From positions 1,528,001 through 1,592,000 of the forward strand of contig NZ_CP022112.1 of assembly GCF_000730165.1 (NCBI RefSeq): a DNA stretch of 64,000 nt, in the 5' to 3' direction. The position numbers were made by a program, and so were the translations under genes. Below, one piece after another: positions 1 to 64,000 of the stretch. Each line of letters opens with the position of its first letter. Position 1 is the stretch's first letter. The notes under the pieces are model-generated. The model was not told the DNA's origin and ran no database searches. It worked only from the letters and a program-made list of their open reading frames with translations. This DNA is from Nitrospirillum viridazoti CBAmc (lineage in GTDB: Bacteria; Pseudomonadota; Alphaproteobacteria; Azospirillales; Azospirillaceae).

Positions 1-373
1 TGCGCACGCCAGAGGCACGGGCGATATCCAGCAAATGCAGCGTCTGCACAACGCTGCCGGACAGATCTGCGATCGGATCCTTGTTGGAGCTTTCCGGCAA
101 ACTGCCACTGATGAGGTGGAAGATCACCTCATTGCCTTCCACCGCCCGGGCCACCGCGGCGTGGTCGGTGAAGTCCCCCGTCATCCAATCCCCCCCCCCC
201 AAGGCCCCGGGAAGTGGCTGGGAGCGGCCGAAAGCTTGGACCACAGCACCATTCGCCTGCAAGCGGCGGCAAAGGTTGGTGCCGATAAAGCCGCCCGCAC
301 CCAGAACCAGGCATCGGCGACCCTTCAGCGGGGACGCGCCGCCCACATCATCTCGACTGCCAACAGGCGTCAT
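1..373 (-). CDS. NAD-dependent epimerase/dehydratase family protein (3' end beyond the window)
   Basis: Reading the minus strand from the ATG at 373 gives an open frame to the window edge. Around residues 22-34 it has the Rossmann nucleotide-binding motif LVLGAGGFIGTNLCRRL, followed by a DFTD and an EVIFHLISGS stretch typical of extended SDR sugar-nucleotide epimerases. The fold predicts NAD(P)-dependent remodelling of a nucleotide sugar; the substrate cannot be told because the YxxxK active site and the C-terminal domain lie outside. The start codon overlaps the stop of the upstream glycosyltransferase as ATGA, so the two are probably translationally coupled. A run of 11 G (coding strand, 190-200) sits inside the frame at an A-L-G-G-G-D stretch, and the frame is intact as given. 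Confidence 0.85.
   Translation of the reverse strand, partial: MTPVGSRDDVGGASPLKGRRCLVLGAGGFIGTNLCRRLQANGAVVQAFGRSQPLPGALGGGDWMTGDFTDHAAVARAVEGNEVIFHLISGSLPESSNKDPIADLSGSVVQTLHLLDIARASGVR
190..200. repeat. Homopolymer tract of 11 C (poly-G on the coding strand) inside the epimerase gene
   Basis: Eleven consecutive C on the given strand lie in the 5' third of the epimerase frame. The tract is in frame as written; a change by one or two bases would truncate the protein. It is either a potential slippage (phase-variation) site or a place where the assembly may be wrong. Confidence 0.9.
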
Positions 374-1641
374 ATCAGGTAGCGCTCCATCTCGGTGACC
401 ATGCGCTCGAACGTGAAACCGCGGGCGAACGTCCGCGCCCGCGCCGACACACGGTGGCGCAGTTCAGGATCGCCCACCAGAGCCATGATCCCGGCCCCCA
501 TGTCCTGCGCGTCGCCCTTGCGGAAGAGTATGCCGCTCTCGCGATCGGTGACGATCTCGACATTGCCGCCCACGGCCGAGGCCACCGTGGGGATGCCACA
601 GGCCAAAGCATGGATTAGGGTGAGGGAAAACGGCTCGTACAGCGACGGGAAGAGATAGATGTCATGCTCGTTGAACAACCGGAACAGCGTGTCTTCCCGC
701 ACCGGTTCCTGGAACGTGATCGCGGGTGCGACGTCCAGATCCGCGATCAGGCTCTTCAGCCTTTCCGAATAGGCACGGTCCTGGCCGTCGCCCACAATGG
801 TCAGATGGAACTGCCGATCCGGTTCGGTCCGGCGCAGATGGGCCAGGGCTTCCAGCGCAGTATGCACACCCTTCAAGTCGACAAGCCGGCCCGCGAACAG
901 GAGGCGCACCGTGCCCGGGTCACAAAACTGGCGGCGATCACGGAAAGCCGAGGACGGCATGTCCGCGATGCGCACGCCATTGTGGATTACTTTGTGCGAA
1001 CGGAACGAGATGCCGGCGTCGGCATACAGGTCGCGCATAAACGCCGCACCGAAGATTGCGTCTTCCGCCAAGGGGAAGCGGGGCGTGACCACAGGGGCGG
1101 CCGGGGCGCGTATCCAGGACGGCAGCAGGCGGCGCCAGCCTGTCACGGCCGCGGGCTGAGCCGGCGGCATGAAGGGCTTATCCCCAAAAACATGCTCGGT
1201 GAAGAAACGGCCGATGTAATCGCCATCCAGGGCGGCGATAAGCCAGTTGTCCGTGAGCATGAGAACGACCCGGCATCCCACACCTTCCAACGCCCGCAGC
1301 AGCGACAGGTCGAAGAAGAACAGGTTCCAGGCGAAAATGACGTCGGGCTTTTCCGCTGCCACGGTGGCGTGCAGGATGGCGACGTTGGCCGCGTTGATGC
1401 GGGCGCGTTCCGCTTCGTCGGCGGAGAACGGGCTGTAGATGTCGTCGGCGTTGGCCAGCAGCGTCAGGCTGCGATGCACCGTTTGGCCGGCATAGTCCTG
1501 GACCTTGCCGCCATAAGTGCTGGTCAGGACAGCAACCTCGTGCTCCCGCTGGACGAAAGCGCCAGCAACATCGGCGCAGAGCCGTTCATACCCGCCGACA
1601 ACGTTGGGAGGATAGAGATTGCTCAGAAAAAGGATTTTCAT
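370..1641 (-). CDS. Glycosyltransferase family 4 (GT-B fold)
   Basis: The 423-residue protein starts MKILFLSNLYPPNVVGGYERL, the glycine-rich acceptor-side loop of GT4 enzymes. Its C-terminal half has RLLFAGRLVDLKGVHTALEAL and the sugar-nucleotide motif LYEPFSLTLIHALACGIPTVAS (E-x7-E type) near residues 330-350. It most likely transfers a sugar from a nucleotide donor to a growing surface glycan at the cytoplasmic face of the inner membrane; donor and acceptor are unknown. The start is fixed by an ATGA overlap with the GT2 gene upstream, and the stop overlaps the epimerase start in the same way, so the three form one coupled unit. Confidence 0.9.
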   Translation of the reverse strand: MKILFLSNLYPPNVVGGYERLCADVAGAFVQREHEVAVLTSTYGGKVQDYAGQTVHRSLTLLANADDIYSPFSADEAERARINAANVAILHATVAAEKPDVIFAWNLFFFDLSLLRALEGVGCRVVLMLTDNWLIAALDGDYIGRFFTEHVFGDKPFMPPAQPAAVTGWRRLLPSWIRAPAAPVVTPRFPLAEDAIFGAAFMRDLYADAGISFRSHKVIHNGVRIADMPSSAFRDRRQFCDPGTVRLLFAGRLVDLKGVHTALEALAHLRRTEPDRQFHLTIVGDGQDRAYSERLKSLIADLDVAPAITFQEPVREDTLFRLFNEHDIYLFPSLYEPFSLTLIHALACGIPTVASAVGGNVEIVTDRESGILFRKGDAQDMGAGIMALVGDPELRHRVSARARTFARGFTFERMVTEMERYLI

Positions 1642-2561
1642 GCGACGACACTATTCATGAACTGGCGGAAGGCGACGTCCGTGAAGAAAGGATGGTTCTC
1701 CAACGTCCGGCTGGGATGACGGTCGAAGTAATTGAGGAAAAGCAGCACCGGCCGGGTCAGGGTGTGGCGATCGAGCAGATCGAGCATGGGCAGGGTCCGC
1801 TGCCAATCCACGGCCGCCGCATCCGGCGCCCGCCACAGGCGGTGCAGGTAGTGCGCCACCACCGCCGCCCATTCCACCTTCACCTTCAAGTGGCCTTCGC
1901 TGATGGTATTGGTGTCATGTTGCCGATAGCTCAGCAAGGGGGCATCGACGCGATGGATGGTCCGGCCTGAGCCGACCACGCGTAAGAAGAAATCCAGGTC
2001 GTGGGCATAGCGCAACGCGCTGAAATACCCCAGTTCGTCGAACGCCCGCCGCCGAATGAGAAGGTTTGACGTCGTCATGAAGATGTTGCCGTTGACCAGG
2101 GTCAGCCCCAAGTCGCCGGAGGTGCGATGGAAGGCCACCGCCTCCTCGTACCAGGTGTTCGCCAGCGCTCCGCCCCGCCCGTCAATGAAATCCAGACCGG
2201 TCATCACCACATCCAACGCCGGGTCCGCCTGAAGGGGCGCTAGCATTCGCTGGAACCGATCCGGGTGATAGATATCGTCGGAGTTCAAGATGGCGATCAG
2301 GTCGCCCGTCGCCCGATGGATGCCGTCGTTGATGGCGGCGTGCGCGCCGCCATTCGGCTTGGACCAAAACACAATCCGCGCGTCACCGGCGGCGTAGTCG
2401 CGGGCCACCTGGGCCGACTGGTCACGTGAACCATCATCCACAATGACGATCTCGTGCACGGGAACGGTCTGCCCAAGAACGCCCTCCAACGCCGCCCCGA
2501 TGTAATGCTGATGATTATAGAGCGGGATTACGACGGATATGCGCGATTGATTAGAGTTCAT
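1638..2561 (-). CDS. Glycosyltransferase family 2 (GT-A fold)
   Basis: About 307 residues. The N-terminus ISVVIPLYNHQHYIGAALEG followed by IVIVDDGSRDQS is the classic GT2 donor-binding region, and ILNSDDIYHPDR supplies the DxD-like metal site near residue 95. A longer frame opens at a TTG at 2603 and another ATG lies at 2570. I prefer the ATG at 2561 because it directly precedes the family motif and has a GGA-containing ribosome site. Its stop overlaps the next GT4 start (ATGA). Predicted to add one sugar in the same surface-glycan pathway; the specificity cannot be read from the sequence. Confidence 0.88.
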   Translation of the reverse strand: MNSNQSRISVVIPLYNHQHYIGAALEGVLGQTVPVHEIVIVDDGSRDQSAQVARDYAAGDARIVFWSKPNGGAHAAINDGIHRATGDLIAILNSDDIYHPDRFQRMLAPLQADPALDVVMTGLDFIDGRGGALANTWYEEAVAFHRTSGDLGLTLVNGNIFMTTSNLLIRRRAFDELGYFSALRYAHDLDFFLRVVGSGRTIHRVDAPLLSYRQHDTNTISEGHLKVKVEWAAVVAHYLHRLWRAPDAAAVDWQRTLPMLDLLDRHTLTRPVLLFLNYFDRHPSRTLENHPFFTDVAFRQFMNSVVA

Positions 2562-2652
2562 GGTTTCCATCCAGACGCCGGGCGGCCCCCGCGCGAAGGG
2601 CAAGGCTACGGCACTACCCCATTACCGCCAGCATTGTCAAAGATCGCCTGCG

Positions 2653-5600
2653 TCACCTCGGGACCGGCAAGTTCAGGAAGCGTAGCATCTCCTTCAATTG
2701 CGCGGTAATCGCCGGGATGGAGAAGCGCTCGGTGGCAAATGCGATGCCGCCATCGGACAGGCGCTGCCACAGCTCCCGCTCTTGATAGAGGGCCGCGATG
2801 GCCGCCGCATAGTCGTCAGGCGTCTCGGCGGTCAGTATGTTCAAGCCCGTCTTCAACCCCATGCCCTCCACCGCGACTTTGGACGCGACGCACGGCACGC
2901 CATAGGACAAGCTGGTCACGACCTTTCCCTTGATGCCGGCACCGAAGCGAAGCGGCGCCACAGTGATTCGGCAATTCGCGAAGGTTTCCGTTAGGTCTGC
3001 GACATAGCCGACGACGACCACACCTTGGTCCGGGGCGTGCAGCGCCAACACCTCGGCCGTCGGGTTGCTGCCAACGATCCTCAAGATCACGTCAGGCAAC
3101 AAGTGCCGGACCTTGGGCCAAATCTCGGCCACGAAGGTCAGGATGGCATCAACGTTCGGCTGGTGGGCGAAGCCTCCGATGAACACGATGTCCCGCCGCG
3201 TCTCGAACGGCGCGGACCGGCCGGGAATGTCGCGAACGATGGGGATCAGCCGCTTGGGCGCCTGCGGCAGGATCTCATCCAGCAGGCGGTATTCCTGCTC
3301 GCTCAACACGATAGTGCAGTCCGCGCGGGACGCCACATCCAGTTCCACCGCGCGGGTATAATTCGCCTGCTCTAGCATCTGGGGCGAGCGCATCATGACC
3401 GCTTGCCGCTCCTCCCGTACGAAGTGCAGGTCAACGGTGTCAAAGACGATGCGAGCGTTGATCGCGTGACGCAGCAACGGGTCGATTAGGTGGCAGGCGA
3501 CCGTGACGCGATACAGCATCACCAGATCAAACTCGGCCCCGTGGGCTTCCACAAAGCCGGCGGCGCTATCGACATAGGGTGCGCAAACGCAGGTTACGCC
3601 CAACCGCCGTAAATCGTCGGTATAGCGGCTCGCATGTGCAAGGGAATGGGCCGGAACAAAGGTTACGTCGTAGCCCAGTTCCAGGAAAATGCGCATGAAC
3701 CAGAAGATGTCAGCAGACCCGGAGTCCTTGTCCACCTCAGGCGTCAGATGATCAATGAACAGGACTCGCGGCCGACGCATCGCCCGATAAGACAGCTGCC
3801 GATCCAAGACCAGACCGGTGCCGCCAAGCGCGCGCGCCCATTCCTGCCGGAACCGCCAACGGTCGTGGGACAGGGTCCAGGGCTCTGGCGCCCCCAGAGG
3901 CGGCGCCCCAACTACGGGCGCGAAGGGTTGGCACACGGTCGCGCGGTTAAGATCGCGCAATCGCATCGAGAAATCGGCCAGCGCATAACCCAAGCCCAGA
4001 TAGTCTTCCGACAGCCCTCCGACCTCCTGCCACAGCGACCGGGCGACGAACAGGGCGCCGGAACCAGCCCCATCGACATCCTGCACCGAAGCGACGGCGT
4101 AGTGGTCAGCAGGGAGGCCGGCCGCGTTGGGCGATATGGTGCCATCCGCATGGATGCATAGGCCTGCGGCGGCCACGCGACCATCCTCCGTCAGGTGGCA
4201 GGCGGTCACGAGGCCAGCCTGCGGAAAAAGCGCCTGAGCCTGCGTCAAGGCGTCCCGCCAGCCCGGCGCCAACTGGGTACCGGCTGTCAGCAACAAGAGT
4301 TGCGGGCTGCCTGACGTCAGAATGGAACGGTTGATCACTGCGGGTAAGGATTGCTCCCCGGTGTCGGCGACTTCAATGCCCGCCGAATCGCACTGCTGCT
4401 TCCACGCCGGATCTGCAGCCCATTCGGCCACGGCAACGACCTTGATTGACTCGTCACCCAGCGAAACCAGCGAAGCACGGGCGCCTTCGGGGTCGCCGCC
4501 TAAAAGCAGAACGGTAACCTCCGGATGGTCCGCAGGCGCGAAACGCGGCCAGGACGCGTTGGACACGAGGGAGGTGGCCGGCCCGTCCTCAATGACGGTC
4601 CCGTCAGCCGGCGCCGAACCAGCGTCCACGATCGGCAGCCCTTGCCGCCGGCGATCGCCGATCCATCGCACGAGGGGATTGTCGCCCTTCGCCACGTAGC
4701 CTGTCCTATGGAACCACGCATTGGGCTGACGGCCCTCCGCCGCCCCCCAGGCGACATAGTGCAGAACCGGCACTACCCCCGAGGCCGCCACGTCTGGATA
4801 TTGGGACAGATAGAAGTCGGTATCGAACACGCCGCTCGCGTTGATAAATCTGACCAGCCGGCGTTCCTTCAAGCGGGCCTGCAACTGGCCGGTGACCAGC
4901 CAGCCCATGAACAGCCTCAACCGGACAGAAGCACCGGACCGCAGGACCCGGCGGCTGACTTTCCCCGCCAGGCGCAAAGGCGCCGTGAACCGCCAAGACG
5001 CCGACCCGTATAGGGCCGCGAGAACTGCGTCCCGGGCAACAAGCTGGGCGCCAATGTCGGCGGCTTCCTGCGCCAGCCGGCTCATTTCATGGTCCCGGTT
5101 CAGCAACTCACCGTCACGGGCATTAATGGTCGCCAAATGGCGGTTGATTTCACGGCTCATAAACACTTGGCGCTTATCCCGTTCAAAGGCATTGGCCTTC
5201 AAGCGGGCGAGCTCAACATCCCGGCTGGAAAGATCATCGTTCAGCCCCGCGACTTCCGCCTTACGCAGCGCGAGCTCACCGTTGATGCGGCTGATCTCAC
5301 CATCGCGATGGGAAATCTCGCCATTCAGCCGCGCGATCTCCGCCTCACGCAACGCGAACTCGCCATTGACGCGGCTCATCTCGCCGTTCAGCCGCGCGAT
5401 CTCCGCCTCACGCAGCGCGAACTCGCCATTGATGCGGCTGATCTCGCCGTTCAGGCGTTCGACCTCCGCCTCGCGCAGAGCGAATTCGCCATTGATGCGG
5501 CTGATCTCGCCGTTCAGGCGTTCGACCTCCGCCTCACGCAGAGCGAATTCGCCATTGACGCGGCTGATCTCGCCGTTCAGGCGTTCGACCTCCGCCTCGC

Positions 5601-6576
5601 GCAGAGCGAATTCGCCATTGACGCGGCTGATCTCGCCGTTCAGGCGTTCGACCTCCGCCTCGCGCAGAGCGAATTCGCCATTGACGCGGCTGATCTCGCC
5701 GTTCAGGCGTTCGACCTCCGCCTCGCGCAGAGCGAATTCGCCATTGACGCGCGAAATCTCATCATACAGCTCCCCCATCTTACCTTGTGCGGATGCCAGC
5801 GCTGTCTCCAGCGCCTTTTCGTGCACCGGCGACTGCATCACACTGTTCAAGACGGTGGGCAGCACGTGGCGCGTGGCTATGGCGATATAATAAGGCGGGC
5901 TGGGGACGCCGGACGACTTTTTGAAATGGGTGCCGTCCTCCGTTTCGTATCCGTCGATTGCAGGCTCCGCGACGCCGTCCGCCCCCAAAATAACCGAGCC
6001 CGTCAAGGCGCGCTGCTCGAAGATACGAACATTCGGGAAGTGAGTAGCCAACAGGCCTTCAAATTCCTGCCGGTTCAGTTCACGACAATGAAAGGGATTA
6101 TGGTAGTCTGCCGCCTCAGTATAAACGTCACGGTTCGGAGAAGAGATAATCAGCAATCCATCATGCCGCAGAATACGGGCGACATTCTCAATAAATCGCT
6201 CTTGTTCTTGAAAATGCTCAAGCGTCTCGAAGCTGACAACAACATCAATGGACGCATCGGGCAGATCCAGATGCGCAGCATCGCCGTGGCGATAACGCAC
6301 GTTGTCCGAACCATAGTGGGCGTTGGCGAAATCCACCGCCGGCTGATCGATATCGATACCAGTTACGGATCGCGCGACCTGGCCCAGCAGAAAGCTGCCG
6401 TAGCCCTCGCCACTCGCTACGTCGATTACGTCCTTGCCCCGGCACAGGGATGCCGCGAATAAATAGCGGTGGTAATGCTCATGCTGTATTCCGCCGAGCA
6501 CACCTGAAACATAACGCTCTCCCGTGAATTCCAACTGATTATCAGGACGGGGAAAATAAAAAGAAACGTCAGTCAC
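2653..6576 (-). CDS. Multidomain methyltransferase / coiled-coil repeat / glycosyltransferase protein
   Basis: 1,307 residues, with a GTG start. Domains in order: class I SAM methyltransferase at about 15-200 (motif I VIDVASGEGYG, then VTGIDID and VVVSFETLEHF); a coiled coil at about 272-500 built largely of 21-residue repeats; a linker with the GSASWRFTAPLR signature at about 520; an FDTDFYLSQYPDVA module at about 582 that often accompanies surface glycosyltransferases; a degenerate GT2-like segment at about 685-900; and a GT4 domain at about 935-1300 (PRVLFIDHLTPE, FGAGIKGKVV, SYGVPCVAS). The layout resembles enzymes that build and cap O-antigen or other surface glycans, where a coiled coil acts as a molecular ruler. 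That role here is inference. It lies upstream of the GT2-GT4-epimerase set on the same strand. Confidence 0.85.
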   Translation of the reverse strand: MTDVSFYFPRPDNQLEFTGERYVSGVLGGIQHEHYHRYLFAASLCRGKDVIDVASGEGYGSFLLGQVARSVTGIDIDQPAVDFANAHYGSDNVRYRHGDAAHLDLPDASIDVVVSFETLEHFQEQERFIENVARILRHDGLLIISSPNRDVYTEAADYHNPFHCRELNRQEFEGLLATHFPNVRIFEQRALTGSVILGADGVAEPAIDGYETEDGTHFKKSSGVPSPPYYIAIATRHVLPTVLNSVMQSPVHEKALETALASAQGKMGELYDEISRVNGEFALREAEVERLNGEISRVNGEFALREAEVERLNGEISRVNGEFALREAEVERLNGEISRVNGEFALREAEVERLNGEISRINGEFALREAEVERLNGEISRINGEFALREAEIARLNGEMSRVNGEFALREAEIARLNGEISHRDGEISRINGELALRKAEVAGLNDDLSSRDVELARLKANAFERDKRQVFMSREINRHLATINARDGELLNRDHEMSRLAQEAADIGAQLVARDAVLAALYGSASWRFTAPLRLAGKVSRRVLRSGASVRLRLFMGWLVTGQLQARLKERRLVRFINASGVFDTDFYLSQYPDVAASGVVPVLHYVAWGAAEGRQPNAWFHRTGYVAKGDNPLVRWIGDRRRQGLPIVDAGSAPADGTVIEDGPATSLVSNASWPRFAPADHPEVTVLLLGGDPEGARASLVSLGDESIKVVAVAEWAADPAWKQQCDSAGIEVADTGEQSLPAVINRSILTSGSPQLLLLTAGTQLAPGWRDALTQAQALFPQAGLVTACHLTEDGRVAAAGLCIHADGTISPNAAGLPADHYAVASVQDVDGAGSGALFVARSLWQEVGGLSEDYLGLGYALADFSMRLRDLNRATVCQPFAPVVGAPPLGAPEPWTLSHDRWRFRQEWARALGGTGLVLDRQLSYRAMRRPRVLFIDHLTPEVDKDSGSADIFWFMRIFLELGYDVTFVPAHSLAHASRYTDDLRRLGVTCVCAPYVDSAAGFVEAHGAEFDLVMLYRVTVACHLIDPLLRHAINARIVFDTVDLHFVREERQAVMMRSPQMLEQANYTRAVELDVASRADCTIVLSEQEYRLLDEILPQAPKRLIPIVRDIPGRSAPFETRRDIVFIGGFAHQPNVDAILTFVAEIWPKVRHLLPDVILRIVGSNPTAEVLALHAPDQGVVVVGYVADLTETFANCRITVAPLRFGAGIKGKVVTSLSYGVPCVASKVAVEGMGLKTGLNILTAETPDDYAAAIAALYQERELWQRLSDGGIAFATERFSIPAITAQLKEMLRFLNLPVPR
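5323..5763 (-). repeat. Seven tandem 63-bp repeats encoding a coiled coil
   Basis: Seven consecutive units of 63 bp (residues about 272-418 of the fusion protein) each encode a 21-residue, three-heptad segment of the form [D/G]E[I/M]SR[V/I]NGEFALREAE followed by VERLN or IARLN. Units 1-5 are nearly identical at the DNA level and units 6-7 diverge slightly. A 7-residue half unit (GEISHRD) and a weaker eighth unit follow. Near-identity at the DNA level points to recent expansion, so copy number probably differs between strains. Confidence 0.95.
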
Positions 6577-6875
6577 CGCTTACACCCGGAATAACATAGA
6601 CAACCATTCCCGGGCGATCCAGGAATGGTCGCTGACAGATAATATACTTTTGGCGTCAGTGCCAGTTTTTAAACACGCACCTCTCTTGCCCACGAGAGGC
6701 AGCCGCCACCGGCACCAACTCATGGCGCGGCATCCTTTCAGGAAAGCCATACGGATAATTGGAAAGCATCCGGCAGGCGCGCCGCCACCAAAAAGGCATA
6801 GCCCCATGGTCTATGTATAAACGCCCATCCGGAGTGTTATTATATAGATAAAATTGCAAATATGCGCAGGAAATC
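6577..6875. promoter_or_regulatory. Divergent intergenic region between the fusion protein and the sulfotransferase
   Basis: About 300 bp without a supported gene, A+T-richer than most of the window. It must hold the start signals for both divergent genes. A short hairpin (CCTCTC/GAGAGG, 6680-6699) and a TATATAG-type element just before the plus-strand gene are visible. Two overlapping minus-strand frames here have no recognisable protein character. Confidence 0.4.
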
Positions 6876-7652
6876 ATGGGCAAGACCCTTATTCACTACC
6901 ATTTGTTCAAGAATGCGGGAAGTAGCATTGATAAGATACTGCGGAAGTATTTTGAAGATCAGTGGGCTTCATTCGACGGGAATGATCCTTATGGCTTAAT
7001 AGATGACCAGCAGATCCGAGAGTATTTTGAATGTCATGAATATGTAATTGCTCTGTCAAGCCATTTGGCCAGGCCGCCCATTCCCTATGCCGACACCATT
7101 CCTATTGTTTTCTTGCGACATCCAGTTGATCGAGCCTTGTCCGTCTACCGCTTCTGGCAGGCGAATCCGCATCTACCAGGACATCAGTTCGTGGTGAATC
7201 GCACATTCAGGGACTTCATCGATTGGTCAATAAAATCCAATGATGTCGGCTCTATCATCAAGAACTACCATGTCATCCACCTGACTGGAGCTGCTTTCCG
7301 GTATCGGATGGATGGTTATTACGCGCCAAATACTCAGGATTTGAATGATCTGAAGGCATTACTGGAGAATTGGTCCACATTCGGCATCGTACGCCGCTTC
7401 GACGAATCCATGGCTCTTTTCAATGCCGCCTATGGTAGTCTTTTCCCGGGTCTATTCGAAGGCTCCTGCCACGAGAATATAACTAACGCCGCCTTTATCT
7501 CTGACGAGATGGAGGTCGAACGGGCTCGAGACCTCGCGGGTGCCGACATCATCGCAGACTTCATTGACAGCAACTATTTGGACATGGAGCTATACAGCTG
7601 GGCGCAGCAGATATTTGACAGAAAACTCCACGTCGCCGTGGCGGCCGCATAG
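6876..7652 (+). CDS. Sulfotransferase-family protein
   Basis: 258 residues starting MGKTLIHYHLFKNAGSSID. The HLFKNAGSS loop matches the 5'-phosphosulfate binding P-loop of cytosolic and carbohydrate sulfotransferases, and VFLRHPVDRALSVYRFW near residue 88 matches the 3'-phosphate (PAPS) motif (RxP...S..Y). Such enzymes move sulfate from PAPS to a hydroxyl of a glycan or lipid; in this setting a surface-polysaccharide acceptor is likely. The start has an AGGA ribosome site 6-7 bases upstream. Base composition is visibly more A+T-rich than its neighbours, which suggests acquisition by transfer. No PAPS synthesis genes are in view. Confidence 0.75.
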   Translation: MGKTLIHYHLFKNAGSSIDKILRKYFEDQWASFDGNDPYGLIDDQQIREYFECHEYVIALSSHLARPPIPYADTIPIVFLRHPVDRALSVYRFWQANPHLPGHQFVVNRTFRDFIDWSIKSNDVGSIIKNYHVIHLTGAAFRYRMDGYYAPNTQDLNDLKALLENWSTFGIVRRFDESMALFNAAYGSLFPGLFEGSCHENITNAAFISDEMEVERARDLAGADIIADFIDSNYLDMELYSWAQQIFDRKLHVAVAAA

Positions 7653-7722
7653 TCCATCTACTGTATCCACTATAATGTAGACCGCGCGCCTGGAATTCCG
7701 AGTATTCGGAGGCGCCGATCCC

Positions 7723-8610
7723 TCAACTCCCCCCCAGCATCTTCACAATGGCCGAGAAGTCCAAATGCCCGTTGCCGGCAGCGGCGAACAAGGCGTACAG
7801 CGCCGCCGCGCTGGCGCCTAAGGGCGTGGCGGCGCCGCTGGAGGCGGCGGCGGCCTGGGCCAGCTTCAGGTCCTTCAGCATCATGTCGACGGCGAAGCCG
7901 GGGGCGTAGTCGCGGTTGGCGGGGGAGGTGGGTACGGGGCCGGGCACGGGGCAGTAGGTGGTCAAGGACCAGCACTGGCCGGAAGAGGTGGAGCTGACGT
8001 CGAACAGTTTTTGCCGGTCCAGGCCCAGCTTGTCGGCCAGGGCGAAGGCCTCCGACACGGCGATCATGGAAATGCCCAGGATCATGTTGTTGCAGATCTT
8101 GGCCGCCTGGCCGGTGCCGGGCCCGCCGGTGTGCACCACCGTCTTGCCCATCTGCGAGAGATAGGGCCGCGCCCGCTCCATCGCCTCGTCACTGCCGCCC
8201 ACCATGAAGGTCAGGGTGCCCGCCGCAGCCCCGCCGGTGCCACCGGAGACGGGGGCATCCACCATGGCGAAGCCGCGGGCGGCGGCGGCGGCTGCCACGG
8301 CGCGGGCGCTGTCGACATCGATGGTGGAGCTGTCGATCAGCAGGGCGGCCGGGGCCGCGGTGTCGAACACGTTACCGGCGTCCTCGTACACGCCGCGCAC
8401 ATGGCGGCCGGCGGGCAGCATGGTCACCACCACCTCGGCACCCGAGGCGGCGTCGCCGACGGACCCGGCGATGACACCGCCGGCCTCGGCCAAGGCGGCC
8501 AGCGACTGGGGCGCCAGGTCGAAGCCCACGACGGTATGTCCGGCCTTCAATAGGTTGCGGGCCATGGGCAGGCCCATGTTGCCCAGGCCGATAAATGCGA
8601 TGCGGCTCAT
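7723..8610 (-). CDS. mmsB: 3-hydroxyisobutyrate dehydrogenase
   Basis: About 295 residues. The N-terminus MSRIAFIGLGNMGLPMARNL is the NAD-binding fingerprint of beta-hydroxyacid dehydrogenases, DAPVSGGTGGAAAGTLTFMVGG is the substrate-binding signature, and GTGQAAKICNNM carries the catalytic lysine. It oxidises 3-hydroxyisobutyrate to methylmalonate semialdehyde with NAD+ in valine breakdown. An ATG 30 bases further upstream is in frame, but the ATG at 8610 has a strong GAGAGGAA ribosome site. It follows the acyl-CoA dehydrogenase by 26 bp as the last gene of the operon. Related tartronate semialdehyde reductases share the fold; the neighbours favour the valine role. Confidence 0.88.
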   Translation of the reverse strand: MSRIAFIGLGNMGLPMARNLLKAGHTVVGFDLAPQSLAALAEAGGVIAGSVGDAASGAEVVVTMLPAGRHVRGVYEDAGNVFDTAAPAALLIDSSTIDVDSARAVAAAAAARGFAMVDAPVSGGTGGAAAGTLTFMVGGSDEAMERARPYLSQMGKTVVHTGGPGTGQAAKICNNMILGISMIAVSEAFALADKLGLDRQKLFDVSSTSSGQCWSLTTYCPVPGPVPTSPANRDYAPGFAVDMMLKDLKLAQAAAASSGAATPLGASAAALYALFAAAGNGHLDFSAIVKMLGGS

Positions 8611-8636
8611 GATCGTTCCTCTCCCGTAATTATTCT

Positions 8637-9779
8637 TCACCCCTTCGCCAACAGGCGGCGGGCGATGATCAGACGCATGATCTCATTGGTGCCTTCCAGG
8701 ATCTGGTGCACCCGGACGTCGCGGACGTAGCGTTCCAGCGGGTATTCCCGGATGTAGCCGTAGCCGCCGTGCAGTTGCAGCGCCTCGTTGCAAACCTGGA
8801 ATCCCACGTCGGTGGCGAAGCGTTTGGCCATGGCGCACCAGGTGGTGGCCTCCGGATCGCCGGCGTCCAGGGCGGCCGCCGCGCGGTGCACCATCAGGCG
8901 CGCGGCCTCCAGCTCCGTCGCCATGTCGGCCAGGCGGAACTGCAGGGCCTGGAAATCCGCCAGCTTGCGGCCGAAGGCTTCGCGTTCACCCATGTAGCGG
9001 GTGGCGAGGTCCAGGCAGGCCCGCGCCCCGCCCAGGGAGCAGGAGGCGATGTTGATGCGGCCGCCGTCCAGGCCCTTCATGGCGATGCCGAAGCCCGCAC
9101 CCTCCTCCCCCAGCCGGTTTTCCACTGGCACGCGGCACTCCTCGAAAATCACCTGGGCGGTGGGCTGGCAGTTCCAGCCCATCTTCTTCTCCTTCTTGCC
9201 GAAGCTGAGGCCCGGCGTGCCCTTCTCCACCACCAGGGCAGAGATGCCCTTGGGACCGGGACCGCCGGTGCGCACCATGACGACATAAAGGTCGGACACG
9301 CCGGCGCCGGAGATGAAGGCCTTGGACCCGTTCAGCACATAGTGGTCGCCGTCGCGCACCGCCTTGGTGCGCAAGGCGGCCGCGTCGGAGCCGGAGCCGG
9401 GTTCGGTCAGGCAATAGCTGGCCACCCGGTCCATCGTCATGAGGCCAGGCAGATACCTGCCTCTGATCGTATCGCTACCGAAACGATCGATCATCCACGC
9501 CGCCATGTTGTGGATGGACAGGAAGGCCGAGGTGGCGACGCAGCCGGCCGACAGCTCCTCGAATAACAGGGCCGCGTCCAGGCGGGTGAGGCCGGAGCCG
9601 CCATGTTCCTCCCCGCAATAAAGCCCACCCATGCCCAGGGCCGCCGCGGCACGCAGGGCGTCGAGCGGGAAGATCTCCTTCTCATCCCACTCGGCGGCAT
9701 GCGGCGCCAGATGCTCGGCGGCGAAGTCCCGCGCCATGTCGCGGAACGCCGCCTGCTCCTCGGTCAGGTTGAAGTCCAT
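8637..9779 (-). CDS. Acyl-CoA dehydrogenase, probably isobutyryl-CoA dehydrogenase
   Basis: 380 residues, the normal length for the family. It opens with [20 protein letters not shown]. It has the FAD/substrate signature [15 protein letters not shown] and the C-terminal [34 protein letters not shown], which carries the catalytic glutamate region of short/branched-chain acyl-CoA dehydrogenases. It dehydrogenates an acyl-CoA and passes electrons to ETF; the adjacent 3-hydroxyisobutyrate dehydrogenase makes isobutyryl-CoA the best guess. Strong ribosome site (GGGAGGATAG) before the ATG. Lies between the aldehyde dehydrogenase and mmsB on one strand. Confidence 0.88.
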
Positions 9780-9821
9780 GGGCCCTATCCTCCCTGTTCT
9801 TGGTTTTAAGGCGGCCCGGCC

Positions 9822-11327
9822 TCAGGCCATGTTCAGCATGATGGTCTTCTTGTGGGTGAAGTGTTCCAGCATGGCCTCCAGGGTCGCCTCCTTGCCCAGG
9901 CCGGAGGATTTCACGCCGCCGTAGGACAGGTTGGGCTGCACCACCAGGTTCTGGTTCACCTGCACCAGGCCGGCCTGCAGGCGCTGGGTGGCGTCCAGCG
10001 CCGTCTTCAGGTCGCGGGTCCAGATGGTGGCGGCCAGGCCGAAGTCGCTGTCGTTGGCCTGGGCGATCACGTCCTCGTACTCCGTGAAGCGGATGACGCA
10101 GGTGACGGGCCCGAAGATCTCCTCCCGCGCCAAGCGGCTGTCGTTGGTCATGCCGGTGAAGATGACGGGGCGGACGTACAGGCCCTTGGCCAGGGCGGCG
10201 TCCGTGGGGAGGGCGGAGCATTCGTGCGCGGCGGCGCCGGGGGTGCGCTTGCCCTCGGCGATGTAGCCCTGGACGCGGTCGAACTGCTGCGGCGAGACGA
10301 TGGTGCCGATGTCCGTCCTTTCATCCAGCGGGTCGCCCATGACCATGGCGTCCACCTTGGCCTTCAGCGCCGTGACGAAGGCATCGTGCAGGCTGTCGTG
10401 CACGAAGATGCGGCTGGCGGCGGTGCAGCTCTGCCCCTGGCGGGTGAAGCGCATGCCGGTGACGGCGCCGGCCACTGCCGCCGCCAAGTCGGCGTCGCCC
10501 ATGACGATCATGGGGCTCTTGCCGCCCAGCTCCAGCGTCACGGGGATCAGCTTGTCCGCCGCCGTCCGGCTGACGATGCGGCCGGTTTCGACCGAGCCGG
10601 TGAAGGTGACCTTGGCCACCCTGGGATGGGCCACCAGCGGCGCGCCGCATTCGGGCCCAAAACCGGACAGGATGTTCAGCACGCCGGCCGGCAGCACCTG
10701 GGCCATGATCTGGCAGGCGCGCAACACGGCGAACGGCGCCTCTTCCGCCGACTTCACCACCACGGTGTTACCCGCCACCAGCGCCGGCGCGATCTTCAGC
10801 GCCATCAGCATCATGGGCACGTTCCACGGGATGATGGCGCCCACCACGCCCAGTGGCTCACGCACCGTCAAGGTCAGCATCTTGGGATTGAAGGGCACCG
10901 TCTCGCCCTTCAGCTCACCGCCCAGACCGCCGAAGAAGGTGAAGGCGTCGGCCAGCACGCCGGCCTCGACCCGGCTTTCCGTGCGCAGGGCCTTGCCCGT
11001 CTCCAGCGCCACCAGGCGGGCCAGTTCTTCGGTGTGGGCGGTCAGCAGGCGGCCGCATTCCGCCACCAGCCGGCCCCGCTCGCGCGCCGGCAGGGCCTTC
11101 CACGTAACGCCGGCCTCGACAGCGGCGGCCACGGCGGCATCCACGTCGGCGGCCTCGCCATAGCCGGCGCGGCCCATGACCTCACCCTTGGCCGGGTTGA
11201 CCACGTCGAAGGTCTTGCCCGAGGCCGAGGCCACCAGGCGTCCGCCGATCAGGTGCTTGCCTGACAGCTCGGCCGCCAGGGCATAGGGATCCAGCTGCGG
11301 GGCCAGCGGGGCGGCGGTGGTGCTCAT
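9822..11327 (-). CDS. NAD(P)-dependent aldehyde dehydrogenase
   Basis: 501 residues of the ALDH superfamily. IIPWNVPMMLMALKIAPALVAGN is the cofactor region, VTLELGGKSPMIVM holds the general-base glutamate, and GQSCTAASR holds the catalytic cysteine near residue 305. It oxidises an aldehyde to an acid. In a valine operon one would expect the CoA-acylating methylmalonate-semialdehyde dehydrogenase (MmsA), but this protein looks like the ordinary hydrolytic betaine-aldehyde-type group, so the substrate is uncertain. An AGGAG site 10 bases before the ATG supports the start. First gene of the three-gene operon. Confidence 0.87.
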   Translation of the reverse strand: MSTTAAPLAPQLDPYALAAELSGKHLIGGRLVASASGKTFDVVNPAKGEVMGRAGYGEAADVDAAVAAAVEAGVTWKALPARERGRLVAECGRLLTAHTEELARLVALETGKALRTESRVEAGVLADAFTFFGGLGGELKGETVPFNPKMLTLTVREPLGVVGAIIPWNVPMMLMALKIAPALVAGNTVVVKSAEEAPFAVLRACQIMAQVLPAGVLNILSGFGPECGAPLVAHPRVAKVTFTGSVETGRIVSRTAADKLIPVTLELGGKSPMIVMGDADLAAAVAGAVTGMRFTRQGQSCTAASRIFVHDSLHDAFVTALKAKVDAMVMGDPLDERTDIGTIVSPQQFDRVQGYIAEGKRTPGAAAHECSALPTDAALAKGLYVRPVIFTGMTNDSRLAREEIFGPVTCVIRFTEYEDVIAQANDSDFGLAATIWTRDLKTALDATQRLQAGLVQVNQNLVVQPNLSYGGVKSSGLGKEATLEAMLEHFTHKKTIMLNMA

Positions 11328-11526
11328 GGGGGTTCACTCCTGTTTATTCTGTGTGCGCTCCCGGCTGGGCCTCAGGACGCGCGTTCCGCTGGAGACATGG
11401 CATGGCCCCGCGCGGATCGCCATTATCCGGGCGGGGAGCTTGGCGACATAGGTAGCAAGTACGCGAAACGGCTGTGCAAGAATGCGCAGACGCAACACCC
11501 CGGCCCTGGGAAAACGGCACATGCAC

Positions 11527-12045
11527 TCAGTCTATCACCAGGCTGACGCCACCGACGCTGGGGTCGGAGCCGGGTTTGGGTGGCCGCCGGGAGATCAAGG
11601 TGACGGTATCGGCCAGGGGTGATCCGCCCACCGCGGTCGCCAGCGCGGGCAGGCGGCCGGTAATGTCCAGCACCACGTCGCGGTGGCCGCCGTCATCCTC
11701 CGCCGGCTGGCTGGCCATGAAGGTGTAAAGGCCCAGGCGGCGGGGCTCATCCGCCGCATCCACCGGTGCGGTTTCCAACGTGCCGGCGAACACCATCACC
11801 GGCGTGCCCGTCGGCGCGCGCCGGCGCACGTCATGGATGACCAGCTGCACCCTGTGCCCCTGGGCCGCGGCCGCCACAGCATCGGCCCACCGCGCCGGGC
11901 CGCTTAAAGGCAGCGATTGGGGGGCCGCGGCCAGGACCCAAGCCTGGCCGACCGTCCGGCGCCCCTCGCCCTTCTCCACCAGCCAGGTGCCGAGGACCAA
12001 GGCGATACCCAGCATTATCAATCCCGCGACCGGCACCCGCGCCAT
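11527..12045 (-). CDS. Hypothetical membrane-anchored protein
   Basis: About 172 residues from the ATG at 12045, which has a GAGGAA ribosome site; the frame stays open upstream to 12222 with another ATG at 12069. The start is MARVPVAGLIMLGIALVLGTWLVEKGEG, one hydrophobic segment followed by an arginine-rich turn, so it is probably anchored with its C-terminal domain outside the cytoplasm. The rest (HRVQLVIHDVRRRAPTGTPV and a beta-rich tail ending GGVSLVID) matches no family I recognise. It is in the same direction as the valine operon, about 200 bp upstream. Confidence 0.6.
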   Translation of the reverse strand: MARVPVAGLIMLGIALVLGTWLVEKGEGRRTVGQAWVLAAAPQSLPLSGPARWADAVAAAAQGHRVQLVIHDVRRRAPTGTPVMVFAGTLETAPVDAADEPRRLGLYTFMASQPAEDDGGHRDVVLDITGRLPALATAVGGSPLADTVTLISRRPPKPGSDPSVGGVSLVID

Positions 12046-12205
12046 GACCCGTTCCTCGATGCTACCCATCCTTAAACATCCGGTTGGTCTCATGAATACG
12101 CCTATTTGGCGCGAAACCAGCGCCTTTGCTGAACATGGCCGGTCAGCAGGGCCGGGCGTCCTACGCTGGTAGCGGCAAGGGCGCGTCCATGTAACGCCAT
12201 TAAAA

Positions 12206-12223
12206 TTTGTTACCGCTAACAAA
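12206..12223. promoter_or_regulatory. Palindromic operator of LacI-family type
   Basis: The sequence TTTGTTACCGCTAACAAA is an inverted repeat with 7-base arms (TTTGTTA/TAACAAA) around CCGC. The core fits the TGTTA-N-CG-N-TAACA pattern used by many LacI-family regulators, including the central CG. It ends 6 bases before the -35 of the promoter described next. No LacI-type regulator gene is in the window. Confidence 0.6.
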
Positions 12224-12229
12224 AGTCGC

Positions 12230-12258
12230 TTGACGACAGGACGGGATATAAATATTAT
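12230..12258 (+). promoter_or_regulatory. Near-consensus sigma-70 promoter
   Basis: TTGACG (12230-12235), a 17-base spacer, then TATTAT (12253-12258): each hexamer differs from the consensus at one position and the spacing is optimal. The predicted transcription start is near 12265. The nearest plus-strand gene starts only at 12639, and an intrinsic terminator lies between. Confidence 0.65.
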
Positions 12259-12264
12259 TTATCC

Positions 12265-12546
12265 CAAGCGAACGATCCCATGGATCGATCGACCAAGATG
12301 GGGACGAAACACCCGAAGACGCAGCATCGCCCAATGGGCGTGCGGCGGGTTGGCCCGACGGCCACCGCTTCCCGTTTCCCCATCGCCCGAGTTTCGCCGG
12401 CCCTGTCGGCACATCGCATCTGGCAAGTCCTGCAGAGGCCCGCTCATGGTCCGGCAGGGGTTACCCGATGGCCCTGTGAGAACCCTCCCGTTCCCAGGGT
12501 CTTATCTCCCCAAGCCGGGGCGCGCGTCGCCCCGGCTTCTTTTTTA
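12265..12546 (+). ncRNA. Candidate small RNA or attenuated leader
   Basis: A promoter at 12230-12258 and an intrinsic terminator at 12512-12546 define a possible transcript of about 280 nt with no convincing protein. It could be a stand-alone small RNA or the leader of the alpha/beta hydrolase gene at 12639 with conditional termination. I do not recognise it as 6S, tmRNA, RNase P, SRP RNA or a known riboswitch. Both boundaries are inferred. Confidence 0.35.
12512..12546 (+). terminator. Rho-independent terminator
   Basis: An 11-bp perfect stem (AAGCCGGGGCG / CGCCCCGGCTT), a 5-base loop (CGCGT) and then CTTTTTTAT. It is one of the clearest intrinsic terminators in the window, on the plus strand, with no protein gene directly before it. 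Confidence 0.85.
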
Positions 12547-12638
12547 TCCTCCCCAGATCGGCGCGAAGTTCCTGATTCCCTAGACGCATTTCATGCGCCA
12601 GGATGCGAACCGGGAAAACCTGAGGGACTTCGACAATC

Positions 12639-13580
12639 ATGCGTTGGCATCCGCTTGCCATAGCCGCCCTGGCCGTGGCCTTTTGCACGCTGTCCGTCGC
12701 GACGGGAACCGTTGCGAGCGCCAAGGTACGGGCCGGCGACATCGACCTGGCGGCCCAGACCACCCCCCCCACCATCGGCACCGATCCCGCCCCTGACTCC
12801 CAGCACCCCGCCCGCATGGCGGTGCTGCACATCCCCACCGGCGGCCGCACCGGCCACCCGGTGGAGATCAACGGCGTCGCCTATCTGGCGTCGGGCGCCG
12901 GGCCCCACCCCACCCTGCTGTTGCTGCATGGCTTGCCGGGCAACGAGAAGAACCTCGACCTGGCCCAGGCGGTGCGCCGGGCCGGCTGGAACGTGGTGAC
13001 TATGAACTATCGCGGATCCTGGGGCAGCCCCGGCAGCTTCCGCTTCGCCAACAATCCGGAGGACACGGCGGCGGCCCTGGCCTATCTGCGCGACCCGGCC
13101 CACGCCCAGGAACTGGGCGTCGACACCGGGCGCCTGGTCATCGCCGGGCACAGCATGGGTGCCTGGGCGGCTGCCCATGCCGCGGCCAAGGACGGCACGT
13201 TGGCCGGCCTGATCCTGATTTCCATGGGTGACATCGGCGTCATCGCCCACCTTCCCCATGACAAGCTGGTGGCGCTGGCCGCCGACAATCGCGAGTCGCT
13301 GGCCGGCGTCACGCCGGAAAGCATGGCCAAGGACATCGAGAGCCATGCCGACGCCTTCGCCACCGCCCCGCTGGCCGCCCGCCTGACGGCCACGCCCCTT
13401 CTGGCCCTGACCTCCGACGACGGCCTGGCCAGCCACACCGACGCCCTGGTGGCCGGCATCCGCGCCCACGGCGGCACCCGGATCAGCACCGCCCACGCCG
13501 CCACCGACCACGGCTGGTCCGACCACCGAATCGCGCTGGAGGCGGCGGTGATCAACTGGCTGCAGAAGCTGGGCGTTTAG
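12639..13580 (+). CDS. Secreted alpha/beta hydrolase
   Basis: 313 residues. A Sec signal peptide (RWHPLAIAALAVAFCTLS, cut probably after VASA) is followed by a hydrolase domain: oxyanion-side HGLPGNEKN near 97, nucleophile elbow GHSMG (Ser near 170), TSDDGL as the likely acid and a C-terminal ATDHGWSDHR carrying the likely histidine. It should cleave an ester or amide in the periplasm; the substrate is unknown. It is a single gene, convergent with hldD (14 bp between stops). Upstream is the operator/promoter/terminator stretch, so its expression may be controlled by read-through. Confidence 0.8.
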   Translation: MRWHPLAIAALAVAFCTLSVATGTVASAKVRAGDIDLAAQTTPPTIGTDPAPDSQHPARMAVLHIPTGGRTGHPVEINGVAYLASGAGPHPTLLLLHGLPGNEKNLDLAQAVRRAGWNVVTMNYRGSWGSPGSFRFANNPEDTAAALAYLRDPAHAQELGVDTGRLVIAGHSMGAWAAAHAAAKDGTLAGLILISMGDIGVIAHLPHDKLVALAADNRESLAGVTPESMAKDIESHADAFATAPLAARLTATPLLALTSDDGLASHTDALVAGIRAHGGTRISTAHAATDHGWSDHRIALEAAVINWLQKLGV

Positions 13581-13593
13581 GGGCTATCCGCCC

Positions 13594-14580
13594 TCACACA
13601 TACGGATCCGCCGTCCCCATATGGTCCTGGACGTAGCGGCGGATGCCCTCCTCCAGCTCGGTGAAGGGGCGGTCGTAGCCGGCGGCGCGCAGGCGGGCCA
13701 TGTCCGCCTGGGTGTAGTACTGGTACTTGCCCTTCAGGTGGTTGGGCATGGGGATGTAGTCGATGCGCGGCGGCAAGCCCGCGGCGGCGAACAGGGCGTG
13801 CGCCAGGTCGTTCCAGCTGCGCGCCTTGCCGGTGCCCAGGTTGAACAGGCCGTTGACGCCCGGGTTGTCGTACAGCCACAGCATGACGTCGACCGTATCG
13901 CCCACCCAGACGAAGTCGCGCACCTGGCCGCCATCGGCGTAGTCCGCTCGGTCGCTGGCGAACAGGCGCGCCGGCTCCCCACCCATGATCTGGGGATAAA
14001 GCTTGGCGGGGACGGAGCGCATGCCGCCCTTATGGTACTCGTTGGGACCATAGACGTTGAAGAACTTCAGGCCCACATGCTGCGGCGGCCTGGGCGCCCC
14101 CTGGTCCAGGGCGGCGCGCACCCGGCGATCCAGCAGGTGCTTGGACCAGCCATAGGGATTCAGCGGCCGCAGGCGCGCCAGCGCCGCGGCCGAGGACTCA
14201 TCGTCAAAGCCCTGGGCACCGTCGCCGTATGTCGCGGCGGAGGAAGCGTAGATGAGCCGCACGCCCGCGACGGCGCACCACGACCACAGGTCCAGCGTCA
14301 GCCGGAAGTTATTCTCCACCACCAGGTCGGCATCCGTCTCGGTGGTGGCCGAGATGGCGCCCATGTGGAAGATGACCTTCACCGCGTCGCCGTGGCGGTC
14401 CAGGAACTCCGGCAGCTGTTCCGGCGTCACCAGGTCATGCAGGTTGCGCTTGGCGATGTTGCGCCACTTGTCCCCCTGGCGCAGCCGATCGACCACGACG
14501 AGGGGACCCAGGCCCCGCTGTTCCAGGCCGGCCACCAGATTGGACCCGATGAAGCCGGCGCCGCCGGTCACGATGATCAT
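13594..14580 (-). CDS. hldD: ADP-L-glycero-D-manno-heptose 6-epimerase
   Basis: About 328 residues from the ATG at 14580, which gives MIIVTGGAGFIGSNLVAGLE, the NADP-binding Rossmann start of HldD. The frame is open 34 codons further upstream without family character. The active-site pair is NPYGWSKHLLDRRV (YxxxK), and VYGPNEYHKGGMRS is the family substrate loop. It converts ADP-D-glycero-D-manno-heptose to the L,D form for the LPS inner core, in the cytoplasm. It lies 120 bp downstream of hldE, the preceding step of the same pathway. Confidence 0.93.
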   Translation of the reverse strand: MIIVTGGAGFIGSNLVAGLEQRGLGPLVVVDRLRQGDKWRNIAKRNLHDLVTPEQLPEFLDRHGDAVKVIFHMGAISATTETDADLVVENNFRLTLDLWSWCAVAGVRLIYASSAATYGDGAQGFDDESSAAALARLRPLNPYGWSKHLLDRRVRAALDQGAPRPPQHVGLKFFNVYGPNEYHKGGMRSVPAKLYPQIMGGEPARLFASDRADYADGGQVRDFVWVGDTVDVMLWLYDNPGVNGLFNLGTGKARSWNDLAHALFAAAGLPPRIDYIPMPNHLKGKYQYYTQADMARLRAAGYDRPFTELEEGIRRYVQDHMGTADPYV

Positions 14581-14700
14581 GGACTGCTGTTTCCCGTAAA
14601 ATCCGCGCCGGCCCCTGGGGTCGAGACCGACACGGCCTTGATAGGGGACCCCGTCCCCCGGGGCAAGCCGCCCCCAACGCACGCCAGAGGGGCGGCCGGG

Positions 14701-16170
14701 TCAGCCCGTCACGCGGATGCGCTTGGCGATGCCGGTGGTGCTTTGGTTCGGCACCAGCTCCACCAGGGCCACGCGGCCGCCGTTGGCCTGGACCACGTCC
14801 GCGCCCACCACCTGGTCGATGGTGTAATCGGCACCCTTGATCAGCACGTCGGGCATCACCTCGGTGATCAGCGCCAGGGGCGTGTCATCCTCGAACAGGG
14901 CGACGGCGTCGACCGAGCCGAAAGCCGCCAGCACGATGGCCCGCGACCGCTCGTCCTGGATGGGCCGCTCGGGCCCCTTCAGGCGGCGCACCGACGCGTC
15001 GGAGTTGAGGCCGACGATCAGGCGGTCGCAGGTGGCGCGCGCGGCGGCCAACAGCTGGACATGGCCGGGATGGATCAGGTCGAAGCAGCCGTTGGTGAAA
15101 CCCACCTTCAGGCCCCGGCGGCGCCAGCGGCCGATCTGCTCCCGCAGTTCCGCCCCGCCCAGCACCTTGGACAGGTTCTGGCGGTCGTCCTGTTCGGCCA
15201 GGGCGTGCAACAGTTCCGCCGGGCTGACCACGGCCGTGCCCACCTTGGCCACCACCAGGCCGGCGGCGACGTTGGCCAGTTCCACCGCCTCTGCGATGTC
15301 CGCCCCTGTCGCCAGCGCGGCGGCGATGACGGACACCACGGTGTCGCCGGCACCGGAAACGTCGAAGACCTCCTTGGCCTCGGCCTGCACGTTCAGGGAC
15401 GTGCCATCGCCCCGGACCAGGGTCATGCCCTCCTCACTGCGGGTGACCAGCATGCCCTCGATGCCATGGTCGCGCATCAGGGTGGCGGCGGCGGCCACGA
15501 TCTCTTCCGTGGTCCTGGGATTGTGCCCCACGGCCAGCGCCAGCTCCGCCCGGTTGGGCGTGACCAGGGTGGCGCCGCGATAGATCGAATAGTCGGCGCT
15601 CTTGGGATCGACGATCACCGGCTTGCCGGCCTCGCGCGCCAGGGCGATCAGCTCCTTCAGGACCGGCGGCGTGAACACGCCCTTGCCGTAGTCGGACAGG
15701 ATGACGACGTCGACGCCGGACAGGTGCGCGGCCATGGCCGTCACCAGGCCGCGGTGCGTATCCTCCGCCACCGCCTCCTCACTGTCCCAGTCGGAGCGCA
15801 GCAGGTGGTGGCCATCGGCCACGAAGCGCGTCTTTTCCGAGGTGCGGCGCTGGGTATCCACCTGCAGGATGGGGGTGACCTGGGCGTCGGCCGCCACCAG
15901 CTGGCTGACGCGCACGCCGGCGGCATCGCCGCCGATGACGCCGCCGAACACCACGTGGCCGCCCAGCGCCGTGATGTTGCGCACCACGTTGCCCGCACCG
16001 CCCAGCATGACGTCCTCATGCGCGTTGCGCAGCACGGGTACCGGCGCCTCGGGCGAAATGCGCCCCACCTTGCCGCGCACGAAACGGTCTAGCATGACGT
16101 CGCCGATGACCATGACCCGGCCCCCCGCCAGGCCCTCCACCGTGGAACTCAAACCGACGAAGCGGCTCAT
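14701..16170 (-). CDS. hldE: Bifunctional heptose 7-phosphate kinase / heptose 1-phosphate adenylyltransferase
   Basis: 489 residues, the normal fused length. Residues 1 to about 320 are a PfkB-type sugar kinase (GGAGNVVRNI near the start; anion-hole and catalytic motif DVSGAGDTVVSV). Residues about 345-489 are a nucleotidylyltransferase (VGFTNGCFDLIHPGHVQLL with the HxGH motif; LIKGADYT). It phosphorylates heptose 7-phosphate at C1 and, after GmhB removes the 7-phosphate, adenylylates it to ADP-heptose. A GGGGAAG ribosome site supports the start. A GmhB-like domain occurs in the fusion protein at 27682-29517. Confidence 0.95.
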   Translation of the reverse strand: MSRFVGLSSTVEGLAGGRVMVIGDVMLDRFVRGKVGRISPEAPVPVLRNAHEDVMLGGAGNVVRNITALGGHVVFGGVIGGDAAGVRVSQLVAADAQVTPILQVDTQRRTSEKTRFVADGHHLLRSDWDSEEAVAEDTHRGLVTAMAAHLSGVDVVILSDYGKGVFTPPVLKELIALAREAGKPVIVDPKSADYSIYRGATLVTPNRAELALAVGHNPRTTEEIVAAAATLMRDHGIEGMLVTRSEEGMTLVRGDGTSLNVQAEAKEVFDVSGAGDTVVSVIAAALATGADIAEAVELANVAAGLVVAKVGTAVVSPAELLHALAEQDDRQNLSKVLGGAELREQIGRWRRRGLKVGFTNGCFDLIHPGHVQLLAAARATCDRLIVGLNSDASVRRLKGPERPIQDERSRAIVLAAFGSVDAVALFEDDTPLALITEVMPDVLIKGADYTIDQVVGADVVQANGGRVALVELVPNQSTTGIAKRIRVTG

Positions 16171-16260
16171 GGCTTCCCCATCCCCCGATCAAACAACAGG
16201 CCACACATTAGTCGCGCAGCTTAGCACACCGCCCGTGGCGGAGGGCAACCGGCCGCGCCC

Positions 16261-17172
16261 TCACCCCCGGCGGGTCAGGCCCACGCCGCCCAGGGCCAGG
16301 GCGAAGCCGGCCAGCTGCAGCGGTGTCAGTGTTTCATGGAACAGGAAGAAGGCCTCCAGCGCCGCCAGCGGCGGGACCAGCAGCAGCAGCGCCGTGGCGC
16401 GCGTGGCCTCGCCATGGCGCACCATCCACACCAGCAGCGAGATGCCGATGACCGAAGGGCCCAGGACGGCCCAGGCCAGCGCCGTCCACAACACCGGGTG
16501 CGGATCCCAGTGCGGCGTGCCCACGGTCAGGAATAGCAGGCAGACCACACAAAGGGCGCCCAGGTTCTGCAGCGCGCCGGCCGGGCGCAAGTCATCCCCG
16601 GCCACGGAGGACTTCTGCAGCAGGGTGCCGATGGTGATGGACAGGACGCTGAGCACGGCCAGGGCCGCGCCCAGCGGCGGCAAGCCACCCGACCCCGCCC
16701 CGGCCGCCGCGTGCAGGGCCAGCTTCGGCGCCAGCACGCAGGCGACGCCGGCGAAACCGATGGCCAGGCCCAGCCAGGCCAGGCGGCTGAGCCGCTGACG
16801 GAACACCAGGGTGGTGATGAGGGCGGTGAACAGGGGCTGCAAGGCACCCATCAGCGCCATGATGCCGGCGGCCAGCCCCTGGGCGATGGCCCAGTAGGAG
16901 AAGCCGATATAGACGCCCTGCATCAGGCCACCGGCCAGCAGGTGCAGGCCCGCCGCCCGGCCACGGGGCCAGGAAACGCCGGCCGTCAGCGTGGCGCCGG
17001 TGAAGAGCAGCGCCGTCAGGCCGAAGCGCGCCACCAGGAACAGCTGCACGTCGGCATAGGGCAGCACCGCCCGCCCCACCAGAAAGCCGGTGGACCAGAT
17101 GAGGATGAACAGCCAGGGGGCGGCCCATCCCAGCAGGCGGGCCCGAAGGGCGGCGGACCCGGCACCCCTCAC
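16261..17172 (-). CDS. EamA/DMT-family transporter
   Basis: About 303 residues from a GTG at 17172 whose GTGA overlaps the stop of the homocysteine methyltransferase; the frame extends further upstream but would then run well into that gene. It has ten hydrophobic segments in two five-helix repeats (WLFILIWSTGFLVGRAVLPY opens the first; GISLLVWMVRHGEATRATALLLLVPPLAALEAF lies in the second), the drug/metabolite transporter layout. It probably exports or exchanges small metabolites across the inner membrane. Coupling to a homocysteine S-methyltransferase hints at an amino acid, but specificity is not visible. Confidence 0.85.
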   Translation of the reverse strand: MRGAGSAALRARLLGWAAPWLFILIWSTGFLVGRAVLPYADVQLFLVARFGLTALLFTGATLTAGVSWPRGRAAGLHLLAGGLMQGVYIGFSYWAIAQGLAAGIMALMGALQPLFTALITTLVFRQRLSRLAWLGLAIGFAGVACVLAPKLALHAAAGAGSGGLPPLGAALAVLSVLSITIGTLLQKSSVAGDDLRPAGALQNLGALCVVCLLFLTVGTPHWDPHPVLWTALAWAVLGPSVIGISLLVWMVRHGEATRATALLLLVPPLAALEAFFLFHETLTPLQLAGFALALGGVGLTRRG

Positions 17173-18062
17173 GGCAAAGCCGCCGCCAGGGCGCGGATAT
17201 GGTCGGGCCCGATGCCGCAACAGCCCCCGACGATGGCCGCGCCGGCATCCACCCAGCGCCGTGCCCAGTCCAGGTAGCTGGCGGGCGTCAGGTCGGCGCG
17301 CAGCTCATCCAGGCCGTCGTTGGCGGTGGCAGCCTTGGGCTGCGGAGGGAAGGCGTTGGCGTACACGCCCAAAGGCAGCGGTGCGCCAGCGGCGGCGGCC
17401 CGGGCGGCGACCAGCGCCGGCCCCATGACCTCGGGCTGGCTGCAATTGAACAGCAGGGCGGCGGCGCCCAGGGCCAGCGCCGCCTCGGTTGCCTGGGCCA
17501 CCGCCTCGCCCCCGCGCAGGCGGGGATGAATGGCCGCGTCGGCCGCCTCATCCTCCAGTGTAAAGGACAGCCATAGCGGCTTGGCATCCTCCCCCAAAGC
17601 CGCGCGCACGGCCCGCACCTCCGCCACCGCGCTTTGGGTTTCCGCCAGCCAAAGGTCGACGTGCGGCGCCAGGCAATCTACCAACGGGGCCAGCAGATCC
17701 GCCGCACGCGCCGCATCGAACAGATCGGCGCGGTAGGAGCCGAACAGCGGCGGCAAGGATCCGGCGACGCGGGCGCCGGTCTTGGCGTCCGCCGCCTGCC
17801 GGGCCAGCCGTCCGGCAAGGGAGGCCAGGGCCTTGCCTTGCGCAGCAAACCTCTCCTCCCCGATATGGAAGGGCACCAGGGCATAGCTGTTGCTGGTGAT
17901 GATGTCGGCACCGGCATCCAGGAAGGCGTCATGGGCCCGGCGCACATAATCCGGCGCCTCGATCAACGCCAGGGCCGACCATTCCGGCTGGCGGAAGGGC
18001 GCGCCCATGCGCTGCAATTCGCGTCCCATGCCACCGTCCAGCAGGATCGTGCGCCGTCCCAT
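17169..18062 (-). CDS. mmuM: Homocysteine S-methyltransferase family protein
   Basis: 297 residues. LLDGGMGRELQRMG at the N-terminus, LLFNCSQPEVM near 215 and IVGGCCGIGPDHIRAL at the C-terminus supply the three cysteines of the zinc site used to activate the homocysteine thiol. The family methylates homocysteine to methionine using S-methylmethionine or S-adenosylmethionine; the short length rules out a cobalamin-dependent MetH. Its stop overlaps the EamA start, and it lies 30 bp after the DUF2891 gene on the same strand, so it may be the tail of the 5-oxoprolinase operon. The symbol is by family resemblance. Confidence 0.8.
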   Translation of the reverse strand: MGRRTILLDGGMGRELQRMGAPFRQPEWSALALIEAPDYVRRAHDAFLDAGADIITSNSYALVPFHIGEERFAAQGKALASLAGRLARQAADAKTGARVAGSLPPLFGSYRADLFDAARAADLLAPLVDCLAPHVDLWLAETQSAVAEVRAVRAALGEDAKPLWLSFTLEDEAADAAIHPRLRGGEAVAQATEAALALGAAALLFNCSQPEVMGPALVAARAAAAGAPLPLGVYANAFPPQPKAATANDGLDELRADLTPASYLDWARRWVDAGAAIVGGCCGIGPDHIRALAAALP

Positions 18063-18092
18063 CCAACCCCTCCCTCATTCAACCTGTCGCCG

Positions 18093-19121
18093 TCACACCC
18101 CGTCGAGCGCCAGCACGGCGAAGCTGGCCAGCCAATGTTCGCCCATATAATCGGATTCCAGGTGCGGCAGGGCGTCCGCCAGGTGCAGGTCAGCCGCCGC
18201 CCGCGCCTGGATGGCAACGGGGTCCGCCGGGTCCAGCTGGGCGGCGATGGCGCGCCAGCACCAGGCGCGGCTGAGGTTCAGACCGTCCAGGTGGGCGATG
18301 GTGCCGTCGCTGCGGTCGCTGACCGTGGCCGGGGTGAACAGGGTTCGTGGTTGGCCATCCGCCACGCCGGGCAGCAGGCGGGCGAACCAGGCGCGGAACT
18401 CCGCACGCGGCAGCACGGCGGCCATGGCGACGGCGGAGGTCAGCACCGGCGACAGGAAATCGGCGCCCGACGGTTCCCACACCTGGGCATCGGCATCACC
18501 GCCGTACCAGGCCTGGGCGGCTTGGGTGATGAGGTCGGCCAGGCCGTCGTCGCCCCGGCGTCGGGCATAGGCCATGGACAGGGTCAGGGCGAAGGCGGTG
18601 TTGATGTGCAGGCCGGTGCGCACCGGGTACGTCGCCTTGGGCAGATAGGCCTTCAGCCGGCCCACGATCTCCGCCGTCAGGGGCGCCAGCGCCGTAGCCC
18701 AGGCGGCGCCGACGGCGCCCATACCGGTGCGGCGCAGTTCGGCGGCCAGCAGCAGGTACCAGGCCCAGCCGTAGGGCCGTTCGAAGGTGCCGGTGTTGGG
18801 CCGCTGGAAATAGGCCAGTTCGCCCGCCACCTTTTCCGGGGTGTAGCTGTCGGCGAACAGGGCGCGGATGCGGTCGGCCACCGGGCTGCCGGGAAATAGC
18901 CGCAGGGTGCGGGCCAACAGCCAGTGGCCATGGACGCAGGAATGCCAGTCCAGGCTGCCAAAGAAGATGGGGTGCATGGCGCGCGGCGTCCGCGCGTCCT
19001 CCAGCCCGTTCAGGAAATGGGTGATGACGTTGGGGTATTCACGGGTGACGTGGCCCAGCGCGATCTCGGCGAACCGGACGGCGTGGGCCTCGCTGAGGCC
19101 GGGAAAAGCGGAATTGGTCAT
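18093..19121 (-). CDS. DUF2891 family protein
   Basis: 342 residues, apparently soluble, alpha-helical, with no signal peptide. It contains the conserved MHPIFFGSLDWHSCVHGHWLLAR block near residues 50-72 (the His/Cys/Trp cluster is the most constant part of the family) and EDARTP before it. The function is unknown; the fold looks like an alpha/alpha-barrel glycan- or metabolite-processing protein. Its start overlaps the DUF979 stop as ATGA, so it is co-translated with the two membrane genes and the oxoprolinase. That tight linkage suggests a direct role in 5-oxoproline or related cyclic-amide use. Confidence 0.78.
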   Translation of the reverse strand: MTNSAFPGLSEAHAVRFAEIALGHVTREYPNVITHFLNGLEDARTPRAMHPIFFGSLDWHSCVHGHWLLARTLRLFPGSPVADRIRALFADSYTPEKVAGELAYFQRPNTGTFERPYGWAWYLLLAAELRRTGMGAVGAAWATALAPLTAEIVGRLKAYLPKATYPVRTGLHINTAFALTLSMAYARRRGDDGLADLITQAAQAWYGGDADAQVWEPSGADFLSPVLTSAVAMAAVLPRAEFRAWFARLLPGVADGQPRTLFTPATVSDRSDGTIAHLDGLNLSRAWCWRAIAAQLDPADPVAIQARAAADLHLADALPHLESDYMGEHWLASFAVLALDGV

Positions 19122-20074
19122 TTGGGGAAGCCCAGGATTTGGATCAGCAGGGTGTTAGCCACCAGGACCAGCAGGGCCGTCGGCACCTGCGCCCGGATGA
19201 CCGCGTTGCGGTCCGGCAGCTCCAGCAGGGCGGCCGGGACGATGTTGAAGTTGGCGGCCATGGGCGTCATCAGCGTGCCGCAGAAGCCCGACAGCATGCC
19301 GATGGCGGAGATGACGGCGGGGTCGCCGCCGAAGCGGCCCACCAGCAGCGGCAGGGCGATGCCCGAGGTCATGACCGGAAAGGCGGCGAAGGCGTTGCCC
19401 ATGAGGATGGTCAGCAGCGCCATGCCGCCGGTGTAGGCGCACACCAGGGGAAAGCGGTGGTCCAGGGTCAGGTACTGGCCCACCAGCGCGGCGACGGCGT
19501 CACCCACCTTGGCCAGCGCGAAGATGCCGCCCAGGGCCGCCAGCACCTGGGGCAGGATGATGGCCCAGCCCACCAGTTCCGCCAGGCGCCGCGCGTCACG
19601 CAGGGGGGCGGCCAGCCGCTGGCGGGTGTACAGGGCCGTCGCCGCCAGCACCGCCACAATGCCCAGCGCCAGCCAGATCAGCGTGCCCTGCCTGGGGTCC
19701 ACCAGCGGCTGGCCGTTCCAGGTCAGGGCTGGCCCCCAGATCGTGCCCGCCAGGGCGATGACCGGCGGCAGGAACAGGACGGGGAACAGCCAGTAGCCCC
19801 AGCGCCGTGCCTGGGCCTCCCGTTCCGCCCTCGGCGCCTCCGCCTCCGTCCCGCGGCCCATGAGGCCGAAGCCGCCCAGGACGCCGAGCGCCAGCACCAG
19901 GATGCCGTTGCCGAAGTCACCCAGATAATCGCCGGCCAGGAAGCTGAGCGCCAGCAGGGCCCAGAACAGGCCGGCGCCGAGGCGCCGGGGATTGCCGGCG
20001 TCCCGCGCCGAGCGCCAGGCGATGGCGGCGAACATCAGGCCGGCCAGGTCATAGGCGACGCTGATGCCGATCAT
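19118..20074 (-). CDS. DUF979 family membrane protein
   Basis: 318 residues with about eight to ten hydrophobic segments (GLMFAAIAWRSA, LGAGLFWALLALSFLAGDYLG, IWLALGIVAVLAATALYT and others) and a conserved C-terminal part LTPMAANFNIVPAALLEL. DUF979 is always found beside DUF969, and the pair is thought to form a permease. It starts in an ATGA overlap with the DUF969 stop. With 5-oxoprolinase upstream in the same operon, uptake of 5-oxoproline (pyroglutamate) is the simplest proposal; this is inference. Confidence 0.82.
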   Translation of the reverse strand: MIGISVAYDLAGLMFAAIAWRSARDAGNPRRLGAGLFWALLALSFLAGDYLGDFGNGILVLALGVLGGFGLMGRGTEAEAPRAEREAQARRWGYWLFPVLFLPPVIALAGTIWGPALTWNGQPLVDPRQGTLIWLALGIVAVLAATALYTRQRLAAPLRDARRLAELVGWAIILPQVLAALGGIFALAKVGDAVAALVGQYLTLDHRFPLVCAYTGGMALLTILMGNAFAAFPVMTSGIALPLLVGRFGGDPAVISAIGMLSGFCGTLMTPMAANFNIVPAALLELPDRNAVIRAQVPTALLVLVANTLLIQILGFPK

Positions 20075-20751
20075 GACGCCACCGCCCCTTTTTCGGCCTT
20101 CAGCCGGCGGTCCAGCAGCAGCAGGCGGGCGCCGTGGACCACCACGGCGACGATGGCGGTGGGAATGGCCCAGACCGAAACGTCCAGGGGGCTGACCTCG
20201 ATGCCATTGGCGGCCAGGTAGCCCTTGATCAGGATGACGGAGCCGATGGCGACGAAGATGTCCTCGCTGAAGAACAGGGCGATGTTCTCCGCCGCCGCCG
20301 CATGGGCCCGCACCAGGGCGCGCTCCGCCGGGGCCAGGGGGCGGCCCAGGTTTTCCTCCGCCACCGCCTCGCCCATGGGGGCCAGCACGGGGCGCACCAT
20401 CTGGGCATGGCCGCTGAGGTCCTTGGCGCCCAGGGCCGCCAGCGCCTGGCGCAGGACGAAGAACACCAGGTAGGTGCGTCCCACCGTCGCGGCCTTCAGG
20501 CCGCCGATCAGGCGCTGCGCCTGCACCTGGATGCCCAGGCGTTCCAGCAGGCCGATCAGGGGCAGGAACAGGTAAACCAGGCAGATGTAGCGGTTAGCGT
20601 TGAACAGGCGGCCGAAGGCGGCGACGATCTCCAGCACGCCCATGCCCGCGGCAAGGCCGGTGCCGAAGGCCGCCGCCACCGCCACCAGCAGCGGGTTCAG
20701 GCGGGCGGCGAAGCCGGCGGCGACAATGGCGATGCCGACCAGGCTGAGCAT
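20071..20751 (-). CDS. DUF969 family membrane protein
   Basis: 226 residues with about six hydrophobic segments starting [22 protein letters not shown], plus the RYICLVYLFLPLIGLLERLG and FFSEDIFVAIGSVILIKGYL blocks. It is the partner of the DUF979 protein, probably the other half of a two-component transporter in the inner membrane. Its ATG shares one base with the oxoprolinase stop (TGATG), and its own stop overlaps DUF979, so the stoichiometry is probably set by translational coupling. Confidence 0.82.
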   Translation of the reverse strand: MLSLVGIAIVAAGFAARLNPLLVAVAAAFGTGLAAGMGVLEIVAAFGRLFNANRYICLVYLFLPLIGLLERLGIQVQAQRLIGGLKAATVGRTYLVFFVLRQALAALGAKDLSGHAQMVRPVLAPMGEAVAEENLGRPLAPAERALVRAHAAAAENIALFFSEDIFVAIGSVILIKGYLAANGIEVSPLDVSVWAIPTAIVAVVVHGARLLLLDRRLKAEKGAVAS

Positions 20752-23700
20752 CAGGCGTCGCCCTCGCCCGCCTTGCCATAGCCGCCACCGCCCGGTGTCC
20801 TGACCAGGATGGCGTCGCCCGGGTTCATGGCCACGGTATCGGTGGCGGCCAGCACCTGGACCGTGCCGTCGGCCCGGTGCACCTCCGTCACCCCCGGCGC
20901 CCCCGCGCCGCCGCCGTCCAGACCGAAGGGCGGCACGCGGCGGCGGTTGGACAGGATGGCGGCGGTCATGGGCGCGCGGAAGCGGATCAGCCGCTCCACC
21001 CCATCACCGCCGCGATGGCGCCCCGCCCCGCCGGAGCCGCGGCGGATGCCGAAGCGCTCCACCAGCACGGGGTAGCGCACCTCCATCACCTCGGGATCGG
21101 TCAGGCGGCTGTTGGTCATGTGCGTCTGCACCGCACTGGTGCCGTCGAAATCGGCCCCCGCGCCAGAGCCGCCGCAGATGGTCTCGTAATATTGGCGGGC
21201 GTCGTCGCCGAAGGTGAAGTTGTTCATGGTGCCCTGGGCACCGGCCATCACGCCCAGCGCCCCGTAGAGCGCGTCCACCACCACCTGGCTGGTCTCCACA
21301 TTCCCGGCCACCACCGCCGCCGGATAGGCGGGGTTCAGCAGGCAGCCGGCCGGCACCTTCAGCACGATGGGCTTCAGGCATCCCTCGTTCATCGGGATCT
21401 CGTCATCCACCAGGGTACGGAAGACGTAGAGCACGGCAGCGCGGCAGACGCTGAGCGGCGCGTTGAAGTTGGTTTCCAGCTGCGGGCTGGTGCCGGTGAA
21501 GTCCACCAGCGCCTGGCGCGCCCGCCGGTCCACGGTAACGGCCACCTGGATGACGGCGCCGTTGTCCATCTCATAGCGGAAGGTGCCGTCCCTCAGCACG
21601 TCGATGACGCGGCGCACCGCCTCCTCGGCGTTGTCCTGCATGTGGGCCATGTAGGCCTCGACCACGTCGCGGCCGAACTGCCCCACCATGGCCGCCATCT
21701 CCTCCGCCCCCTTGGCGCAGGCGGCCACCTGGGCGCGCAGGTCGCCGATGTTCTGGTCGGGATTGCGGGCGGGATAGCGGCCGCCGGCCAGCAGGGCCCG
21801 CGTCTCGTCCTCCCGGAAGCGGCCGCCCTCCACCAGCAGGAAGTTGTCGATCAGCACGCCCTCGTCCTCCACGGTGCGGCTGTCGGGCGGCATGGAACCG
21901 GGGGTGATGCCGCCGATGTCGCCCTGGTGGCCGCGCGCCGCCACGAACACCAGCAGGCTGCCGTCGGCATCAAACACCGGCATGACCACGGTGACATCGG
22001 GCAGATGGGTGCCGCCGTTATAGGGCGCGTTCAACATGTAGACGTCGCCGGGCCGCATGCCCCGGCCATCCCTGGACCGGGCGTCGACGATGGCGCGCAC
22101 GCTGTCGCCCATGGAGCCCAGGTGCACCGGCATGTGCGGGGCGTTGGCGATCAGCCCGCCCTCGGCGTCGAACAGCGCGCAGGAGAAGTCCAGCCGTTCC
22201 TTGATGTTGACCGAATAGGCGGTGTTCTGCAGGGCGTAGCCCATCTGCTCCGCCACCGCCATGAACAGGTTGTTGAATACCTCCAGCATCACCGGATCCA
22301 CGGTGGTGCCGATGGCGGTGCGGGGCGCCAGGGCCACCACCCGTTCCAGGACCAGGTTGGCATGGCCGTCCACCCGGGCGCGCCAGCCGGGCTCGATCAC
22401 CGTGGTGGCCGTGGCTTCGCGGATGAGGGCGGGGCCGCTCACCTCATGGCCGGGCGACAGGTGGGCGCGGTCATAGACAGGGGTACCGGCCTTGGCACCC
22501 GCCATATAGGTGCGCACCTCGGCCAAGGGCCGTGGTGCGCCGATGGCCGCGTCCCCCGCCGCCGCCGTGATGCTGCCCCGGCCGGGATGGCCGATGGCCT
22601 CGGCCGCCAGCGCCTCCACCACCACGGCCTTGCCCGGGGCGATGAAGCCGAAGCGGCGCTGGTGGGCGTCGGCGAAGGCGTCGGCCAGTGCCGTGGCGTC
22701 ACCGAAGGGCACGGCCAGGCTGGTGTCGGTGCCGGCGTACTTCAGCCGGGCGGTCAGCTCGACCGCCACATCCGCCACCGGCACGTCCTGGGCGGCCAGC
22801 GCGGCCTTGGCCTCTTGCGCCAGGGCGTCGGCCGGGGTGGTGAGATCCAGGTCCGCCGACAGCGGCTGTTCCACCGTGCGGTCGCGGATGACGCGGAGGT
22901 CGGCCAGGCCCATGCCGTAGGCCGACAGCACCCCGGCGAAGGGATGGATCATCACCCGCTTCATGCCCAGGGCATCGGCCACCAGGCAGGCGTGCTGCCC
23001 GCCGGCGCCGCCGAAGCAGGCCAGCGTGTACTGGGCCACGTCGTAGCCGCGCTGGACGGAGATTTCCTTGATGGCCTTGGCCATCTTCTCCACCGCGATG
23101 GTGATGAACCCTTCGGCCAGCTGGTGCGGTGTGCGTTCCTCCCCCGTGGCCGTCTTGACCTCGGCGGCCAGGGCGTGGAAGCGGGCCTCGACGGCGGCCA
23201 GATCCAGCGGCTGGTCGGCGCCGGGCCCGAAGACGTGGGGGAAGAAGGCCGGCTGGATCTTGCCCAGCATCAGGTTGCAGTCGGTGACGGCCAAGGGCCC
23301 GCCCCGGCGGTAGCAGACGGGGCCGGGCACCGCCCCCGCCGATTCCGGGCCGACGCGGAAGCGCGACCCGTCGAAGGTACAGACGCTGCCGCCGCCCGCC
23401 GCCACGGTGTGGATGTTCATCATGGGTGCGCACAGGCGCACGCCGGCCACGGTGGTCTCGTAGGTGCGCTCATAGGTGCCGGCGTAGTGCGACACGTCGG
23501 TGGAGGTGCCCCCCATGTCGAAGCCGATGACCCGGTCGAACCCGGCCTCGACCGCCGTGCTGACCATGCCGACGATGCCGCCGGCGGGACCGGACAGCAC
23601 GGCGTCCTTGCCCTGGAAGGATCGGGCATCCACCAGGCCGCCGTTCGACTGCATGAACAGCAGCCGGGGCTTGCCACCCTTTGCACCTTCATTGTCCTTC

Positions 23701-24404
23701 AGCGCGCCCGACACCTGGTCGACATAGCGGCGCAGCACCGGCGACAGGTAGGCGTCCACCACCGTGGTGTCGCCCCGGCGCACCAGCTTGATCAGCCGGC
23801 TGGTCTCATGACTGATCGACACCTGGGTATAGCCGATGGCGCGGGCGATGGCGGCCACCCGCCTTTCATGATCGTCGAAGCGGTAGCCGTGCATCAGCAC
23901 GATGGCCACGGCGCGGTAGCCGGCGTCATAGGCGGCCCGCAAGTCGCGGCGGGTCGCGTCCTCATCCAGCGGCGTCAGGATGGCGCCGTCGGCGTCCACC
24001 CGCTCCGCCACCTCGACCACACGGGTGTAGAGGGCGTCGGGCAGGCTGATGTGACGGTCGAACAGGCGGGGGCGCGCCTGGTAACCGATGCGAAGCGCGT
24101 CGGCATGGCCCCGGGTGATGGCCAGCACCAGCGGCTCACCCTTGCGCTCCAGCAGGGCGTTGGTGGCGACGGTGGTGCCGATCTTCACGGCGTCGATGTC
24201 GGCGGGGAAGGCGGAGTGATCCGCCAGCAGGGCGCGGATGCCGGCGACCGCCGCGTCCTGGTATTGCTCGGGATTTTCCGACAGCAGCTTGGCGGTCAGC
24301 AGCCGGCCGTCGGGCCGGCGGGCGACGACATCGGTGAAGGTGCCGCCGCGATCGACCCAGAATTCCCAGCCGGATCCGCCTGCCTCCGGACGCACTGCCG
24401 CCAT
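20751..24404 (-). CDS. 5-oxoprolinase (fused HyuA and HyuB domains)
   Basis: About 1,217 residues from the ATG at 24404 (AGAAAGACGGGAC upstream). Residues 1 to about 680 are a HyuA-type ATPase domain ([33 protein letters not shown]). From about 695 it is a HyuB domain ([48 protein letters not shown]). The single-chain form matches the eukaryote-like 5-oxoprolinase, which opens 5-oxo-L-proline to L-glutamate using ATP; hydantoinase-type substrates remain possible. It heads a run with DUF969, DUF979 and DUF2891 and follows an XRE-cupin regulator. An in-frame extension to 24542 has no family character. Confidence 0.9.
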
Positions 24405-24425
24405 GTCCCGTCTTTCTTCTTGAGT

Positions 24426-24453
24426 GCCCGCGGGGGAGTTGTCCCCCACGGGC
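24426..24453 (-). promoter_or_regulatory. Leader hairpin before 5-oxoprolinase
   Basis: GCCCG-C-GGGGGA / TCCCCC-A-CGGGC forms an 11-bp stem with one mismatch and a GTTG loop, 22 bases before the ATG. No T run follows, so it is more likely a leader structure or operator than a terminator. Confidence 0.4.
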
Positions 24454-24608
24454 CGCCTGATGCCGACGGGCCTTACCCTACCCTGGCGCCCCGTTCGGGA
24501 CCAAGGTGGGATCGTTAGTGAAAGTGACCGAAAGGCCGCCACCGCCGTTCCGAAAATTCTGCCGGCGGCGCCTCAGACGGAATTATCTACTTGCTGCCGA
24601 CCCGCCCC

Positions 24609-25199
24609 TTACTTGGCGCGCTGGGCCTTCTTGAAGACGCTGGGCGTGCCGACGTACAGCAACACCGCTTCCTGGTCCGTGCGGTTTTCCACCGTGTGCT
24701 TCATGCGGGCATCGAAATGCATGCTGTCGCCGGCCTTCAGGGTGGTGCGGGTGTTGCCGGCCGTAGCGTAAAGCTCACCCGACAGGACGTAGCGGAAATG
24801 CTCCCCATTGCGGGTATCCACTGGGAAGGCGTGGCCCGGCGGAATCTTCATCAGGATGATGTCCAGCTTGCGGTCATCCAGGTCCGACGCCAGGTCGATG
24901 TACTGGACGGGGCTGTCCACCTCGATGATGTTGGGCTTGGCGGCGCGGTGTACGATGGTGCCGGTGTTGGGCACCTGCATAAAAAAGGAGATGTCAACCT
25001 CCAGCGCCTCGGCCAGCGCCAGCAAGGACACCAGCGAGGGGACGCTGAGGTTGCGCTCCGCCTGGCTGATGAACGGCGCCGACAGGCCGGAGCGATCGGC
25101 TAGCTGCTGCAGCGTCAGGCCCATGTCCTTGCGACGCTTGCGGATTTGCTCCCCGATGGGCATGGACGGCTTTTTGGCCCGGGTACTCAAAATCTGCAT
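24609..25199 (-). CDS. XRE-family regulator with C-terminal cupin domain
   Basis: About 196 residues from the ATG at 25199, which has a GAGGAG ribosome site; upstream in-frame codons encode a glycine/proline-rich stretch without family character. Residues 16-75 are an HTH (IRKRRKDMGLTLQQLADRSGLSAPFISQAERN), and residues about 110-185 a cupin_2 effector domain (GEHFRYVLSGELYATAGNTRTTLKAGDSMHFDA). Such regulators sense a small acid or amide and repress the neighbouring catabolic genes. Placed 205 bp upstream of, and in the same direction as, the oxoprolinase unit, which it probably controls. Confidence 0.87.
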   Translation of the reverse strand: MQILSTRAKKPSMPIGEQIRKRRKDMGLTLQQLADRSGLSAPFISQAERNLSVPSLVSLLALAEALEVDISFFMQVPNTGTIVHRAAKPNIIEVDSPVQYIDLASDLDDRKLDIILMKIPPGHAFPVDTRNGEHFRYVLSGELYATAGNTRTTLKAGDSMHFDARMKHTVENRTDQEAVLLYVGTPSVFKKAQRAK

Positions 25200-25343
25200 T
25201 GGGACTCCTCGACCTTCCTCAACGGGCCGCCGCCAGGGGAATACCCGGCCGCCCCCACCTCCTCCTGAAACGCTAGGCCCCACTCCGAAACCGTTGGATC
25301 AGTCCCGGCCCTTTTTTCACACGCGCACCGTCTGCCCGGGCAC

Positions 25344-25373
25344 CCCACCCGCATCTGGCCCACCCGCATCTGG
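25344..25373. repeat. Two tandem 15-bp repeats upstream of the XRE-cupin gene
   Basis: CCCACCCGCATCTGG occurs twice back to back (25344-25358, 25359-25373), about 145 bp upstream of the regulator start, next to an A+T-rich stretch (25395-25445). Otherwise the gene-free interval 25200-25553 shows no gene or strong terminator. The repeats may be a binding site, perhaps for autoregulation. Confidence 0.5.
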
Positions 25374-25553
25374 ATGATGCGCTTGGGGCGGGTCAAAAAA
25401 TTTGAATCAGAAAATTTTGCGCTGCCACCATAGGATAATTTTGTTCCGTGTCCACCACCGGAACCTGGGGCCTGCATTGCGCAGAAATCCACCGTCCCGG
25501 ACACTTTATTGCGCGCACCCCCGGCCCGCGCGGGGCCGGGGATGGCAGTTCCA

Positions 25554-27527
25554 TCAGCTGCGCGGGGTCAGCAAATCATCCAGGCGTGCTGGCGTGCCTT
25601 CCACCCGTTCCAGGTGCGGGTAGCGCAGGCCGTCGTGGTAGTCGATGCGCACGATGCGGTAGCGGTCGCCGTTCTTCACGATCAGCTCCACCGCCGGACC
25701 CTGGCCCTTGGCCGCCGTCACCGCCGCCTTCATGCGGTCGGCGTCGTAGGCGACACCGTTGACCGCCACCACGCTGGTTCCCACGGTCAGGCCCATCTTG
25801 AAGGCCGGGCCGTTCCACTGGACGCTGGTCAGCATGCCGGCCTTGTCCAGGGCCAGGCCCAGGGAATAGGTCAGGTTCAGGGAACCCGGCGCCTCGTTGG
25901 CGCGGCTGGCCTCGGACAGCGGCTGGTCGGTGTAGACCAGCTTGTAGCCGCCCCGCGCCAGACCATCCAGCGGCGCGGACTGGTGGGTTTCCAGGCGCGT
26001 GCGCAGGAAGGTCGCCCAGTCATAGGGCTCCACCTGGTTCAGCGTCTTGACCACGTCGTCGAAGGTGTATGTCGCCGGGACATAGCTGCCGTCGTTGATG
26101 CCGAAGAAGGCCTTGGCGAAATCGTCAAGGCTGCGCTTGCCGCCCGACCGCTCGCGGATCAGGCTGTCGGCGTCCAGCCAGATCAGCTGGCCTTCGATGT
26201 AGTAATCCTCCGCGCGCTGCCAGCTGATCCACGGCGCCGGGCGGCGCATGGCGACGGTGGGGCCGTTGGTGGTGTCGGCCAGGTCACGCCAGGCGCGGCC
26301 CGCGCGGGTTTCCAGCGTGGCGGCCACGCCGGCCAGGTTGTCCAGCGCCTGCTGCCGGGTGGTCAGGCCGGCGCGCGCGGCCAGGACCCAGCCCCAGAAC
26401 TGCGTCTGGCCCTCATACACCCACAGGCCGCTGTCGCGCATGGACACGTTGAAGTTGGGCGTCCACAGGTCAGCCGGGCGGCGGTACTTGCCGTTCCAGG
26501 AATGGGTGTATTCGTGCGACAGCAGCTCATGCCCCGCCGACTTGTTCCAGTCGGTGAAATAGGTGGGCGTGGTGCCGTTCTCGCTGGAGCGGTGATGCTC
26601 CAGCCCGATGTGGCCCAGCTTGTCGCTGAGCGCCAGCAGCATCTCGTAATGGTCGTAATGGCGGGCGCCGAACAGCTTGTCCGCCTGGACCACCAGGTTG
26701 CGGTGGAAGGCGATCTGGTCGGGCGTCGCCTCCAGTAACTCAGGCCGGTCGGCGACGATGTTCAGATGCATGGGGGAGCGCCCGCCCGGGTCCAGGTCCA
26801 GCCGGCGGTAGTAGCGGCCGGCGAACATGGGGCTGTCCACCAGGGTTTCGAAGGACACGGTCTTGAAGGTGGTGACGCCGTCCTTGCCCGCCTCCTTGGC
26901 CACGTCCAGCGCCGTGCCGAAGCCCCAGCCCTCCGGAAGCTTCACACTGGCCTCCACCGGGATGCGGCGGGTGAAGTAGCCGGCGGGGTACAGGGCCACC
27001 GCGTTCCACTGCACGTTCGTCATGTCGGGCGTCATGACAATGCGGCCCTGGTTGTCGGCGGTGGGGGAAACGAACTGGAATTCCATCTCCAGCGCCGTGG
27101 CACCCTTGGGCACGTCGACATGGAAGCCGTAAACCTCCACCGGGTCACGTTCCCATTCCACCCGCTGGCCATCGGCGGCCCCGCCCTTGGCATGGATGAT
27201 CAGGCCGGCCAGCTTGTCGATGGCCCCGGTGGGGGAGTGGTTGCCGGGCAGCCACTTCGGGTACAGCAGGGTCATGGGGCCGGGACCCTTAACCGGCACC
27301 GATTCCTTCACCCAGAAAATGCGGCGCTCGGTATCGGTGGCATCGACCTGCAGCCGGATGGTGCCGGGATAGGCCACGTCCTGCGGCTCGGGTATGGGGG
27401 CCGCGGCGGGATAGGGCTGCGGCAGAACCTCATCAGCCCGGACCGGCACGGCCGACAGCGGGCTCATCAGGGCGGTACCGGCCGCCAGCAGGGCGGCCAG
27501 GGACAGGACGGAAGACTTCACGGACAT
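25554..27527 (-). CDS. M61-family metallopeptidase (glycyl aminopeptidase type)
   Basis: About 657 residues from the ATG at 27527, followed by a signal peptide (SVLSLAALLAAGTALMSPLSA). The zinc motif is LLSHEYTHSWNGKYRR (HExxH, His near residue 334), with the third ligand glutamate in GLWVYEGQTQFWG. A C-terminal PDZ domain (SVQWNGPAFKMGLTVGTSVVAVNG) follows. This N-domain, M61 peptidase, PDZ order matches family members that release N-terminal glycine or similar residues in the periplasm. It stands alone, with an A+T-rich promoter-like stretch at 27590-27660. Confidence 0.88.
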   Translation of the reverse strand: MSVKSSVLSLAALLAAGTALMSPLSAVPVRADEVLPQPYPAAAPIPEPQDVAYPGTIRLQVDATDTERRIFWVKESVPVKGPGPMTLLYPKWLPGNHSPTGAIDKLAGLIIHAKGGAADGQRVEWERDPVEVYGFHVDVPKGATALEMEFQFVSPTADNQGRIVMTPDMTNVQWNAVALYPAGYFTRRIPVEASVKLPEGWGFGTALDVAKEAGKDGVTTFKTVSFETLVDSPMFAGRYYRRLDLDPGGRSPMHLNIVADRPELLEATPDQIAFHRNLVVQADKLFGARHYDHYEMLLALSDKLGHIGLEHHRSSENGTTPTYFTDWNKSAGHELLSHEYTHSWNGKYRRPADLWTPNFNVSMRDSGLWVYEGQTQFWGWVLAARAGLTTRQQALDNLAGVAATLETRAGRAWRDLADTTNGPTVAMRRPAPWISWQRAEDYYIEGQLIWLDADSLIRERSGGKRSLDDFAKAFFGINDGSYVPATYTFDDVVKTLNQVEPYDWATFLRTRLETHQSAPLDGLARGGYKLVYTDQPLSEASRANEAPGSLNLTYSLGLALDKAGMLTSVQWNGPAFKMGLTVGTSVVAVNGVAYDADRMKAAVTAAKGQGPAVELIVKNGDRYRIVRIDYHDGLRYPHLERVEGTPARLDDLLTPRS

Positions 27528-27681
27528 CAAACCCCATCTTGTTGGCCCGCCCCGCGCAGGCATGTTGGCATGGGCCAGATCTTAGCTTAGCCCTTCAATT
27601 CATATGTAAAAATCTTGCATTGTTTCTTTAATAATTTGAACGGCGAAATTTTTGATACGCCGCGCCTCCATGCCCAGGGGG

Positions 27682-29517
27682 TCAGTCCAGCAGGCCGTCC
27701 AGGCTGGTTTCGGCATCCGCGTAACCTTTGCTGGCAAGGACGATGGGCCGCTCATCCCGCAGACGATCCTTATAGGTCGACTCGATACGGTCGTCCGACC
27801 AGCCCCGGCGCCGATATTCTGCGTGGAAGCGCGCCCTGCGGCCCGCCTCGTCCGTAGCGACGTAGAGGCGGCGCGTGGCCAGGGCCCGCCAGGCGGGCTG
27901 TGTCAGCGCGGGCACGCCCTCGACGATCAGGATATCGTCCGGCCCCAGGACAACATCCTCACGGCCGAGATGGCTGGTCTGGGTCAGCACATCATAGCGT
28001 GGCGGGGTGATGGCCGTGCCCCGGTTCGCCACAGCGGCCAGCGCCTGGCCCGCCGCCTCGAGATCATAGCGGCCCAGAACGCCCACGCCCCGCCGGTCGT
28101 GGGATTTCAGCCAACTGTCCAGGCTCAGCACCACGGCCCGGTGGCCCCGCTGACCCAGGCGCAAGGACAGGCACTGCGCCAACAGGCTCTTGCCCGCGCG
28201 GGCCAGGCCGCCGACCAGCACCACGTCGCCCGGCGCAATGCCGGCGGCCAAGCCGTCGAGATGCGCCGACAGGCCAGGCCAGACGTCCAGGATGAAGCGC
28301 ACGGCATCGGCCAGGTCGTCGACCACGACGTGCGGCTGGGCGGCGCTCTTACCGTCGCGCCCGCCATGGCCGTCACGCACCAGGATGCCGCCCATGCCGC
28401 AGATCCGCGCCAGTCCCATGTCGCTGGAGCTGTCTCCGACCATCCACGAGCGGGCGACGTCGATGTTCAGGTCGGCCGCCGCCGCGTGGACCATGCCCGG
28501 CTTGGGCTTGCGGCAATCACAGCGGACCAGCAGCGACGGCACCCCACCGGGCAGGGTGGGGTCGGGATGATGCGGGCAGAAATAGATCCGGTCGACGTAC
28601 GCCCGCTCGGCACCCAAGCCCGCTTCCAGGCGGGCATGGATGGCGTCCAGCGTATCCAGGGTGCACAGCCCCCGAGCGACCGCCGCCTGGTTGGTCACCA
28701 CCGGCGTGCGGAAGCCGGCCCGGTTCAGCCGCGCCAGCGCGGGCGCAGCGTTGGGGATCAGTTCCAGCGCCGCCACACTGTTGACGCTGCCCTTCTCCAC
28801 GTTCAGCACGCCGTCGCGGTCCAGGAACACGGCAGGCTGGGGTGAGCGCAGCGACAGGCGGTCGGGCAGGCCGGCGGCCACGTCCGCCCGCGCCCGATCC
28901 AGATCGTCCGCCGAGGCGACGCGGCGGACATATTCCGGGCTGAGATGGCTCTGCACCACGCGGCCCGTTCGTAACAGGCGATCCACCAGCGGCCGGCCCC
29001 ACAGGTCGCCAGCGGCCAGCGCCCGCCGCTCCACGACGTAAGGGCCGGGCCATGCCTGGTTATGGAAATCACCCACGTGCGGCGGGGCATGAACGCCCCG
29101 AACCCGGCCGTCCTCCGCCCTGTCGACCAGGTCGGCGTCCGTCATATCGTCGCTGGGCCGTAGCAGCAGGGTAGCGTCCGCGCCCTGGCGGCGGTGATGG
29201 TCCAGCAGGCGATCCAGATCCACCTCCAGCAGGACGTCGCCGGGCAGAACCACCATGGTCCCGGCCTCCCCGGCCGCCTCCCCCGCCCTGGGCGCCACCC
29301 GCACCGCCAGGCCCCAGCGGGCGCCATCGCCGCAGTACCGGGCGACGGCGGCCGAACCGCTCAGCACCAGCACGTCGCGCAGGGCGGACCGGGCGATCAT
29401 CACCAGCTGCCGGCCCAGCAGGGGCATGCCGGCGACGTCGGTCAGGGCGGGAGTGTCGCCGTCGCCCGCAAGAATGACCACCTGGGCCAACTCCGTCCCC
29501 CATCTCTCACTCACCAT
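27682..29517 (-). CDS. Three-domain fusion: nucleotidyltransferase-like / HAD-IIIA phosphatase / P-loop kinase
   Basis: About 611 residues from the ATG at 29517. An upstream in-frame stretch runs over the divergent DUF4142 gene and is not used. Residues 1-225 resemble sugar-phosphate nucleotidyltransferases, but the usual GGxGTR and PKP motifs read LAGDGDTPALTDVAGMPLL, so activity is doubtful. Residues 227-400 are a GmhB/HisB-type HAD domain: AVFLDRDGVLN, TNQAAV, CPHHPDPTLPGG with RCDCRKPKPGM (zinc Cys/His set) and MVGDSSSDMG. Residues 425-611 are a uridine kinase-like domain with Walker A GGLARAGKS. The HAD part could remove the 7-phosphate of heptose bisphosphate, fitting hldD/hldE in this window; the kinase substrate is unknown. 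Confidence 0.82.
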   Translation of the reverse strand: MVSERWGTELAQVVILAGDGDTPALTDVAGMPLLGRQLVMIARSALRDVLVLSGSAAVARYCGDGARWGLAVRVAPRAGEAAGEAGTMVVLPGDVLLEVDLDRLLDHHRRQGADATLLLRPSDDMTDADLVDRAEDGRVRGVHAPPHVGDFHNQAWPGPYVVERRALAAGDLWGRPLVDRLLRTGRVVQSHLSPEYVRRVASADDLDRARADVAAGLPDRLSLRSPQPAVFLDRDGVLNVEKGSVNSVAALELIPNAAPALARLNRAGFRTPVVTNQAAVARGLCTLDTLDAIHARLEAGLGAERAYVDRIYFCPHHPDPTLPGGVPSLLVRCDCRKPKPGMVHAAAADLNIDVARSWMVGDSSSDMGLARICGMGGILVRDGHGGRDGKSAAQPHVVVDDLADAVRFILDVWPGLSAHLDGLAAGIAPGDVVLVGGLARAGKSLLAQCLSLRLGQRGHRAVVLSLDSWLKSHDRRGVGVLGRYDLEAAGQALAAVANRGTAITPPRYDVLTQTSHLGREDVVLGPDDILIVEGVPALTQPAWRALATRRLYVATDEAGRRARFHAEYRRRGWSDDRIESTYKDRLRDERPIVLASKGYADAETSLDGLLD

Positions 29518-29671
29518 CCGCCGGCGGCGGGTTGCCACCATAGGAGGCGGGGGGCCGCCGGCGCAATAACAGCGACCGGCGGAACCGAACAGCCGCCTTG
29601 GCACTTCTGCTGGGGTTGTGGGTGGCCCACCCGGACCGCCCGACCCAATCCCGTCATGAGGAGTTGCCATC

Positions 29672-30259
29672 ATGAGGACCCTGACCGGCAAGGCGGCCGC
29701 CGCCTCCGCCCTGTGCCTGATGCTGTTCGCCCCCGCCGTCGCCACCCCGGCGTCGGCGCAAGACTCCGTGGGCGACAAGGCCAAGTCCATGGGCGAGAAG
29801 ACCGGCGCCAATTCCGTGCTGGGCGTCACCCCGCGCACGGAGGACTTCGTGAAAGAGGTCGCCATCGGCGACATGTTCGAAATCCAGTCCAGCGAGCTGG
29901 CACAGGAGAAGGGCGACGCGGCCACCAAGAGCTTCGCCGCCCAGATGATCGAGGCGCACAAGAAGACTTCGGCCGAACTGAAGACCATCGTCACCGGCGG
30001 CACCGTGCAGGCGACCATCCCCACCGCACTGGACAACACCCACCAGAAGAAGCTGGACAAGCTGAACAGCTTGAGCGGCGCCGACTTCGTGAAGCAGTAC
30101 CGCGAGGATCAGGTGAGCGTGCACAAAGACGCCGACAGCGCCTTCCAGCGCTATGCCAAGGGCGGCGACAACGCGGCCCTGAAGGACTGGGCCGCCAAGA
30201 CAGAACCGACCATCGCCTCGCATCTGGAAATGGCCAAGACCCTGGACAAGACGAAGTAA
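29672..30259 (+). CDS. DUF4142 secreted protein
   Basis: 195 residues. A Sec signal peptide (KAAAASALCLMLFAPAVATPASA) is followed by a helical DUF4142 domain (EDFVKEVAIGDMFEIQSSELAQEKG; FAAQMIEAHKKTSAEL; HLEMAKTLDKTK at the end). The domain has a ferritin-like four-helix look; its role is unknown, with envelope stress suggested for some members. A GAGG site lies before the ATG. It is divergent from the three-domain fusion and followed by its own terminator. Confidence 0.87.
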   Translation: MRTLTGKAAAASALCLMLFAPAVATPASAQDSVGDKAKSMGEKTGANSVLGVTPRTEDFVKEVAIGDMFEIQSSELAQEKGDAATKSFAAQMIEAHKKTSAELKTIVTGGTVQATIPTALDNTHQKKLDKLNSLSGADFVKQYREDQVSVHKDADSAFQRYAKGGDNAALKDWAAKTEPTIASHLEMAKTLDKTK

Positions 30260-30280
30260 ATCCCGTGATCACCGGCAAAG

Positions 30281-30310
30281 AGGGGCGGCCCGCAGGGGCC
30301 ACCCCTTTTT
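30281..30310 (+). terminator. Rho-independent terminator after the DUF4142 gene
   Basis: AGGGG-C-GGCCC / GGGCC-A-CCCCT stem with one mismatch and a GCAG loop, followed by TTTTT. It lies between two convergent genes and ends at the last codons of mgsA. Confidence 0.8.
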
Positions 30311-30708
30311 CATGCCATGGCCGCCACCAGCAGGCTGGCGGTGGCGGGGTTGCAGGCGAAGGGCAGATCGGCCAGCGTCGCCAGGCGCAGCAGGGCCTTC
30401 ACATCCACGTCGTGCGGCAGGGTGCCCAACGGGTCGACGAAGAAGATCATGATGTCCAGCCCGCCCTCGACGATCATCGCGCCGATCTGCTGATCGCCGC
30501 CCAGCGGGCCGCTGCGCAGGCGGGTCATGTCCAGGCCGTCGATCACCTCCGCCACCCGGGTACCGGTGGAGGAGGTGGCGTAGATTTTTCCCGCCCGTAG
30601 GAAATCGGCGTGGGCCAGGGCCCAATCGACCATCGCCTGTTTCTTGCCATCATGGGCGATCAGCCCGATGGCAAGCCTGCCATTTTCACGACTGGCGTCT
30701 TCACGCAT
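30310..30708 (-). CDS. mgsA: Methylglyoxal synthase
   Basis: 132 residues, a normal length. IGLIAHDGKKQAMVDWA at the N-terminus, YATSSTGTRVAEVI (phosphate loop) and SGPLGGDQQIGAMI (the catalytic Asp region) are all present, then FFVDPLGTLPHDVDVKALLRLA. It converts dihydroxyacetone phosphate to methylglyoxal plus phosphate, a bypass that relieves sugar-phosphate stress. It starts 30 bp after the FadR-type regulator of the sugar-oxidation cluster on the same strand and may be transcribed with it. Confidence 0.95.
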   Translation of the reverse strand: MREDASRENGRLAIGLIAHDGKKQAMVDWALAHADFLRAGKIYATSSTGTRVAEVIDGLDMTRLRSGPLGGDQQIGAMIVEGGLDIMIFFVDPLGTLPHDVDVKALLRLATLADLPFACNPATASLLVAAMA

Positions 30709-30738
30709 CCTGCAGACTCCGGATTTTCAGGCGGGATC

Positions 30739-31467
30739 TCACGAGGCCGCGGCCTTGCCCTCAGCCTCCTCGCCCTGCGACAGCAGGTCCAGCGCCTCCT
30801 GCATCAGGTAGCGCATGGCGGCCTCTGCCCGGGGGGGATCGCCCGCCAGGATGGCCTCGGCCACGGCGTTGTGGTCGGCCACGCTGGCCAGGCGCACGCC
30901 CTTATACTGGTTGGTGCGCCGGATGCTGAAACGCAGGGCGGTGTCGATCAGTTCCCGCAGCTGCAGGTAAAAGCGGTTGCCGCTGGCCTTCAGAATGGCG
31001 ACGTGGAAGTTGATGTCCGTGGTCAGGGGGTCATCCTCCCCCCGCTCGGCCGCGTACATGCGGTCGATGGCCACCTTGATGGCGGCCTTCTCCGCCGGTG
31101 TCGCCCGGGCGGCGGCCAGCTGGGCCGCAAGCGGTTCCACGGCCAGGCGGATCTCGGTGAATTCGGCCAGCAGGGGCAGGGAGAACTTGCGCTCCAGAAT
31201 CCAGCGCAGCACGTCGGGGTCCAGCAGGCTCCAGCTTTCCTCGGGCTCGACCCAGGTCCCCTGGCGGGGGCGGGCGCGCAGCAGACCCTTGGCCGTCAGC
31301 ATCTTCACCGCCTCGCGCAGCACGCTGCGGCTGGCGTTGTAGTGCTTGCACAGGTCGGCCTCGATGGGGAAGGGCTTGTCGGCGCTGTAGGTCCCGGTAA
31401 CGATCGCGGCCCCCAGATCCTGGACGATGGCGAACGTCAGGTTTTGGCCGCGAAACTTGGCAATCAT
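30739..31467 (-). CDS. FadR-family (GntR) transcriptional regulator
   Basis: About 242 residues from the ATG at 31467 (GGGGGAAGG upstream). Residues about 10-75 are a winged HTH (KPFPIEADLCKHYNASRSVLREAVKMLTAKGLLRARPRQGTWV), followed by an FCD ligand domain (EFTEIRLAVEPLAAQLAAAR; FHVAILKASGN; HNAVAEAILAGD) with the conserved Asp/His metal-binding residues. It is the last gene of the operon lactonase-symporter-aldolase-kinase-dehydratase, 30 bp after the lactonase, and probably represses that operon until a sugar acid binds. Confidence 0.88.
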   Translation of the reverse strand: MIAKFRGQNLTFAIVQDLGAAIVTGTYSADKPFPIEADLCKHYNASRSVLREAVKMLTAKGLLRARPRQGTWVEPEESWSLLDPDVLRWILERKFSLPLLAEFTEIRLAVEPLAAQLAAARATPAEKAAIKVAIDRMYAAERGEDDPLTTDINFHVAILKASGNRFYLQLRELIDTALRFSIRRTNQYKGVRLASVADHNAVAEAILAGDPPRAEAAMRYLMQEALDLLSQGEEAEGKAAAS

Positions 31468-31497
31468 CCCTTCCCCCACATTATTCCTCACAACTAC

Positions 31498-32448
31498 TTA
31501 TATCCCTGCCGACGCCAATTTGAACGCACTATCGACCAAGCCGCGCGTGCCGATGATACCGATATCATACACGAACAGGGTGCCGGCATCGGGATCGGCC
31601 GCGATCTCCGCCGCCGTCATGCCTTCACGCGCCGTGGTGACGAACAGCAGGGTCAGGTCCGGCCCGCCGAAGGCGACGCAGCTGACGCGCGCCGTGGGCA
31701 CGGGAATGACGCCGGAAACGCTTCCATCCGGGGCGTAGCGCACCACCTGCGACGCCCCCCACTGCGCGCTCCACAGATGGCCGGCGGCGTCGATGTTGGC
31801 GCCGTCGGGGAAGGCCCCCTCTTCCGTCGTCACGAAAACGCGTTCATTCGACGGCATACCGGTGGCCGGATCGTAATCGAAGGCGCGAATCCGGCGGGTG
31901 GGGCCGTCGGTGTAGTACATGCGGGTGCCGTCCGGGCTCCAGCACAGGCTGTTGGAGATGAGGGCGCCGTGCACCAGGGGCGTGGCCCGGTCCCGCCCAT
32001 CCAGGCGGTAGAGCGCGCCGGCCAGCGACTTGGCCGCCCGCGCCGCCTCATCCTCCACCATCGTGCCGGCCCAGAAGCGGCCCTGGCGGTCCACCCGGCC
32101 ATCGTTGAAGCGAACGCCGGCGGGCAGGTCCTGACGCGCCAGCCATTCCACCACCCCGCTGCGCGGGGTGAACAGGGCGAAGCCGCTTTCGAAGGCCACC
32201 ACCAGGCGGCCGGAGTCACCCTCGATCAGGCCGAAGGAGCAGACGCGTTCCGGTGCCGCGAAGGTTTCCACCGCGCGGCTGGCCCAGTCCAGCCGGTGCA
32301 GGCGGCGCTCGTGAATGTCCGTCCACCACAGCGACTGGTCGCGTTCATCCCAGGTGACCCCTTCGCCCAGGGTGTTGCCCAGGGCGAAGGTGGCGACCAG
32401 CGGAGCATCGAGCACCGGATGGGCGTTCGGCGGACGGGCGTTCGTCAT
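31498..32448 (-). CDS. SMP-30/gluconolactonase-family sugar lactonase
   Basis: 316 residues forming a six-bladed propeller: LGEGVTWDERDQSLWWTDIHERRLHRLD near the start (the metal-binding Glu), RFNDGRVDRQGRFWAGTM (Asn/Asp ligands) and SNSLCWSPDGTRMYYTDG (Asp) are the family's metal-site motifs. It hydrolyses an aldonolactone to the aldonic acid in the cytoplasm. One base separates its start from the symporter stop. With the SDR, dehydratase, kinase and aldolase of this cluster it fills the second step of an oxidative aldose route. Confidence 0.9.
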   Translation of the reverse strand: MTNARPPNAHPVLDAPLVATFALGNTLGEGVTWDERDQSLWWTDIHERRLHRLDWASRAVETFAAPERVCSFGLIEGDSGRLVVAFESGFALFTPRSGVVEWLARQDLPAGVRFNDGRVDRQGRFWAGTMVEDEAARAAKSLAGALYRLDGRDRATPLVHGALISNSLCWSPDGTRMYYTDGPTRRIRAFDYDPATGMPSNERVFVTTEEGAFPDGANIDAAGHLWSAQWGASQVVRYAPDGSVSGVIPVPTARVSCVAFGGPDLTLLFVTTAREGMTAAEIAADPDAGTLFVYDIGIIGTRGLVDSAFKLASAGI

Positions 32449-32449
32449 T

Positions 32450-34015
32450 TTACCACCAGGTGATGTAGAGGGCGGACAGGACGACCAGCACCACCAAGGC
32501 CGCGATGTTGAAGCCGGTGGTGGTGGAGTAGTCGATGCCCTTCAGCTTGACCTTGATCTGGCCTGGGATGGCGGCCGGGGCCGCCAGCGACACCAGCACC
32601 GCGCCGGCCAGGCACAGCAGGAACACGACGCCCACGCGGTCCATGAAGGGCAGTTCCGGCAGCCAGATCTTGAAGGCCAGCGACAGCACGGCGGAGCCGA
32701 TGGCGGCCGTCAGGGCGCCGGCGGCGCTGGCGCGGGCCCAGAACATGCCCAGCAGGAAGATGACGCAGATGCCGGGCGTGAAGAAGCCGGTGAATTCCTG
32801 GATGTACTGGAAGGCCTGGTCGAAGTTGCCCAGCAGGGGCTTCGCCACCACGATGCCGATCAGCACAGCCACCACGCTGACGATGCGGCCCACGGCCACC
32901 AGATGGTGCTGGGACGCGTTCGTCTTGATGTGGGCGTAGAGGTCCAGGGTGAAGATGGTGGCCACGCTGTTGATCTTGGACGCCAGCGACGCGACGATGG
33001 CCGCGACCAGGGCCGCGAACACCAGGCCCTTCAGGCCCACGGGCAGCATCTTCATCAGCTCCGGGTAGGCCTGGTCGGGCACCGGCAGGTTGGGGATCAG
33101 CATCACGGCGGCCAGGCCCGGCAGCACGATGATGACCGGCATCAGCAGCTTCAGGAAGGCGGCGAACACCACGCCGCGCTGCGCCTCGCGCACCGACTTG
33201 GCGGCCAGGGCGCGCTGGATGATGTACTGGTTGAAGCCCCAGTAGGACACGTTCATGACCCACAGGCCGCCCACCAGGACGGAGATGCCGGGCAGGTCCT
33301 TGTAGAAGGGGCTGTCCTTGGTCAGGATCAGCTTGAACTTCTCCGGCACGTTGGCCGCCAGCTGGTGGAAGCCGGCCACCACGCCCTGGCCGTCCGCGAT
33401 CTGGTTCAGGGCCAGATAGCTGATGATCAGCCCGCCCATGACCAGCAGGCCCACCTGCACGATGTCGGTCAGCGCCACCGCCTTCAGCCCGCCGAACAGG
33501 GAATAGGCGCAGGCGAACAGGCCCAGCGCGATGAGGGCGTACATCTGGTCCACGCCCGCCACCGCGTGCACCGCGATGGAGCCCAGCCACAGGATGGAGG
33601 CCAGGTTGACGAAGACGTAGACACCCAGCCAGAACACGGCCAGCGTCAGGCGCACGCTGGGACCGTACCGCTGCTCCAGGAACTGGGGCATAGTGTAGAT
33701 CTGGTTTTCCAGGAAGATGGGCAGGAAGTACTTGCCCACGATGATCAGGGTCAGCGCCGCCATCCATTCATAGCAGGAGATGGCGAGGCCGATGGCGTAG
33801 CCGGAGCCCGCCATGCCAATGATCTGCTCCGCCGAGATGTTGGCGGCGATGAGGGAGGCGCCGATGGCCCACCAGGGCAGCGATCGGCCGGCCAGGAAAT
33901 AATCCTTGGCATTCTTCTCATGGCCGACCTTTTCCCGCGACACCCACTGCGCCAGCAGGAAAATGAACACGGCGTAGAATCCCAGCACCGCGATATCAAG
34001 CGTCGCCAAACCCAT
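32450..34015 (-). CDS. Sodium:solute symporter (SSS family), sugar type
   Basis: 521 residues with about 13-14 hydrophobic segments. SGYAIGLAISCYEWMAALTLIIVGKYFLP and the GWVL-like WVMNVSYWGFNQYIIQRALAAKS stretch match the SglT/vSGLT branch of the SSS family. It takes up a sugar with Na+ across the inner membrane. An AAGGGGGG ribosome site precedes the ATG. It sits between the lactonase and the aldolase, so it is presumably the uptake step for the aldose used by this cluster. Confidence 0.9.
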   Translation of the reverse strand: MGLATLDIAVLGFYAVFIFLLAQWVSREKVGHEKNAKDYFLAGRSLPWWAIGASLIAANISAEQIIGMAGSGYAIGLAISCYEWMAALTLIIVGKYFLPIFLENQIYTMPQFLEQRYGPSVRLTLAVFWLGVYVFVNLASILWLGSIAVHAVAGVDQMYALIALGLFACAYSLFGGLKAVALTDIVQVGLLVMGGLIISYLALNQIADGQGVVAGFHQLAANVPEKFKLILTKDSPFYKDLPGISVLVGGLWVMNVSYWGFNQYIIQRALAAKSVREAQRGVVFAAFLKLLMPVIIVLPGLAAVMLIPNLPVPDQAYPELMKMLPVGLKGLVFAALVAAIVASLASKINSVATIFTLDLYAHIKTNASQHHLVAVGRIVSVVAVLIGIVVAKPLLGNFDQAFQYIQEFTGFFTPGICVIFLLGMFWARASAAGALTAAIGSAVLSLAFKIWLPELPFMDRVGVVFLLCLAGAVLVSLAAPAAIPGQIKVKLKGIDYSTTTGFNIAALVVLVVLSALYITWW

Positions 34016-34062
34016 CGGCGTACCCCCCTTATGTTATTTGGCCTTTTCGAGGCCCCCTCAGT

Positions 34063-34121
34063 CGCCGGAAATGTCCGGCGGACGCGGGTCGCGTCCCACC
34101 GCCACCGAGGGTCGGTGGCGG
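34063..34121 (-). promoter_or_regulatory. Three consecutive intercistronic hairpins
   Basis: Between dgoA and the symporter three stems follow one another: CGCCGGA-AATG-TCCGGCG (34063-34080), GACGC-GGGTC-GCGTC (34081-34095) and CCGCCACC-7-GGTGGCGG (34099-34121). No T run follows them on the minus strand. They may tune mRNA stability or partial termination within the operon. Confidence 0.55.
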
Positions 34122-34138
34122 GTCCTCAGTATCAGACT

Positions 34139-34768
34139 TCACGAAAGCTTCAGCGCGGCGCGCACGGCGGCCACCAGGCCGGCGGCCCGGTCCGCCATCT
34201 GGCCCAGATCCACGCCCGGCTTGTACAGGTCGCCGCCGGAGCCGAAGCCGGTGACGCCGGCGTCCACCCAGGGCTGCAGGTTGGCGGCGGTGACGCCGCC
34301 CACGGCGTAGACGGCGACATCGGCCGGCAGCACGGCCTTCAGCGCCTTCACATGGCCGGGCGCGTGGCTGCTGGCCGGGAACAGCTTCAGGTAGCGGGCG
34401 CCGGCGCCGATGGCGGCGAAGGCCTCGGTCCCGGTCGAGAAGCCGGGCATGGACACCATGTCCAGCGCCACGGTGCGGGCGATGACGGAAACGTCGACGT
34501 TGGGCGAGACGATCAGCTGGCCGCCCACGGCGCGCACCGCGTCCACCTTGTCCGGCGACAGCACGGTGCCCGCCCCCACCAGGCATTCGTCGCCGAAGGT
34601 CTGCACCAGCCGCTCGATGCTGCGCAGCGGCTCCGGCGAGTTCAGCGGCACCTCGATGGCGCGAATGCCAGCGTCGTGCAGGGTGCGGGCCACGGCCACC
34701 ACCTCATCGGGCGTCACCCCGCGCAGGATGGCCACCACGGGCATGTGCTTCAACCAGGCTTCGGTCAT
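34139..34768 (-). CDS. dgoA: 2-dehydro-3-deoxy-6-phosphogalactonate aldolase
   Basis: About 209 residues from the ATG at 34768 (AAGGAACG upstream). MPVVAILRGVTPDEVVAVA at the N-terminus has the Arg and Glu of the KDPG/KDPGal aldolase site, and GARYLKLFPASSHAPGHVKALK has the Schiff-base lysine near residue 126. It splits KDPGal to pyruvate and glyceraldehyde 3-phosphate. The HAPGHVKALKAVLP stretch is closer to DgoA than to the KDPG enzyme Eda. It follows dgoK by 40 bp; that gap carries a duplicated CCCTTCACA motif. Confidence 0.9.
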   Translation of the reverse strand: MTEAWLKHMPVVAILRGVTPDEVVAVARTLHDAGIRAIEVPLNSPEPLRSIERLVQTFGDECLVGAGTVLSPDKVDAVRAVGGQLIVSPNVDVSVIARTVALDMVSMPGFSTGTEAFAAIGAGARYLKLFPASSHAPGHVKALKAVLPADVAVYAVGGVTAANLQPWVDAGVTGFGSGGDLYKPGVDLGQMADRAAGLVAAVRAALKLS

Positions 34769-34808
34769 GACGCGTTCCTTCACAGGGGGGCCCTTCACAG
34801 GCGGCCCT

Positions 34809-35753
34809 TCACAAACGGCGGAAATAGGCCAGCAGGCCGGCGGTGGATTGCTCGGCGCCGTTCAGCGCCAGGGCGGCCACGCCGTGGCTGGCCAATGCCA
34901 GGGTATATAGGGTGTTCAGCGCCGGGGTGCCGACCAGGACCACCCGCGTGGGCGCCGGCCTGCCCAGCGCCCGGTGCCGGGCCAAGGTGGCGGCCACGTC
35001 GCCGCCGATGACCAGGCCGGACAGGAAGCCCAGGGCGTCCTTAGGCGTCAGCACGCCCGCCATCTGCCGGGCGCGGGTTTCGAACAGCAGGTGCAGGACG
35101 TCGGCGCCCGCCTCCGCCACCCGGGCCAGGCCCTGGCGGAAACCGGCGTCCGGCGCGCCATCCCATTCGGCCGCCCCGCGCGCCAGGGTGCTGTGCTTGG
35201 ACAGCAGGGCGTAGATCTCACCCGACATGGCGGTGGTGAAGCCGGTGATGCGGCCATCCGACAGGTCCACCCACTTGGAATGGGTGCCGGGCAGGCACAG
35301 CAGGTGGTCGCCTGTGGCGAGATCCGGATGAGTGATGAGGGCACCCAGCACCTGGGTTTCCTCCCCGCGCATGACGTCGGGGGCCCCCTGCAGGTTGGTG
35401 CCCTTCACGCCCGGCGCGATATAGACGGGCCGGCCCCCCTCACCTTCGAATGGCAGATCGATGCGGTGGAGATGCCCGGCGATCTCCCCCGCCCCCGCCG
35501 GGGCGGCGGCGTAGGGCACCTCCACCCAGCCGAGGGTGGAGCCCACCATGCCACACAGCAGCAGGGGCAGGCGGCCGTAGGCGGCGTCCCAGTCGGCCAG
35601 CAGGCCGCGCACCGTGTCGGGGAAGCCACCCACCGGCACGGCGGCGGCCCCGGGACCGGTACGGGTGTCCAGCACGGCGCCGTCCGCGTCAACCAGCGAC
35701 AGGCGCAGGTTGCTGGTGCCCCAGTCGCCGGCGATGAAGACGGGTGCCGTCAT
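34809..35753 (-). CDS. dgoK: 2-dehydro-3-deoxygalactonokinase
   Basis: 314 residues. FIAGDWGTSNLRLSLVDADG is the N-terminal phosphate-binding motif, MVGSTLGWVEVPYAAAPAG and GEETQVLGALITHPDLATGDHLLCLPGTHSKWVDL are the DgoK family blocks. It phosphorylates 2-keto-3-deoxygalactonate with ATP at C6. It starts one base after the dehydratase stop, so the two are translationally linked. The pairing with DgoA points to galactose-type rather than glucose-type acids. Confidence 0.92.
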   Translation of the reverse strand: MTAPVFIAGDWGTSNLRLSLVDADGAVLDTRTGPGAAAVPVGGFPDTVRGLLADWDAAYGRLPLLLCGMVGSTLGWVEVPYAAAPAGAGEIAGHLHRIDLPFEGEGGRPVYIAPGVKGTNLQGAPDVMRGEETQVLGALITHPDLATGDHLLCLPGTHSKWVDLSDGRITGFTTAMSGEIYALLSKHSTLARGAAEWDGAPDAGFRQGLARVAEAGADVLHLLFETRARQMAGVLTPKDALGFLSGLVIGGDVAATLARHRALGRPAPTRVVLVGTPALNTLYTLALASHGVAALALNGAEQSTAGLLAYFRRL

Positions 35754-35754
35754 G

Positions 35755-37488
35755 TCAGTGCGACTCCCGCGTGACGCGGTCGCCGCTGGCGCCCACCAGG
35801 AAATCCAGATCGCAGCCCTTGTCGGCCTGCATCACATGCTCGACATGCAGGCGGTAGTAGCCGCGCGCCGGGATGGGGGCGGCGGGCTGGGCCGCCAGCT
35901 CGGCCCGGCGGCGGGCCAGCTCGGCCTCATCCACCAGCAGGGACAGGCTGCGGCCGGGGCCGTTCAGCTCGATCTCATCGCCCGTGCGCACCAGAGCCAG
36001 CGGGCCGCCGGCAGTGGATTCAGGGGCGACGTGCAGCACCACGGTGCCGAAGGCCGTGCCGCTCATGCGGGCGTCGGAGATGCGCACCATGTCCTTGACC
36101 CCCTTGGCCAGCAGCTTGGGCGGCAGGGGCATGTTGCCCACTTCCGGCATGCCGGGATACCCCTTCGGGCCACAGCCGCGCAACACCAGCATGGAGGTTT
36201 CGTCCACCTCCAGCGCCGGATCGTCGATGCGGGCCTTGAAGTCCTCGATGGTGTCGAACACCACGGCGCGGCCACGATGGGTCAGCAGCTCGGGCGAGGC
36301 GGCGTTGGGTTTCATCACCGCGCCATCGGGCGCCAGGTTGCCGCGCAGCACCCAGATGCCCGAGACGGGCTTCACCGGGTTGGTCCTGGGGCGGATGACC
36401 TCGTCGTTGTAGACCTCGCCCTCGGCCACGATGTCGCCGATGGTCATGCCGCCGACGGTGACCGCGTCCAGGTTCAGCTTGTCCTTGATCTTGGTCATCA
36501 GGCCCGGCAGCGCGCCGGCGTAGTGGAAATCCTCCATCAGGTACTGGCCCGAGGGCTGCAGGTCCACCAGCAGGGGAATGTCGGCGCTCAGGGCATCGAA
36601 GTCCTCCAGCGACAATTCCACGCCCAGCCGGCCGGCCAGGGCCAGCAGGTGGATGACGGCGTTGGTGGACCCGCCGATGGCGGCATGCACGCGGATGGCG
36701 TTCTCGAACGCGGCGCGGGTCAGGATGTGCGACGGCTTCACGTCGTCCTTGACCATGGCGACGATGCGGCGGCCCGTCTCATGCGCCATGGCGCGGCGGC
36801 GGGCGTCCATGGCCGGCAGCGTGCCGTTGAAGGGCAGCGACAGGCCCATGGCCTCGATCAGGCAGGCCATGGTGGAGGCGGTACCCATGGTCATGCAGGT
36901 GCCGGGCGAGCGGGACATGCCGGCCTCCGCCCCCATGAAGTCCTTCAGCGTCATCTCGCCGGCGCGCACCGCCTCGCTGAACTTCCACACGTCGGTGCCG
37001 GAGCCGATGTCCTTGCCGCGGTACTTGCCGTTCAGCATGGGGCCGGAGGAGATGACCATGGTGGGCAGGTCGACGCTGGCCGCCCCCATGATCTGGCCCG
37101 GGGTGGTCTTGTCGCAGCCGCCCAGCAGCACCACGCCGTCGATGGGGTTGCCGCGGATCGATTCCTCGACCTCCATGGCCAGCAGGTTGCGGAACAGCAT
37201 GGCGGTGGGGCGCATCTGCGTCTCGCCCAACGACATGGCGGGGAATTCCACCGGCAGGCCGCCGGCCTCCCACACGCCGCGCTTCACATGCTCCGCCACC
37301 TCGCGCAGGTGGGAATTGCAGGGGGTCAGTTCCGACCAGGTGTTGCAGATGCCGATGACCGGCCGGCCGTCGAACACGTCGCCGGGCAGGCCCTGGTTCT
37401 TCATCCAGCTGCGGTGGATGAACCCGTCGCGGTCCAGTTTTCCATAGCTGTGCGCGCTGCGTAACGTCCGCTTGCCGTCGTCGGTCAT
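35755..37488 (-). CDS. IlvD/Edd-family sugar-acid dehydratase
   Basis: 577 residues. GICNTWSELTPCNSHLREVA, LLGGCDKTTPGQIMGAASVDLP and SPGTCMTMGTASTMACL supply the cysteines and the Mg/Fe-S site of the IlvD/Edd family, and IGGSTNAVIHLLALAGR is the conserved mid-block. Overall it is closest to the L-arabonate/galactonate dehydratase branch rather than the branched-chain amino acid IlvD. It removes water from an aldonate to give the 2-keto-3-deoxy acid used by the adjacent DgoK. First gene of the minus-strand operon; the divergent SDR lies 430 bp away. Confidence 0.88.
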   Translation of the reverse strand: MTDDGKRTLRSAHSYGKLDRDGFIHRSWMKNQGLPGDVFDGRPVIGICNTWSELTPCNSHLREVAEHVKRGVWEAGGLPVEFPAMSLGETQMRPTAMLFRNLLAMEVEESIRGNPIDGVVLLGGCDKTTPGQIMGAASVDLPTMVISSGPMLNGKYRGKDIGSGTDVWKFSEAVRAGEMTLKDFMGAEAGMSRSPGTCMTMGTASTMACLIEAMGLSLPFNGTLPAMDARRRAMAHETGRRIVAMVKDDVKPSHILTRAAFENAIRVHAAIGGSTNAVIHLLALAGRLGVELSLEDFDALSADIPLLVDLQPSGQYLMEDFHYAGALPGLMTKIKDKLNLDAVTVGGMTIGDIVAEGEVYNDEVIRPRTNPVKPVSGIWVLRGNLAPDGAVMKPNAASPELLTHRGRAVVFDTIEDFKARIDDPALEVDETSMLVLRGCGPKGYPGMPEVGNMPLPPKLLAKGVKDMVRISDARMSGTAFGTVVLHVAPESTAGGPLALVRTGDEIELNGPGRSLSLLVDEAELARRRAELAAQPAAPIPARGYYRLHVEHVMQADKGCDLDFLVGASGDRVTRESH

Positions 37489-37918
37489 CGTCTACCGTCC
37501 ACCTCGGGGGCCTGGAACGGCCCCTGTCCTTGGCACAGGGTGGGGTGATGGATGGCCGGACCCTTCAAGGCGCAGGCCTGGTCGTGGCCTGGGCACGCAA
37601 GTCAACCGGTCGCCCGCGGCGGCTGATGGCATGGCGCCAAACAGTGGCCGCCCGCACCCGCCGTTTCCCCACCCAATGTCGTTATGATAGGAGGTCCCGG
37701 CGCGGTTTGCGGTATCGTGACCGCCATGGCACGAACCCACGACCCGGCACCCAGCCTCCGGTTCCTGGTATGATTTATCGGACAAAAATAGCCCCTGTAA
37801 AGGGGATTTGGTGCCATGGGCAATTGCGGCCTGGGTGGGACCGTTCTAACTATCCTTCCTGACCCGGCCGTCACGTGGCCCAACACGCCCATGGGCCCAA
37901 TGCAAGGAAGGCGCCCCC
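37489..37918. promoter_or_regulatory. Divergent control region between the dehydratase and the SDR
   Basis: 430 bp without a supported gene. Two TATGAT elements (about 37683 and 37769) on the plus strand are close to the -10 consensus but lack a clear -35. A CCCCT-GTAA-AGGGG-type small hairpin lies at about 37791-37805, and GGCC-rich repeats at 37575-37602. It presumably holds both promoters and the site of the FadR-type regulator, but I cannot name the operator. Confidence 0.4.
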
Positions 37919-38773
37919 ATGCCAGACAGCAACCAGACCGCCACCGGTCCCATCAACACACCGGAAGAGCCGCCGCCCGGCGCCCCGGAAGGCGTCACCC
38001 AGCATCTTTATCCCGTCTATGGCGACTTGGCGGGCAAGGCCGTGCTGATCAGCGGCGGGGGGTCGGGCATCGGCGCCTATCTCACCTACGCCTTCGCGGC
38101 CCAGGGCTGCCGCGTCGCCTTCATCGCCCTGCGTGAGCAGTCGGCCATGAACCTGGTGCAGGCGGTGGAGGCCGCGACCGGCCAGCGCCCCGTGTTCCTG
38201 CGCTGCGACCTGCGCGACGTGGAGACGCTGCAGGCCAAGGTGCGCGAGGCGGAGGCGCAGATGGGCGCCTTCGACGTGCTGGTCAACAACGCCGCCCGCG
38301 ATGACCGCCACGCCACCGCCGACATGACGGTGGCGGAGTGGGACGACAACCTGGCCATCAACCTGCGCCCGCAGTTCTTCCTGGCCCAGACGGTGGCGCC
38401 GGGCATGAAGCGCGCCGGCGGCGGCGCCATCGTCAACCTGGGGTCCACCGCCCACAATTTGGGCCTGGCGGGATACCCGGCCTATGTCGCCGCCAAGGCC
38501 GGCGTTACGGGCCTGACCCGGGCGCTGGCCCGCGAGTTCGGCCCCGACGGCATCCGCGTCAACACCGTGGTGCCCGGCTGGGTCATGACGGAACGGCAGC
38601 AGCGCCTGTGGGTGACGCCCGAGGCCCTGGCCGAAACCCTGGCCGCGCAATGCCTGAAGCGTCCCCTGTCGGGCGAGGACATCGCCAGCGCCGTGCTGTT
38701 CCTGGCCTCACGCGCCTCATCCATGATGACGGGGCAGTCGCTGGTGGTGGATGGCGGCCGCACCATGGGCTGA
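37919..38773 (+). CDS. SDR-family dehydrogenase, probably the sugar 1-dehydrogenase of the cluster
   Basis: 284 residues with an extended N-terminus. AVLISGGGSGIGAYLTYAFA is the cofactor motif, VLVNNAARDDRH the NNA motif, and GSTAHNLGLAGYPAYVAAKAG carries Ser and the YxxxK pair, so the catalytic set is complete. It ends in MMTGQSLVVDGGRTMG. A strong AAGGAAGG site precedes the ATG. Divergent from the dehydratase operon, it most simply provides the first step, oxidising an aldose to its lactone; D-galactose or a related sugar is suggested by the DgoK/DgoA neighbours. Confidence 0.82.
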   Translation: MPDSNQTATGPINTPEEPPPGAPEGVTQHLYPVYGDLAGKAVLISGGGSGIGAYLTYAFAAQGCRVAFIALREQSAMNLVQAVEAATGQRPVFLRCDLRDVETLQAKVREAEAQMGAFDVLVNNAARDDRHATADMTVAEWDDNLAINLRPQFFLAQTVAPGMKRAGGGAIVNLGSTAHNLGLAGYPAYVAAKAGVTGLTRALAREFGPDGIRVNTVVPGWVMTERQQRLWVTPEALAETLAAQCLKRPLSGEDIASAVLFLASRASSMMTGQSLVVDGGRTMG

Positions 38774-38775
38774 GG

Positions 38776-40191
38776 TCAAATCACCCCTGTCGCCCCGCCC
38801 CTGGGTCCCGCCAGCAGGCCAGCCACGCGGATCAGCGCCCCCTTCAGCGACGCCGCGTCGGGGGCGGCGCCTAAGGCCAGGCGCACGGCGGCGGGCACCG
38901 GGGTGTCGGATGAGAGGAAGGCGTCGCCCGCCACCAGGGTGAGGCCGGTGCGGGCGGCGCGCTGGACGAAGGCGTGCGGCGTCCAATCGGGCGGCAAATT
39001 GAGCCACAGGTGCAGGCTGTCGGGCTGGGCCTGGTAGCTGCCTGGGGGCAGCAGCTCCGCCGCCAGGCGCTGGCGCGTCGCCGCCTCGGCCCGGATGGCC
39101 TCCGCCAGGGTGGCGGCGGTGCCGTCCAGGATCCAATCCGCCGCCAGGCCGGCCGCCAAGGGTGAGGGCATCTGCGTCTGGGTGCGCAGCACGCCCTCGA
39201 ACCGTTCCGCCTGGATGGCGTCGGGCGCGGCGACATAGGCGGTGCGCAGCGCCGGGGTCAGGCATTTGGACAGGGTGGCCACGTGCCAGACCTGGGCGGG
39301 GGCCAAGGCCGCCAGCGGCGTGCCGGGGGTGGCCGCCAGCGCGCCATAGGCGTCATCCTCCACCACCGTCAGGCCCTGGGCCTGGATCATGGCGGCCAGA
39401 GCCTGCCGCCGCCCTTCCGACATCGTCGCGGTCGTCGGGTTATGGTGGGTGGGGGTGCAGTAGAGCAGGCGGGCGCCGCTGCTGCGACAGGCGGCCGCCA
39501 CCGCATCGGGCACCAGCCCCTCGCCATCGCAGTCCACCGCCACCACCCGCAGCCCCAGGCGCGCCGCAATGGCGGTGAAGCCGGGATAGCTCAGCGTTTC
39601 CGCCAACACCACGTCGGCCCGCTGCGCCAGCAGGGACAGGAGGGCGTGCAGCGCCGCCTGCGCCCCGGGCGCCACCAGCACGCGGTCGGCATGGGGACTG
39701 GTGTTGGCCGCCAGCCCGGCGGCGGTGTAGCGGCGGCGCAGCCAGGCGGCCCCGGCCGTGCGTTCCGTCGCCCCGCCGCCCGCGGCGCGATAGCCCAGAC
39801 GGCGCCCCAGGTCCGGCGCCCGCACGAATCGCTCCAGCCCCTGGGCCAAATGGGTGCGCAGCAAGGCCAGCGGCTGCGGCGGCACGTTCATGGACATGTC
39901 GATGTCGCCCTGGGCCAGGGGCGCCATGTCCGCCGCCGCGCGGTCGGAGATGAAGGTGCCCCGCCCCACCACGCCCGACAGCAGGCCGCGATGCCGCGCC
40001 TCGGCATAGGCGCGGGTGACGGTGGTGAGATCGATGCCCAGCGCCTCCGCCAAGGCCCGCTGGGTGGGCAGGCGTTCCCCGGGAACGAGGCGCCCGGCGC
40101 CGATGTCGGCCGCCATGGCGTCGGCGATGGCCAGATAGAGCGGCCCGCCCCGATCGCTCAGCCGGGGCTTCCACACGTCGTCGTCGGCCAT
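38776..40191 (-). CDS. MocR-type regulator (GntR HTH fused to an aminotransferase-like domain)
   Basis: 471 residues. Residues about 12-80 are a GntR winged HTH (GERLPTQRALAEALGIDLTTVTRAYAEARHRGLLSG); residues about 105-470 form a fold-type I aminotransferase domain with the PLP lysine in ATLSKCLTPALRTAYV near 305 and VEDDAYGAL before it. MocR proteins use PLP or amino-substrate adducts as ligand, as in PdxR and GabR. It converges on the SDR (stops 3 bp apart) and diverges from a LysR gene. A GGGGAGGG site supports the start. The target is not evident. Confidence 0.9.
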   Translation of the reverse strand: MADDDVWKPRLSDRGGPLYLAIADAMAADIGAGRLVPGERLPTQRALAEALGIDLTTVTRAYAEARHRGLLSGVVGRGTFISDRAAADMAPLAQGDIDMSMNVPPQPLALLRTHLAQGLERFVRAPDLGRRLGYRAAGGGATERTAGAAWLRRRYTAAGLAANTSPHADRVLVAPGAQAALHALLSLLAQRADVVLAETLSYPGFTAIAARLGLRVVAVDCDGEGLVPDAVAAACRSSGARLLYCTPTHHNPTTATMSEGRRQALAAMIQAQGLTVVEDDAYGALAATPGTPLAALAPAQVWHVATLSKCLTPALRTAYVAAPDAIQAERFEGVLRTQTQMPSPLAAGLAADWILDGTAATLAEAIRAEAATRQRLAAELLPPGSYQAQPDSLHLWLNLPPDWTPHAFVQRAARTGLTLVAGDAFLSSDTPVPAAVRLALGAAPDAASLKGALIRVAGLLAGPRGGATGVI

Positions 40192-40365
40192 CCCATCCCT
40201 CCCCTGTCCGAAATTGCATGGATTATGTGTATGCGGACAATCGGCATAGAAAGCCCTGCAATGGCCTTATGCCATGATTTCCATCAAGTAGTGTCGGCTG
40301 ACACAGCGACGGCGCCATCCGCCATGCTACCCATCCCCGGTTGATCCTGAAGGGGAAGGGATAGA
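40192..40365. promoter_or_regulatory. Divergent MocR/LysR promoter region with two inverted repeats
   Basis: Two small dyads are visible: TATGC-9-GCATA (40230-40248), nearer the MocR start, and ATGGC-CTTAT-GCCAT (40261-40275), nearer the LysR start. They are the best candidates for the autoregulatory sites of the two regulators. The short arms keep confidence low. Confidence 0.3.
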
Positions 40366-41265
40366 ATGCGGGGCAGTGAGTTCGCCGACCTGCGCGCGTT
40401 CGCCACCATCGTGGCGTACGGCACCTTCGCGCGGGCGGCGGTGCAGTTGAGCGTCTCCCCCTCCGCGCTCAGCCAGACCATCCGAGGTTTGGAGGCGCGG
40501 CTGGGCGTGCGCCTGCTGAACCGCACCACGCGCAGCGTTTCCGTCACCGATGCCGGTTCGCGCCTCTACGCCCGCTTGAAGCCGGTGCTGGAGGAACTGG
40601 AGGCCGCCGTCGCCGACGTGAACGACCTGCGCGAGCGACCGGCCGGCACCCTGCGCCTGACCTCCTCTCGCGTCGGGGCGGAGCGGTTCCTGGCGCCCAT
40701 TCTGGGCCCATTCCACCGCGCCTATCCCGACATCGTGCTGGACACCACGGTGGATGACGTGGTGCGCGACATCGTGGCGGAAGGCTACGACGCCGGAATC
40801 CGCCTGGGCGAGATGATTTCCGACGACATGGTGGCCATCAAGCTGGGCGGCAGTTTGCGCCAGGTGGCCGTCGCCACCCCAGAGTACCTGGCCCGCCACG
40901 GCGTGCCCCAGCATCCGCGCGACCTGCTGGACCATGCCTGCATCAACTGGCGCTGGACGGAGACGGGCCGCATCTACCACTGGGAATTCCAGGAGCCGGG
41001 CGGCGACTGGTTCTCCGTCGCGGTGAAGGGCCCCATCATCGTCACCGACCGCAGCATGGTACTGGCCGCCGCCCTGCAAGGCGTGGGCATCGCCCTGTGG
41101 CTGGAGGACCGCATCCTGCCCTATGTCAAGGACGGCCGGCTGGTGCCGATCCTGGAGGAATGGTCGGGCGCCTTCCCGGGGTTTTTCCTGTGCTATCCCA
41201 AGCAGCGGCACACACCCCTGCCCCTGCGCGTCTTCACCGATTTCATGCGCGCGACCTACGGCTGA
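40366..41265 (+). CDS. LysR-family transcriptional regulator
   Basis: 299 residues. The N-terminal HTH reads FADLRAFATIVAYGTFARAAVQLSVSPSALSQTIRGLEARLGVRLLNRT, followed by the substrate domain from about residue 92. A GGGAAGGG site lies 6-7 bases before the ATG. An SDR gene follows 133 bp downstream on the same strand and is a plausible target, as LysR regulators of this subgroup often sit next to an oxidoreductase. Effector unknown. Confidence 0.9.
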   Translation: MRGSEFADLRAFATIVAYGTFARAAVQLSVSPSALSQTIRGLEARLGVRLLNRTTRSVSVTDAGSRLYARLKPVLEELEAAVADVNDLRERPAGTLRLTSSRVGAERFLAPILGPFHRAYPDIVLDTTVDDVVRDIVAEGYDAGIRLGEMISDDMVAIKLGGSLRQVAVATPEYLARHGVPQHPRDLLDHACINWRWTETGRIYHWEFQEPGGDWFSVAVKGPIIVTDRSMVLAAALQGVGIALWLEDRILPYVKDGRLVPILEEWSGAFPGFFLCYPKQRHTPLPLRVFTDFMRATYG

Positions 41266-41398
41266 TTATGCACGCCGCCCTTCATTAACCGTTTCGACTA
41301 TAGCGCATACCGCACAGAGCGGCCGCCCCCCATCTTCAGCGCATCCCCCGGCCCCCAATCCCATTTTTCGGGCCGGCTTTTCAGGAAGGATGCGGATC

Positions 41399-42235
41399 AT
41401 GGTCAACGACACCCAACAGGTCTGGTTCATCACCGGCATTTCGCGCGGTTTCGGTAAAGAGTTGGCGCGCACCCTGCTGGACCAGGGCCAAGTCGTCATC
41501 GGCACCACCCGCGACGGCCAGAGCGACCTGCCCGCCGACGGCCGGTCGCACGTCCTGCCGCTGGACGTCACGGACACGGCCCAGGTCAAGGAGACGGTGG
41601 CCAAGGCCCACGCCCTGCACGGCCGCCTGGACGTGGTGGTCAACAATGCCGGCTATGGCCTGCTGGGCGCGGTTGAGGATGCCGACACCGCCGCCACCCG
41701 CCACATGTTCGAGGTCAACTTCTTCGGCGCGCTGGCGGTGATGCAGGCGGCCCTGCCGCTGATGCGGGCGCGGCGATCCGGCCATATCGTCAACATCACC
41801 TCCATCGCCGGGCTGGCGCCGGGGGTGGGGTCCGGCCTGTACGCCGCGTCCAAGTTCGCGCTGGAGGGCGTGTCGCTCAGCCTGGCGCAGGAGGTGGCGC
41901 CCCTGGGCATCGGCATCACGCTGGTGGAGCCGGGCGCCTTCCGCACCGACTTCCTGACCGATCATTCCCTGCGGCTAACCGGCGCCCCCATCACGGACTA
42001 TGCCGCGACGGCCGGGGCGGCGGTGGCCCGCCTGCAGGCGCTGAACGGCAGGCAGCCGGGGGACCCGGTGCTGGCCGCCCGCGCCATCGTGGCCGCCGTG
42101 CGCTCACCCAACCCGCCCCTGCACCTGGTGCTGGGCACCGACGCCTGGAACCGGGTACAGGCCCGGCAGGAGGCGTTCACCACCAACCTGGCCGACTGGC
42201 GGTCGGTCGCGCTCAGCACCGACTTCCCGGCTTAA
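41399..42235 (+). CDS. SDR-family oxidoreductase
   Basis: About 278 residues. QVWFITGISRGFGKELARTLL is the NADP-binding motif, VVVNNAGYGLLGAVED the NNAG motif, and NITSIAGLAPGVGSGLYAASKFALEG has Ser and the YxxxK pair. The classical-SDR architecture and the SRGFG variant resemble the oxidoreductases adjacent to LysR genes in many proteobacteria. Two in-frame ATGs (41390 and 41399) share an AGGAAGG site; 41399 has the better spacing. The frame extends upstream into the LysR gene region without function. Substrate unknown. Confidence 0.85.
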   Translation: MVNDTQQVWFITGISRGFGKELARTLLDQGQVVIGTTRDGQSDLPADGRSHVLPLDVTDTAQVKETVAKAHALHGRLDVVVNNAGYGLLGAVEDADTAATRHMFEVNFFGALAVMQAALPLMRARRSGHIVNITSIAGLAPGVGSGLYAASKFALEGVSLSLAQEVAPLGIGITLVEPGAFRTDFLTDHSLRLTGAPITDYAATAGAAVARLQALNGRQPGDPVLAARAIVAAVRSPNPPLHLVLGTDAWNRVQARQEAFTTNLADWRSVALSTDFPA

Positions 42236-42364
42236 GTGTCTTCCAGGCCTGAGATCACAGCGTTTCCAGGCGGCGGCGCGTGTCCGCCGCCTGGTCGCTC
42301 AGGCATTCGAGGATGAACTGGCAATGCTGGTTGGCGGCATCGGGCTGGCGCCGGGATGTTCCGC

Positions 42365-43849
42365 TTACTGGGCCAACACGCGGGCCGCTTCCCGGGTCTT
42401 GTCCACCATGGTTTCCACCTGCCGGATGGCGCGGCCGATGTCGTTGATGTTTTCGGTCACGGTGTCCACCGCGCCGGCCGTCTGCTGCATGTTCTGCGAC
42501 ATTTCCAGCGTGACCGCACCTTGCTGCTCCACCGCCGCGACGGCCGAGGTGACGTGGTCCCGCACGGCATCGATGGACCGGCGGATGCCCTCCAGGGCGC
42601 CGACCACCTCACCAGCCACGGACTGCATGCCGGTGATCTCGTCCGAAATCCCTTGCGTGGCGCTTGCCGCCTGGTTGGCCAGGTTCTTCACTTCCGTCGC
42701 GACGACGGCGAAGCCCTTGCCGGCGTCCCCCGCCCGCGCCGCCTCGATGGTCGCGTTCAAGGCCAGCAGGTTGATCTGGCCGGCGATCCCGCGGATGACG
42801 TCCACCACCCGCTCCATGGATTGGGCGACAGCGTTGAGGCGCTCGGTCGCCGACCCGGCGGTTTCCGCCTCGGCCGCGACACTGTCCACCGCCTGACGGG
42901 ACTGGGCCATGCTGGCCGCCAGTTCGCGGGTGGACGCGGCCAACTGCTCCGCCCCGGCGGCGATGCCCTGGACCGAGCCGGCCGTCTGGTTCGCCGCCGC
43001 GGCCACGCCCTCGGACCGGCTCACCGACTGCTCGACGGCGGTGTCGATTTCCTTGAAGTTGCTGTCGATCAGCTGCTTCAGGTTTGCCAGCATGCGCACC
43101 TGGCGGGTGATATCGGTGGCATACTTCACCACCTTGTACGGCCGGCCGTCGGGATCGAGGATGGGGTTGTACGAGGCCTCTATCCAGACCTCGCGCCCGC
43201 CCTTGCCTATGCGCTTGAACTGCGCCGCTTGGAACTCACCCCGGCGCAGGGCTTCCCAGAACTGGTGGTATTCCGGCGTGTCCCTATAGCCCGGTTCCAC
43301 GAACAGGCTGTGGTTCCGGCCCTCGACCTCCGCCGCCGTGTAGCCCATGGTGTTCAGGAAATTGTCGTTGGCGCGCAGGATGGTGCCGTCCAGGCTGAAC
43401 TCGATGACCGCCTGCGACTTGTTGATGGCCGTGACCTGGCCCAGCAGGTCGGCGTGTTCCCGCTTCGCCGCCGTCACGTCGGTCGCGTACTTCACCACCT
43501 TGTACGGCTGGCCGGCGCGGTCGAGGATGGGATTGTATGAAGCCTCGATCCAGACTTCGCGGCCGCCTTTTCCCAGGCGCTTGAACTGCGCGGCACGGAA
43601 TTCCCCCCGGCGCAGACTGTCCCAGAATTGGCGGTATTCCAGGCTGTCCCTATACCCTGGCGCCACGAACAGGCTGTGATGCCGTCCCTTAACCTCGGCC
43701 AGGGTATAGCCCATGGCGCTCAGGAAGTTGTCGTTGGCGGTGAGGATGGTGCCGTCCAGGGCGAACTCGATAATGGCCTGTGACTTGCCCAGGGCGGCCA
43801 GCGTCGCCTTCATGTCCCGGATATGCCGCACCAGAAAAGACCGAAACAT
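42365..43849 (-). CDS. Soluble methyl-accepting chemotaxis protein with two PAS domains
   Basis: About 494 residues from the ATG at 43849 (TGGAGCGG upstream). Two PAS domains (about 15-130 and 137-255) are near copies of each other: both contain a TxANDNFLxxMGY stretch, [14 protein letters not shown] and [10 protein letters not shown] signalling domain follows (about 260-494) with the hairpin tip [23 protein letters not shown]. No membrane segment is visible, so it probably senses an internal cue such as redox or oxygen through a PAS cofactor and talks to a CheA array in the cytoplasm. Single gene; the 130 bp downstream holds nothing I can support. Confidence 0.9.
43110..43790 (-). repeat. 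Tandem duplication of a PAS domain within the chemoreceptor gene
   Basis: Two consecutive segments of about 366 bp encode PAS domains that share long identical peptides such as [17 protein letters not shown], at the same positions in each copy. It is an intragenic duplication that has begun to diverge. Confidence 0.85.
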
Positions 43850-44047
43850 TAACCGCTCCACGTTAAAATTTACTGACCAACCATCCGGAGGCGGATGCTG
43901 CCCATTGCCGCAGGGCTTCCCCTCTTTTGCGCAATACCCCATGATGGCAGTGACTTAACGGCCGGCGCCACGCCTTGGGCAGGGGATGAGGGCGCCCGGC
44001 CACCTATCCTTCCGCTTCCTGAAACGACAGCAAAGGTCGCCTTCTCC

Positions 44048-46120
44048 ATGGCCATGTCCTGGTTCCGCCGCACCGTGTCCATCGGGTTCGCACTGGCCTT
44101 GACAGCCATGGGAACAAGCCATGGCCAAAGCGCTCAACCTACCGATACGCAGCAAGCCTCGCCGCGGATCACCCAGCAGCTGGAAAAGCCCGCCGACCCC
44201 GAACCGCCGCTGGCCACCGCCTATCGTCCATTCGAGGCGTTCGCGCCCCTGACCCTGCCACAGGCGGTGAACCAGTACCGGTCGGGCAGCGGCCTGCCGG
44301 GCCCGGCCTATTGGCAGAACCGCGCGGATTATGAGCTGCACGCCCGCCTGGACCTGAGCAACCCCGACACCCCCGCGCTGACCGGCAGCAGCGTCATCCG
44401 CTACACCAACAACAGCCCGGACGCGCTGGACCGGCTGTGGCTGCAGCTGGATCAGAACATCTATCGCAAGGACGCGCGCGCGGCCGTGGCCGGCGGCAGC
44501 CGACCCAGCCGGGGCAACACCGACGGCATGACCATCAAGGCCGTCGCGGTCGATATGGGGGACGGCAAGGTGGTGGCCCTGCCCTTCCACATCGACGACA
44601 CCCGCATGTGGATAGACCTGCCCAAGCCGCTGGCGGCCAAGGGCGGCAAGCTGGCGCTGCACATCGACTACACCTACACCATCCCCGGCACCTGGGGCGG
44701 GCGCACGGCGCACACGCCCACCCAGAACGGCGAGATCTATGAGATCGCCCAGTGGTACCCGCGGATGGCGGTTTACGACGACCTGCGCGGCTGGGACACC
44801 CTGCCCTATCTGGGGTCGGAGTTTTATCTGGAGTATGGCGACTTCGACTACACCGTCACCGTGCCGGCCGCCATGCTGGTGGCGGGTTCGGGCGAGCTGG
44901 TGAACGGGGCAGAGGTGCTGACGCCCACGCAAGTGAAGCGCCTGGACCAGGCCCGCGCCAGCGACGCCACGGTCATGATCCGCATGCCGGAGGAGGTGAC
45001 GGATCCCGGCAGCCGCCCGCGCACCAATGGGGAAATGACCTGGCATTTCCGCATGCGGAACACCCGCGACGTGGTGTTCGCCGCCTCCGCCGCCTTCGTC
45101 TGGGACGCCGCGCGCGTGAACCTGCCGGAGGGCAAGCACGCGCTGGCCATGTCGGTTTACCCGGTGGAGGGCGTGGGGCCGGACAAGTGGAACCGGTCGA
45201 CGGAGTACCTGAAGGCCTCCATTGAGCATTTCTCCAGCCAGTGGTTCCCCTATCCCTGGCCCGTCGCCGTGAACCTGGGCGGCCACGGTGCCGGCATGGA
45301 ATATCCGGGCATGGTGTTCGACGGGTACAAGGACCAGGGCAAGAACCTGTACTGGATCACGGCGCATGAGATCGGCCACACATGGTTCCCCATGATCGTG
45401 GGCTCGAACGAGCGGCGCGACGCCTGGATGGACGAGGGGTCGAACACCTTCATCGACATCTACGCCCAGGACGCCTTCAACCACGGCGAATACGCCCCCA
45501 AGCGCGACGGGGAATACGCGCCCGGCGGCGGCAACCCGGTGGACGAGATCCTGCCCCTGCTGGCCGACGCCGCCGCGCCCAACATCGTCAACGCCCCCGA
45601 CGGCATGTCGGAGAAGTACCGCCACCCCGTCAGCTATTTCAAACCGGCCCTGGGCCTGGTGCTGCTGCGCGAACAGATCCTGGGGCCGGAGCGGTTCGAC
45701 GCCGCCCTGCGCCGCTATATCCGCGCCTGGGCCTACAAGCACCCCTCGCCGTCCGACTTCTTCCGCGCCATGGAATCCGGGGCGGGCGAGGACCTGACCT
45801 GGTTCTGGCGCGGCTGGTACTTCAACAACTGGGCGGTCGACTTCGCCGTGCGCAAGGTCGCCTATGCCGAGGGCGGGCCGGACAAGGGCGCCCTGGTCAC
45901 CCTGGCGGCCCTGGACCGCCTGGTCCTGCCGGCCACCCTGCAGGTGGACTACGCCGACGGCAGCCAGCGCAGCCTCCGCATCCCGGTGGAGACCTGGCGC
46001 GGCCGGGCCGAGACCACCGTGCGCCTGGACGGCGGGCCCGCCATCACCCGCGTCACCATAGACCCCACCCACGCCCTGCCGGACACCAACCGGGGCAACG
46101 ACGTGTGGGAAATGAAGTAG
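44048..46120 (+). CDS. M1-family aminopeptidase-like metallopeptidase, secreted
   Basis: About 690 residues from the ATG at 44048. A signal-type stretch ([20 protein letters not shown]) is followed by an M1 N-domain, the exopeptidase-like loop [15 protein letters not shown], the zinc site [19 protein letters not shown] (His near 439) and [13 protein letters not shown] with the third ligand. It removes N-terminal residues from peptides in the periplasm or outside the cell; the GAMEN motif is replaced by GMEYP, as in bacterial M1 subgroups. A strong terminator follows. It is convergent with the multicopper oxidase. Confidence 0.87.
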
Positions 46121-46131
46121 ATGAAAGCAGT

Positions 46132-46163
46132 GGGGCCGCCGATTAAGCGCCGGCGGTCCCTTT
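46132..46163 (+). terminator. Rho-independent terminator after the M1 peptidase
   Basis: A 10-bp stem (GGGGCCGCCG / CGGCGGTCCC, one G-T pair) with a 9-base loop, followed by TTT. It lies between two convergent genes and could serve both. Confidence 0.7.
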
Positions 46164-46167
46164 CAGC

Positions 46168-48192
46168 TCAGTGTTGCCCTGCCCCCTCGTGGTGATGGGC
46201 GTGCGGAGTGATGGTGGGCGCGTGGCCCGCTTCCACCATCTCCACCAGTTCCATCATGCCGTTATCCTCGTGGCTGGTGTTGTGGCAGTGCATGACGATG
46301 GCGCCGGTGTAGTCCAGCGCCTGGCTGAGGAACTGCACCACCTCGCCGTAATTGAAGCCGGTGTTGGCGTCGACGTTGGTCAACCCGCCCGGGAAGGTGC
46401 AGTTCGTCCCCCCCACCGTCGGGGCGCAATTGATCAGCACCGTATCGCGCCAGATGGGGAAGGCATAGTCGACCGTCCCACGCTTCATCACCTGAAAGGG
46501 ATTGGTGTGGATGTGGAACATGTGGGTGTCAGCGGCGCTCATCACCCCCCACAGGTTCGTCTGGCCCAGGGTCAGGATGCGCTGCGGCCCGCCTTCGGCA
46601 TTGAAGGGACGGCCGTTGACCACCGAGGCGCCACCGGCCGATTCCGCGTAGGTGCCGCTGGTGAAGCCGAACACCACCCCCTGGGTGGGTGAGGCCGGCC
46701 GATCGGCCGCATCCACCAGGGTGGCGGGGGCGTACAGCCGGTTCAACTGAGACTGGGTGGGCAGGGCGGTCGCCGTGGGCCCGGACGCCGCCGCCACCAC
46801 CACGTTCACCGTCATCACCAGCTGGGCGTCGGGGACCACACCGGGCTTGCACAGGTCGCCGATACCGGGCTGGCGCGCCAGGGGATCCTGCGAGGATTGC
46901 TGCCGCTTCACCACCGTGCCGGGGGCGGGCTGGACCAGCAGGTAGCGGCCGGGCTTGGCCGGGGCCTTGACCATCAGGTCCAGGCGCTGGCCGGGCGCCA
47001 GGAACAACAGCTCATTGTTGACCACCCCCTTGCCGTCCGGCTTGGCCACCGGCGCCGTCAGGCGCAGCGGCAGGTCCTCTTCCCCCGCCGACAGGGGGCG
47101 CTGCACCGGCACGCCATCAGCCGCCAGGACATAGGCGGCGGGCGCCGCCGCCGCGTCCACGCCGGTTTGGGGCACCAGGCACATGGGCACCACCGTGCCC
47201 ACTGTGGTGTTCACCACCCGCCACAACTGCACCTCATCCGTCGTCATGGTGACGGTGGGGTTCAGCTGGCCATTGACGGACAGTTTCTGGTTGACGTTCT
47301 GCGCCGGCTCGGGCGCCGGTTGGCCGTCGACATAGGTACAGCGGGCGAAGGAATAGACGCTCTTGCACGTCACCCGCTGCGGGCTGGTCAGGTTGGGCGC
47401 GGATTCGATGCTTTGCAGCAGCATGACCTTTTCCGCCGCTCCCCGCACCGCGGGCAGGCTGTCGATGCCGTTCTTTTCATCCTGGATGATCAGCGCGCCG
47501 CTCATGCCACTGGCCAGCTGCAGGGCCACCGCCCCGTGCTTGTGCGGGTGGTACCAATAGGTGCCGGCCGGATGCTGCTCCGGTATCTTGATGCGGTAGT
47601 GGTAGTCCCCCTTCTGGCACAGGCTGGCGTCGCCGTTCGCGTCCCGCACGCACATGGCCATGACATCGGCCGGCGTGTCGGCCGGATAGATGGTCAGCAG
47701 GACATTGTCGCCATCCTTCTGCGGGCTGACGTGCAGGCCGTGGGTGTGCAGGTTCAGCACGTCGAAGCCATGGGGCACGGCGTTGAACATGGTGCCGTCG
47801 CCCTCGTCCGCGTCGAACGGCAGGCCGTTGGTGAACAGAATGTCCAGCGTGTCGCCGGGATGGGCGCGGATGGTGGGACCGGCCAGCAGCTCACCCGTCG
47901 GCAAGGCAGCCCCCATGACCTGCTTGCGCGCGGTCACCGCCGCCTTCACCTCCGCCCCCTTGCGGTCGCCGAAGCTGACGAAGGCGTTGGCCTGCACCTT
48001 CAGGGGCGCGCCGCCGCCGTTGGGCAGGGTGAAGATCTGCGGGAAGGCCATCAGCTGCGACACGCCGGCCACCACCGGCACCGGTGCCGGCTGGACCAGT
48101 TCCCCCGCCAGCGCGGGGCCGGCGGCCAGTGCCGTAAGGGCCAGGGCCCCCAAGATCAGGGCCCGCCGGCCCGGCTTCGCGATAATGGACAT
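46168..48192 (-). CDS. Multicopper oxidase, exported
   Basis: 674 residues. The start MSIIAKPGRRALILGALALTALAA has a twin-arginine-like GRR before a hydrophobic core, so Tat export is possible. The four copper clusters are present: LNLHTHGLHVS (about 146), YWYHPHKHG (about 216), HMFHIHTNPF (about 559) and MHCHNTSHEDNGMMELV (about 633, with the Cys and axial Met of the type 1 site). It oxidises phenols or metal ions with O2 reduced to water, in the periplasm. A CGGGGGAAC site precedes the ATG. No copper chaperone is nearby. Confidence 0.9.
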   Translation of the reverse strand: MSIIAKPGRRALILGALALTALAAGPALAGELVQPAPVPVVAGVSQLMAFPQIFTLPNGGGAPLKVQANAFVSFGDRKGAEVKAAVTARKQVMGAALPTGELLAGPTIRAHPGDTLDILFTNGLPFDADEGDGTMFNAVPHGFDVLNLHTHGLHVSPQKDGDNVLLTIYPADTPADVMAMCVRDANGDASLCQKGDYHYRIKIPEQHPAGTYWYHPHKHGAVALQLASGMSGALIIQDEKNGIDSLPAVRGAAEKVMLLQSIESAPNLTSPQRVTCKSVYSFARCTYVDGQPAPEPAQNVNQKLSVNGQLNPTVTMTTDEVQLWRVVNTTVGTVVPMCLVPQTGVDAAAAPAAYVLAADGVPVQRPLSAGEEDLPLRLTAPVAKPDGKGVVNNELLFLAPGQRLDLMVKAPAKPGRYLLVQPAPGTVVKRQQSSQDPLARQPGIGDLCKPGVVPDAQLVMTVNVVVAAASGPTATALPTQSQLNRLYAPATLVDAADRPASPTQGVVFGFTSGTYAESAGGASVVNGRPFNAEGGPQRILTLGQTNLWGVMSAADTHMFHIHTNPFQVMKRGTVDYAFPIWRDTVLINCAPTVGGTNCTFPGGLTNVDANTGFNYGEVVQFLSQALDYTGAIVMHCHNTSHEDNGMMELVEMVEAGHAPTITPHAHHHEGAGQH

Positions 48193-48265
48193 GCACGTTC
48201 CCCCGTCAGCGTATCCCTTTGGGACACACTGCCCGATAGACGCGTATAGATCCAGATGACACTAC

Positions 48266-48739
48266 TTATGCAGGCATTTTATCGGCGGCACCGGCCAACT
48301 GCAGCGTTCGGTCGTCAGGCTGGCCGTCGAAGTACTTGTCCAGCGCATCCTGAAACAGGCTGTCGCAGTCACCAGCCGCCAGGTGGAACAGGGTCATGCT
48401 GGAGCGGAACTTCAGCGCGTCCACGGGCCCGAACACAGCCCGGGCGTCATGGCCTGGCAGCTCGTTGACCAGGCCGGTCAGCTGGCGCAGGCGCCCGCCC
48501 AGGATGGTGTGCTCAAGGTAAGCCCGCGCCTCGTCCAGCGAGGCCAGGGCGTAGTGTTGCGACGTCGCACTTTGACCCAGCCCGGCGATCTGGGGGAAAA
48601 AGTACCACATCCAATGGCTGCGCTTGTGCCCGATGGTCAGCTCCTGGATCACCGTGTCCAGCTGCGGGTTCTGGGCATCGACGAAGCGTTGCAGGTCCCA
48701 ATGCGGGCTGGCGGTGGATGAATCGACAGGGTGGTCCAT
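48266..48739 (-). CDS. DUF1810 family protein
   Basis: 157 residues. LQRFVDAQNPQLDTVIQELTIGHKRSHWMWYFFPQIAGLG is the full family signature, followed by YALASLDEARAYLEHTILGGRL. It is a small cytoplasmic protein of unknown function. The start is the ATG at 48739 with a GGGAAGGG site. It lies downstream of azoR on the same strand, but a terminator separates them, so it is probably transcribed on its own. Confidence 0.9.
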   Translation of the reverse strand: MDHPVDSSTASPHWDLQRFVDAQNPQLDTVIQELTIGHKRSHWMWYFFPQIAGLGQSATSQHYALASLDEARAYLEHTILGGRLRQLTGLVNELPGHDARAVFGPVDALKFRSSMTLFHLAAGDCDSLFQDALDKYFDGQPDDRTLQLAGAADKMPA

Positions 48740-48790
48740 GGCTCCCTTCCCTTATTCCCACGACGGCCGGCGCACAGCATACACCGGCGA

Positions 48791-48842
48791 AAGAAAACCG
48801 GCGCCCCTGACGCCCCCCGGGGAGGGGATCAGGGACGCCGGC
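48791..48842 (-). terminator. Rho-independent terminator after azoR
   Basis: On the minus strand, CGGCG-T-CCCTGA pairs with TCAGGG-G-CGCCG (12-bp stem, one mismatch) enclosing a GC-rich inner arm, then GGTTTTCTTTC. It is placed just after the azoR stop and before the DUF1810 start. Confidence 0.7.
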
Positions 48843-48885
48843 TTCCAACCGCCAACGGGGGAATTTTGTTCAGGGACCGGAGGTA

Positions 48886-49512
48886 TCAGGCGGCCTGGGC
48901 CACGAACAGGTCGCCGATCTGGGTGTTGGCGGCGGTCAGCGCGCCGGCCTTGGCGTCGGGACCCATGGCGACACCCTCGGCGCGGACGATGGTGACGTCG
49001 GTCATGCCCAGGAAGCCGAGGAAGGCCTTCAGATAGGCTTCCTGATGGTCCAGCGCCGCCTCATACGGGGTGCCGGCGTACTTGCCGCCGCGGGAGGAAA
49101 CGACGATGACCTTGCGGCCGCCGGCCAGGCCCTGGGGGCCGGCCTCGGTGTAGCGGAAGGTACGGCCGGCCTGGGCCAGGCGGTCCAGGTAGGACTTCAG
49201 CTGGCTGGGGATGGAGAAGTTGTACATGGGGGCGCCGATGACCACGACGTCAGCCGACAGCAGCTCGTCCACCAGGGTGTCGACCAGCGCGCGCTCGGCC
49301 TGTTGCGCCGGGGTCAGGTTCTGGTCGGCGCCGAACTTGGCGACGGCCAGCAACTCGGCGTCCAGGTGGGCGGGGGCCACGGCGGCGACGTCACGGTACG
49401 TCACCTCGCCCGACGGGTTGGCCTGCTGCCACGCCTGGACCACGGCGGCGGTCAGCTGGCGGGAGACGGAGGCCTGGGCCAGGGGGCTGGAGTCGATGTG
49501 CAGGAGCTTCAT
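48886..49512 (-). CDS. azoR: FMN-dependent NADH-azoreductase
   Basis: About 208 residues from the ATG at 49512. MKLLHIDSSPLAQASVSRQLT is the FMN-phosphate loop, IGAPMYNFSIPSQLKSYLDRL and VIVVSSRGGKYAG are the family blocks. It reduces quinones and azo compounds with NADH through FMN, protecting against electrophile stress. An in-frame extension to 49683 would overlap the divergent regulator region and is not likely. A LysR gene is divergent, 169 bp away, with a perfect dyad between them. Confidence 0.93.
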   Translation of the reverse strand: MKLLHIDSSPLAQASVSRQLTAAVVQAWQQANPSGEVTYRDVAAVAPAHLDAELLAVAKFGADQNLTPAQQAERALVDTLVDELLSADVVVIGAPMYNFSIPSQLKSYLDRLAQAGRTFRYTEAGPQGLAGGRKVIVVSSRGGKYAGTPYEAALDHQEAYLKAFLGFLGMTDVTIVRAEGVAMGPDAKAGALTAANTQIGDLFVAQAA

Positions 49513-49622
49513 GATCCATACTCTCATTTCTGGGATGGGCGCCGGTGAGGACCGGCCGCCGAAGACCCCTTGAGATTGCCACTGGAACGCTCTTGCCATC
49601 AGGGGCCAGATTTCACACTCTA

Positions 49623-49640
49623 TGTTCCATGATTGGAACA
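49623..49640. promoter_or_regulatory. Perfect inverted repeat, probable LysR operator
   Basis: TGTTCCATGATTGGAACA has 7-base arms (TGTTCCA/TGGAACA) around TGAT. It lies 41 bp upstream of the lysR start and 110 bp upstream of the azoR start, where a LysR regulator of a divergent gene normally binds. Confidence 0.7.
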
Positions 49641-49681
49641 ATGGCCGCCCCCGGCAACCGGGCGGCGATCGGGGCACCACC

Positions 49682-50638
49682 ATGCGCGACCTGAACGACC
49701 TCTACTACTTCGCCCAGGTGGTGGAGCACGGCGGCTTCGCCGCAGCGGAGCGGGCACTGGGCGTGCCCAAGTCCACTCTCAGCCGCCGCGTCTCGATGCT
49801 GGAGGACCAGCTGGGTGTGCGGCTGCTGCAGCGTTCCACCCGCCGCTTCGCCGTCACCGACGTGGGCCGCACCTACCACGCCCACTGCCTGGCCATGATC
49901 GCCGAGGCTGAGGCGGCACAGGAGGTGGTGGACCGCACCCGGGCAGAGCCGCAGGGTACCGTGCGCGTCAGCTGCCCCACCGCCCTGGTGCCCACCCGCG
50001 TGGGGTCGGTCGTCACCCGCTACATGGCGCAACATCCCCGTGTGACCATCCGGCTGGAGGCCAGCAACCGCCGCGTCGACGTCATCGAGGAAGGCTACGA
50101 CTTGGCGATCCGCGTGCGCATGCCGCCGCTAGAGGACAGCGACCTGATCGTCAAGGTGCTGGAAAGCCATGGCTCGGCCCTGGTGGCCAGCCCCGCCTTT
50201 CTGGATCGCCACGGCCGGCCCGCCACACCGGAGGAGCTGTCGGCCCTGCCCGCCGCCGACATGCCGCGCACGGGTGGCGACTACGTCTGGCGCCTCTATG
50301 GCCCCGACGGCATCCTGCGCACCGTGCCGCATCAGGCCCGCCTGATCACCGAGGACATGGCCCTGCTGCGCGATGCGGCGCTGACCGGGGTCGCCGTCGC
50401 CCAGTTGCCCCACTTCATCATCGACAACTATCTGGCTCAGGGCATGCTGGAGGCGCTGTTGCCCGGCTGGACCCTGCCGGCGGGCGTGGTGCACGCGGTG
50501 TTCCCCTCGCGCCGGGGCCTGGTGCCGGCGGTGCGCGGCTTCATCGACGCCTTGGCGGCGGAATTCGCCGAGCGGCCCACGGCCGCTTGCCCCGCCAATC
50601 CCGCCTGGATCGGCGGCGGGCCCAGCCTGGGGCTGTAG
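49682..50638 (+). CDS. LysR-family regulator, probably of azoR
   Basis: About 318 residues from the ATG at 49682. The HTH is LYYFAQVVEHGGFAAAERALGVPKSTLSRRVSMLEDQLGVRLLQRS; the effector domain contains GTVRVSCPTALVPTRVG. It belongs to the subgroup that controls divergent quinone or azo reductases. The frame is open 20 codons further upstream, but that would place the start inside the operator dyad. Probably a redox- or quinone-responsive regulator. Confidence 0.9.
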   Translation: MRDLNDLYYFAQVVEHGGFAAAERALGVPKSTLSRRVSMLEDQLGVRLLQRSTRRFAVTDVGRTYHAHCLAMIAEAEAAQEVVDRTRAEPQGTVRVSCPTALVPTRVGSVVTRYMAQHPRVTIRLEASNRRVDVIEEGYDLAIRVRMPPLEDSDLIVKVLESHGSALVASPAFLDRHGRPATPEELSALPAADMPRTGGDYVWRLYGPDGILRTVPHQARLITEDMALLRDAALTGVAVAQLPHFIIDNYLAQGMLEALLPGWTLPAGVVHAVFPSRRGLVPAVRGFIDALAAEFAERPTAACPANPAWIGGGPSLGL

Positions 50639-50718
50639 CGGCACAGCAGGGTGGCCCGCCCGCCGTGGCAGGAAAACCACCTTGGCCGCACATCTGCAAC
50701 CATCCCCACCCTTTGCCC

Positions 50719-50748
50719 TTGACAGCAGGGGCCGCCGCCAGTGCTACT
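50719..50748 (+). promoter_or_regulatory. Candidate promoter for the polytopic membrane protein
   Basis: TTGACA (50719-50724), an 18-base spacer and GCTACT (50743-50748). The -35 is perfect and the -10 poor, a common pattern in alphaproteobacteria. It lies 57 bp before the chosen start. Confidence 0.4.
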
Positions 50749-50804
50749 GACACGCTAAGCATAAGAATTTTGGGGAAGTTTTGGTTTTGGGGGACCCATC
50801 CGCC

Positions 50805-52433
50805 ATGCCTGGGTCGTCTACTGTCCGCCACCTTGGTGCGCGGCTGGGTGGGTTTGTGCGCGCCGCCCTGGCCCGGCGCGTCCTGCTGCCGCTGCTGGCG
50901 ACCCTCGGCGCCCTGGTCCTGATGCTGTGGCCGGCACTGCTGAACGGCTTCCCCATCGTCTTCTTCGACACCGGCGGCTACATCGAGGCTGCGGCCGAGC
51001 GTGAATTGGTGGAGGGGCGGTCGCTGGCCTATGGCCTGTTCCTGCAGGCGACGTCGCTGAACTGGCGCACGCTGTGGGGACCGGTGGTGGCGCAGAGCCT
51101 GCTGACCCTGTGGCTGTTGCGCCTGCTGTGCGCCGGCCTGGCGCCCAGCGACGGATTGCCGGGCGGCAACGGCAATGGACCCGGCACCCTGGGCCTGGTG
51201 GCGTTGCTGGCGCTGGGCACCGGCATGGCCTGGTACACGGCCCAGCTGATGCCGGACATCGCCATCCCCCTGGTCGTGGCGACCCTGTGGCTGCTGGCCT
51301 TCCGCTGGGACCGCCTGTCCTGGGGGACGCGTCTGGGCGCGGCCGCCGTGGGCCTGGTCAGCCTGCTGTCGCACATGTCGGGCATGGCCCTGGGCGCCGG
51401 CCTGGTGGCGGTGCTGGCCCTGATGAAGACCGTCGGCGTCCTGGGCCGCCCGCGATCCTGGCGGGCCCTGCGCCTGCTGCCGGCAGCGGCCCTGGTGGTG
51501 GGCAGCGTGGTGACCCTGCCCCTGCTGAACGGTGCCGTCACCGGCGAGACCAGGCTGACCCCCGGCGGGCCGCTGTTCCTGTTCGGCAGCCTGCTGCAGC
51601 AGGGCCAGGTGCGCCGCCTGCTGGACGAGCGGTGCGCCGAAGATCCCCACGCCTACGCCCTGTGTTCCTATCGCCACCGCTTGCCGACCACGGCGGATGA
51701 ATTCCTGTGGGCGGAGGATTCCCCCCTGATGGCCCTGGGCGGCTGGGAAGGCATGGAGCCAGAGGCGGCGCGCATCAACATGGCGGTGATGCGCGCCTAT
51801 CCCTTGGCCCTGGCCCTGTCTTCGCTGCAGGCGGGGATGGAACAGTTCTTTCGCGTGCAGACGGGTGATGGGCTGGACGAGTTCCACCGCAGCACCCGCG
51901 AGGCGGTGCACCAGTGGCTGGCGCCGCTGGAGCCCGCCTACCTGAAGGCCGACCAGCAGAGCGAAGGGCCGACCCCCGGCATGGCGGACCTGTCCAACTA
52001 TCTGACCGTCCCCCTGGCTTATCTGGCGCTGGCCGCCCTGGCGGCCCTGGTCCCCCAAGCGGTAAGGCGTCGCGACGGCATGGCCCTGGGCGCCCTGCTG
52101 TTCCTGTGGGCGGCGCTGGCCGGCAACGCCCTGATCTGCGGCGCGCTGTCCAACCCGCACGACCGCTATCAGAACCGGCTGGTGTGGCTGGTCCCTGTGT
52201 TCGCCCTGGCCCTGAACGCCCGCCTGCGCCAGACCGAAGAGGCGACGGATGAGGCGGAGCCGGCGCTGCGGGTGCCCAATGCCTTATCCCTGCCGGCAGC
52301 CTTGCTGCGCCGTCGCGCGGCACGGCCTGTCCTGACCAGCTCCCTCATTGATCTGGGCGTGCCCGATGGCCTGGCGGCGGGAGACCTGGCCGTGGGAAGC
52401 GCTGCCGAGCTGGCGGTGACGCCCCAACCCTGA
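50805..52433 (+). CDS. Polytopic membrane protein of unknown function
   Basis: About 542 residues from the ATG at 50805 (GGGGGAC 10 bases upstream; a TTG at 50781 is less likely). It has about ten hydrophobic segments, the first ARRVLLPLLATLGALVLMLWPAL, then a loop FPIVFFDTGGYIEAAAERELVEGRSLAYGLF with acidic residues right after the first helix. Such a placement is seen in GT-C glycosyltransferases, but I cannot assign the family. The hybrid kinase starts 114 bp downstream on the same strand. A role in envelope glycan or lipid processing is only a guess. Confidence 0.7.
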   Translation: MPGSSTVRHLGARLGGFVRAALARRVLLPLLATLGALVLMLWPALLNGFPIVFFDTGGYIEAAAERELVEGRSLAYGLFLQATSLNWRTLWGPVVAQSLLTLWLLRLLCAGLAPSDGLPGGNGNGPGTLGLVALLALGTGMAWYTAQLMPDIAIPLVVATLWLLAFRWDRLSWGTRLGAAAVGLVSLLSHMSGMALGAGLVAVLALMKTVGVLGRPRSWRALRLLPAAALVVGSVVTLPLLNGAVTGETRLTPGGPLFLFGSLLQQGQVRRLLDERCAEDPHAYALCSYRHRLPTTADEFLWAEDSPLMALGGWEGMEPEAARINMAVMRAYPLALALSSLQAGMEQFFRVQTGDGLDEFHRSTREAVHQWLAPLEPAYLKADQQSEGPTPGMADLSNYLTVPLAYLALAALAALVPQAVRRRDGMALGALLFLWAALAGNALICGALSNPHDRYQNRLVWLVPVFALALNARLRQTEEATDEAEPALRVPNALSLPAALLRRRAARPVLTSSLIDLGVPDGLAAGDLAVGSAAELAVTPQP

Positions 52434-52547
52434 CCTTCTTGGTAAGGCGCAAATCCACGTTGATTGCGCTACGCTTTTCAGGCGTTTGTGCCAACCAGGC
52501 CGACCCCGCCGCGCCCGCCCGCCCCGAGCCCGGCCCGGGCGCCAATC

Positions 52548-55388
52548 ATGGACCCGCGGATGATCCGCTTTTCCCTCCCCATGCGGCTGCTGCTGGTGAT
52601 TCTGCCGGCCGCCGGCGTCATGCTGGGGGGGATGATCCTGGTCACCCTGCATCTGAGCCAGCGGGTGGTGGAGCGTTTCATCAACGATTACGGCCGCGAC
52701 ACCGCCCAGCGCGAGGCTCTGGCCATCAGCGCCGGCATCCAGGAGGAGATGACCCTGGCCGAGGGCGCCGCCCGCCTGGTCTCCGCCCTGGCCGCCACGC
52801 GGGAGCGGGAAGGGGTCCCCCCTACGTTGGCCGACCGACGGCAGATCACCGAATATTTGCGGCAGGCAGCGGCCTTGCATCCCGAGGCCGTGGGCATTTG
52901 GTTCTTTGCCGAACCCGACGCCCTGGGGCCCGACGGCGCAGCGCTGGCCGCGCAGGATCCCTTGGTGGGAATGGCGGGCACCGGCCGCTACGCCCTGTAC
53001 GCCACCAGCCAAGAGGGCGCGGTGCGCCTGCAGTCCCCGCCAGCGGACTTCGACGCCCAGGATTATTACACCCGCGCCCAGCGCAGCCACCGCCTGACCA
53101 TCCTGCCGGTCCATATCTTCCCCATACAGGGGGTGCCCACCACCCTGGTTTCCCACGCCTTCCCGGCCATGGTGGGCGACCGCCTCATCGGCGTGGCCGG
53201 CGTGGACCTGGACCAGCGGCAGCGCGCCCATATTTATGAAGGGCACCACCCCTTCGGCGCACCCATCGCCATCATCAACACCTTTGGTGTCTGGGGCTAT
53301 CACCCGGACCCGGCCCGGCTGGGCAGCGCCGCCACCTTCGGCGACGGACCCGACTACCAGTTCACACCAGGGGAACGGGTGTTCGTCAACCAGGCCCAGC
53401 CCTACAGCCTGGAACGCCGCCTGCCCGATGGGTCCCGGCTGCGCCGCTTCACTTGGCCGGTGGACTTGTTCCCGGGCGAGGGTCGGCGTCTGCTGGTCAT
53501 GGACGTGCCCCTGGACCGGCTGGCGCGGCCTTTCGCCGGCATCCGCACCGCCATCCTGATGGCCGGACTGCTGTGTGCCCTGTTGCTGAGCGGCCTGATG
53601 GTCCTGGCCGTGCGCCTGATCGTTGCCAGGCCGCTGCAACGTCTGCAGGCGGGGGTGGATGGGCTGAAGCGGGGCGAATACGACCGCACCCTGCCGGACC
53701 AGAACTGTCCCGACGTCATCGGCGACCTGGCGCGGGGGTTGGAGGACTTCCGCCAAACCCTGGTGGAACGGGACCATCTGCGGCGCGACTTGCAGCGGGT
53801 GGCCGCCTGCATCGAGGTGGCGCATGACGCCATCTACATGATGAGCCGCGACTACACGGTGCTGTACGCCAACGGCCAGGCGTTGACCCTGGTGGGCGTC
53901 ACCGACGGCGAGACCCTGCTGGGCAAGCGCATTTCCCAATTCGTCACGCCCGAGACGGCCGCCACGCTGGCGGGGCTGCGCCAGCAGATCGCCGCGAGCC
54001 TGGCCCACACCGGCGTGTGGACGGGCCGGGTCGACAACTGGACCACCCTGACCGGCCATCGCATCGAGGCGGTGGAGTTCACCGCCAGCAACGACGCCGG
54101 CGGCGACATCCTGGTCGTGGCCCGCGACGTATCGGAACGTGACCGGGTGGAGCGGGAGCGCCAGATCCTGCAGCGCCAGATCCTGCAGCAGGACAAGCTG
54201 GAAACGGTGGGCCGCTTGGCCGGCGGTGTCGCGCACGACTTCAACAATCTGCTGGGCGCCATCCTGGGCTATGCCGGCTTTCTGGTGGCCGACCTGCCGA
54301 CGGACAGTCCCGCGCGCGGCTATGCCGACCGCATCCTGGCGGTGGGCGCCAGCGCCAAGGAACTGGTCCGCCAGATCCTGGGCTTCGCCCGCATCGACGC
54401 CGGCGTGCAGGAGGTGGTGCCGGCCCGCGCCATCGTGGACGACGCGCAGGTGGTGCTGCGCTCCACCGTGCCGGCCACGACCCGCCTGACGTGCATGACC
54501 GAGGAAGGCCTGCCGCCCCTACGCGCCAACCAGACGCAGATGATGCAGGTGCTGATGAACCTGGTCATCAACGCCCACGACGCCCGCCGGGGCGAGACGG
54601 GCGATATCACCATCCGCCTGAACCGGGGCCCCCTGCCCTTCACCTTCCCCGACGACTGGGCGGTGGCGGACATCCTGCCGGCACCGGTGGGCGCCCCGCA
54701 TGTGGTGCTGGAGGTGACCGACCAGGGAACCGGCTTGGCGCCCGACCACCTTTCCCGCATGTTCGAACCCTTCTTCACCACCAAGGGCCAGGACAAAGGC
54801 ACCGGCCTGGGCCTGGCCAATGTGCACAGCATCGTCAAGGCCCATGGCGGTGGCCTCGCGGTCGCGAGCAAGCTGGGGGCCGGCACCGTCATCTGCATCA
54901 CCCTTCCCAGCCTGTCGGGTCCCAGCCTGTCGGGTCGCAGCATGGCCGCGGGCACGGCGCCGGCGCTCTCCTCTGGCGGAGCGGCCACGCCTTCGCCCCT
55001 CGACCCGGCCCCGGCCCGCCTGCGGGTGCTGGTGGTGGACGACACCGAGGCCATGGGCGAGCTGCTGCGCGAGGGCCTGACCCGGCGGGGCCACGACGTC
55101 ACCGTCTGCGGCGACCCGCAGGCGGCATTGACCCTGCTGGCCGACCAGACGAGGGGCTACAACGCCCTGATCACCGATCAGACCATGCCGGGCATGACGG
55201 GCCTGAGCCTGATCCACGCCGCCAAGGGAAGGAACCCCGGTCTGATCTGCGTGCTGTGCACCGGCTACAGCGCCAATGTGGATGAGGCCACGGCCCGCGC
55301 CGGCGGCGCCGATGCCTTTTTCATCAAGCCCCTGTCGGTGAAGGCCCTGATCGACCGGCTGGACACGCTGTACGGCACCAGGGGTTGA
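52548..55388 (+). CDS. Hybrid sensor histidine kinase with receiver domain
   Basis: About 946 residues from the ATG at 52548. Order: membrane segment (LPMRLLLVILPAAGVMLGGMILV), periplasmic dCache sensor (about 35-300), second membrane segment, HAMP, PAS (about 400-520), HisKA with VAHDFNNLLGAILGYAGF (His near 561), HATPase (LMNLVINAHDARRGE; DQGTGLAPDHLSRMFEPFF; GTGLGLANV) and a REC domain (LRVLVVDDTEAM; acceptor Asp in ALITDQTMPG near 875). It senses an external ligand and passes phosphate within the protein and on to an unknown partner. No separate response regulator is adjacent. Upstream in-frame codons lack function. Confidence 0.92.
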   Translation: MDPRMIRFSLPMRLLLVILPAAGVMLGGMILVTLHLSQRVVERFINDYGRDTAQREALAISAGIQEEMTLAEGAARLVSALAATREREGVPPTLADRRQITEYLRQAAALHPEAVGIWFFAEPDALGPDGAALAAQDPLVGMAGTGRYALYATSQEGAVRLQSPPADFDAQDYYTRAQRSHRLTILPVHIFPIQGVPTTLVSHAFPAMVGDRLIGVAGVDLDQRQRAHIYEGHHPFGAPIAIINTFGVWGYHPDPARLGSAATFGDGPDYQFTPGERVFVNQAQPYSLERRLPDGSRLRRFTWPVDLFPGEGRRLLVMDVPLDRLARPFAGIRTAILMAGLLCALLLSGLMVLAVRLIVARPLQRLQAGVDGLKRGEYDRTLPDQNCPDVIGDLARGLEDFRQTLVERDHLRRDLQRVAACIEVAHDAIYMMSRDYTVLYANGQALTLVGVTDGETLLGKRISQFVTPETAATLAGLRQQIAASLAHTGVWTGRVDNWTTLTGHRIEAVEFTASNDAGGDILVVARDVSERDRVERERQILQRQILQQDKLETVGRLAGGVAHDFNNLLGAILGYAGFLVADLPTDSPARGYADRILAVGASAKELVRQILGFARIDAGVQEVVPARAIVDDAQVVLRSTVPATTRLTCMTEEGLPPLRANQTQMMQVLMNLVINAHDARRGETGDITIRLNRGPLPFTFPDDWAVADILPAPVGAPHVVLEVTDQGTGLAPDHLSRMFEPFFTTKGQDKGTGLGLANVHSIVKAHGGGLAVASKLGAGTVICITLPSLSGPSLSGRSMAAGTAPALSSGGAATPSPLDPAPARLRVLVVDDTEAMGELLREGLTRRGHDVTVCGDPQAALTLLADQTRGYNALITDQTMPGMTGLSLIHAAKGRNPGLICVLCTGYSANVDEATARAGGADAFFIKPLSVKALIDRLDTLYGTRG

Positions 55389-55403
55389 GGCGCGCCAGCA
55401 CCG

Positions 55404-56057
55404 TCAGGGGTGGATACGGCTGGGGAACCAGCTGTCCAGGCTGCCACGATCCAGCCAGCGGCCATAGGCGTACGGGGCGGCATAGGTGCCGCCATAAGGG
55501 TAGGCCGATCCATAATAGGGATAGGCACCGTCCACGCCATCGACCAGCCCCGGCCCCCATGGGCCGCCGCCAACCCCACCCCAGGGGCCAACACCCCAGC
55601 CCCCATTGCGGGGATGACCGCTGACATTGCCCTGCGACACCGATAGCGAGAAGCCGATGCCCGTGTCCTCGCACGGCCGCAAGGGGTTGCCGTCCTGGCC
55701 GTAATTCAGGGTGGCGCCCGCGCCGCGCTCGATCATGCCGCCACCGAAGCCGATACCCATGGTGACACTGCCACCGGCCCGGCAGCTGGTGTCCTTGGAC
55801 TTCCAGCCATCATCCTCGGGCGGGCGGGCGGCAACCACGCCATCATCCCGGCCGTCGGCCGTGGCGACGCCGGGACCGTCCAGCACCGGCGGGCGCGCCG
55901 GGCCCTCGTCGATGGCGTTTGCCGGCGTGTTGGCCGTCCCGGTCTGCGCCAAGGCGCCATCGCCCGCGGCGGTAAGGCAGGCCATCAGCACCAGGGCGGG
56001 CACCCCGGCTTTGCCAACGGCTTTACCCAAGAGCTTGGAGGAATGGACGACAGGCAT
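55404..56057 (-). CDS. Hypothetical secreted glycine-rich protein
   Basis: About 217 residues from the ATG at 56057 (GGAG 9 bases upstream). A signal peptide (KAGVPALVLMACLTAAGDGALA) is followed by a low-complexity acidic/proline part and then a Gly/Tyr/Trp-rich tail (GGWGVGPWGGVGGGPWGPG). Two cysteines (SCRAGGSV and PCEDTGIG) could form a disulfide. I do not recognise the family. It is probably periplasmic or outer-membrane associated. Convergent with the hybrid kinase. Confidence 0.6.
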   Translation of the reverse strand: MPVVHSSKLLGKAVGKAGVPALVLMACLTAAGDGALAQTGTANTPANAIDEGPARPPVLDGPGVATADGRDDGVVAARPPEDDGWKSKDTSCRAGGSVTMGIGFGGGMIERGAGATLNYGQDGNPLRPCEDTGIGFSLSVSQGNVSGHPRNGGWGVGPWGGVGGGPWGPGLVDGVDGAYPYYGSAYPYGGTYAAPYAYGRWLDRGSLDSWFPSRIHP

Positions 56058-56181
56058 GGCTTTCAACTCCAGGACCGCTGCGGGAACCGCATCGGCCCGA
56101 CCGGGGCGGGCGGCAGGCCCATGTCCAATATGGGACGGGCCGGTCCAGTTTCCACGCGTTTCCTGACAGGAACCTGTCGAC

Positions 56182-56213
56182 CGGGGCCGCAGGAAGCACT
56201 TCCTTACGCCCCG
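56182..56213 (-). terminator. Stem-loop at the end of the glycosyltransferase operon
   Basis: CGGGGC/GCCCCG outer stem enclosing AGGAA/TTCCT, just after the GT4 stop on the minus strand. No T run follows, so it may be a rho-dependent end or an mRNA-stabilising structure. Confidence 0.35.
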
Positions 56214-56221
56214 GGGGACAC

Positions 56222-57520
56222 TTACTCCGTGGGGGCGGGAAGCGGTTTCGAATCCGCCGGACGCCGCGACGGCGTGCGGCCGGCCGCCAAATCCTCGATC
56301 AGGCGCATTTGCGCCGGCAAGCAGATCGTCTCCAAATCATAGCGGGCCAGGATGGTTTCCCGCGCTCGGCGGCGCAGGCGTTCCAGCCGCTGGGGGTTTT
56401 CCAGGGCCGTCGCCACGGTCTCCGCCAGTTGGCCGGGCGAGAAGAAGTCCACCAGCAGGCCATTGTGGCCGTGGCGGACAACCTCGCGCACCGGCGCCGT
56501 ATCCGACGCCACCACCAGGCACCCGGCGGCCATGGCCTCCATCAGGGACCAGGACAGCACGAAGGGGTAGCTGAGGTAGACATGCACGGCCGAGACGCGC
56601 AGCGCCGACAGGAACGTGGAGTATGGGACCTTGCCCAGGAAGTGGACGCGCGACAGATCAAGGTTTGCGCCCACCTCCGCCAGGTATTGGGCGCGATAGT
56701 GCGGGTGATTGGTGGGGCGCGAGCCATAGCTGACCTCATCCCCGCCCAGGACCACCACCTGGGCGTTGGGGCGGCGGCGCAACAATTCCGGCAAGGCACG
56801 CATGAAGGTGTGGAAGCCGCGATAGGGTTCCAGATTGCGGTTGACGAACGTCACCACCTCATCCCCCGGCCGCAAGGTCAAAGGGGTGGAAGCGCCCTCG
56901 GGCGTGACCGTCAGGGTCGCCGCCGGATCCGGACAAACCAGGCGGGTGTCCACCCCATCGTGCACGGTGGAGATGCGGTGCTGGACGTCAGCCGGGAAGC
57001 GCTGCGCCTGCCAGCGGGTGGGTGTGACACCCCAGTCCATGGCCTGCAGCCCGTGCAGCAGGACGCTGTTCTTGATGCGAATGCGGAAGGTATCGTCCAG
57101 CGTACCTGGAAATTCCGGGTCGAAGCCCGCATCCTGCCCGCGCGCGTTGTAGAAAAACTCCAGATACGCCAGCAGCTTGGCTTGGGGGTAGATATCCTTC
57201 AGAAACAGTGACTCGCCCCAACCGGGATGAGCGCAGATGACGTCTGGAATGAAGCCTTGCCGGCCCAGTTCCATGCACGCCCGCAATACCGCCTGGCCCC
57301 GCCGGACCGCCGCCTCGAACCCGGCCACATAATGATGACTGCCGGGGCTGGCGCCGGCCGGTGGGGGATAGCGCACCACAACCATGCCGGATGGCGGGCT
57401 CTGTATCAGCACATTCCCGTCATCGCCCATGCAAACCACTTCATGCCCGGCCGCCGCCATCGCCGGTGCCAGATGACGATATTGACCAGGAAAATTCTGA
57501 TGGACGAACAGCAGCTTCAT
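56222..57520 (-). CDS. Glycosyltransferase family 4 (GT-B fold)
   Basis: About 432 residues from the ATG at 57520, giving MKLLFVHQNFPGQYRHLAPAMAAAGHEV, a start typical of one GT4 branch. The C-terminal domain has FVNRNLEPYRGFHTFMRALPELL and SWSLMEAMAAGCLVVASDTAPVREVV with the E-x7-E region. It transfers a sugar from a nucleotide donor. The start overlaps the methyltransferase stop (ATGA), so the two are coupled. Last gene of the minus-strand run that begins with the RTX protein. Confidence 0.9.
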   Translation of the reverse strand: MKLLFVHQNFPGQYRHLAPAMAAAGHEVVCMGDDGNVLIQSPPSGMVVVRYPPPAGASPGSHHYVAGFEAAVRRGQAVLRACMELGRQGFIPDVICAHPGWGESLFLKDIYPQAKLLAYLEFFYNARGQDAGFDPEFPGTLDDTFRIRIKNSVLLHGLQAMDWGVTPTRWQAQRFPADVQHRISTVHDGVDTRLVCPDPAATLTVTPEGASTPLTLRPGDEVVTFVNRNLEPYRGFHTFMRALPELLRRRPNAQVVVLGGDEVSYGSRPTNHPHYRAQYLAEVGANLDLSRVHFLGKVPYSTFLSALRVSAVHVYLSYPFVLSWSLMEAMAAGCLVVASDTAPVREVVRHGHNGLLVDFFSPGQLAETVATALENPQRLERLRRRARETILARYDLETICLPAQMRLIEDLAAGRTPSRRPADSKPLPAPTE

Positions 57521-58113
57521 GATGGCTTGGCAGTACCCGCCGGCGGCGTGACGTAGGCCATGGCCCACAGGTTGAAGCTGGGCTTGTCCTTCGTCACCTT
57601 CACGGCAGCGAAGCCAGCGGCCAGCAACGCCTTGCCCAAGGTTTGAGCGGTAAAGCCGGTGCGGTGCGCCATATACTCGTTACCGCGCGCGATGGCGCTG
57701 CGCAATCCGAACAGCATGTCCAGGGGCGCAATGGGGCCGGCGGCCGACAAGTAGACGGCCTCATCCAGCTTGTCCTCAGCCACCAGGGCGGCGACCGCCT
57801 GCAGATCCGGCAAGGTAATGAGGGCAAAGCCATCGGGCTTCAGCACCCGGCGAAATTCGGCCAAGGCCACCGGTACCTGATGGGCGTGGAGATGTTCGAC
57901 ATTGTGGGAGGACCAGACAGCGTCGACGCTGCCATCCGCCACCATGGACAGGTCGGTGATGGAAGCGACGATGTCAGGCTGGACCGCCGGATCGATGTCC
58001 AGCCGAACCTCACGCCATTCGCTGCTATGAAACAGGCTGTGCAGTTTCTCCGGCCTGTGGACGCCGCATCCGACATGCAGGACGGTGCGTGAAACCGGGG
58101 TATCCAAGATCAT
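57517..58113 (-). CDS. SAM-dependent methyltransferase
   Basis: About 198 residues, from the ATG at 58113 (a GTG at 58119 is also possible). VLHVGCGVHRPEKLH is motif I, VRLDIDPAVQPDIVASITDL motif II, and VDAVWSSHNVEHLHAHQVPVALAEFRRVLKPDG the post-motif typical of class I small-molecule methyltransferases. The glycosyltransferase neighbours suggest methylation of a sugar or glycan end, perhaps capping. It starts 19 bp after the large glycosyltransferase. Confidence 0.85.
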   Translation of the reverse strand: MILDTPVSRTVLHVGCGVHRPEKLHSLFHSSEWREVRLDIDPAVQPDIVASITDLSMVADGSVDAVWSSHNVEHLHAHQVPVALAEFRRVLKPDGFALITLPDLQAVAALVAEDKLDEAVYLSAAGPIAPLDMLFGLRSAIARGNEYMAHRTGFTAQTLGKALLAAGFAAVKVTKDKPSFNLWAMAYVTPPAGTAKPS

Positions 58114-58131
58114 GCCCACTCAATCCCAAAC

Positions 58132-61100
58132 TCACGCCGACGCCGGCACGGCGTCGGCGGACGGTACTATCCCCTGGCGGCGCGCCAATTCCAACAGGGC
58201 ATCATTGATGCGCGGCGCGGTCATGCCCAACGGCAGCAACATGCCACGGCCATGCATCCGCAGGCGTTCCGCCTGGGCACCCAGATCGAAGGCGGCGACG
58301 GCCAGACCGGCGGCCAGCATTTCCGTGAGGGTGTAGGACCAGGTTTCCGGCCAGACGGAGGGGAGGAATCCCAGGTGCGCCTGATAGGCGCGCACCAGAT
58401 CCACGGCCTCATCCGCGGCGTAGACGCCGGTCACGCGCACGCGCCCGGTCTCCAGCAACGGCGTGTTGTCGCGGGAGTATCCGACCAGCAGGAATTCCAG
58501 AGGCAGGGCCCGGGCCCGGGCATCCCGGGCGCACGCCAGCAGGACGCCGTGTCCCTTGGCATCGCCGATGGCGCCGACGACGGCCACCCGCACCATCGAC
58601 GGCCGGGCCGGCGTTGGTTCCACCGCCGGAATCTCCCGATCCGGATGGGGTTGCACCGCCAGGCGGATGCCGGACCCGGGGAACTGCGCCGCCAGACGGC
58701 GCGCCGTATCCTGCGTGGGACAGATCACCCGCTGCGCTCCGGCCAGCAAGGCTGCCATGGACCGGCGCCAGGTCGCGACCGGCAGATTGCCCGCCAGGTC
58801 CCCGGACCGTAGAAAATGGCCATTGTCACGCACACACGCCTCGCACACCGCCACCGCCGGTTCACCGCAATAACGGTCGCTGCCGTCCACCAAGTTGATG
58901 CGCGGGCAGTACCAGACGTAATCATGGATATGCACGTCATAGGGCCATCGACCGGCCAGCATGGCCAGCAGCATGGCCGGTACGCCCTTGACGTGGTGAA
59001 CCACCATGCGGCCCACACCCAGGGTCTGCAAGTTACGCAATAGATCCGGCAGGGCCGCCAAGCCTTCGTACACCAGGGATTGAAGTCGCGGCGCGCCGGC
59101 TATTTCCAGCCGGACACGCGGCATCTCCCCCGCCTCGTCTCCCCACCCCTCTGGCCGCAACACCACCACGCCGATACCCTGCGCCATCAACGATGCGACT
59201 TGGCCATCGACAAAACGATCCGTGCCGCCACCCAGGACGGGACAAAGCAGCAGGCAGGTCTGAGGGCCCAGGGTGCGCGCCCAGGCCACGTCCAGCGCGC
59301 GCCGGGCCGGCAGCAGCGGATTGGCGGCGATGAAAGCATGGACGGCGGCCTGGTAGTCAGGATGCCGCTGGTCCAGCAGCGCGAGCGCCGCGGCGATGCG
59401 ATCCGCCTTTTCCCCGCCGAAGGAGGAACCGCCGACATGGCCGACCAGGATATCCAGCGCCGCGACGTTACGCCAACCCCGCGCCCGGGCCCGCCAGCAG
59501 AAATCGTTTTCCTCGCCATAGCCCCGGCCGAACGTTTCGGCATCGAAATAGCCGACGTCGTCCAGGCAGTCGCGGCGGATATAGAAGCAAAAGCCCACGC
59601 CCGTTGGCACGTCCGCGACCTTGCCCGACAAGGCCATGGCGGCCAGCCCATCGAGGAAAGGCACCGAGACCTCAGCCAGCTGAGTCCCCTCGGGATCGGG
59701 ATAACTGAGGATGGTGGCATCATTGGACAGCGGGGTCACCGTCCCTATCGCGGCGTCCCTGTAGGCCGCGGCGGCCAGACGGGCCAGCCAATCCCCGTGA
59801 ACCATGGCATCCGCGTTCAGCAGAACCACGTCACGGTCGGGGTGCAAGGCCATGCCCCGGTTGACCGTGCGCACAAAGCCCAGGTTGCCGGGATTGCGCA
59901 ACACCGTCGCCCAGCCCTCGGTCGCCACCTCGTCCACCAGCGCCGTCACGGCCGCGTCCGCCGGAGCATCGGCGATCAGGATGACTTCGACAGATGGTCC
60001 AACCTGCACCCCCGCCATACTGTCGCGTAGCGCCGCCAGACAGGCCCGCGTCACGGCGGCGTCGCCGTAAACGGGGACGATGATGTCCACCGGCCGCCTC
60101 AGCCCTGACACGGGCGCGCGAGGCCGGACCGCGTCTTCCCCAGGCAGCGCACCGCCCTGCCAATAGGCGGGCTCGCCGGTGGCGGGAAAAAGTGGCCGTA
60201 CACCCTGCCCCACCGACACCGTCTGGGGCTCCGCCGGCCGCGCGCCCTCTTCCTCCGGCCGGAAGACCAGCCGGCGCATCTGCCCGTCCCGGTCCACCAG
60301 GTCAAGGGCGACTGGACGCGCCGGATGGGCGGCGTCCCAGGCCAGCACCGACCACTCGGCATCACCCTGCGGGGCGAAACCTGGCGTCGCCGAAGCGGAT
60401 ATGCGGGTGAAGCGCGCCAGGAGGCGGGGTGGCCGGGTCATGGCGGCCGGCAGGGGCATGCCCGGCACGGGCATGCCATTGACCGTGACCTGGACCTGGG
60501 CATTCCCTGCCAAGTCCGTTGGCACGGTAAAGGTGAAAAGGCACAACCCCGGATCCCGCTGATCGGGAACCAGGGTGGCCTGGTCCACCGTCAGGCCGTT
60601 CCAAATAAGTTCGGCCCGCACCCCGGGCGCCGCCGCGATGCCCTCGATCCGGCCGGCGCAGGTGTAGACCACGGCGGGCACAGCGCCCCCCGCCACCAGC
60701 CCACGCAGGGCGGCAAGGCAGGTGTCGTTGGTTTCGGCATTCCAGGAAAGCGCGGGGACGAGGCGATCCAGGGCAGCCGCCAGGGCCTCACGGGATCCCG
60801 ATAGCGCCTGAAACAAACCAACCGCCGCCAAAGGGTGGGTGCCGTCCATCTCCAAGGCGTGGGTGAAGCACCCGGCAGCCTGATGAAGCTCACCTCTGCT
60901 CAGGGCGACGACCCCTTCGAGGATGACATCAAGCGCGATTTTTCCGCCCTGGACCAAACGGGCGGCGTAATGGGCGGCCTCTTCCAGCCGGCCGGCCCCC
61001 AAGGTGGCATGCACCAATCCCCGAAGTGCAGCCAGCCTGGTCTCTGGCTCGGCCAGCGCCACCCAACCCAAGGCTATGGCCGTGTCATAGTCCTTCCTGG

Positions 61101-61161
61101 CCGAAGCCGCTTCCATGTCCTGCAGCGTCCGACCTAGGACTGGAGTAGATAAGCCGGACAT
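58132..61161 (-). CDS. Large glycosyltransferase: TPR-like / GT2 / GT4 domains
   Basis: About 1,009 residues. Residues 1-160 look like TPR repeats (KDYDTAIALGWVALAEPETRLAALRGLVHATLGAGRLEEAAHYAARL). A GT2 domain starts near 355 (VDIIVPVYGDAAVTRACLAAL; LLNADAMVHGDWL near 445; GYGEENDFCWRARARGW near 545). A GT4-like C-terminal part follows from about 640 (LLLCPVLGGGTDRFVDGQ) to 1000 (WPETWSYTLTEMLAAGLAVAAF). Two catalytic domains with a TPR suggest a processive or protein-recognising enzyme for surface glycans or glycoproteins. The start has a weak ribosome site. Confidence 0.85.
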   Translation of the reverse strand: MSGLSTPVLGRTLQDMEAASARKDYDTAIALGWVALAEPETRLAALRGLVHATLGAGRLEEAAHYAARLVQGGKIALDVILEGVVALSRGELHQAAGCFTHALEMDGTHPLAAVGLFQALSGSREALAAALDRLVPALSWNAETNDTCLAALRGLVAGGAVPAVVYTCAGRIEGIAAAPGVRAELIWNGLTVDQATLVPDQRDPGLCLFTFTVPTDLAGNAQVQVTVNGMPVPGMPLPAAMTRPPRLLARFTRISASATPGFAPQGDAEWSVLAWDAAHPARPVALDLVDRDGQMRRLVFRPEEEGARPAEPQTVSVGQGVRPLFPATGEPAYWQGGALPGEDAVRPRAPVSGLRRPVDIIVPVYGDAAVTRACLAALRDSMAGVQVGPSVEVILIADAPADAAVTALVDEVATEGWATVLRNPGNLGFVRTVNRGMALHPDRDVVLLNADAMVHGDWLARLAAAAYRDAAIGTVTPLSNDATILSYPDPEGTQLAEVSVPFLDGLAAMALSGKVADVPTGVGFCFYIRRDCLDDVGYFDAETFGRGYGEENDFCWRARARGWRNVAALDILVGHVGGSSFGGEKADRIAAALALLDQRHPDYQAAVHAFIAANPLLPARRALDVAWARTLGPQTCLLLCPVLGGGTDRFVDGQVASLMAQGIGVVVLRPEGWGDEAGEMPRVRLEIAGAPRLQSLVYEGLAALPDLLRNLQTLGVGRMVVHHVKGVPAMLLAMLAGRWPYDVHIHDYVWYCPRINLVDGSDRYCGEPAVAVCEACVRDNGHFLRSGDLAGNLPVATWRRSMAALLAGAQRVICPTQDTARRLAAQFPGSGIRLAVQPHPDREIPAVEPTPARPSMVRVAVVGAIGDAKGHGVLLACARDARARALPLEFLLVGYSRDNTPLLETGRVRVTGVYAADEAVDLVRAYQAHLGFLPSVWPETWSYTLTEMLAAGLAVAAFDLGAQAERLRMHGRGMLLPLGMTAPRINDALLELARRQGIVPSADAVPASA

Positions 61162-61174
61162 CACGCGGATCGCA

Positions 61175-61978
61175 TCATCGCGGCAGGACCGCGACCTTCA
61201 TCGCCATCAAAGGGTCCTGGGGTTGGCTGGAACGGCATAACACCCCTGCCTGCCCTTCAATGTCGCCGTGGCGCAGGAAACGAACGGCGTAATCCAGGCG
61301 GTGGGTCGCTGCCAACGGTCCCACCAGGCGGAAGCCAGCGCCCAACAGGGGCAGACCCCGACCCTGGGTCCCCGCCAAGGTGCCGGCCTTCACCCAGGTG
61401 CCGGCCTGGTCGATCGGGTTGGCAGCGCAGTATTCCAAGCTATCGGCCAGTTCGGGCGAACCGACGACGGTGAAGCCTTCGAGCCATAGCAGATGATCCC
61501 CGGCCGAGGCCCATTCGCCGCCGGCGAAGACCTTATCCCCCATGCGCTGGATGTGCGCGACCAGCCGTACGTCGATGGTGGCGGGAACCGTCTCATCCCC
61601 CAATCGCTGCACGCCGATGGAGATCTGAGAGGACAGCTGGCCGTTCAAACTCAAGGTGGTAAGCAGCAACGGCGCCGAATCCGCCGTAACCAGCACGGCC
61701 ACGCCGTTCGACCCGCTGATCCAGGTCGAGGTGCTGAGACCATCGGGTGTCAGGAACTGCAGGGCCTTGCGTCCGGGTTCCGGCAGTGAAGAGAGCTGGA
61801 CGCAGGGGAAGGTCACGCCCTTGATCTGCTGCCGTCCTTCGGCGCTGAGGCGGGTGGTAATGTAATAGGTGCCTTCCGGCAGGGCCATGACCTTGGGCGT
61901 CGCACGCACCGGATCGGCACTGGAAGCGGGAGTCGTCACCGCCGTCGTGTCGGCCGGCGCCAAGATATTAGGCTGCAT
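61175..61978 (-). CDS. Hypothetical protein in the RTX/glycosyltransferase operon
   Basis: About 267 residues from the ATG at 61978 (the frame is open upstream to 62101, but that part looks non-coding). It starts MQPNILAPADTTAVTTPASS, a Thr/Ser/Ala-rich flexible part, followed by beta-rich sequence (GTYYITTRLSAEG; SNGVAVLVTADSAPLLLTTLSLNGQLSSQISIGVQ). No signal peptide or membrane segment. I do not recognise the family. It lies between the RTX protein and the large glycosyltransferase and could be a carbohydrate-binding accessory. Confidence 0.6.
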   Translation of the reverse strand: MQPNILAPADTTAVTTPASSADPVRATPKVMALPEGTYYITTRLSAEGRQQIKGVTFPCVQLSSLPEPGRKALQFLTPDGLSTSTWISGSNGVAVLVTADSAPLLLTTLSLNGQLSSQISIGVQRLGDETVPATIDVRLVAHIQRMGDKVFAGGEWASAGDHLLWLEGFTVVGSPELADSLEYCAANPIDQAGTWVKAGTLAGTQGRGLPLLGAGFRLVGPLAATHRLDYAVRFLRHGDIEGQAGVLCRSSQPQDPLMAMKVAVLPR

Positions 61979-62116
61979 GGGTCTACCAATACAGAAGGGA
62001 GCGGAAGACCCGAACCCTGCCCTGGAATAAATCCGAATGCAAGAAGACCGTGGTGCAGAAACGACTATGGCGGGCACTAGGCCCGCCATAGCGTAACTCA
62101 TGTATAGGCGACTGCA

Positions 62117-63091
62117 TCAGCCCTTGCTGGTGAACCAGCTGACGTTCACACCCGTAGCGCCCTGAACGGTCACGGTGCTGCCGTCCGGCAGGGTCAGAAT
62201 GGTGTTGCCGTTGCTGACCGTGGCGTTGCTGATCAGCGAAGCGAGGTCCAGCGACTTGCCACCATAATTGGTGCTGGTGAAGCCCAGCACATCCTTCGTC
62301 GCGTCGAAGCCGGCGACCGTGTCGTTGCCGTCGCCCGGGCTGAAGATGAAGGTGTCCTTGCCGGCGCCACCGACCAGGCTGTCGTTGCCCGACTCGCCAA
62401 TGATGTAGGCTCCGCCGCTACCGGCAACGATGGTGTCGTTACCGGCGCCACCACCCAGCGTATCAAAACCCGAGCCGCCGACCAGGGAGTCATTGCCGGC
62501 GCCACCGTTGATGATGTCGTTGCCGACGCTGGAGCTGATGACGTCGTTGGTGGAGGAACCGATGATGCTGTCGTTGCCGGTGCCGGCGATGACGGTGTTC
62601 ACGCCACCCGAGCCAGTGCCCGAGCCACCGCTCAACACCAGGAAGTTGTTGCCCGAGTCACCGACGACGACCTTGCCGCCACTGCTGGCGTCCAGGAACA
62701 GGGCGGTGGTGTTACCGGCGGCCGTGCCGGTCAGCACGACGGACGTGAGGGAGGGGTCAGCAATGACGTTGGTGACGACGCTGCTGCCGGCGGAGGTGCC
62801 CGCAGCCGTCTGGGACAGGTCAACAGCCGCCAGCGTCGGGTTGCCGCTGGAGCCGGAAACGACGACGCTGCTGACCGAGCTGACGGTCGTGGTGCCGAAC
62901 GTGATGGTCGAGGACAGGGTCTGGGTGGGGGTGTTGGACGACGTCGGCGCCACGGAAGCAATGCTCAGCGTGCCGCTGCTGTTCGCCAGGATACCGGACA
63001 GGGCCGTCGTGATCTTGTCCTGATCCGCCTGCGAGACGGTTGGTGCCGTCGAGAAGCTAACCGTACCGTTACCACCGGAAAGAGTCGGCAT
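62117..63091 (-). CDS. RTX-type calcium-binding secreted protein
   Basis: 324 residues, rich in Ser, Thr, Gly and Asn with almost no Lys or Arg in the first half. Residues about 165-250 contain glycine/Asp nonapeptide-like repeats (NDIINGGAGNDSLVGGSGFDTLGGGAGNDTIVAG; GGAGKDTFIFSPGDGNDTVAGFD). The C-terminus LPDGSTVTVQGATGVNVSWFTSKG is the kind of tail read by type I secretion. There is no Sec signal. It probably binds Ca2+ and is placed outside the cell, perhaps as a surface layer or matrix protein. No type I exporter is in the window. It heads the glycosyltransferase run. Confidence 0.87.
   Translation of the reverse strand: MPTLSGGNGTVSFSTAPTVSQADQDKITTALSGILANSSGTLSIASVAPTSSNTPTQTLSSTITFGTTTVSSVSSVVVSGSSGNPTLAAVDLSQTAAGTSAGSSVVTNVIADPSLTSVVLTGTAAGNTTALFLDASSGGKVVVGDSGNNFLVLSGGSGTGSGGVNTVIAGTGNDSIIGSSTNDVISSSVGNDIINGGAGNDSLVGGSGFDTLGGGAGNDTIVAGSGGAYIIGESGNDSLVGGAGKDTFIFSPGDGNDTVAGFDATKDVLGFTSTNYGGKSLDLASLISNATVSNGNTILTLPDGSTVTVQGATGVNVSWFTSKG
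62340..62600 (-). repeat. RTX glycine-rich repeat block
   Basis: Several GGxGxDxxx-like units in the RTX protein, including GGAGNDSLV, GGSGFDTLG, GGAGNDTIV and GGAGKDTFI. They form a Ca2+-binding parallel beta-roll in known RTX proteins. Confidence 0.85.
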
Positions 63092-63131
63092 AATTCAATA
63101 CCCCCGCTAAAACGTCGCTTTTGGCTATGGA

Positions 63132-63163
63132 GCCGCAGCCCGCTGCGGCACTGACGCGTCAGT
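63132..63163 (-). promoter_or_regulatory. Structured leader of the RTX gene: hairpin plus perfect palindrome
   Basis: GCCGCAG-CCCG-CTGCGGC (63132-63149) is directly followed by the 14-bp perfect palindrome ACTGACGCGTCAGT (63150-63163), 40-70 bp upstream of the RTX start. The first is a likely 5' untranslated hairpin; the second may be another stem or an operator. Confidence 0.55.
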
Positions 63164-63642
63164 TAAAACCCCTTGGCGAATTTATTAACGCGTTCCGCCA
63201 GTCCCGCGTGGAAGTAGGTATAATTCACGTCGGTTCTGCTGCACAAGACGGATTCAAGAAGATTATCGCCTTAATTTTAGATGTAAGCCGCCTAGGCACA
63301 TCCGCCAAAGAAAAGCGACCAACAAGCAGGGCGGGATTTTAACCCATTAGACCTATTACCTTCGGCGAGCCGGCTGACTTGGCTGCCTTGCCGAGGGGAG
63401 AAATGACCCGATCGCCGTTCGCGGGTGCAGCGATTCGCGCACCAAACCAACAGTCGCTTCCGCAAAGGTTAACCGTGTTCAACCAGTCAACCCTGCGATT
63501 ATAAAGTGGAGATTAAAAGATTGACGCCCAGCCTGGGCCCATGGCTTTTTTCGCTCCAAGCGTCCTTGGCCTGGGCCAGGACACGATGTATTTGCGCAGA
63601 TATTCAACGCACTGGCGATCATATTTGGGGGTCCACCAGCCG
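63164..63642. promoter_or_regulatory. Divergent intergenic region between the RTX gene and the HAD/UbiA gene
   Basis: About 480 bp, more A+T-rich than the window average, without a supported gene (a 73-codon plus-strand frame at 63121-63342 shows no protein character). On the plus strand TTCAAC (about 63479-63484) and TATAAA (63500-63505) could be a promoter; on the minus strand TATACC with TTGTGC 18 bases before it (around 63216-63245) could serve the RTX gene. Confidence 0.3.
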
Positions 63643-64000
63643 ATGAACGGTGCTGAAAGCAAGCCCCTGGCCCACGTTGGCGAAGTACCGTTGGTGGTGG
63701 ACATCGATGGCACTCTTATTCGCACTGATCTTCTGATTGAGAATTTCTTTACCATGCTGGCCGCCAAACCGTGGGTGGCTTTGGGCATCTGGCGTTTGCC
63801 GCTGCGCAGCAAAGCGTGGCTGAAGGATTATCTGGCTGCCAACTCCGACCTCGATGTCACGACACTACCTCTTAATCAGCCTGTCGTTGATTTTCTTCTT
63901 CAGGAAAAAGCAAAAGGTCGTCATATTTACTTGGCCTCCGCCTCCAACCAACGGCTGGTCGAGGCTCTGGCGCGACATCTCGGTTTCATCGATGGTTCCT
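63643..64000 (+). CDS. HAD-domain / UbiA-type prenyltransferase family protein (5' part; cut by the window end)
   Basis: 119 residues are visible and the frame is open at the edge. VPLVVDIDGTLIRTDLLIENFF near residue 16 is HAD motif I (DxDGT), and IYLASASNQRLVEALARHLG is motif II. The RTDLLxE and LPLRSKAWLKDYL wording matches the N-terminal HAD half of proteins whose C-terminal half is a UbiA-like membrane prenyltransferase (decaprenyl-phosphate phosphoribose synthase-like). If so, it makes a lipid-linked sugar. The missing half decides. An in-frame ATG at 63586 with an AGGA site could add 19 residues. Confidence 0.7.
   Translation, partial: MNGAESKPLAHVGEVPLVVDIDGTLIRTDLLIENFFTMLAAKPWVALGIWRLPLRSKAWLKDYLAANSDLDVTTLPLNQPVVDFLLQEKAKGRHIYLASASNQRLVEALARHLGFIDGS

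Follow-up and report, generated by a model that had tools for sequence, protein, structure and literature searches.

A methyltransferase-glycosyltransferase protein of Nitrospirillum viridazoti with a coiled-coil rod built of 63-bp DNA repeats, a putative ruler of surface glycan length

Coiled-coil rulers are an accepted bacterial means of setting glycan length, and the available parts of the reports describing them do not address how ruler length evolves (PMC11231755, PMC5082667). The known coiled-coil terminator-rulers in these sources, WbdD, WbbB and Klebsiella O7 ORF6, operate in an ABC exporter setting (PMC11231755, PMC5082667), and two of them, WbbB and O7 ORF6, already unite terminator, ruler and polymerase on one chain (PMC11231755). 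In WbdD of E. coli O9/O9a, a methyltransferase (MT) cap sits on a coiled-coil ruler and the partner exporter protein Wzt has an end-binding C domain (PMC5082667, PMC11231755, PMC3482155); WbdA is recruited by WbdD, which also contains a kinase (PMC11231755). WbbB of Klebsiella O12 carries its modules on one polypeptide, its terminator being a Kdo transferase rather than an MT (PMC11231755). ORF6 of Klebsiella pneumoniae O7, from a Wzm/Wzt locus, joins an N-terminal MT, a central coiled coil and C-terminal glycosyltransferases (GTs) on one chain; its coil is preceded by a kinase and a CBM-like domain, and both of its GT2 modules are active (PMC11231755). WsaE of Geobacillus stearothermophilus likewise has an MT and two GT modules on one chain, a 2-O-methyl cap and Wzm/Wzt export, whereas a coiled coil is not mentioned in the accessible text (PMC2943079). 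Finally, the E. coli O101/O162 MT combines an N-terminal methyltransferase with a coiled coil for which its authors suggest a ruler role; judged by its description, GT modules are not part of the available account (PMC13168486).

We analyzed a stretch of 64,000 nucleotides from the soil bacterium N. viridazoti CBAmc, of a plant-associated genus not known to be pathogenic (the window; contig NZ_CP022112.1, positions 1,528,001 to 1,592,000). It encodes a protein of related design. Its parts, in window positions, are as follows.
2653..6576, minus strand: gene for the MT-rod-degenerate GT2-GT4 protein, 1307 aa, GTG start
6145..6423, minus strand: core of the SAM methyltransferase (aa 52-144; Methyltransf_11, E 5e-22), a putative chain terminator
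4981..5826, minus strand: heptad rod without proline, aa 251-532, predicted from sequence
4927..4998, minus strand: basic amphipathic segment at the rod base, aa 527-550, candidate membrane contact
3910..4446, minus strand: degenerate GT2 module, aa 711-889, NND changed to TAG and ED motif gone
2782..3195, minus strand: GT4 C-terminal lobe, aa 1128-1265 (PF13692, E 1e-20)

The reading frame contains no internal stops; the antisense frames at 4841-5890 and 5089-6462 were judged to be mirror frames of the repeat and rejected as genes. The methyltransferase of the original prediction is borne out, and the sequence supports its coiled coil. The MT keeps all columns that are invariant among 25 aligned MT modules, and the rod is a 282-aa stretch free of proline, within which hydrophobic positions in aa 271-417 show a peak at the heptad period of 3.5 (5.1, against 1.1 for the 99th percentile of 2000 shuffles). 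At its base, aa 527-550 reach a moment of up to 0.71, compared with a protein-wide 99th percentile of 0.61, and carry a net charge of +5, which makes this segment a candidate for membrane contact. The predicted GT4 domain is likewise present, with its conserved lysines and with Thr at the second Glu of what we take to be the EX7E motif. The predicted GT2-like domain is homologous to true GT2 (the intact GT2 module of Azospirillum sp. B4, locus L046, matches it at E 4e-7), but its catalytic motifs are lost, on which ground we reject a fully active GT2 module, and no GT2 family appears for it among the 25 Pfam matches listed of 28. Since the GT2 motifs and the second Glu of the GT4 motif are both lost, polymerization by this protein is uncertain.

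As in the coiled-coil chain terminators of ABC-dependent glycan assembly, a distal catalytic domain, here a putative terminator, is predicted to sit on an extended coil. At the membrane end, where that class has polymerase GTs, either recruited or on the same chain, we find the GT4 with one changed motif residue, the degenerate GT2 and, adjacent, separate GT2 and GT4 genes. WbdD membership is ruled out by an MT match of only 44 aa (E 0.002) and by the absence of a kinase domain among the same 25 Pfam matches. Compared by description with O7 ORF6, the protein shows no kinase, its GT2 is degenerate, its second GT is a GT4 and its rod is built of repeats. Likewise, belonging to the one-chain polymerase-terminators (WbbB, O7 ORF6 and WsaE) would require two catalytically complete GT modules behind the coil or MT, and the loss of the GT2 motifs would set the window protein apart from them.

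It could nevertheless be argued that GT2 and GT4 both polymerize on one chain, as in WbbB or O7 ORF6, while the rod sets the distance of the cap. The MT-rod-GT-GT domain order fits this proposal, as does the conservation of NND or NSD together with ED or EE in 16 of 21 aligned family members. Against it, ED is lost and NND changed in four of the 21, namely the window protein (TAG) and three Burkholderiaceae proteins (SDR, SDL and SDD, the last retaining one aspartate); one of the 21 lacks the module altogether, and at E 1e-5 no GT2 family matches the protein of locus L052, which resembles that of the window in this respect. We consider this arrangement improbable for the window protein. The original prediction had placed both ends of the ruler on one chain; an MT at the far end of the rod agrees with this, but a complete polymerase at the other end is doubtful given the degenerate GT2. 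The degenerate module suggests that some one-chain systems may have reverted to a scaffold plus terminator.

The surroundings of the gene agree with the predicted O-antigen terminator-ruler setting. Wzm and a Wzt with a Wzt_C domain (E 1.7e-35) are encoded in the same locus, approximately 13 kb away; this Wzt is the sole Wzt_C match in the genome and is 36% identical to E. coli O9 Wzt over 397 aa. Three further genes lie close by.
1638..2603, minus strand: separate GT2 glycosyltransferase, the next gene, in the same direction (PF00535, E 3e-32)
370..1641, minus strand: separate GT4 glycosyltransferase, overlapping the GT2 gene (PF00534, E 1e-33)
6876..7652, plus strand: divergent sulfotransferase-like gene at the locus edge (PF03567, E 0.011, below its cut-off)

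Because the locus matches the setting of known coiled-coil terminator-rulers, a methyl-cap terminator and ruler appears to be the best reading, and we think it probable that the protein terminates the chains and sets the length of an ABC-exported surface glycan. In this scheme, the N-terminal MT would cap growing chains, possibly containing heptose or mannose, at their non-reducing ends, and the heptad rod would keep the MT tens of nanometers from the base. There, the basic amphipathic segment, the vestigial GT2 and the GT4 may gather the polymerizing enzymes, that is, the GT4 module and probably the neighboring GT2 and GT4 proteins, which are candidate polymerase partners. A chain that reaches the MT would be capped, and its capped end would be bound by Wzt_C for export.

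The rod contains seven in-frame units of 63 bp (21 aa) at 5326..5766 on the minus strand, defined by TRF and exact unit alignment.
5704-5766, minus strand: repeat unit u1
5641-5703, minus strand: repeat unit u2
5578-5640, minus strand: repeat unit u3
5515-5577, minus strand: repeat unit u4
5452-5514, minus strand: repeat unit u5
5389-5451, minus strand: repeat unit u6
5326-5388, minus strand: repeat unit u7

TRF itself reports 5315-5751 with a period of 63, 6.9 copies and a 96% match. The predicted array is thus present, its boundaries having been given 3 bases off (5323-5763), and the count of seven stands, but near identity is confined to u2-u5, any two of which differ by 0-2 bases. Within this core, u4 and u5 differ by one base and u2 and u3 are identical in DNA, which points to recent duplication. 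Compared with u2, u1 has 8 base differences, all within its first five codons, and over the 63 bases u6 differs at 8 and u7 at 9. Short reads can miscount arrays with identical units such as u2 and u3, and the copy number of seven might in principle be an assembly artifact. This is very unlikely, however, as the genome is assembled in 4 contigs and is 100% complete, and similar arrays occur in unrelated genomes; moreover, the diverged outer units imply that a multiunit array is real whatever its exact count. Tandem duplication of the unit would lengthen the rod while preserving reading frame and heptad register, so that each unit gained or lost should shift the cap by about 31 angstroms.

In the collections searched, we found no second strain of the species, and a comparison of window positions 1-12000 with plasmids gave no match over the gene among the best 20 of 67 records; an E. 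coli plasmid gene (L125) was present in one record only. As a many-strain control we used E. coli O9 WbdD (L126), matched in 263 of 5426 genomes, with at least 80% coverage in 210 and less in 53. Among the 40 of these 263 matches listed, all 32 full-length ones (90-100% identity) measured 2127 bp and the other 8 were short partial matches. The WbdD gene contains only a 15-bp, 2.2-copy repeat and no strong array.

A whole-protein search of genome contigs confirmed no relative, and for this reason the MT module was used for alignment. At least 517 relatives were confirmed, of which the best 80 were kept, so that the sample is skewed to the closest relatives. At E 1e-25 the module occurs in 3 of 82 genomes of the window's family, its own included, and when 385 genomes of the class were searched twice, no more than 6 or 7 candidates being scored in any one of them, the window's genome alone was returned.

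Among the 60 family proteins with a length of 450 aa or more, 11 carried strong arrays (period of at least 18, at least 2.5 copies, at least 80% match); without the window the figure is 10 of 59. The 80 related loci supplied 725 flanking frames of 250 aa or longer, and only 2 of these had such an array, which argues that the window array exceeds chance. None was seen in the small control of 42 coil-like flanking frames (11/60 versus 0/42, Fisher P = 0.0024). Counting units in related genomes, as originally suggested, thus found arrays, but the units differ between species. Proteins with the same MT family and a GT4 carry units of other sequence in Nitrospirillum iridis (L045; 96 bp, 2.4 copies), Azospirillum sp. 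B4 (108 bp) and Sapientia aquatica (L120; 63 bp), all with GT2 intact, and in Pseudoroseomonas coralli (L051; 93 bp), where GT2 is absent. The periods are multiples of 21 bp in 8 of 11 arrays (binomial P = 2e-5) and in only 3 of 6 at a match of at least 92% (P = 0.04); degenerate arrays with heptad periods are favored by coiled coils themselves.

The rod plus linker spans 149 to 692 aa across 35 proteins and is longer in those with arrays (10 versus 25, Mann-Whitney P = 0.027, under a looser array definition). In 18 of 19 pairs with at least 70% MT identity, rod lengths differ by a multiple of 7 to within one residue; these pairs share members, and a by-clade estimate gives P = 0.02. At 50% identity or more this quantization is gone (90 of 221), and we regard it as weak.

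Such loose lengths would also suit a rod that is a generic oligomerization or tethering spacer, with the MT decorating within the chain or a lipid-linked intermediate, rod length irrelevant to the glycan and the repeats drifting almost neutrally in a permissive coil. The MT-rod-GT2-GT4 architecture also occurs in N. iridis and Azospirillum sp. B4, where rod plus linker is longer still (692 and 618 aa) and neither genome has a Wzt_C match. The draft genomes G001 and G006, of two congeners with the ortholog, lack Wzt_C, which also counts against the terminator-ruler reading. Sufficient flanking sequence was available for 58 related loci, 39 of which have Wzm-like and 25 Wzt_C-like neighbors (14 of 32 among those with GT4); the other 33 show no Wzt_C within the flanks covered, outside which the window's own Wzt would also fall. 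The Wzt_C exporter in the window's own locus speaks against a mere spacer, and drift alone leaves the 0 of 42 arrays in other coil-like frames unexplained, small as that control is. We judge the spacer unlikely, though a more serious contender than a one-chain polymerase.

Returning to the terminator-ruler reading, its new element is a rod built of DNA repeats in an otherwise known kind of architecture. Among the literature matches listed (titles and abstract openings, few of them from subscription papers), we found no report of DNA repeats in coiled-coil rulers. The differing rods and repeats of the relatives suggest that the putative ruler for surface sugars may be readily lengthened or shortened. 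Tentatively, and with less than even confidence, we suggest that gaining or losing in-frame, register-keeping repeats drives the evolution of coiled-coil rulers in glycan terminators and may even create differences among the cells of a single strain; this would be a recombination-driven dial of glycan length that has arisen many times with different units. Among distant bacteria, rods whose tandem units measure 42 to 168 bp and differ in length and sequence form a natural allelic series beside the characterized ruler WbdD, which has no such array. If copy number alters glycan length, the series would allow the ruler model to be tested quantitatively and would reveal a genetic route to rapid surface-length variation. 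The units also differ in a further respect, as that of P. coralli contains one proline per 31 residues, which should kink a rod and counts against the terminator-ruler reading.

The stop-free open reading frame at 2653-6576 (-) encodes a protein of 1307 aa, in which Pfam confirms both end domains of the original prediction, the SAM methyltransferase (MT, aa 52-144) and the GT4 lobe (aa 1128-1265). The 63-bp repeat array read in this gene is likewise real, with 6.9 copies at a 96% match, and its exact units occupy one stretch:

5326-5766, (-), exact 63-bp units of the window gene (u1 to u7)

Units u2 and u3 are identical in DNA, and u4 and u5 are each one base away from them; u1 differs from u2 at 8 bases, within its first five codons, and u6 and u7 differ from u2 at 8 and 9. 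This divergence pattern points to recent duplication within an older array. In two congeners the MT module is only 59-60% identical to that of the window protein, so the array very likely took its present form after these species split. Opposite the array, long frames stay open on the antisense strand, 4841-5890 (+) and 5089-6462 (+); the GC-rich repeat probably produces them as its mirror frames.

The coiled coil proposed for this region is borne out in its heptad periodicity and a proline-free run, the rod itself being a prediction from sequence. Hydrophobic residues of the array show a periodicity peak of 5.1 at 3.5 residues, where shuffles reach 1.1 at the 99% limit; over aa 252-515 the peak at this period is 6.6, with the limit again at 1.1, and proline is absent from aa 251-532. 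A coiled coil rises 1.485 angstrom per residue, at which the spans would be approximately 218 angstrom for the array, 390 for aa 252-515, and 31 for one unit. An SWR motif closes the rod, and a basic amphipathic stretch comes next; for WbdD, PMC11231755 describes a membrane-associated amphipathic helix.

The original prediction had proposed counting the 63-bp units in related genomes; here, arrays of any unit were scored in the best 80 of at least 517 confirmed relatives, obtained by aligning the MT module against genome contigs. With an array defined by a period of at least 18, at least 2.5 copies, and at least 80% match, strong arrays occur in 11 of the 60 proteins (among 81, window included) that reach 450 aa, or 10 of 59 without the window, and the main array follows the MT in each of the 11 (aa 255-583). 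As a control, the same criterion was applied to 725 flanking frames of 250 aa or longer (957 kb, versus 199 kb of family), of which 2 have an array, and to 42 coil-like flanking frames, of which none has. Of the 60 family proteins, 41 count as coil-like, and 11/60 versus 0/42 gives a Fisher p of 0.0024. The units vary in length between species and, by eye, in sequence too.

Unit lengths of the arrays
14 aa, Pseudomonas sp. SJZ079 and others
18 aa, Pollutimonas
21 aa, window protein; also Sapientia aquatica, with other letters
31 aa, Pseudoroseomonas coralli
36 aa, Azospirillum sp. B4
42 aa, Bradyrhizobium barranii

A short RDGQ/RDEQ-type piece is common to the units of the related loci L085, L108, and L120, so that some arrays may share a common origin. 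Periods are multiples of 21 bp in 8 of 11 arrays and in three of the six with at least 92% match, a tendency qualified by the fact that heptads themselves favor weak arrays.

Several relatives and one plasmid locus show further features. L085, a 1481-aa protein of a Methylococcales member, has an array of 42 bp and 23.4 copies, and a second one after the main coil (aa 717-798; 36 bp, 6.8 copies, 96%). Aminobacter plasmids of two strains (L037 and L128) encode, in genes of 4443 and 4446 bp, a protein that begins with this MT module and is annotated as glycoside hydrolase family 99-like. In a Melainabacteria MAG (L112), a single protein of the locus contains six stretches that match the linker domain (about aa 575-640) of the window protein. 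The conjugative E. coli plasmid pKTa005_1 from river water (L125; NZ_CP147085.1 54203-71147) carries ABC-transporter and sugar genes; beside the former lies a gene for 1787 aa, annotated as glycosyltransferase, with a 42-bp, 13.8-copy array. DNA searches of 5426 E. coli genomes located it in one.

Rod plus linker, taken from the MT end to the GT2 start, spans 149 to 692 aa across 35 proteins and is longer in the 10 with arrays (here at least two copies) than in the 25 without (p 0.027); rod lengths were measurable in 33 of 81 proteins. Between close pairs, which are non-independent, length differences approximate multiples of seven (18 of 19 within one residue), an effect with a by-clade chance of 0.02 that vanishes at lower identity. 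The characterized ruler WbdD has a single 15-bp, 2.2-copy repeat by TRF. Among the 40 of 263 matches listed, this repeat-free ruler is constant in length, the E. coli gene measuring 2127 bp in 32 of 32 full-length rows, down to 90% identity.

At the other end, the predicted GT2-like module is indeed homologous to the intact GT2 of Azospirillum sp. B4 (L046; E 4e-7), but its catalytic NND and ED motifs are lost. NND or NSD with ED or EE is kept in 16 of 21 aligned members. ED is lost in three Burkholderiaceae proteins as well as in that of the window, and P. coralli (L051) is without the module. The NND position reads TAG in the window protein, SDR in L052, SDL in L062, and SDD, keeping one aspartate, in L058. 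A Pfam scan of six relatives matched GT2 in L045 (Nitrospirillum iridis), L046, L120 (S. aquatica), and L083, with no match at E 1e-5 in L052 and L051. Judged by these motifs, the GT2 module of the window protein is degenerate. Its GT4 keeps the conserved lysines, and the second Glu of the EX7E motif is Thr. This position is Thr, Ser, or Met in 10 of 21 rows, window included, Glu in 8 (L107 among them), Gln in L066, and Asp in L048, which accounts for 20 of the 21 with no gap row. Immediately downstream, a GT2 and a GT4 are each encoded by a gene of their own, with strong matches in Pfam, and these may supply polymerization.

PMC11231755 describes a coiled-coil protein with a terminator at its far end as a widespread bacterial marker of this mode of assembly; it gives ruler function as established in E. 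coli O9 and Klebsiella O12, with single-chain versions in Klebsiella O12 and, nearly, O7. Insertions and truncations of WbdD alter modal chain length (PMC5082667), and WsaE fuses a methyltransferase to two glycosyltransferases (PMC2943079). Given these precedents, the architecture of the window protein is of an already known type; what is new is that the rod is built of repeats, that such rods recur in relatives, and that the GT2 is a relic. Among the titles and abstract openings listed in literature searches, none reports DNA repeats in such rulers. We regard the feature as real and likely to act as a ruler of surface-glycan length, as originally predicted, and tuning of that ruler by copy number would be plausible.

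An exporter lies on the same 1.6-Mb contig (genome, 7.38 Mb in 4 contigs).

Exporter genes and the genes between them and the window gene
Wzm and a 461-aa Wzt with Wzt_C domain, about 13 kb from the window gene, outside the window
epimerase-type ORF
nucleotidyltransferase-HAD fusion
GHMP kinase
GT2 gene
627-aa ORF, no Pfam match
SIS isomerase
further ORF, epimerase-like by eye
separate GT2 and GT4 genes adjoining the window gene

This Wzt is the only Wzt_C match in the whole genome, and across 397 aa it shares 36% identity with the E. coli HS O9 Wzt. By their domains, the nucleotidyltransferase, HAD, GHMP kinase, and SIS genes would fit a GDP-heptose route. Two congener draft genomes (G001 and G006) retain an ortholog of the window gene and its catabolic neighbors, annotated in plasmid records as mmsB, isobutyryl-CoA dehydrogenase, and aldehyde dehydrogenase; their sugar genes differ by eye from those of the window, and neither genome has a Wzt_C match. 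After 22 of the 80 related loci were set aside because their flanks were too short, 58 were left that extend over more than 8 kb ahead of the gene and 5.5 kb beyond it. Wzt_C-like genes occur in 25 of these 58 and Wzm-like genes in 39, within flanks so short that the window's own Wzt would escape detection. Elsewhere in the window, a 324-aa ORF at 62117-63091 (-) contains glycine-aspartate nonapeptide-like repeats, which resemble RTX calcium-binding repeats, with a 27-bp array of 3.9 copies at 62489-62592.
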